Below are positions 1-25,395 of a stretch of 25,395 nucleotides of DNA, piece by piece. Below the pieces are notes generated by a model. It was not told where the DNA came from and did not search any database. It saw nothing but the letters and a program-made list of their open reading frames with translations. The position numbers and the translations under genes are program-made. The DNA comes from Pseudomonadota bacterium (GTDB lineage: Bacteria; Pseudomonadota; Gammaproteobacteria; Burkholderiales; Burkholderiaceae): contig JAJXUC010000040.1 in the NCBI GenBank assembly GCA_021783435.1, forward strand, positions 1-25,395. The letters are read 5' to 3'. Position 1 is the stretch's first letter; each line of letters opens with the position of its first letter.

Positions 1-843
1 CGTCGTGCTGATGTGCAAGTCGGGCGCGGGCACCAGCGCCGCCGAAAGCCAATCCAGTTTCAACTGGCTTTCCGGCTTGGTCCCTGCATGCCGTACCAGG
101 CTGGCGCCCTGCGCGGTCTGTTCCTGCTTCATCCTGGCCAGCATCGCAGCCGGGTGGCGTTGTCGGCGCTCCTGGTCAGTCTGCACGGTTGCGTACCGCT
201 GGCGATCCTGGTTCGCTGCGACGTCGGGCTGGCGTTTGGCATGGGCAGGCGCCGGATTGTGGCCGGTACCCTGTCGTGCGCCAAAACCACCCGCGAGGAC
301 AGACTGAGCCGTCGCCGTGGCAGACTGCACAGGCTCCGGACTAGCAGACCGCGGCGTCGATGCCGCGCTGCCTGGGTGTTGCGGCAGGCGTACCGTGGCA
401 GCCGCCTCGCCTGGCAGCACGGGCAGCTCGGGGGTGGGCGGATTGACGAGGATGGTGTACTGCTGGCTACGCTGGTACTGGCAGCCAAGCTTGAGCGTGA
501 GCACCACAAATGGCTCGGTCATGGGCATGGTGGATCGCACCTGGATGCGCTCCATGCTCGATCCCTCGGGCTGCACTCCGATCTGCAACTGGTCGGCGCG
601 CAGCGGGTCGGAGCCGGCATCGGCCTGCACCTGGACACAGCGGGTGGCCAGTTGTTCACCCGCGTCGAGCCGCACCGGAATGTCCACGCGCAGCGGTTGC
701 CCGAGAATGGCGTGAACCAGGGGGCGGTTCAACAACAAGGCCTGCGCCAGAGACGGCACGAGCAGCAAGCCAGCCAGCAGTGCCAGCTTCAGCCAGGAAG
801 GCTGGGCATGTCCACGCGAAACATGGGTCGGACGATGGTGCAT
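1..843 (-). CDS. FimV-like N-terminal domain protein, partial (runs off the left edge)
   Basis: Reading the minus strand from an ATG at 843 gives an open frame without a stop to base 1, so the C-terminus is outside the window. Residues about 16-35 form a signal peptide (SWLKLALLAGLLLVPSLAQA). The next 100 residues look like the conserved N-terminal region of FimV/TspA-type proteins: a 'LGQPLRVDIPV' stretch, a Cys pair about 60 residues apart, a 'PMTEPFVVLTLKLGC' strand and a 'YTILVNPP' end. After that comes a low-complexity Ala/Pro/Gln/Arg linker, as in FimV. FimV proteins sit in the inner membrane/periplasm, bind peptidoglycan through LysM and affect type IV pilus assembly and polarity. No LysM motif is visible in the part present. 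There is no clear Shine-Dalgarno sequence upstream of the chosen start. It is transcribed divergently from the crotonase gene. Confidence 0.72.
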   Translation of the reverse strand, partial: MHHRPTHVSRGHAQPSWLKLALLAGLLLVPSLAQALLLNRPLVHAILGQPLRVDIPVRLDAGEQLATRCVQVQADAGSDPLRADQLQIGVQPEGSSMERIQVRSTMPMTEPFVVLTLKLGCQYQRSQQYTILVNPPTPELPVLPGEAAATVRLPQHPGSAASTPRSASPEPVQSATATAQSVLAGGFGARQGTGHNPAPAHAKRQPDVAANQDRQRYATVQTDQERRQRHPAAMLARMKQEQTAQGASLVRHAGTKPESQLKLDWLSAALVPAPDLHISTT

Positions 844-1084
844 GGACAACGGCAAAGCGGATCGAAAGTTGTGAGGGCGCAGGTTCGGGCGCTGAACTGT
901 ACAGACTGAAGCCGAATTTATCAGCCAATATCGTGCCGAGAAGGGTTGATTCACAATGAGCCTGGGAATTTTGTGAACGATTTTGCAAAAATGTGTTTTT
1001 CTGCATGGGATTTTGCACATGCAATCTGAATGCGGCGCTTGCGCCTTGAAACTGCCGCCCCAAACCTCTGGACACGCGCCGACC
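844..1084. promoter_or_regulatory. AT-rich divergent intergenic region with direct and inverted repeats
   Basis: This 241-nt gap between divergent genes is clearly more AT-rich than its surroundings. It holds an inverted repeat TTCACAA (950-956) / TTGTGAA (971-977), a palindromic TTTTGCAAAA (981-990), and two copies of GATTTTGCA (979-987 and 1009-1017) exactly 30 bp apart. The second copy merges into the imperfect palindrome TTGCACATGCAA (1013-1024). Such spacing fits a regulator binding one face of the helix. No regulator is identified and no clear -35/-10 pair was picked. Confidence 0.4.
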
Positions 1085-1843
1085 ATGACCCTCTTCGACG
1101 ATGACACCGCCGCGACCGATGACCGCATCTGCGTGCTCAATCTCCAGCTCGGCACAGCCAGCGCGGCCATGACGCCGGCGATGGCTCACGCCGGCATCGA
1201 GGCGCTGTCCACCACACTGCGCGACCCGGACATCCACGTCATCGTGCTGACCGGAAGCGCTGAGCAATTCTGTCTGGGCCCGCAAGAGTCGTCGCACACG
1301 TTGCAGGCGGCGCAGGATGAGGCCTCTTTCATCGACGCGCTGCACGATTGGCTGCTGGCCCTGCGTGACAGCGACAAACCCATCATCGCGGCCGTGGAAG
1401 GCCAGGCCAGCGGCGCCGGCCTGGCGCTGGCGTTGGCGTGCGATCTGATCGTCGCCGCCCGCAGCGCCCAATTCCTGCTGCCGATGGCGGGCGAAATCGC
1501 CGGCAGGCATGCCGGGGCGTTGTGGCTGGCGGCGCAGCGCCTGCCTCGCGCCGCGCTCGCCGAGCTGTGCCTGCCCGATGACGGCTTGTCGGCCGAACGG
1601 GCTCACACCCTTGGCTTGGCCTGCCGCCTCACCGACCCAGGCATGGCGCTGCACATGGCCCTGCAACTCGCCCGACCACTGGCCCGGCACACACCCGCGG
1701 AACTGGGCGGCGTCAAGCAGCACATGGCACTTGCTGGAGGTCGGCCCTTGGACGAAGTCCTGGCTGGCGAGCGCAGGCGCTGGCTACGTCACCACGCGTT
1801 GGCGGCAACACCCGGACGCGCCCAGGGCTTGTCACGCCCTTAG
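1085..1843 (+). CDS. Enoyl-CoA hydratase/isomerase (crotonase) family protein
   Basis: This 252-aa protein has the crotonase fold signature. The oxyanion-hole segments are recognisable as 'QFCLGPQES' (usual form CAGxDL) and 'GQASGAGLALALACDL'. They are followed by the family's C-terminal pattern 'LSAERAHTLGLACRL'. Crotonases act on acyl-CoA thioesters in fatty-acid or aromatic degradation; the substrate here cannot be told. The position that normally carries the first catalytic Glu of hydratases (in a 'PE' motif) seems to be Met (LLPMAGEIAG), while a Glu near the second site (AALAELCLP) remains. This suggests an isomerase or a divergent member. The frame is open back to 983, but the ATG at 1085 was chosen because family similarity starts shortly after it. 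The neighbouring GST and FAH-family genes on the same strand hint at an aromatic or organic-acid catabolic group. Confidence 0.8.
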   Translation: MTLFDDDTAATDDRICVLNLQLGTASAAMTPAMAHAGIEALSTTLRDPDIHVIVLTGSAEQFCLGPQESSHTLQAAQDEASFIDALHDWLLALRDSDKPIIAAVEGQASGAGLALALACDLIVAARSAQFLLPMAGEIAGRHAGALWLAAQRLPRAALAELCLPDDGLSAERAHTLGLACRLTDPGMALHMALQLARPLARHTPAELGGVKQHMALAGGRPLDEVLAGERRRWLRHHALAATPGRAQGLSRP

Positions 1844-2063
1844 TGCACCCGCGTTATCCCAGGCGGGCGCGGGTCTGAGTGGCGCGCTGCCGCATTGCTG
1901 TCCGCTCGCGGCGCTGCAGACCACGGCGCGGTCTGCGCCTCGCAGGGCATCAAACAACGCGGCTTTCCAGCCATCCCTGCACGATTCGCAATGCGGCGCA
2001 ACAATAAAGCCATCAGTGGCCGATGGGGCTGCTGCCCGCCGATACCCCAACCCACAGCCTGCC
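1844..2063 (+). other. Intergenic stretch with one weak hairpin
   Basis: This 220-nt gap lies between the crotonase and GST genes. It contains a 7-bp inverted repeat GCAGACC (1916-1922) / GGTCTGC (1930-1936) without a following T tract, so it is not a convincing terminator. No RNA gene was recognised. A GST promoter may lie here but no clear motif is visible. Confidence 0.3.
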
Positions 2064-2756
2064 ATGATCGACCTCTATTCCTGGCCCACTCCCAACGGCC
2101 ACAAAGTGCATATCCTGCTGGAAGAACTCGACCTTCCCTATCGCATCCACGGCGTCAACATCGGCACCGGCGAACAGTTCAAACCCGAGTTCCTGCGCAT
2201 CAGCCCCAACAACAAGATTCCGGCCCTGGTCGACCCTGACGGACCCGGCGGCACACCCATCACCTTGTTCGAATCGGGCGCGATGCTCATCTACCTTGCA
2301 GAAAAAACCGGCCGCTTCCTGCCCGCCTCGGGCACCGCGCGCTACACCACCTTGCAGTGGCTGATGTGGCAGATGGGAGGACTCGGCCCCATGCTGGGTC
2401 AGGCGCACCATTTCCGCATTTACGCGCCGGAGAAAATCGACTACGCCGTCGGCCGCTACACCAATGAGGCGAAGCGCCTGTACGGCGTGATGGACGCGCG
2501 CCTGGCCAGCAGCACCTATCTGGCGGGCGACGACTACACCATCGCCGACATGGCCGCGTTTCCCTGGTGCCGCAGCGCCAGCAACCAGGGCGTTGACTGG
2601 GCCGATTACCCGCATGCCAAGCGTTGGTTCGACGCCATTGCCGCCCGGCCCGCGGTGCAGCGTGGCTTGGCCGTTCTGGCTGAGCAGCGCAAGCCCTTGC
2701 TCGACGAGCAGGCGCGCCAGAACCTGTTTGGCGCAGCACAATACCAACGGCGCTGA
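2064..2756 (+). CDS. Glutathione S-transferase, YfcG/Nu-class-like
   Basis: This 230-aa protein resembles the YfcG/YghU group of GSTs (disulfide-bond oxidoreductases). The thioredoxin-like N-terminal domain begins 'MIDLYSWPTPNGHKVHI'. The Thr and Asn of TPNGHK match the residues that bind glutathione in Nu-class enzymes, which lack the usual catalytic Tyr/Ser. The 'ISPNNKIPALVDPDG' segment holds the cis-Pro, and 'LFESGAMLIYLAEKTG' matches the glutathione-binding helix. The helical C-terminal domain has the conserved 'YTIADMAAFPW' N-capping motif. These enzymes are cytosolic and reduce disulfides or peroxides using two glutathione molecules. The reading frame extends upstream to 1509, but that part overlaps the crotonase gene, and similarity starts at the ATG at 2064. 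No Shine-Dalgarno sequence is evident. Confidence 0.9.
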   Translation: MIDLYSWPTPNGHKVHILLEELDLPYRIHGVNIGTGEQFKPEFLRISPNNKIPALVDPDGPGGTPITLFESGAMLIYLAEKTGRFLPASGTARYTTLQWLMWQMGGLGPMLGQAHHFRIYAPEKIDYAVGRYTNEAKRLYGVMDARLASSTYLAGDDYTIADMAAFPWCRSASNQGVDWADYPHAKRWFDAIAARPAVQRGLAVLAEQRKPLLDEQARQNLFGAAQYQRR

Positions 2757-2855
2757 AGCCCCCGCGAATCGAGCGGCGGCGCCGGGTCGCCGCCTGCCGG
2801 GCTCTCGGCGCGCAACCGCTTGTACAACCCCATTGGCCCTTGATCTGGAACCCTC

Positions 2856-3749
2856 ATGAAACTCGTGCGATACGGCCCTTCGGGGCGTGAACAACCCGGC
2901 CTCATCGACGCGCAAGGCCGTCTGCGCAGCCTGCGCGGGGTGGTGCATGACATTGGTCCCGAGGTTTATGGCGCGAAGGGCCAGCGCGCCCTGCGCAAGC
3001 TGGATGTCGAAGCCTTGCCGCGTGTGGCCGGTCAGCCCCGGTTGGGGGTGCCGTTCGTGGGCATCGGCAAGTTCATCGCCATCGGTCTGAACTACCGCGA
3101 CCATGCGGCCGAAGCCAAGCAGGCCATTCCGACCGAGCCCATCGTGTTCAACAAATGGACCACCTGCATCACCGGGCCGTTCGATGCCATCGAACATCCG
3201 CCGCATTCCACGCGCATGGACTGGGAGGTCGAACTCGGCGTGGTCATCGGCCGCGAAGCCCGCTACGTGGGGGTGGCCGAGGCGCTGGATTTCGTCGCCG
3301 GCTATTGCACCGTGCACGATGTCTCGGAGCGTCAGTTCCAGTTCGAGCGCGGCAGCCAGTGGGACAAATCCAAGGGGCTGGACAGCTTCGGCCCGGTCGG
3401 CCCCTGGCTCGTCACGGCCGACGAAGTGCCTGAGCCGCAAGCCCTTGCGCTGCATCTGGACGTCAACGGCGAGCGCATGCAAAGCGGCCATACGCGCGAG
3501 ATGATTTTTTCCGTCGCCCAGATCGTCAGCTACCTCAGCCACTTCATGACCCTGCGCCCCGGCGACCTCATCGCCACCGGCACCCCGCCGGGCGTGGGCA
3601 TGGGCAAACAGCCGCCGCGCTATTTGCGGCCCGGCGATGTGGTGACGCTGGAAGTGCAGGGACTGGGCGCGCAGCGACAAGTGGTGGTGGCGTCGAAGCA
3701 CAAGGTTGCTGCCGACGCAGACAAGCTGGTCCCAAGCACCCGCGCTTGA
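2856..3749 (+). CDS. Fumarylacetoacetate hydrolase (FAH) family protein
   Basis: This 297-aa protein has the FAH C-terminal catalytic fold. The metal-binding residues are visible in 'DWEVELGVVIG' (two Glu) and 'YCTVHDVSERQFQ' (Asp). The family end motif 'GDLIATGTPPGVGMG' is followed by 'YLRPGDVVTLEVQGLG'. Members cleave or isomerise C-C bonds in beta-diketo acids, for example fumarylpyruvate hydrolases and 2-hydroxyhepta-2,4-diene-1,7-dioate isomerases. The length and 'AIGLNYRDHAAEA' segment fit the subgroup often annotated as ureidoglycolate lyase or 2-keto-4-pentenoate hydratase-like, so the substrate is not assignable. It lies 99 nt downstream of the GST gene and may be co-transcribed; GST-family isomerases and FAH hydrolases act in consecutive steps of gentisate or homogentisate breakdown. 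That link is an inference. Confidence 0.88.
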   Translation: MKLVRYGPSGREQPGLIDAQGRLRSLRGVVHDIGPEVYGAKGQRALRKLDVEALPRVAGQPRLGVPFVGIGKFIAIGLNYRDHAAEAKQAIPTEPIVFNKWTTCITGPFDAIEHPPHSTRMDWEVELGVVIGREARYVGVAEALDFVAGYCTVHDVSERQFQFERGSQWDKSKGLDSFGPVGPWLVTADEVPEPQALALHLDVNGERMQSGHTREMIFSVAQIVSYLSHFMTLRPGDLIATGTPPGVGMGKQPPRYLRPGDVVTLEVQGLGAQRQVVVASKHKVAADADKLVPSTRA

Positions 3750-3765
3750 AACCCAACCCCGATGC

Positions 3766-3795
3766 AAAAGGCCCGGATGCGCAGGCATCCGGGCC
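3766..3795 (-). terminator. Rho-independent terminator, mainly for the minus-strand permease
   Basis: An 11-bp GC-rich stem GGCCCGGATGC (3770-3780) / GCATCCGGGCC (3785-3795) has a 4-nt loop. On the minus strand it is followed by CTTTTGC, a short U tract, so it fits the end of the APC permease transcript (stop at 3843). On the plus strand it sits 20 nt after the FAH stop without a U tract, so it may be only partly bidirectional. Confidence 0.75.
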
Positions 3796-3842
3796 GGTTC
3801 AGGCTGTTGTGCAATCCGTTGCGTTGACTGCGTTCTGGTGAA

Positions 3843-5492
3843 TCAACCCGGCACGTCGCTGCCCGTCAATTCAGGCTCGCCGACGAGCAGTGCGGCACGC
3901 GCTTCCTCCGGCTCTGGCAGACCGCTGGTAACGGCCAGGCCGATGATGATGAAGCTCAGGATGACCACCAAGCCCATGCCCTCGTTGAAGCTGAAGGTGC
4001 CGTTACCTCCAATGGGAGTTGCCGGGCCCATGTAGGTGATGGCCCACATGCCGAGGAAATACGGGAACAGCCACCACGCGCTTTTCCAGTGCAACTGGCC
4101 GGCGCGACCGGCGACAGCCTGGGCGATGGCATAGAGCACGAAGATCACCGCCAGGGCGCCGAACAGGAAGTTGTCGGTGCCCGCACCGGACCAGAAGATG
4201 ATGAGGTTGGCGGCGATGAAGGCCAGCGGTGCCCACAGCCAGGCGCCCTTGAGGGTGAAGGGCCGCGGATGGGCGTCGAGCGGCAGGGTGCGGCGCAGGG
4301 TCAAGAGGCAGACCGGACCCACCCCATAGGCCAGCACCGAAGCCGATGAAATGAAGGTGACGATTTTTTGCCAGGATGGAAACGGCAGGAAAAACAGCAG
4401 GCCGACGATGAACGTGACCCACAAACCCACGGACGGCGCGCCTTTGGCATTGAGCTTGGCGAACCAGGGCAGCGACAGGCCATCCTTGCCGGTGGCGTAG
4501 ACCACGCGCGCCGTGGTGCCGCCGTACACGAGACCGGTACCTGCAGGAGAGACCACGGCATCGATATACAGCAGCGCCGCCAACCAGCTCAAGCCCAGAA
4601 TGGTGGCCAGGCCCGCGAAGGGACCGGAAGCTCCGGTGAAGGTGACTTTGGCCCAGCCCTTGGCAATGTCGGTGGGGTTCAGCGCGCCGATGAAAGCCAC
4701 TTCAAGCAACACGAAAATGATCCCGGCGATGAGCACCGAGCCGACGATGGCGATGGGCACATCGCGCTGTGGATTTTTCGCCTCGCCCGACAGCTCGATC
4801 GCCTGGCGAAAGCCGAGGTAGCTGAAGACGATGCCGGAGGTGGCGATGGTCGAAATCGTGCCCTGCACACCCATCGGCGCAAAGCCCTGCGAGCTGAAGT
4901 TGCCGCTGTGGAACGACGACACCAGCAGCATGATGATGGCGAGAATGGGGACGATCAGCTTCCAGATCATCATGGTGTTGCCCACCCGCAGCAACATGCG
5001 CACACCCATGGCGTTGATCAGCACGAACACACCCAGCAGGACGACGCTGGCTGCCATGCCTTCCGGCGTGAGCAGGGAGGTTTTGGCGTCGACGAAACCA
5101 GGCAGATAGTTGTTGGCGTAAGTCACCACAGCCAGCACCTCGGCTGGTGCCACGGTGACGTAGCCGAGAAACACCACCCAACTCATGATGGCGGCAGTCA
5201 GGTTGCCGTGGCTGAGCTTCGGGAAGGTGATGACCGCACCCATGCCCGGAAAGGCGCTGGTGAGCTCGGCGTTGACGAAGGCCAGCAACAAAATGGCAAC
5301 GCCGCCGATGGCCCAGGACAAGATGCTCGACGGCCCTGCCTGCTGTGCCGCCGTCATCGGTGCGAACAACCAGCCCGAGCCGATGATGGCGGTCAGACTG
5401 GCGAACAGCAGGCTCCAGATGCCCGCCTCCTTGTGGATCCTGCTGCGCTGGGTCTTGGGCGGGGTTGCCGCGCCGAGTGGAACACTGGCCAT
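3843..5492 (-). CDS. APC superfamily amino acid/polyamine permease
   Basis: This 549-aa integral membrane protein has about 12-14 hydrophobic helices. It opens with the APC signature in TM1, 'LLFASLTAIIGSGWLFAP', whose unwound Gly-rich segment normally binds the substrate amino group. Further family features are 'FSYLGFRQAIELSGEAKNPQRD' (shared with many APC permeases: E-x-x-NP-x-RD/xxxP), 'GLSWLAALLYIDAVVSPAGTGLVY' and 'VYATGKDGLSLPWFAKLN'. The substrate is probably an amino acid or related amine; specificity is not readable. The C-terminus is a short acidic cytosolic tail. The gene is alone on its strand, ends at a terminator (3766-3795) and is divergent from recQ. Confidence 0.85.
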   Translation of the reverse strand: MASVPLGAATPPKTQRSRIHKEAGIWSLLFASLTAIIGSGWLFAPMTAAQQAGPSSILSWAIGGVAILLLAFVNAELTSAFPGMGAVITFPKLSHGNLTAAIMSWVVFLGYVTVAPAEVLAVVTYANNYLPGFVDAKTSLLTPEGMAASVVLLGVFVLINAMGVRMLLRVGNTMMIWKLIVPILAIIMLLVSSFHSGNFSSQGFAPMGVQGTISTIATSGIVFSYLGFRQAIELSGEAKNPQRDVPIAIVGSVLIAGIIFVLLEVAFIGALNPTDIAKGWAKVTFTGASGPFAGLATILGLSWLAALLYIDAVVSPAGTGLVYGGTTARVVYATGKDGLSLPWFAKLNAKGAPSVGLWVTFIVGLLFFLPFPSWQKIVTFISSASVLAYGVGPVCLLTLRRTLPLDAHPRPFTLKGAWLWAPLAFIAANLIIFWSGAGTDNFLFGALAVIFVLYAIAQAVAGRAGQLHWKSAWWLFPYFLGMWAITYMGPATPIGGNGTFSFNEGMGLVVILSFIIIGLAVTSGLPEPEEARAALLVGEPELTGSDVPG

Positions 5493-5771
5493 GGTGATCT
5501 CCGTTTGAGTACGCCCAAGGGCGTGACTTGCCGACGCCCCACCCCCGAGGGGGCCGAGAAATCAGGGAAACGGCCCCGCGTTTTCTTGAGGGGATGGCTC
5601 GCAGTCGTCGCGAACTTCATTGGTACTTGACATTTGTATTCCAAATGGCCGCTTGTGCCGGTGAACAAACGTAAGACGCGAAGCGAGATACAACATGCGA
5701 CGGATCCTTGTGCGCTGCACACAAGCCGTGGACGAGCCCTGCCGAAGCCGCGACCTTGCTAGGCTTGCGGC
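5493..5771. promoter_or_regulatory. Divergent promoter region with an operator-like inverted repeat
   Basis: This 279-nt region lies between the permease and recQ starts. It contains CATTTGTATTCCAAATG (5631-5647), two 6-bp arms around a 5-nt centre, in a locally AT-rich patch. It overlaps a TTGACA (5626-5631 area) that lacks a clear partner -10. A small GC hairpin (ACCCCCGAGGGGG, near 5535-5548) lies closer to the permease. Regulator unknown. Confidence 0.3.
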
Positions 5772-7643
<1,872 letters not shown>

Positions 7644-7849
7644 GCAGGGAGCTGTTCACGCCCGGCGGCCGTCGCAAGGGCCGGCGAAGCGCACGAACAC
7701 GTCGCTATTGCAGTGCAGCATCACGACTGTGAAGCAGATGTGACGATTTGAATTGCGGAAAGCGTGCATTACTTGGCACAAGCTGTCTGCGTCGGAAGGT
7801 AATCTGGATACATGTTCATCCCCATGAATCCATTCGACAGCCCGCTGCC
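7644..7849 (+). other. Intergenic region before the GGDEF-EAL gene
   Basis: This 206-nt gap has no recognisable RNA gene. A TTGGCA (7773-7778) could be a -35 element but no well-spaced -10 follows. The part from 7735 to 7830 is more AT-rich than the flanking genes, so the promoter of the downstream gene is probably here. Confidence 0.25.
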
Positions 7850-10264
7850 ATGAGCATCGTCTTTTCCGAGCCTGCCGACCCCCCGCGTCAACGCGATCTG
7901 CTGTTGCCCATGACCCTGATTGGCTACGGCCTGACCGTGCCGCTGATGCTGGGTTTTGTCTGGGCAGGCGCCTTGCCGCTGACCATCGCGCTGACCTATG
8001 CGTTCACCGGGCTCAGCGCCAATCCGGCGTTGTCCTGGATTTGGAGCCTGCGCCAAGAAACCGCTAGTGTTGCGACCTCGGCTTACTCGCAACCCAGGCT
8101 GATAGCCCGGATGATGCTGAACGTGGTCATCCAACTGGCCTGCATCGCCGTGGCGCCGCAGATCGGCGGCATCGTGCTGCTGATCCTGATCATCTTCCTC
8201 GGCCTCGGCGCGGGTTCGCTGCACCTGCCGGCGCGCTCGCTGCGCCATTGGATCCCGCTCGTCGGCGTGCTGGCAGCTCTGGCGATCACCGCCTTCGCGC
8301 TTGCTGGCGCCAAGCTCGGCATCCCCGTCGCCACCAGCCGACAGCGTTGGGTTTCCGCTGCGGCGTTCGGTTCACTGCTGGTCTACAGCGCCTTGCTCGG
8401 ACAGATTTTCACACGCGAACATCGCTGCGCGGCACGCTCGCGCCAAGCGCAGAAAACAGAATTTCGACTACTCCGAAAAATGGCCTGGCTTGACGACCTC
8501 ACCGGACTGGCAAACCGCCGCGCATTGCTCGACACCCTGCGCACGCGCCTGCGCAGCACGAAGAACTCGAAACTAGTTGTCGGTTTGATGGATCTGGACA
8601 ACTTCAAGGACGTGAACGATCGCCTTGGCCATGCCGCTGGAGACGCGCTGCTGATCGAAGTGGGCAAACGCCTGAGTGCTGTGCTGCACCGCGGCGACCT
8701 GCTCGCCCGGTTGGGTGGTGACGAGTTCGCCGTGGTGCTGCCGCATTGTCAGACCGAGCACCAGTTGCGCCACCAGGCGGCGCTCCTGCTGAAGACCATG
8801 GAGACTCCCTTCGTGCTCGAAGGCCAGGCCCTGTACAGCAGCCTGTCGCTTGGCCTGGTGCTGCACGACAAATCCGATGCGGTGGGCCCGGATGCGCTTC
8901 TGCGGCACGCCGATCTGGCCATGTACGCGGCCAAGCGGCATGGGCGCAGCCAGTACCGCATTTTCGACCCGAGCATGGAACGGCAGGTTCATGACCGCGA
9001 ACGCCTGCTGAGCTGGGTCAAGCTTGCCCTGCAGGCGCGGCAATTGGAACTGCACTATCAGCCCATTCTCACGGTCGATCCCGGCAAGAAAGCCGGGGAT
9101 CCTCGCGTCGATGATGTCGAGGCGCTGCTGCGCCTGCGCGACGACGACGGCTTGCACGACGCTGCCGAGTTTGAGGCTGTGCTCGATGACCCCCGACTGG
9201 CCGCTCCGCTCGGGCGTTTCGTCCTCGACACCACGCTCAGCCAGGTTTTGCGCTGGCGCCGGGATGGACGCATGCTGCGCGTGTGCCTCAACATCAGCCC
9301 GCAACATTTCCTGCAGCCCCAGTTCCTGACCGACCTGCGCGAAGCACTGGAGCGCCATCCGCAATGCTCACCGGAATGGCTGGTGCTGGAGCTCACGGAG
9401 CATGGCTCCGAACTCAACGGCCACATCGCCCACTACGTCGTCACCGCATGCCGCCGCATGGGCGTCGAGGTGAGCCTGGATGATTTCGGCACCGGCAGCG
9501 CCAGTCTGACGCATTTGCAGTTGCTCGAAGCCTCGGCGGTGAAGATCGACCGCCGTTTCACCAGCAACCTGCTCGACGAAAGCGCCGACCTCAGCATCAC
9601 CTATGGCCTGTTGCGCACGGCCCGGATGATGGGCCTGAGCGCCGTGGCCGAAGGCGTGCGCACACCCCGCCAGGCGCATGCCCTGGTGGCGCTGGGCTGC
9701 CGCAAGTTGCAGGGCTATGCCATCGCCAAGCCCATGCCGGCACAGGAGTTGGAGATCTGGCTGCAAGACTGGCCACAACGGCTCCCCTGGACCGCGACTC
9801 TGGCCTGGCAAAAGGCGATCGACACCGAAGCGATTCGCGCGGTGGTCGAACACGGCAGAAGTCTGGCACGTGCCAAGGTCGGCACGCTCGATGCCGGTGA
9901 ACGCGAGCGTCTCGCCCAAGTCGATGCCAGCAAGCGTTGCGCTCTCGGGCGCTGGTGCGAGAGCCAAGCCACCGAGTATGGACATGTCCCGGGTTTTCGC
10001 AAACTCATCGCGGACCATGAGGCCTTCCACGCATGCCTGCGCACCATCGCCGAAGCGCCGCAGGAAGACGCCGTGATTTACGTGCATCAACTCCAAAAAT
10101 TGAGTCTGTCGGTACGCGATCAATTCTGGAAACTGCTGCTGCACCCCATCCGGACCCAGGACATGGCTCCAGCGGCGCTCCGACTCGACCTTGCCGCCTC
10201 CACCTCCGAGCCCGACCCCAGCACGTCCTGCGCACCGGACTCGGCCCTCGAAGCCGGCGCTTGA
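7850..10264 (+). CDS. Membrane GGDEF-EAL protein with C-terminal zinc-binding CZB domain
   Basis: This 804-aa c-di-GMP enzyme starts with about six hydrophobic helices (residues 20-190), which look like an integral membrane sensor. The diguanylate cyclase domain has canonical GGDEF (289-293); the RxxD product-inhibition site is replaced by HRGD. The EAL phosphodiesterase domain keeps EALLR (424-428), LNISPQ with Asn480, ELTEHG, DDFGTG (543-548), VKID (563-566) and the Glu in AEG (600). Both activities could therefore be intact. Residues about 655-735 match a CZB domain. The ligands are His667, Cys696, His722 and His726, with 29/26/4 spacing nearly equal to that of the zinc site of E. coli DgcZ (His22, Cys52, His79, His83, from memory). 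Zinc would thus be expected to control the enzyme. The frame opens at 7748, but the ATG at 7850 directly precedes the first conserved part. Confidence 0.9.
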   Translation: MSIVFSEPADPPRQRDLLLPMTLIGYGLTVPLMLGFVWAGALPLTIALTYAFTGLSANPALSWIWSLRQETASVATSAYSQPRLIARMMLNVVIQLACIAVAPQIGGIVLLILIIFLGLGAGSLHLPARSLRHWIPLVGVLAALAITAFALAGAKLGIPVATSRQRWVSAAAFGSLLVYSALLGQIFTREHRCAARSRQAQKTEFRLLRKMAWLDDLTGLANRRALLDTLRTRLRSTKNSKLVVGLMDLDNFKDVNDRLGHAAGDALLIEVGKRLSAVLHRGDLLARLGGDEFAVVLPHCQTEHQLRHQAALLLKTMETPFVLEGQALYSSLSLGLVLHDKSDAVGPDALLRHADLAMYAAKRHGRSQYRIFDPSMERQVHDRERLLSWVKLALQARQLELHYQPILTVDPGKKAGDPRVDDVEALLRLRDDDGLHDAAEFEAVLDDPRLAAPLGRFVLDTTLSQVLRWRRDGRMLRVCLNISPQHFLQPQFLTDLREALERHPQCSPEWLVLELTEHGSELNGHIAHYVVTACRRMGVEVSLDDFGTGSASLTHLQLLEASAVKIDRRFTSNLLDESADLSITYGLLRTARMMGLSAVAEGVRTPRQAHALVALGCRKLQGYAIAKPMPAQELEIWLQDWPQRLPWTATLAWQKAIDTEAIRAVVEHGRSLARAKVGTLDAGERERLAQVDASKRCALGRWCESQATEYGHVPGFRKLIADHEAFHACLRTIAEAPQEDAVIYVHQLQKLSLSVRDQFWKLLLHPIRTQDMAPAALRLDLAASTSEPDPSTSCAPDSALEAGA

Positions 10265-10362
10265 ACTGCTCTCCAGGTCGGCGACTTCACCTCGGGCACG
10301 GAAAACGTCGAGGGCATCCAGAAACGACGCCTCGCCTGCCTGAGCGAGGTCGATCAGCGGCG

Positions 10363-11004
10363 TCAACCAGCCCTGGGCCGCTGCAGCACGGCCGCAACCC
10401 GCTGCACCACAGCCTGCACGGCACGGTCCAGCAGCGTCTGCGCGGCTGCGGCGTAGTGGGCGGCATCGTTCACTGCGGTCGGCTGCGTGCCGTCCACCTG
10501 CCAGTGCGCGACGATGCGCAGCGGGCTGGACTGCGCCAGTTGGCAGGCCAGATCGAGCCGTACCACGCCCGGGCCACGGTGGATGTCCTGCTCCAGGCGC
10601 GTCAGCTCGCAATGCAGCGTCCAGTCGGCGGGAGCCAGCGGCTGGTCTTGCTCCACCGCGCTCACCCAGGGCTGGCGCGACAGGCCCTGGGCCAAGGCGG
10701 AACGCATCAGGTCCGCCGGCGGCGCCAGCCAGCGGCTGTCGCGATACGGCATGAGCACACCGGGGCGGGGGCTGTACAACATCCCCGTACCCCCCAGGCC
10801 TGGAGCTGCGCCCAGGGGCAACAGGTGAATGACAGTTGGTTGGATCGACGCAGCCGATACGGCGTCAGGCCCGTGCTGTGCCGTGGCCTGCAAGCGATAG
10901 GAGGTTTGCGATGGCTGGCGGGTGATGGGCAGTGAACAACCCGCGGCGGCGAGAGCCCCCAAGCAAAGCAGCACCCATGCGGCGTGACGCGCAGTCGTGT
11001 TCAT
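10363..11004 (-). CDS. ABC-type transport auxiliary lipoprotein (PqiC-like)
   Basis: This 213-aa protein begins with a lipoprotein signal peptide ending in a lipobox, 'LGALAAAGCS', so the mature protein starts at a lipidated Cys. The remainder fits the ABC_trans_aux family found with MCE-type lipid transporters: a short Ser/Thr/Gln-rich linker, a 'PTVIHLLPLGAAPGLGG' strand, a 'LYSPRPGVLMPYRDSRWLAPPADLMR' segment and a C-terminal helix 'QTLLDRAVQAVVQRVAAVL'. In PqiABC the equivalent protein sits in the outer membrane and contacts the MCE protein. The ATG at 11004 overlaps the stop of the MCE gene by 4 nt (ATGA), showing translational coupling. The ORF extends upstream, but the lipobox fixes this start. 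It is the last gene of the operon. Confidence 0.88.
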   Translation of the reverse strand: MNTTARHAAWVLLCLGALAAAGCSLPITRQPSQTSYRLQATAQHGPDAVSAASIQPTVIHLLPLGAAPGLGGTGMLYSPRPGVLMPYRDSRWLAPPADLMRSALAQGLSRQPWVSAVEQDQPLAPADWTLHCELTRLEQDIHRGPGVVRLDLACQLAQSSPLRIVAHWQVDGTQPTAVNDAAHYAAAAQTLLDRAVQAVVQRVAAVLQRPRAG

Positions 11005-11972
11005 CGCTGTTCTCCAGGGCCTGGCGGCGGCAAGGGCGCGCCGTAGAGCAGTTGGCTCGGGTTGGTCTTGAGACCGCGAACGAGTTCGGTGAGCTGACTG
11101 CTGAGTTGCTGGAGGTTGCCCGTGAGACGGTCGAAGCCCGGCAGGGTACGGTTCTGCAACTGATCCACAGCCCTCGACCCCGCTGCGCCCAGCTTGACGG
11201 CCCCCTGCCCGGCTTCGCGCCAACTTTCGGCCGCCTGGTCCATGGTCGCCAGGGTTGCTTGCAGCTGTTGCGTGGTCTTCGAGAGCCGGGCCAGCAGGTC
11301 GTCGCCCTGGTGAGCGAGTGTCCGGCCTTGCGAACCCATCGCCGCCAGTTCCTGGCTGGACTGGCGCAGGTTCGCCAGCGTTTGCGCGATGTCCTGGCGG
11401 TGCGCATCCAGGGTCTGCGTCAGGCTGGCAACGTGCGACAGGCTCTGGCCGATGGCCTCGATGTTCCGGTTGCTCAGCAGCAGATCGAGGCGGCTGGCGA
11501 TTTTCGACAGCGTGATGGTGGCATCATTCAAACCGCCTTCCAGCCGCGAAAACACCGAGGGTGCGTAGCGGATCACGGGGTAAGGCTGATTCGGCCGCGC
11601 TTTCAGCGGCGCGGGGGAAGCGCCGCCGCTCAGATTGAGCACCGACAGCCCGGTGACACCTTGCGGGCTCAACTGGGCAACCGTGTCGGCCCGCACCGGG
11701 ACGTTCTTGTCGATGTCGACACGGATGCGAATCAGCGTTGGATTGCTCGGATCGATCTCGATCGAATGCACCTGCCCCACCTTGACGCCACGGTACAGCA
11801 CATTGCTGGAGTCCCGCAGCCCATTGACGTTGTCGGTGGCGAAGATGAGATAGGGCGTGGTGTTGCCCTGCTTCTTGCCTGTCGCCAGCCACCAGGCGGC
11901 ACCGCCCAGCATGAGCCCGAGCAGCACGACGAACACGCCCACGGCGGTGTAATTGATCTTCGACTCCATCAT
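11001..11972 (-). CDS. mlaD: MlaD-type MCE domain lipid-transport protein
   Basis: This 323-aa protein has one N-terminal transmembrane helix (about residues 10-30, 'AVGVFVVLLGLMLGGAAWWL'). An MCE domain follows ('NVNGLRDSSNVLYRGVKVG', 'VDIDKNVPVRADTVAQL', 'GVTGLSVLNLSGG'). A long C-terminal helical region (about 160-290) is rich in Leu, Gln and Ala and probably coiled-coil, forming a tube-like extension as in PqiB/LetB-type and long MlaD proteins. MCE proteins form hexamers that pass phospholipids between membranes. The frame is open further upstream, but the MCE homology and membrane helix place the start at the tandem ATGs at 11972/11969. The gene lies 31 nt after the ATPase gene and overlaps the lipoprotein gene by 4 nt. 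It is longer than E. coli MlaD (about 183 aa). Confidence 0.9.
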   Translation of the reverse strand: MMESKINYTAVGVFVVLLGLMLGGAAWWLATGKKQGNTTPYLIFATDNVNGLRDSSNVLYRGVKVGQVHSIEIDPSNPTLIRIRVDIDKNVPVRADTVAQLSPQGVTGLSVLNLSGGASPAPLKARPNQPYPVIRYAPSVFSRLEGGLNDATITLSKIASRLDLLLSNRNIEAIGQSLSHVASLTQTLDAHRQDIAQTLANLRQSSQELAAMGSQGRTLAHQGDDLLARLSKTTQQLQATLATMDQAAESWREAGQGAVKLGAAGSRAVDQLQNRTLPGFDRLTGNLQQLSSQLTELVRGLKTNPSQLLYGAPLPPPGPGEQR

Positions 11973-12003
11973 GCGACTCCGCTGCAGCAAAAAATCATGT
12001 TCA

Positions 12004-12798
12004 TCATGCACCCGTTCCCGATGCAGCTTGCAGCTCGTGCAAAAAAGCGAGCGACCGGCCCTCGCGAAAATAGGCCACCAGCTCAGGTTCGTCGCGCTGC
12101 GCCAGCTCGGCGGCCGGACCCAGCGCCAGGACGCGCTTGCGTGCGAGAAAAGCCACCATGTCGCTGCCATGCCAGATGGAGTCGAGGTCATGTGTGGCTT
12201 GCAGAATGGTGAGCCCGAGCAGGTCGCGCAATTCCCGCACGAGTCGGTCGAACGCCGAGGCGCCAATGGGGTCGAGGCCCGAAGTGGGCTCGTCCAGCAC
12301 GAGCAACTCCGGGTCGAGCGCCAGGGCGCGTGCCAGCGCCGCACGCTTGACCATGCCACCGGACAGCTCGGCCGGATATTTGTGCGCGGCGTCCGGCGGC
12401 AGCCCGGCGAGACGCAGCTTCAGCATGCCCAAGTCGGCCAGGTCGGCGCGCTCCACCGCACCATGTTCGCGAATCGGCAGCAGCACGTTTTCCAGCACGG
12501 TCAGGCCGGTGAACAACGCGCCGCCCTGAAACAGCACGCCGATGCGCTGACGCAGGCGTTGACGTACCGAATACTGAGCAGCCCGCGCATCCTGGCCCAA
12601 GAGTTGCAGGCTTCCACCCTGTGGTTCGCGCAGCAGAATGAGCGTGCGCAGCAACACCGTCTTGCCCGTGCCCGAGCCGCCCACCAGGGCCATGATGCAA
12701 CCACGCGGAATGGCGAGGTTCAGCCCCTCGTGCACCACGTTGTGGTCGAAGCGGTTGACGATGCCGCTGGCCTCGATCACCAGGTCTGCGCCGTTCAT
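12004..12798 (-). CDS. mlaF: MlaF-type ABC transporter ATP-binding protein
   Basis: This 264-aa ABC ATPase has Walker A GGSGTGKT (about 40-47) and a Q-loop region 'GVLFQGGALFTGLTVLENV', typical of the MlaF group. The signature is LSGGM (about 146-150), Walker B is 'ELLVLDEPTSGLDP' and the switch His is in 'QATHDLDS'. It powers phospholipid movement by the MlaE permease at the inner membrane. The ATG overlaps the stop codon of the upstream permease gene by 4 nt (12795-12798, ATGA), so the two are translationally coupled. The C-terminal tail after 'LVAYFREG' is short. Confidence 0.95.
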   Translation of the reverse strand: MNGADLVIEASGIVNRFDHNVVHEGLNLAIPRGCIMALVGGSGTGKTVLLRTLILLREPQGGSLQLLGQDARAAQYSVRQRLRQRIGVLFQGGALFTGLTVLENVLLPIREHGAVERADLADLGMLKLRLAGLPPDAAHKYPAELSGGMVKRAALARALALDPELLVLDEPTSGLDPIGASAFDRLVRELRDLLGLTILQATHDLDSIWHGSDMVAFLARKRVLALGPAAELAQRDEPELVAYFREGRSLAFLHELQAASGTGA

Positions 12799-14012
12799 AG
12801 CCGGAGCAGGTTGTAGACGATGGAAAACCCGGCGTCGATCACGATCACCAGGAAAATGGACTGCACCACGGCAACCGTGGTGGCGCGGCCCACGCTGGCG
12901 GCGCTGCCCGACACGCGCAGCCCCTGCATGCAGCCAACCAGCGCAATGATCACGGCGAAGACCGGCGCCTTGGCCAGGCCGAGCATCAAGGTCTGGACCC
13001 CGACCACCTGGGGAATGCGCGACAGGTATTCATTCCACGGCACACCGTAGCCGACGGAAGCCACGACGCCGCCGCCGATCAACCCCATCACATCGGCAAA
13101 CAGCGACAGCAACGGCAGGGTGATGACCAGTGCGACGACTTTGGGAAACACCAGCATCTCGAACGGCGACAAGCCCAAGGCCTGCAGCGCGTCGATTTCC
13201 TCGGTGATGCGCATGGTGCCGAGTTGCGCGGTGTACGACGAGCCGGTACGCCCTGCCACCAGAATGGCTGCCAGCAAGGGACCGAGTTCACGCAAGGTGA
13301 TGATGGCCACCAGGTTGACGATGAGGATGTTGGCACCGTAGGTCGCCAGCGTGGCCCCGCCCTGGTAGGCCATGACCATGCCGATGAGAAACGACAGCAG
13401 GCCGACGATGCCCAGGGCGCGCAGTCCGGCAGCGTCGATTTCGACCACCACCTCGCGCCAGCGGATGCGCCAGAAGGTCAGCAACAAGGGCACGCCACGC
13501 CACGCCAGTTCGCCCACGAAGGCGAGAAATTCGCGGCCCTCGCGCACGGCCGCAACCGCGGCACGGCCGATGTCGCCAAGCAGGCCGGCATGCGCCCTGG
13601 GCTGCAGCTGCGGGGCCGGCGCGGCACGGGCCAGCACCAGATCGAGCAGCTGGCGGTGGGCCGGGGTGAGCGCGCTGCGATCGACCACGATGCCGGCATC
13701 GGCCCAGGCCTTCAGACTGCGCCCGAGCACGAGGGCGCCGGCCGTATCGAGCTGCAAGGGCACCACGGCTGCGGGCTCGGCCGCGGGCATGTCCCGGGTG
13801 GTGACAAGGGTTGCGGCATGGATGGCGGCATCTCCCTCCGCCGTGACGCGCACCGTGGTGCAGCCCGCCGGCAGATGAAGCGCGGGTGCCGGATCCAGTC
13901 CATGCACCGTCCAGGCACCCCCAAGGGTCAGCGTGCGCATGTCCGGCGCATCGCCAGCGCACCACAGCGCGCACGCTGGTTGCAAGGCAGGCGGGCGCTC
14001 AGTCGGCGTCAT
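12795..14012 (-). CDS. mlaE: MlaE-type permease with N-terminal STAS domain (MlaB-MlaE fusion)
   Basis: This 405-aa protein has two parts. Residues about 15-135 resemble a STAS domain like MlaB: a 'LTLGGAWTVHGLD' strand and a 'VPLQLDTAGALVLGRSLKAW' segment holding the conserved D-x-x-G-A motif. Residues about 165-405 are the MlaE permease, with 'GIVGLLSFLIGMVMAYQGG', 'LRELGPLLAAILVAGRTGSSYTAQLGTM', 'EEIDALQALG' and five to six hydrophobic helices. In E. coli MlaB and MlaE are separate; here the regulator is fused to the permease. The first in-frame ATG (14048) would add 12 residues; the ATG at 14012 was preferred. It is the first gene of a four-gene operon lacking a periplasmic MlaC and an MlaA. 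Confidence 0.92.
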   Translation of the reverse strand: MTPTERPPALQPACALWCAGDAPDMRTLTLGGAWTVHGLDPAPALHLPAGCTTVRVTAEGDAAIHAATLVTTRDMPAAEPAAVVPLQLDTAGALVLGRSLKAWADAGIVVDRSALTPAHRQLLDLVLARAAPAPQLQPRAHAGLLGDIGRAAVAAVREGREFLAFVGELAWRGVPLLLTFWRIRWREVVVEIDAAGLRALGIVGLLSFLIGMVMAYQGGATLATYGANILIVNLVAIITLRELGPLLAAILVAGRTGSSYTAQLGTMRITEEIDALQALGLSPFEMLVFPKVVALVITLPLLSLFADVMGLIGGGVVASVGYGVPWNEYLSRIPQVVGVQTLMLGLAKAPVFAVIIALVGCMQGLRVSGSAASVGRATTVAVVQSIFLVIVIDAGFSIVYNLLRL

Positions 14013-14129
14013 GCGATGGGCGCCGCGCGCCATGCCGCGCCCTGGCACGGAGCAAGTCGCCTGGAAAAACGCTGGGCATGGCGACGAGACTGGCGAACGG
14101 ATCGAACCGCACGATTGTTGACTTCGATC

Positions 14130-14945
14130 TCAGCGCAACGCGCCGAACACCTTGCCGATAAGGGCGCTTCCGGTTCCCACCGGGTCGCTGCGGATGGCTT
14201 TTTCTTCTTCACCGATGGCTTGGTACAGGCGATCCAGCGCCTGCTGCGTGACGTAGCTGTCGATGTTCGCCTGATCGGCCTTGACCAGCCCGAACTGCGC
14301 CGCCTGGCCGGCGTAGCGATCGTAGGTTTGCGCCAGGCCGACCTGGGCCGTGGCCTGGCGCACGATGGGCAGGAACTTCTGCGTCAGCGGCGCCTCGGTC
14401 TTGCGCTTGAAGTATGCGGTCGCGGCCTCGTTGCCGCCGGTGAGGATGCCTTTGGCGTCGGCGATTCTCATGCTTTTGACCGCATTCACCAGCAGGGTCT
14501 TGGCCTCGGGCACGGCGGCCTCGGCGGCACGGTTGATGGCCAGGTCAAGCGCGTCCGCCTGCGAACCCATGCCGGTCATGCGCATCAAGCTGCTGGCCTT
14601 GTCCAGCGCCGGAGGCAGCGGAATGCGCCATTTCGGGCTGCCATAGAACCCATTGGCGCGCCCCAGGGTGCTGACAGCCGTATCCACCCCGCGTGACAGC
14701 GCGGCCTTCAAGCCCTGCCCGACCTCGCCTGAACTCAGAGCCGCCAGCGCCGGCGTGCCGGTGAATGCGCCCTGCCCCATGGCGCCGCTATCGGCCTGCG
14801 GCGCCGTCTGTTGCGCCGTGTTCGGCTGGGCTTGCTGCAGGGCACCGCCGAGTTGATTTTGCAGGTCGCCGAGATTGAAGGCGCCAGCGACACCCGCGCT
14901 GCTCAGCAACACCGCCACACCCAGAACATGCTTGTGCTTGAACAT
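14130..14945 (-). CDS. DUF4197 family exported protein
   Basis: This 271-aa protein has an N-terminal signal peptide (MFKHKHVLGVAVLLSSAGVAGA). A Gln/Ala-rich linker follows (about 25-70), then a DUF4197 domain to the end ('GLKAALSRGVDTAVSTLG', 'IPLPPALDKA', 'NRAAEAAVPEAKTLLVNAVKSM', 'DAKGILTGGNEAATAYFK', 'YDRYAGQAAQFGL', 'LDRLYQAIGEEEKAIRSDP'). Its function is unknown; the protein is probably periplasmic. The start at 14945 is backed by a purine-rich AAAGGAA Shine-Dalgarno sequence a few bases upstream and by the signal peptide, although the frame is open much further upstream inside the ATPase gene. It lies 50 nt after the GspE-type gene on the same strand and may be co-transcribed. Confidence 0.88.
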   Translation of the reverse strand: MFKHKHVLGVAVLLSSAGVAGAFNLGDLQNQLGGALQQAQPNTAQQTAPQADSGAMGQGAFTGTPALAALSSGEVGQGLKAALSRGVDTAVSTLGRANGFYGSPKWRIPLPPALDKASSLMRMTGMGSQADALDLAINRAAEAAVPEAKTLLVNAVKSMRIADAKGILTGGNEAATAYFKRKTEAPLTQKFLPIVRQATAQVGLAQTYDRYAGQAAQFGLVKADQANIDSYVTQQALDRLYQAIGEEEKAIRSDPVGTGSALIGKVFGALR

Positions 14946-14995
14946 CGAAAATTCCTTTGGAGTTGCCGTGACACGAGGGCCGCAAGCGGCAGCGC

Positions 14996-16831
14996 TCAGC
15001 CTTGCGCCGCCGGCGTGGCGCGCAACACTTCGTCGAGCGTGGTGCTGCCCTCGGCCACCTTCAGGGCACCCGCCAGGCGCAACGGACGCATGCCGTCCTT
15101 CACGGCCTGCTGACGCAGCGCATCCAGCGGCGCGGCAGCGGCAACCAGCGTGCGCAAGGCCGGGCTGAACACCAGCAACTCGTACAACCCGACGCGGCCG
15201 AGATACCCGGTGTTGCGGCATTCCAGGCAGCCCATCGGCTTGTAGGGCGACACCTTGGTGCTCGGCTTCCAGGGCGTCACGGCCTGCTGGAAGGTGGCCT
15301 GGTCGAACGCATCGTCGGGTTGTCTGCAATGTGCGCACAAGGTGCGCACCAGACGCTGCGCCAGCACGCCGAGCACGGTGGCGCTGACCAGATAGGGTGC
15401 CACGCCAAGTTCGAGCAGACGGGCAATGCTGCCCGGTGCGTCGTTGGTGTGCAGGGTGGACAGGACGAGGTGGCCGGTGAGGGCGGCCTGCACCGCCATG
15501 TCGGCCGTCTCGCGGTCGCGAATTTCACCCACCATGATGATGTCCGGATCCTGCCGCATCAGGGCCCGCAAGCCATCGGCGAAGCCGATGTCGAGGCCTG
15601 CCTGCACCTGCATCTGGTTGAACGCGGGCTCGACCATCTCGATCGGGTCTTCCACCGTGCAGACATTCACCTCATCGGTCGCCAGGCGTTTGAGCGTGGA
15701 ATACAGCGTGGTGGTCTTGCCGCTGCCGGTGGGCCCGGTGACCAGGACGATGCCGTGGGGGCGGTTGGTGAGTTCGTTCCAGCGCGCACCCTCGGCGCTG
15801 GGAAAACCCAAAGCAGCCATGTCGCGCAGCACCACGTCGGGGTCGAAAATGCGCATCACCAGTTTTTCGCCGAAGGCCGTGGGCAACGTGGACAGGCGCA
15901 ACTCGATTTCGTCGCCCGTGGGCCGACGGGTCTTGATGCGCCCGTCCTGCGGGCGGCGCTTTTCCACCACGTCCATACGGCCCAGCAGCTTGACACGGCT
16001 GGTCATGGCGTTCATCACCGCAGGCGGCAGCTGATAAACCGTTTGCAGCACGCCGTCGATGCGAAAGCGGATGACGCCTAGCTCGCGCCGCGGCTCCAGG
16101 TGGATGTCGGAGGCGCGCTGCTCGAAGGCGTATTGCCATAGCCAATCGACCACCTGCACCACGCCGGCGTCATTGGCATCGAGAGCACGGCCGCTCCTGC
16201 CCAGTTCCACCAGTTGCTCGAACTGGTTGACCCCGCTCATGCCCGCCGTGGCGCTGTTCTTGTGCGCTTGGCGCACCGAGCGCGCCAGGTTGAAAAACTC
16301 GATGGTGTAGCGCGTGATGTCCACCGGGTTCGCCACGGCCAGCTGGATGGGCCGGCGCAGCATGCGCTCCAGCTCGGTCTTCCAGCCCAGGTCGAAGGGC
16401 TCGGCGGTGACGATGGTCACGCCCAGGGCGTCGGCTGCCACCGGCAGGATTCGATGGCGCTCGGCGTAGTTGAGCGAAATCAGATCGCCGATCTTGCCGA
16501 TGTCGACTTTCAGCGGATCGATGCGCACCAGGGGCATGTCGGCGCGTCCGGCCAGCCAGGCGGTCAGCTGGTCCAGATCGAGCGCCTTGGCGTCTGCAAC
16601 ACGCGTCAACCCGGCGTTGGCCACCTTGTGCAGCGCGTGCAGGCGCTCGCTGGCATGGGCACAGCGGTCCAGCCCCTGGCGCAGACCGGCATCGTCGATG
16701 AAGTCGTCGTCGTGGAGCCAATGCAGCACGTCGCGCCAGTCCAGCGGCCCATGCATCGCGCGCGGCGCGCTCTTGGGCTCGGATCGGGAATGAGCCTCAG
16801 CCTTGGGCGTTGCGGGCCTGGATGCTTGCAT
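14996..16831 (-). CDS. GspE/PilB/PulE family secretion or pilus assembly ATPase
   Basis: This 611-aa protein has an N-terminal MshEN/T2SSE-N-like domain (about 85-185, 'AYER'-type segment 'LISLNYAERHRILP'). The ATPase domain has Walker A GPTGSGKT (366-373), an Asp box before it ('RASDIHLEP', about 239-247), Walker B-region 'PDIIMVGEIRDRETADMA' and His box 'TGHLVLSTLHTNDAP'. A tetracysteine zinc motif follows (CAHC ... CLEC) before 'RNTGYLGRVGLYELL'. This fits type II secretion GspE and type IV pilus PilB ATPases. No other gsp or pil gene is in the window, so it may be an orphan whose partners lie elsewhere. Its first 35 nt overlap the end of the upstream DNA glycosylase gene. The DUF4197 gene follows it. 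Confidence 0.93.
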   Translation of the reverse strand: MQASRPATPKAEAHSRSEPKSAPRAMHGPLDWRDVLHWLHDDDFIDDAGLRQGLDRCAHASERLHALHKVANAGLTRVADAKALDLDQLTAWLAGRADMPLVRIDPLKVDIGKIGDLISLNYAERHRILPVAADALGVTIVTAEPFDLGWKTELERMLRRPIQLAVANPVDITRYTIEFFNLARSVRQAHKNSATAGMSGVNQFEQLVELGRSGRALDANDAGVVQVVDWLWQYAFEQRASDIHLEPRRELGVIRFRIDGVLQTVYQLPPAVMNAMTSRVKLLGRMDVVEKRRPQDGRIKTRRPTGDEIELRLSTLPTAFGEKLVMRIFDPDVVLRDMAALGFPSAEGARWNELTNRPHGIVLVTGPTGSGKTTTLYSTLKRLATDEVNVCTVEDPIEMVEPAFNQMQVQAGLDIGFADGLRALMRQDPDIIMVGEIRDRETADMAVQAALTGHLVLSTLHTNDAPGSIARLLELGVAPYLVSATVLGVLAQRLVRTLCAHCRQPDDAFDQATFQQAVTPWKPSTKVSPYKPMGCLECRNTGYLGRVGLYELLVFSPALRTLVAAAAPLDALRQQAVKDGMRPLRLAGALKVAEGSTTLDEVLRATPAAQG

Positions 16832-17393
16832 GCCCTGAGTGTAGAGCCTGGTTGAGGTCCGTCTGAGGATCCGAGCCTGCGCTGGCGATCAAGCCATGAC
16901 GGGCGAACACCAGGCGCCAAGCCTCCAGCTTGCGCGTCAAACTCCACGCCGCATTCGCCGGGCTGGTGGAAGGCAGGCGGTGGCAAACCGGAACGAGACT
17001 CGCAGTGACACGCATCATCCGCGCCGACTCGCCGCCGTTGTGGGCAATCGCCTGCAGCCTCGGCAACCGCGCCACCAACCCGGGCAAATCGTTCGGCCGC
17101 GCCTGGGTGATGGCGGTATCGAGGCTGCCCTCCCGCTCACAGGTGGCGTACACATCCCAGATGCCCAGACCGCGAGCCAGCACCGCCTGCAGCCGCGCGG
17201 CATAGTCGAGCCGCATCAGGTCCAGCTCGAACAGGGCGGCGAGCAAGGGCCAGAACTGGTTGCGTGGGTGGGCGTAATACTGCTGCGCCTGCAGCGACGC
17301 CCGACTCGGGAAACTGCCGAGCAGCAGCAAGCGGGTCTGCGCCGTGACCGCGGGCGGCAGGCCCTGTAAACGGATCGATGATGATGGGGACAT
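16797..17393 (-). CDS. DNA glycosylase of the UDG superfamily (deoxyinosine/hypoxanthine glycosylase-like)
   Basis: This 198-aa protein resembles the UDG family 6 group. The first active-site segment is 'LLLLGSFPSRASLQAQQYYAHPRNQFW' (quoted in part: LLLGSFPSRASL and YYAHPRNQFW). The middle part is 'GLGIWDVYATCEREGSLD', and the later substrate-binding loops are 'AIAHNGGESA' and 'LPSTSPANA'. Family members excise hypoxanthine or uracil from deaminated DNA. The frame is open upstream to 17522, but the ATG at 17393 puts the family's start at the right distance. The longer version would overlap the tRNA promoter region. It is the first gene of a minus-strand run (glycosylase, GspE-type ATPase, DUF4197) and overlaps the ATPase gene by 35 nt. 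Confidence 0.82.
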   Translation of the reverse strand: MSPSSSIRLQGLPPAVTAQTRLLLLGSFPSRASLQAQQYYAHPRNQFWPLLAALFELDLMRLDYAARLQAVLARGLGIWDVYATCEREGSLDTAITQARPNDLPGLVARLPRLQAIAHNGGESARMMRVTASLVPVCHRLPSTSPANAAWSLTRKLEAWRLVFARHGLIASAGSDPQTDLNQALHSGHASIQARNAQG

Positions 17394-17544
17394 CGTGCAG
17401 CCGAACGTCGAGAAGGTGCAACAGGATATGGAGAGTGCAATGCGCCCGGACAGGGAGTCGCGACAGTCGGAGGCTGCGCATCGGCTCACGACGGATCCAC
17501 TGTCGCTTGCGGTGCAACACACGGTGCCGGCAGAGGCCCCTGCC

Positions 17545-17550
17545 TATAAT
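17545..17550 (+). promoter_or_regulatory. -10 element of the tRNA-Gly promoter
   Basis: A perfect TATAAT lies 10 nt before the first base of the mature tRNA (17561). Transcription would start around 17556-17558, leaving a very short 5' leader. The -35 region (about 17521-17527, ACGGTGC) is poor, so activation by another factor or an upstream element is possible. Confidence 0.7.
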
Positions 17551-18017
17551 CGTGGTCCATGCGGGCGTAGTTCAATGGTAGAACTTCTGCTTCCCAAGCG
17601 TGCGACCTGAGAGTCGCCCAGTCAGCTGTGACTGGCCACACTGCTTCGAAGTGTGGGAGAGACAGCCCTAGAGTTGCGGTCCTCCGGGATCGCGTGGTCA
17701 GGCGAGAGCTTGATCGGATACGGCCCTCGGGTCGTGGCCCCGGCAAAACCGGGGTCGGGTTGTTCGAGCGGCGCAAGCCGTGAGATGAGTTGTTGCCCAC
17801 GCGGGAGCGTGTATGCAACTTGGCGTTCAGCCGCCAGTAGCCTAGGTGCAGTGCGGGGTCGGCAACGACCTCGTGCCGAGCGCACTGACAACGTAGCCAC
17901 CCTCGCGGGTACGTGATGCCCGTGAGGGTCGTCGCGTGATTCTGGAAGTCGAAATCCGGATGAGGCGCAAGGCTGGGTCAAAGGACCAACAGACGTGAAC
18001 CACTGGTAAATGCCGTC

Positions 18018-18022
18018 AAGCA
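18018..18022 (+). other. Exon-binding site EBS2
   Basis: AAGCA is complementary to TGCTT (17588-17592) of the 5' exon, one base upstream of IBS1. Its position about 60 nt before EBS1 is typical. Five base pairs is a short match, so this call is less certain than EBS1. Confidence 0.6.
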
Positions 18023-18082
18023 AGAACGAGCCAAATCGACTGACAGGCTCGGACCAAACGGTACGTGATCGGATGTCTCCCT

Positions 18083-18088
18083 GCTTGG
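18083..18088 (+). other. Exon-binding site EBS1
   Basis: GCTTGG is fully complementary to the last six bases of the 5' exon (CCAAGC, 17594-17599). It is exposed in the 9-nt loop CTGCTTGGT of a 7-bp hairpin (TGTCTCC/GGGGACA). The same six bases also occur in the embedded tRNA (18445-18450). Confidence 0.85.
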
Positions 18089-18363
18089 TGGGGACACGCT
18101 GACAAAACGATCACCGGCAGAAAGGTGGGGTCCTCCTGACCCGTGCTCGTCGCACGGAACAGGGTAAGCCCGTAACCGAGTCGCACCGCGAGGCGCGACA
18201 AGCCCGGTTGTAAAATCAGGTGCTTCGGTTGCGGGTAGAGGATCGCGGAGAAAGCGAACGCCGGGCTGTAATGGTCCGGATAGGGGATGCAACGATTGCC
18301 CCGACCCGAAAGGGTGCTGACTTCCGTGTGGTGGCCTGTCGCGAGACAGGTCTGCTCCAACCA

Positions 18364-18407
18364 TCCCGAGGGGACAGGCCCTTCGGGGCTGTCCGTTTCC
18401 CTCGGGA
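18364..18407 (+). other. Long hairpin directly upstream of the embedded tRNA
   Basis: A 9-bp outer stem TCCCGAGGG (18364-18372) / CCCTCGGGA (18399-18407) encloses an inner stem GACAG/CTGTC (18373-18377/18389-18393) capped by CCC-TTCG-GGG-like pairing. It ends 4 nt before the tRNA. It has no U tract, so it is not a simple terminator. It may be the proximal part of domain IV or help tRNA processing. Confidence 0.7.
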
Positions 18408-18411
18408 CCGG

Positions 18412-18485
18412 GCGGGTGTAGCTCAATGGCAGAGCTGAAGCTTCCCAAGCTTAAGACGAGGGTTCGATTCCCTTCACCCGCTCCA
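18412..18485 (+). tRNA. Complete tRNA-Gly(CCC) inside intron domain IV
   Basis: This uninterrupted 74-nt tRNA has an encoded CCA. The acceptor stem is GCGGGTG/CACCCGC (7 bp) and the D stem is GCTC/GAGC with loop AATGGCA. The anticodon arm is GAAGC-TTCCCAA-GCTTA (4 bp plus a G27/A43 mismatch; anticodon CCC at 18444-18446). The variable loop is AGAC and the T arm is GAGGG-TTCGATT-CCCTT. It is the same isoacceptor as the interrupted host gene but differs at many positions (6th acceptor pair, D stem, anticodon stem, variable loop, T stem). It is therefore not a fresh copy of the host gene. No separate promoter was recognised, so it is probably transcribed with the intron and released by RNase P and 3' processing. 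The reverse transcriptase start codon is 17 nt downstream. Confidence 0.93.
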
Positions 18486-18487
18486 CG

Positions 18488-18501
18488 TCAACGGAGGTTG
18501 A
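18488..18501 (+). promoter_or_regulatory. Shine-Dalgarno hairpin of the intron RT gene
   Basis: TCAAC-GGAG-GTTGA can fold into a 5-bp hairpin whose loop and first closing base hold the GGAGG Shine-Dalgarno sequence of the RT gene (ATG at 18503). It begins two bases after the embedded tRNA's CCA. In well-studied group II introns the maturase binds a domain IVa hairpin covering its own ribosome binding site; this small hairpin may be the local equivalent. Confidence 0.5.
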
Positions 18502-18502
18502 T

Positions 18503-20131
18503 ATGGACGCAAGCAATTGCGATGTTGCCTCCACCAACTGGACGCACTGGCACGGCATACCGTGGCAGGACGCGCATCAGGTGGTCGGGAGGGTGCAGGC
18601 AAGAATCGCGAAAGCAGCAAAGGCAGGCGAATGGCGCAATGTCAAACGCCTGCAGAGACTCCTCACCCGCTCCATCAGCGCGAAAGCGCTGGCGGTAAAG
18701 CGGGTCACCGAGAACCAGGGTCGCAAGACCCCGGGGATCGACCGGCAGACATGGAGTACTCCGGACGATAAGTGGCAGGCGGTCGGCACCTTGCACCACA
18801 AGGGGTACAAGCCGAAGCCGATGAGACGGGTCTACATCCCGAAAGCAAATGGCGACCGACGCCCCCTGGGCATCCCGACCATGCGCGACCGGGCCATGCA
18901 AGCGCTGCACCTGTTGGCGCTCGATCCGACAGCCGAGACGACCGGCGACACTCACTCCTACGGTTTCCGCCGTGGGCGCTCGACGGCAGATGCCATCGAA
19001 CAGGTGCGCAACGCGCTTGGACGAAAGCACTCGCCGGAATGGGTGCTGGAGGGAGACATCAAAGGGTGTTTCGACAACATCAGTCACGAGTGGCTGCTCG
19101 CCCACGTTCCGATGGACAAAGGCGTGTTGCGCAAGTGGCTGAAAGCCGGGTACTTCGAGGGCAATGCCCTCTTCCCGACAGAGAGCGGGACACCGCAGGG
19201 CGGGATCATCTCGCCCGTCTTAGCGAACTTGGCACTGGACGGTCTGCAAAGCAAGCTGGCGGGACTCTTCCGCACGGTGCGCGATGCCAGGGCGGCCAAG
19301 GTCAACTTCGTGCGCTACGCCGACGACTTCATCATCACCAGCAGTTCGCGAGAGCTGTTGGAAGAGAAGATCAAACCGCTCGTGCAGGAGTTCATGCGCG
19401 AGCGCGGGCTCGAACTTTCAGAGAAGAAGACGTTGATCACGCATGTGGACGACGGCTTCGACTTTCTGGGATGGACGGCCCGCTGGCAAGGCGGCATGTT
19501 GTTGACGAAACCAGCCAGGAAGAACATCAAGAACTTCTTGGAGAAGATTCGCGGGACGCTGCGGCAGATGCGCACAGCCAGACAGGTAGACGTGATCGAC
19601 AAGCTCAACCCGGTAATACGGGGCTGGGCTAACTATCATCGAAGCCAGATGGCGACGCGCACGTTCGCGAAGACCGACCATTTGATCTGGCAGGCGCTGT
19701 GGCGCTGGGCTCGCCGCCGTCACCCCAACAAGGGGGAGCGGTGGACCAAGGCCCGGTATTTCCGGCGCATCAAGGGTCGCGATTGGCGGTTCGCGGACAA
19801 GGACAAGGCGCTGTTGACGCTGGTGAGCTTCCACAAGAAGCCCCACACCAAAATCGACGGCAGCCGAAATCCGTACAGCCCGGAAGACGAGGACTACTTC
19901 GACGCGCGCCTCGCGCGCAAGATGGAGTCGGACTTGAAAGGGCGCCGGAAGCTGGCGTGGTTGTGGTACTGGCAGGAAGGACTGTGTCCGTGCTGCAACC
20001 AGAAGATCACGAAGGAGACGGGGTGGCACATCCACCACGTCATCAAGCGGTCGGAAGGCGGGTCGGAACAGATGAGCAATCTTCAACTGCTCCATCCGAA
20101 CTGCCATCGGCAACACCACGCCACCGAGTGA
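18503..20131 (+). CDS. ltrA: Group II intron reverse transcriptase/maturase with HNH endonuclease
   Basis: This 542-aa intron-encoded protein is complete. The RT domain (about 60-340) holds the RT-0/1 region 'VTENQGRKTPGIDRQTW', 'RPLGIPTMRDRAMQ', Asp185 in DIKGCFD, 'GTPQGGIISPVLANL' and the catalytic YADD (272-275). The maturase X domain follows (about 360-450, with 'LNPVIRGWANYHR'). The C-terminal HNH endonuclease has CPCC (495-498), 'IHHVIKRSEGG' (510-520) and 'HPNCHRQHH' (531-539). No frameshift or missing catalytic residue was seen. The protein would assist splicing, cut the target strand and copy the intron RNA during retrohoming. Translation starts at the ATG at 18503 after GGAGG. The N-terminal pattern fits the chloroplast-like class. 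Confidence 0.97.
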   Translation: MDASNCDVASTNWTHWHGIPWQDAHQVVGRVQARIAKAAKAGEWRNVKRLQRLLTRSISAKALAVKRVTENQGRKTPGIDRQTWSTPDDKWQAVGTLHHKGYKPKPMRRVYIPKANGDRRPLGIPTMRDRAMQALHLLALDPTAETTGDTHSYGFRRGRSTADAIEQVRNALGRKHSPEWVLEGDIKGCFDNISHEWLLAHVPMDKGVLRKWLKAGYFEGNALFPTESGTPQGGIISPVLANLALDGLQSKLAGLFRTVRDARAAKVNFVRYADDFIITSSSRELLEEKIKPLVQEFMRERGLELSEKKTLITHVDDGFDFLGWTARWQGGMLLTKPARKNIKNFLEKIRGTLRQMRTARQVDVIDKLNPVIRGWANYHRSQMATRTFAKTDHLIWQALWRWARRRHPNKGERWTKARYFRRIKGRDWRFADKDKALLTLVSFHKKPHTKIDGSRNPYSPEDEDYFDARLARKMESDLKGRRKLAWLWYWQEGLCPCCNQKITKETGWHIHHVIKRSEGGSEQMSNLQLLHPNCHRQHHATE

Positions 20132-20136
20132 GTCAG

Positions 20137-20249
20137 AGGACGTGTCCTGTGACGAAGAGATTGGAAGGCGCGACAGAGGCACGAACAGGTGCCGACGCCG
20201 AGAGTGAGAGGAACCGAGCGTGGCATGCTCGGCCGAATTGGAGGTGAAT
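20137..20249 (+). other. Domain IV spacer with two small hairpins
   Basis: The stretch between the RT stop and the DUF1232 gene contains AGGAC-GT-GTCCT (20137-20148) and CCGAGC-GTGGCAT-GCTCGG (20214-20232). The second hairpin covers an upstream in-frame GTG (20220) and leaves the GGAGG at 20240-20244 free, which supports the later start of the next gene. Confidence 0.4.
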
Positions 20250-20651
20250 GTGTCTGTAGCTGAACGGTTGAGAGGATGGGCGAAGAAAATCAAGCGCGAC
20301 GGCGTGACCCTTTGGTTTGCCTCCCGGCATCCCGAAGTCCCTTGGCCTGCAAAGGCTCTCGGGGTTTTCGTCGTCGCATACGCGCTCAGCCCCATCGACC
20401 TGATTCCGGACTTCGTGCCGGTGCTCGGCTACGTTGACGATGTGATCCTGCTACCGGGACTGATATGGCTGGCCATCAAGCTGATCCCCGCTCCCGTTCT
20501 TGGGGAGTGTCGCGATCAGGCCGACGAATGGATGAGGACGCAAGGCAAGAAGCCCACCAGTCGGGTGGGTGCCTTCCTAGTCGTCGCCGTTTGGATCGGA
20601 ACCAGTTGGGCCCTTTGGCAGTGGGTGATCAAACCGTGGCTTGGCATGTGA
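20250..20651 (+). CDS. DUF1232 (YkvA-like) small membrane protein, intron cargo
   Basis: This 133-aa protein has the DUF1232 core 'YALSPIDLIPDFVPVLGY' followed by 'VDDVILLPGLIWLAIKLIP'. An amphipathic basic N-terminus (AERLRGWAKKIKRDG) precedes the core, and a C-terminal transmembrane helix (about 108-128, 'VGAFLVVAVWIGTSWALWQW') follows it. Family function is unsettled; members are small membrane-associated proteins. The GTG at 20250 was preferred to the GTG at 20220 because GGAGG (20240-20244) stands 5 nt before it and the family core begins soon after. The gene lies wholly within intron domain IV, 118 nt after the RT stop, in the same orientation. It is not part of normal group II introns. 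Its effect on the host or the intron is unknown. Confidence 0.85.
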   Translation: MSVAERLRGWAKKIKRDGVTLWFASRHPEVPWPAKALGVFVVAYALSPIDLIPDFVPVLGYVDDVILLPGLIWLAIKLIPAPVLGECRDQADEWMRTQGKKPTSRVGAFLVVAVWIGTSWALWQWVIKPWLGM

Positions 20652-20741
20652 GCCCTCCGACACGCCAGTGTGTCCAAGAGCGACCTCAGGACTTGACGCC
20701 TCGCCGAACGAGACCAGAGTCATGGGACACGAAAGATCGGT

Positions 20742-20966
20742 ATGAACGACGACGAACGGACTAAGGGCGATCTGCGAGGCAAGCCCCATTCGATGCGATT
20801 CATCGAAGGCGGGCGGGCTGCGCTGGAGCGGGAAGTGCTGTGGGCAGTGGCGTTGGGGCGACCCAATGCCGACGCTCTGCTGCGCCAACTGCAAAGCCCG
20901 GCGAATGCCAGTCTGTCGGTTGTGCCGACGAGTGCTACTCAAGCAACTTTGCGGCGGTTACCATAG
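20742..20966 (+). CDS. Possible small ORF (74 aa) at the 3' end of domain IV
   Basis: This reading frame starts MNDDERTKGDLRGKPHSMRF and ends 30 nt before domain V. It has no recognisable domain and no transmembrane helix. The N-terminal half is charged and the middle (ALEREVLWAVALGRPNADALLRQL) could form a helix. The ribosome binding site is weak (GAAAGATCGGT). It may be a real cargo gene following DUF1232 or just open frame in domain IV. Confidence 0.35.
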   Translation: MNDDERTKGDLRGKPHSMRFIEGGRAALEREVLWAVALGRPNADALLRQLQSPANASLSVVPTSATQATLRRLP

Positions 20967-20996
20967 CCAGAAATGGCGGGTGACTTCAGGCTGCTT

Positions 20997-21030
20997 GAGC
21001 CGGATGCGGGGAAACTTGCACGTCCGGTTC
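20997..21030 (+). ncRNA. Group II intron domain V (catalytic hairpin)
   Basis: This 34-nt hairpin begins GAGCCGGATGCGG, has a GAAA tetraloop-type turn (GGGGAAACTT) and ends GCACGTCCGGTTC. It carries the invariant AGC-region near the 5' end, the two-nucleotide bulge side (CG in GCACGT) and the closing GAGC/GGTTC pairing. It is the only domain V found between 17600 and 21072, so there is a single intron here. Confidence 0.93.
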
Positions 21031-21031
21031 T

Positions 21032-21072
21032 TAGGGGGGAGGGGTCACCGCGAGGTGCCCTTCCTACCCGAC
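21032..21072 (+). ncRNA. Group II intron domain VI with branch-point adenosine
   Basis: A hairpin pairs a G-rich 5' strand (GGGGGGAGGGG) with CCCTTCCTACCC. A second stem CACC/GGTG is capped by a GCGA (GNRA) loop. The A at 21066 is bulged between CCT and CCC and is the 7th nucleotide from the 3' splice site, as expected for the lariat branch point. The intron ends in AC, fitting the group II 3' AY rule. Confidence 0.88.
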
Positions 21073-21135
21073 AGATAGCGTGGGTTCGATTCCCATCGCC
21101 CGCTCCACTCGCATTGACATTGCAGCGAAACTCTT

Positions 21136-21155
21136 CCGGCCCGGCCGGTTTTTTT
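21136..21155 (+). terminator. Rho-independent terminator of the tRNA-Gly/intron unit
   Basis: The GC-only hairpin CCGGCCCGGCCGG (stem CCGGC/GCCGG, 3-nt loop) is followed by seven T's. It lies 28 nt after the tRNA CCA and 27 nt before trmB, so it ends the tRNA transcript. Confidence 0.82.
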
Positions 21156-21181
21156 ACGCCGCCTCTCCGAGTTTCAGCACC

Positions 21182-21925
21182 ATGCCTGCCGCCTCACCTC
21201 CCGAGCCCGTTGCCGCAGCGGCCGACTCCACGTCGGCCCACGCACCGCGCGCACGCGGCATTCGCAGCTTTGTCCTGCGCACCGGGCGCACCACCACCGG
21301 GCAGGCGCGTGCGCTGGCGGAACTCGGGCCGCGCTTCGTGTTGCCCTACACACCGCAGGCAACACATTGGGACGCGGTGTTCGGCCGCACGGCGCCGCGC
21401 ATCCTGGAAGTGGGTTTCGGGATGGGCGAGGCCACGGCGCAGATCGCCCAAGCCCAGCCCGAGCGCGATTTCATCGGCGTGGAAGTGCACACGCCAGGAG
21501 TGGGCGCGTTGCTGCTGTGCATCGAAAAACTGGCGTTGAAGAATCAGCGCATCATTCAGCACGACGCGGTGCAGGTGCTGCGCGAGATGGTCGCGCCCAA
21601 CGCCCTGGCGGGCGTGCATGTGTACTTTCCCGACCCCTGGCACAAGAAGCGCCACCACAAACGTCGCCTGATTCAGCCTGGTTTTGTCGAACTCGCGGCC
21701 AGCCGGCTGGCGCCTGGCGGCTATCTGCATTGCGCCACCGACTGGGAGCCGTATGCCGAGCAGATGCTGGAGGTGCTATCGGCCAACGAGGACTTGGTGA
21801 ACACCGCCGCTGGCTATGCCCCACGCCCCGCCTGGCGGCCGCTCAGCAAATTCGAGCAGCGCGGCCTGCGTTTGGGGCATGGCGTGTGGGATCTGGTGTT
21901 TGAAAAGCGACCCATCCCTGACTGA
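21182..21925 (+). CDS. trmB: tRNA (guanine-N7-)-methyltransferase TrmB
   Basis: This 247-aa protein methylates G46 in the variable loop of tRNAs using S-adenosylmethionine. The SAM-binding motif is '[16 protein letters not shown]' (about residues 77-92), followed by the acidic strand '[12 protein letters not shown]' and '[12 protein letters not shown]'. The family signature '[19 protein letters not shown]' holds the catalytic Asp. '[12 protein letters not shown]' and the C-terminal '[17 protein letters not shown]' (TKFExRG.R.GH...D) are also typical. The frame extends back to 21080 across the terminator, so the ATG at 21182 was chosen. The N-terminal 25 residues are Ala/Pro-rich and poorly conserved. 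It lies immediately after the interrupted tRNA-Gly gene; co-location of tRNA and tRNA-modifying gene may be chance. Confidence 0.95.
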
Positions 21926-21957
21926 GACCCGCGCCAGCGAAGCCGGCGAGCATCGAC

Positions 21958-22806
21958 TCAAGCCGCCCAGTTGACCCAACCCATCTTGGCCGTCATCAGG
22001 ACTGCGGCACCGAACACCAGGCGGTACCAGGCGAAGGGCACAAAGCTGTGTCCACCCACATAGCGCAGCAGCCAGCGCACCACCACCAGCGCAGACACGA
22101 ATGACACCACCATGCCCAGGCCGAAGGCTGGCAGATCGGCGGCACCCAGCAGCGCACGATGCTTGAGCAGGTCGTAACCAGTGGCGGCCAGCAAGGTGGG
22201 AATGGCGAGGAAGAAGGAAAACTCGGTGGCTGCGATGCGGCTCAAGCCGAACAGCATGCCGCCGATGATGGTGGCGCCCGATCGACTGGTGCCCGGAACA
22301 AGGGCGAATGCCTGCGCCGCGCCCACTTTCAAGGCATCGAGCGCAGTCATGGCCTCCACGGTCTGCACACGGATGGCATCCGCCCTGGCCACCTGCCGCC
22401 GCTCGGCCCAGAAAATGACCAACCCGCCAGCGATGAAGGCCAGGGCCACGGGCACGGGGGCGAACAGATGGCGCTTGATGGCGGATGCGAACACCAGGCC
22501 CAGCAATGCCGCAGGCATAAAGGCGATGAGCAGGTTGCGGCTGAAACGCCAGGCGGCAGTGCGCCGGACCGGTTGACGCGAGATCAGGCCCTCCATCACG
22601 CCGATGAGGCGTTGACGGTAGTGCCACGTCACCGCCAGGATGGCGCCGCTCTGGATGGCAATCTCGAACACCTTGGCCTTGTCGCTCACCCAACCCAGCA
22701 GGCTGGCGGCAAGGATGAGATGACCGGTGGACGAGATGGGCAGGAATTCAGTGACGCCCTCGACCAGGCCGAGAATGATGGCGACGAATGCAGTGTGGGT
22801 GTCCAT
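21958..22806 (-). CDS. uppP: Undecaprenyl-diphosphatase UppP (BacA)
   Basis: This 282-aa inner-membrane enzyme dephosphorylates undecaprenyl diphosphate and so recycles the lipid carrier of cell wall synthesis. The catalytic motifs are both present: '[19 protein letters not shown]' near the N-terminus (E-rich motif, about 13-31) and '[15 protein letters not shown]' (about 165-179). Around eight hydrophobic helices are seen. The ATG at 22806 was chosen. A further in-frame TTG at 22821 would add five residues (MHTSR) and is less likely. It lies about 100 nt after the Nramp-like gene on the same strand and converges on trmB. Confidence 0.95.
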
Positions 22807-22904
22807 GCGGCTTGTGTGCAAAAGGCCGCATTATCACGGGCGGCGCAGGCCGTGGCCAGAATTGCACATCCATCGCGGTGGGCTGCTCGTTGAACGCCGA
22901 AGCG

Positions 22905-24164
22905 TCAGAGCAAGCCGCTCAAGCCACCATAGACCCCGAGCCCGGATGTCAGTGCCACCACCGCCAACACCACCCAGAGATAGCCGCCGCGCAGGCGGTG
23001 TTCTGGCGGCAGGGCCTTGACAGCCAAGGCCACCAGGAAACCCAGCACCAGGGGCAGCATCAAGGCGTTCATGACTTCCACACCCACAGACAGCGCGACC
23101 AGATCAGGCACCAGCGCCACGATCAAGGCCCCACCCACCACACCAAGCGTGAACACGATGTAGAACCAGGGCGCCTCCAGGGGGTGGTATTCGAGCGAAT
23201 GCTTGTAGCCAGTCACTTCGCCAAAGCCCCAGGCCGCAGCCAGAGCGACAACGATGGCCGCCACCATGGCGGCGCCGAGAATGCCCAGGCCGAATATCGT
23301 GTGCCCTAGCGTCTGGCCCAAGAAAGGCGTGAGCGCCTGCGCGACCTGCCCCACGGTGTTGAGCGGGGGGCTGAGGTGCCCGGCCCACAGCGTGGCTGCG
23401 GCCACCAGCAGCACAGCGGCCATCACCACCTGGGTGAGCACGGCACCGAAAGCCGTGTCCCAGCGTGCGGCGGTGTACTGCTCGGGTTTGAGGCCTTTGT
23501 CCGACACGGCGGACTGCTGATAGAACACCATCCACGGCATGATGACCGCACCGATATTGGCGGCGACCAGATACCAGAAGCTCGATTCGTGCACCGGCAC
23601 ATGCGTCAGGCCAGCGAGCAACTCATGCGACTTGATCGGCGCCTGCATGGCCACCCAGATGAACACCAATTCGAACAAACCAAGCGCAATGGCCACCCGC
23701 TCCACCCGCCGGTAACTCCCTGTCCAGACGATGACCAGTAGGAAACCGGCGGCCAGCGTGAGGCTCCAGGCACGCGGCACGCCAAATAGTTCTCCCACTC
23801 CAGCCACGCCGGAAAACTCCGTCAGCAGGGCGCCAACCGTGGCCACGCCCAGCCCCGTGACCGAGACCCAGGCCCACACAGGGCCGAACGTCTCGCGGAT
23901 GAGTTCCCCGTGCCCCTTGCCGGTGAAAATGCCCAAGCGCACGGTGACCTCCTGAACCACGTAGAGGATGGGGATCAGGATGAGTTGAAGGCTGAGCAGT
24001 TGATAGCCCCACTGCGCACCACTTTGCGCTGCGGTGAGCACGCTGCCAACATCGGTGTCCGCGAGCATCACAACCAAGCCTGGGCCGAGCACGGCAAGGA
24101 AGATTTTCCAGCGTGTCGCGGACAGGTCCGGTCGAGGCGTGCCAGCGACGAGGGGAGAACTCAT
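22905..24164 (-). CDS. Nramp-family divalent metal transporter, atypical metal-site motifs
   Basis: This 419-aa protein has about 11 hydrophobic helices and the LeuT-like Nramp fold pattern. TM1 carries 'LGPGLVVMLADTDVGSVLTA' (26-45), which puts DVGS where classical Mn/Fe transporters have DPGN. TM6 carries 'NIGAVIMPWMVFYQQSAV', keeping the metal-binding Met but with Trp where the classical MPH motif has His. These changes place it outside typical MntH proteins, in an Nramp-related branch with uncertain metal preference (Mn, Fe, Mg or others). The ATG at 24164 is the first start. A Fur-box-like sequence lies 29-47 nt upstream, which would tie expression to iron or manganese. uppP follows on the same strand. 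Confidence 0.85.
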   Translation of the reverse strand: MSSPLVAGTPRPDLSATRWKIFLAVLGPGLVVMLADTDVGSVLTAAQSGAQWGYQLLSLQLILIPILYVVQEVTVRLGIFTGKGHGELIRETFGPVWAWVSVTGLGVATVGALLTEFSGVAGVGELFGVPRAWSLTLAAGFLLVIVWTGSYRRVERVAIALGLFELVFIWVAMQAPIKSHELLAGLTHVPVHESSFWYLVAANIGAVIMPWMVFYQQSAVSDKGLKPEQYTAARWDTAFGAVLTQVVMAAVLLVAAATLWAGHLSPPLNTVGQVAQALTPFLGQTLGHTIFGLGILGAAMVAAIVVALAAAWGFGEVTGYKHSLEYHPLEAPWFYIVFTLGVVGGALIVALVPDLVALSVGVEVMNALMLPLVLGFLVALAVKALPPEHRLRGGYLWVVLAVVALTSGLGVYGGLSGLL

Positions 24165-24192
24165 GGGCTATTCGGGAAGGTTGATTTTCTCC

Positions 24193-24211
24193 GCAAATGA
24201 TAATTGTTCTT
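24193..24211 (-). promoter_or_regulatory. Fur-box-like operator upstream of the Nramp-like gene
   Basis: The plus-strand sequence GCAAATGATAATTGTTCTT matches 13 of 19 positions of the Fur consensus GATAATGATAATCATTATC, including an unbroken AATGATAAT core. It lies 29-47 nt before the start codon of the Nramp-like gene, where it could block its promoter. An MntR-type site is another possibility. Confidence 0.5.
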
Positions 24212-24374
24212 GATTGAGTAGCGAGTTGTATTACCTCCCGTTACTTCTGCCACCCAGCTTCCTGACGCCTGCCCTCGGATGCGTCGCTAACCAGCAGCTG
24301 CAGCGTGTTCACACTGCAAACACCACCAGCCTGTGCCATCTAAAATGACAGTTTCGGCTTGCAACTTGAAAAAC
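24212..24374. other. Divergent intergenic region between Nramp-like and PIMT genes
   Basis: This stretch holds a TAAAAT (24341-24346) that could be a -10 for the PIMT gene about 29 nt upstream of its ATG, but no good -35 is placed 16-18 nt before it. The 24212-24235 part is AT-rich and probably belongs to the Nramp-like promoter. No RNA gene is seen. Confidence 0.3.
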
Positions 24375-25025
24375 ATGGACTTCGAACGCGCCCGTTTCAA
24401 CATGATCGAGCAGCAGATTCGCCCCTGGGACGTGCTGGATCAGGACGTTCTGGATCTGCTGGGCGCCGTCAAGCGCGAAGATTTCGTGCCTGCGGCCTAT
24501 CGCAGTCTGGCGTTCACCGACATGGACATTCCATTGCCCGGTGGCGAGAGCATGCTGTCGCCCAAGCTCGAAGGTCGGCTGCTGCAGGAACTCAGCGTGC
24601 GCAAGCACGAATGGGTGTTGGAGGTGGGCACCGGCAGTGGCTACTTCGCCGCCCTGCTCGGCCATCGCTCCGCCCATGTGCTCAGCCTGGAGATTCACCC
24701 CGATCTGGCTGAAACCGCGCAGCACAATCTGCGTCAGGCTGGTGTGATGAATGCCACCGTGCGCTGCATGGACGCCTCGAAGGAACTGCCCCCGGGCGAG
24801 TTCGACGCCATCGTGTTGTCCGGTTCAGTCGCGCAGATCCCCGATGCGCTCGTCCAGCGGCTCAAGCCGGGTGGGCGGCTGTGCGCCATCGTCGGCCAGG
24901 CGCCGATGATGCGCGCCCAATTGCTCTCGCGCACCGGCGCCTTGGAATCGAAAGTGGTCGACCTGTTCGACACCATGGCGCCGAGGTTGCACGGTTTTCC
25001 CGATGTGCCGCATTTTCGCTTTTGA
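24375..25025 (+). CDS. Protein-L-isoaspartate O-methyltransferase-like protein
   Basis: This 216-aa protein belongs to the PIMT family of SAM-dependent methyltransferases, which repair isoaspartyl residues in aged proteins. It starts 'MDFERARFNMIEQQIRPWDV', as in many beta-proteobacterial members, and has 'REDFVPAAYRSLAFTDMDIPLPGG' (quoted in part: AYRSLAFTDMDIPLPGG). SAM motif I is 'WVLEVGTGSGYFAALL' (about 77-92) and the acidic residue of motif II is in 'VLSLEIHPDLA'. 'FDAIVLSGSVAQIP' replaces the usual 'FD.I.vt.a...iP'. The frame begins at 24333, but the ATG at 24375 fits the family start. A rhodanese gene follows 9 nt downstream, forming a likely operon. Confidence 0.9.
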   Translation: MDFERARFNMIEQQIRPWDVLDQDVLDLLGAVKREDFVPAAYRSLAFTDMDIPLPGGESMLSPKLEGRLLQELSVRKHEWVLEVGTGSGYFAALLGHRSAHVLSLEIHPDLAETAQHNLRQAGVMNATVRCMDASKELPPGEFDAIVLSGSVAQIPDALVQRLKPGGRLCAIVGQAPMMRAQLLSRTGALESKVVDLFDTMAPRLHGFPDVPHFRF

Positions 25026-25034
25026 GGACCCCCC

Positions 25035-25379
25035 ATGATCCAACAAATGACCGTGAGCGAGCTGTCCACGCTGCTCGACGCACAACCCGAACAACTGGCG
25101 AACTGGCAGGTCATCGACGTCCGTGAACCCTGGGAACTGGAGCGCGCCTCGATCCGACACCCGAAGTTCCAGCACACGCACATTCCCATGGCTGCCGTGC
25201 CGCTGCGCCAGCATGATGTGGACAAATCCAAGAATGTCCTGGTGATGTGCCGCACGGGTGGCCGCAGCACGCAAGTGGCCCATTTCCTGCTGCAAAACGG
25301 CTTCGACAAGGTCTTTAACCTGCAGGGTGGCATCACCGCCTGGTCGCGGGAAATCGATCCATCGGTGCCGACCTACTGA
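25035..25379 (+). CDS. Rhodanese-like sulfurtransferase
   Basis: This 114-aa single-domain rhodanese has the N-terminal 'VIDVREPWELERASI' (CH2A region), 'HIPMAAVPLRQ' and the active-site loop 'VMCRTGGRSTQVA' with the catalytic Cys (about residue 75). The C-terminal 'VFNLQGGITAWSREID' (CH2B region) follows. Such proteins move sulfane sulfur via a Cys-persulfide; the physiological donor is not known. An AGGA Shine-Dalgarno sequence precedes the ATG at 25035. It is 9 nt behind the PIMT-like gene and co-transcribed with it in all likelihood. Confidence 0.93.
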   Translation: MIQQMTVSELSTLLDAQPEQLANWQVIDVREPWELERASIRHPKFQHTHIPMAAVPLRQHDVDKSKNVLVMCRTGGRSTQVAHFLLQNGFDKVFNLQGGITAWSREIDPSVPTY

Positions 25380-25395
25380 CAGCGCCTCGGGCTGC

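Follow-up and report, generated by a model that had tools for sequence, protein, structure and literature searches.

Group II introns in tRNA genes and the present locus

In bacteria, group II introns are found for the most part outside housekeeping genes, as stated in the accessible part of PMC4424553, and the nearest described case found for the locus reported here, judging by the accessible part of PMC2882425, is TeI4h, a group II intron of Thermosynechococcus elongatus that occupies the only tRNA-Ile(CAU) gene there and for which the authors infer splicing to a functional tRNA. The two introns are alike in being bacterial group II introns, in occupying a single-copy tRNA gene and in having good EBS/IBS pairings, whereas the accessible text on TeI4h mentions no inner tRNA and proposes that the tRNA is made by splicing (PMC2882425). 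Other self-splicing introns in bacterial tRNA genes, and to that extent similar ones, are the group I and group II introns at position 37/38 of tRNA precursors (PMC4033280) and a group I intron in tRNA-fMet (PMC3073962); the former site differs from the 40/41 site used here, and the available portions of both papers leave an inner tRNA unmentioned. The chloroplast trnK intron with MatK is likewise a group II intron with a maturase in a tRNA gene, with the difference that MatK has lost RT activity (accessible part of PMC4424553). Searches of the open-licence literature on introns in or with tRNA genes and on gene drives found no intron that carries a second copy of its interrupted tRNA, in keeping with the earlier note on this DNA, which knew of no described group II intron of this kind. 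To our knowledge, no tRNA lies inside the chloroplast trnK intron.

The stretch of DNA analysed, called the window below, is 25,395 nucleotides long and contains a IIB-type group II intron of 3473 nt (17600-21072; this and all other features of the intron and its tRNAs are on the plus strand). Its boundaries were drawn from the sequence and from an empty site in G001, the nearest genome compared, in which window positions 16091-17599 and 21072-22591 align at 98% and 96% and join at the tRNA. The intron ends are GTGCG...TACCCGAC, with the GTGCG at 17600 matching the 5′ GUGYG motif of group II introns, and the insertion point falls between nt 40 and 41 of a tRNA-Gly(CCC). This outer tRNA is thereby split into a 5′ half with nt 1-40 and the anticodon CCC (17561-17599) and a 3′ half from nt 41 to CCA (21073-21107), nt 41 being the +1 (IBS3) base; when joined, the halves give a 74-nt tRNA-Gly(CCC) by ARAGORN, identical in all 74 letters to the uninterrupted gene of G001. 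The Rfam model group-II-D1D4-7 (RF02012) matches at 17819-17967 (97.5 bits) and RF00029, the group II 3′ part with domains V and VI, at 20995-21072 up to the 3′ splice site (65.5 bits), the branch A by inspection probably being 21066.

The IEP (18503-20131, 542 aa) has RVT_N, RVT_1, GIIM and HNH domains, i.e. the RT, maturase and endonuclease domains of a group II intron protein (PF00078, PF13655, PF08388, PF01844), scores 375.8 bits against TIGR04416, and uses GGG for 14 of its 38 glycine codons. The closest solved chain is 6me0_C (E 1.9e-185), which we take to be TeI4h. A second domain IV ORF of 143 aa (20220-20651; DUF1232/YkvA, PF06803, 50 bits) follows the IEP and looks like acquired cargo; named homologues occur in Burkholderiales, e.g. 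Polaromonas and Acidovorax, and relatives at only 43-53% were present in three of seven genomes searched. A crude promoter scan of 17400-21300, in which 0.6 would be expected by chance, found none, which counts against the rescue reading considered below.

The inner tRNA among related introns

A second, complete tRNA-Gly(CCC) with encoded CCA occupies 18412-18485 in domain IV of the intron, directly 3′ of a DIVa-like hairpin (18364-18407; fold of 18350-18520, z -4.2) and just 5′ of the IEP, from which it is separated by a 17-nt stretch between CCA and ATG that contains a Shine-Dalgarno-like GGAGG (18493-18497). The earlier note had proposed exactly this arrangement, an intact tRNA-Gly(CCC) with CCA inside domain IV of an intron that splits a tRNA-Gly(CCC), and had allowed that the segment might fail to score as a tRNA; ARAGORN calls it and Rfam RF00005 gives 66.5 bits (gathering score 29, E 1.1e-12). 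The gene has a cloverleaf, a CCC anticodon, CCA and, among relatives, compensatory changes, and it includes the letters G1:C72, C2:G71, U73, C35 and C36, which presumably are the GlyRS identity set. It differs from the outer tRNA at 15 of 74 positions across the acceptor, D, anticodon and T stems. The earlier statements that the two differ along most stems and that the inner one is no recent duplicate of the outer thus stand for the window; recent duplication of the outer gene, ruled out here, is nearly true in L024 and L030, with two differences each. In Piscinibacter sakaiensis 201-F6 the two tRNAs are unlike at 13 of 74 positions. Elsewhere in the window, ARAGORN also calls a 94-nt tRNA-Ala(AGC) at 5699-5792 on the minus strand, without Rfam support and probably false.

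Relatives were sought by scanning one genome per species from 84,980 species with two peptide patterns, by which at least 579 relatives were confirmed and the best 80 kept; 36 IEPs were aligned. Among these best 80 of at least 579, 31 loci (L001-L030 and L035) end at a tRNA-Gly(CCC) 3′ half, and the outer 5′ half was seen in 30 of them, the contig of L001 being too short. ARAGORN found an inner tRNA-Gly(CCC) in 29 of the 31; that of L028 is intact and parted from its IEP by an island, and that of L015 holds a run of N. A complete inner copy is therefore present in 31 of 32 introns including the window, with an assembly gap in the remaining one, and they carry an intact copy of the gene they interrupt as a home-and-rescue element would. 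The earlier note had asked for a search of related tRNA-interrupting introns and had foreseen that relatives lacking the tRNA would mark a one-off assembly artefact; the tRNA is there in the relatives, and an artefact is ruled out by recurrence of the layout in other genomes together with the empty site. The layout is real and general within one intron lineage: in a midpoint-rooted tree of 47 IEPs, the 31 tRNA carriers included (window plus 30 loci) cluster together at 100/99 support; L015 and, for a stop codon, L044 were left out of this tree. In the other 49 of the best 80 loci ARAGORN found no tRNA within 1000 bases of the IEP start, the upstream sequence being only 5 bases in L079 and just under 1000 in L054 and L075, and it printed none for 80 viral-contig loci (L081-L160).

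By record titles and taxonomy the carriers belong to Burkholderiales, Rhodocyclales, Gallionellaceae, Lysobacterales, Nevskiaceae and less defined MAGs, mostly beta- and gammaproteobacterial records, and named strains include Piscinibacter sakaiensis 201-F6, Piscinibacter defluvii SH-1, Duganella alba FT9W and Solimonas fluminis HR-BB. The loci are not all independent, as L027 and L035 have identical IEPs despite bins named for different phyla (Planctomycetota and Proteobacteria) and L014 and L015 look like one strain. A further member surfaced among 200 genomes drawn from the window's order (G185, C59 8366-10088), with an IEP 72% identical and an inner-type tRNA about 50 bases before the IEP match. 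One IEP of the tRNA-carrying group per genome was the rule in 23 of 23 intron-bearing genomes searched, G015 having also a 54% IEP. The intron ends in CC before the exon in L006-L012, L014-L017, L019-L022 and L024, as opposed to AC in the window, so that the penultimate A is missing. In L023 (Massilia sp. Bi118) the insertion in domain V (6684-9142), which has a 605-aa ORF, resembles by eye another group II intron and would make this locus a twintron; it is thus no clean knock-out.

The inner tRNA is conserved as a tRNA. In a cloverleaf test on 21 of 31 inner tRNAs, 97.7% of cells were paired, against 44-54% in slid controls, and two-sided changes occurred in 7 of 21 stem pairs; further pair types were no more numerous than expected from shuffles, 314 of 500 of which reached the same number. 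Over 29 loci mean identity is 87% for the inner tRNA, 51% for the 90 nt upstream and 72% for the first 600 nt of the IEP gene.

Uninterrupted tRNA-Gly(CCC) was counted with a pattern allowing no mismatches in 14 plus 15 intron-bearing genomes, the genomes of L015 and L027 being excluded. The inner copy was matched in all 29 and was the sole intact tRNA-Gly(CCC) match in 27; one extra match each occurred in G005, apparently an empty-site allele with two indels, and in G293, an odd match. The G005 sequence (L165) is an uninterrupted tRNA-Gly(CCC) in the same MAG as L005 with similar flanks, probably from a second strain with an empty site. In the 200 genomes of the window's order there was exactly one match in 148 and none in 52. 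One of the 148 was the inner copy of G185, leaving 147 natives for comparison; these were checked by an IEP search at E 1e-180, so that introns whose IEP falls short of that would be missed.

Target recognition and the 29:41 pair

EBS1 (GCTTGG, 18083-18088) pairs over 6 bp with IBS1 (CCAAGC, 17594-17599; tRNA nt 35-40, overlapping the anticodon) and is identical in the relatives aligned, while EBS2 (18018-18022; AAGCA in the window, AAGCT in most relatives) pairs with IBS2 (TGCTT, 17588-17592; tRNA nt 29-33). EBS3, the base A at 18122, was placed by covariation with the +1 exon base in outgroup loci, read by eye, and is complementary to that base in all 32 readable of 49 outgroup loci (T/A in 30, A/T in two, L059 and L060). 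In the window itself EBS1 pairs at 6/6 and EBS2 at 5/5 positions, and EBS3 is unpaired, the window's own +1 base also being A. Across 30 tRNA-carrying introns, a tally that excludes L001 and L015 as unreadable, each intron's EBS3 is complementary to its outer nt 41 in 29, with the window as the sole miss, and nt 29 fits EBS2 in 26 outer tRNAs as against three inner ones; covariation of EBS2 taken alone is weak. In the tRNA introns the +1 base corresponds to tRNA nt 41. Its partner in the folded tRNA is nt 29, with which IBS2 begins, so that a single anticodon-stem pair holds two recognition bases. The place of insertion and the pairings follow from sequence and covariation. By these pairings the intron RNP would recognise the anticodon arm through EBS1 (nt 35-40), EBS2 (nt 29-33) and EBS3 (nt 41) and insert between nt 40 and 41, presumably by retrohoming.

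At this pair inner and native tRNAs have quite different compositions. The 29:41 pair is U:A in 16, G:C in 12 and A:U in three of the 31 readable inner tRNAs, and A:U in 132, U:A in 12 and G:C in three of the 147 natives; counted by distinct anticodon arms, U41 is found in 1/15 inner and 26/34 native arms (Fisher p 5.6e-6). Inner nt 41 fails to pair with the intron's own EBS3 in 28 of 30 introns and pairs with it in two, the window and L011. The inner and outer tRNAs of L024, and likewise those of L030, are identical but for nt 29 and 41. A mirror case is seen in L018, where EBS2 has A and EBS3 has T, the outer tRNA has T29/A41 and the inner has A29/U41. In L027/L035 EBS3 is T, the host has A41 and the inner tRNA C41, and in L030, their tree neighbour, EBS3 is A and the inner base A. 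With U:A or G:C in place of the A:U of the target, as in most relatives, the stem would be kept and the EBS3 pairing and the Watson-Crick EBS2 pairing of nt 29 lost, which would make the spare a poor target; by pairing, the inner tRNA is mostly such a target and is predicted to resist its own intron in most relatives. The earlier reader had missed that the inner tRNA mostly lacks pairing with its own EBS3, and also that some inner types are identical to tRNAs native to other taxa.

Several points count against the predicted resistance. The EBS3 rule has two exceptions. In one, the window, EBS3 is unpaired with its own target A41 and would pair with inner U41, and EBS2 favours the outer tRNA. 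In the other exception, L011, the inner tRNA fits both EBS2 and EBS3. Among 26 introns tabulated, inner nt 29 could still wobble-pair with EBS2 in a further eight, and the inner IBS1 is unchanged in 24, so EBS1 would still bind the inner tRNA. A tailoring of each spare to its own host, with inner nt 41 differing more often from its own outer tRNA than from those of other loci, was also considered and is unsupported, as it differs from its own in 26/27 introns (L021, with a 75-nt inner tRNA, was excluded from the position comparison) and from the outer tRNAs of other loci in 87%. The signal therefore lies in the set and not in the match of each spare to its host, and because the loci are related, 30 introns are not 30 events and the resistance signal rests on few independent switches.

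An explanation without selection for immunity would be that the inner tRNAs are copied natives and that resistant types abound simply because natives surviving near such introns are themselves resistant. The window inner tRNA equals a match in G230 over 60 letters, in a genome without an IEP at E 1e-180, and the inner tRNA of L003 equals the native of G001, so that some inner types equal natives of other taxa and replacement by capture is suggested. There is also a supply of such natives, since 15 of the 147 lack A:U at 29:41. Capture alone would not account for L024 and L030, where the inner tRNA matches the gene of its own host save at nt 29 and 41, nor readily for the change from EBS3 T with inner C in L027/L035 to EBS3 A with inner A in neighbouring L030, even though these amount to few independent switches. 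We regard such a bias as unlikely to be the whole explanation, while giving it some weight, and selection for resistance may have acted on the spare.

A possible rescue copy and its likeness to known elements

The reading that we consider probable is that this group II intron, which interrupts tRNA-Gly(CCC), carries in domain IV a rescue copy predicted, for most relatives, to escape targeting by the intron that bears it. That the inner tRNA stands in for the interrupted gene, as the earlier note suggested, is the best-supported reading of the sequences, the inner copy being the only intact match in nearly all genomes counted and remaining intact where the intron itself has been split. There are two such cases. 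In L018 an element resembling an IS by eye splits domain I, leaving the pieces on contigs C32 and C33. In L028 (Solimonas fluminis; L173, L182) an apparent island of about 89 kb adjoins the inner tRNA at its 3′ end; a remnant of a tRNA 3′ end precedes the IEP, and an ORF beside the inner tRNA resembles a tyrosine integrase by eye. Loss of the inner tRNA in L028 was considered and ruled out, as the tRNA proved to be whole beyond the island at its 3′ end. Both genomes keep an intact inner tRNA as their only tRNA-Gly(CCC) match, so that these hosts probably depend on it. In the L018 genome (G010 C32, L179) the outer 5′ half has one D-loop letter unlike the G257 match, possibly through decay after the intron was split.

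It could be instead that the outer tRNA alone matters, the intron splicing well, as argued for TeI4h in tRNA-Ile(CAU) in the accessible part of PMC2882425, with the inner copy a minor extra. The splice-site features and both outer halves are intact and the joined outer tRNA is the native tRNA, so splicing may suffice, and this counts against the rescue reading. Efficient splicing would leave the conserved inner copy of the relatives unexplained, however, and cis splicing is unlikely in L018 and L028; we find the outer tRNA alone a rather unlikely answer. The tRNA-Gly(UCC) pattern was matched in 13 of 15 genomes. Because GGG can be decoded through wobble by tRNA-Gly(UCC), cells may manage without the CCC gene, and the gain from the inner tRNA may be one of fitness rather than survival.

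A different role for the inner tRNA would be that of a processing signal, kept because RNase P and 3′-end cleavage free the IEP mRNA (tRNA punctuation), with its coding identity incidental. The tRNA does adjoin the IEP, with 15-18 nt between the inner CCA and the IEP start in 28 of 29 loci and a Shine-Dalgarno-like GGAGG or GGGGG in the gap. For this purpose any tRNA would do, yet it is the broken isoacceptor, Gly(CCC), in 31 of 32 introns, which is to say in all readable ones, and punctuation predicts neither the switched 29:41 pair nor the usual status as sole intact copy. We think processing quite improbable as the sole reason for the tRNA, and the processing and rescue roles could coexist. 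That the inner tRNA is a passive relic, caught once in an ancestor and carried without function, agrees with the carriers forming one group in the IEP tree and is scarcely credible given a tRNA far more conserved than the 90 nt upstream of it, with two-sided stem changes, and intact in split introns.

Taking the rescue reading further, the tRNA-Gly(CCC) gene, once interrupted, would yield its product slowly or not at all, and the inner tRNA would be transcribed with the intron, released by RNase P and 3′-end enzymes, charged, and so supply tRNA-Gly(CCC) at once, whether or not the intron is spliced; this may, as the earlier note held, remove the cost of insertion. Splicing of the outer tRNA would still be possible and may add to the supply. 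Counting against this scheme, retrohoming requires the full-length RNA, which cleavage by RNase P within domain IV would destroy. On balance we lean toward a natural home-and-rescue retroelement that breaks its host's only tRNA-Gly(CCC) and supplies a target-immune copy, turning a cost into dependence, and in which EBS2/EBS3 and the 29:41 pair of the spare would coevolve, flipping together in hosts with the other tRNA type. Every member found interrupts a tRNA gene for which the pattern indicates a single copy in most of the genomes searched, and the records come from several families.

Integrative elements that target tRNA genes by means of tyrosine integrases insert in them and restore the 3′ end by site-specific recombination, leaving a whole tRNA gene. 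The earlier note had likened the intron to these elements, with a different means, and the comparison holds for the outcome alone: G001 shows a clean 40/41 insertion with no 3′-end repeat at the boundaries, the protein is an RT/HNH protein, and the intron carries a whole second gene. Such elements may have a more direct part in L028, where the island seems to use the inner tRNA as they do. As far as the literature searches reach, the strategy is new within a known class of element. The rescue in synthetic home-and-rescue drives is recoded. Those drives combine homing into a target gene with a rescue of that gene (accessible part of PMC7968924), as is proposed here; they differ in being engineered CRISPR systems in insects, whereas the present element is a natural retroelement guided by RNA base pairing. 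If the rescue reading is true, the intron would be the equivalent in nature of engineered home-and-rescue drives, and its sequence would reveal guide as well as spare, so that retargeting and immunity would be testable by single base-pair changes.
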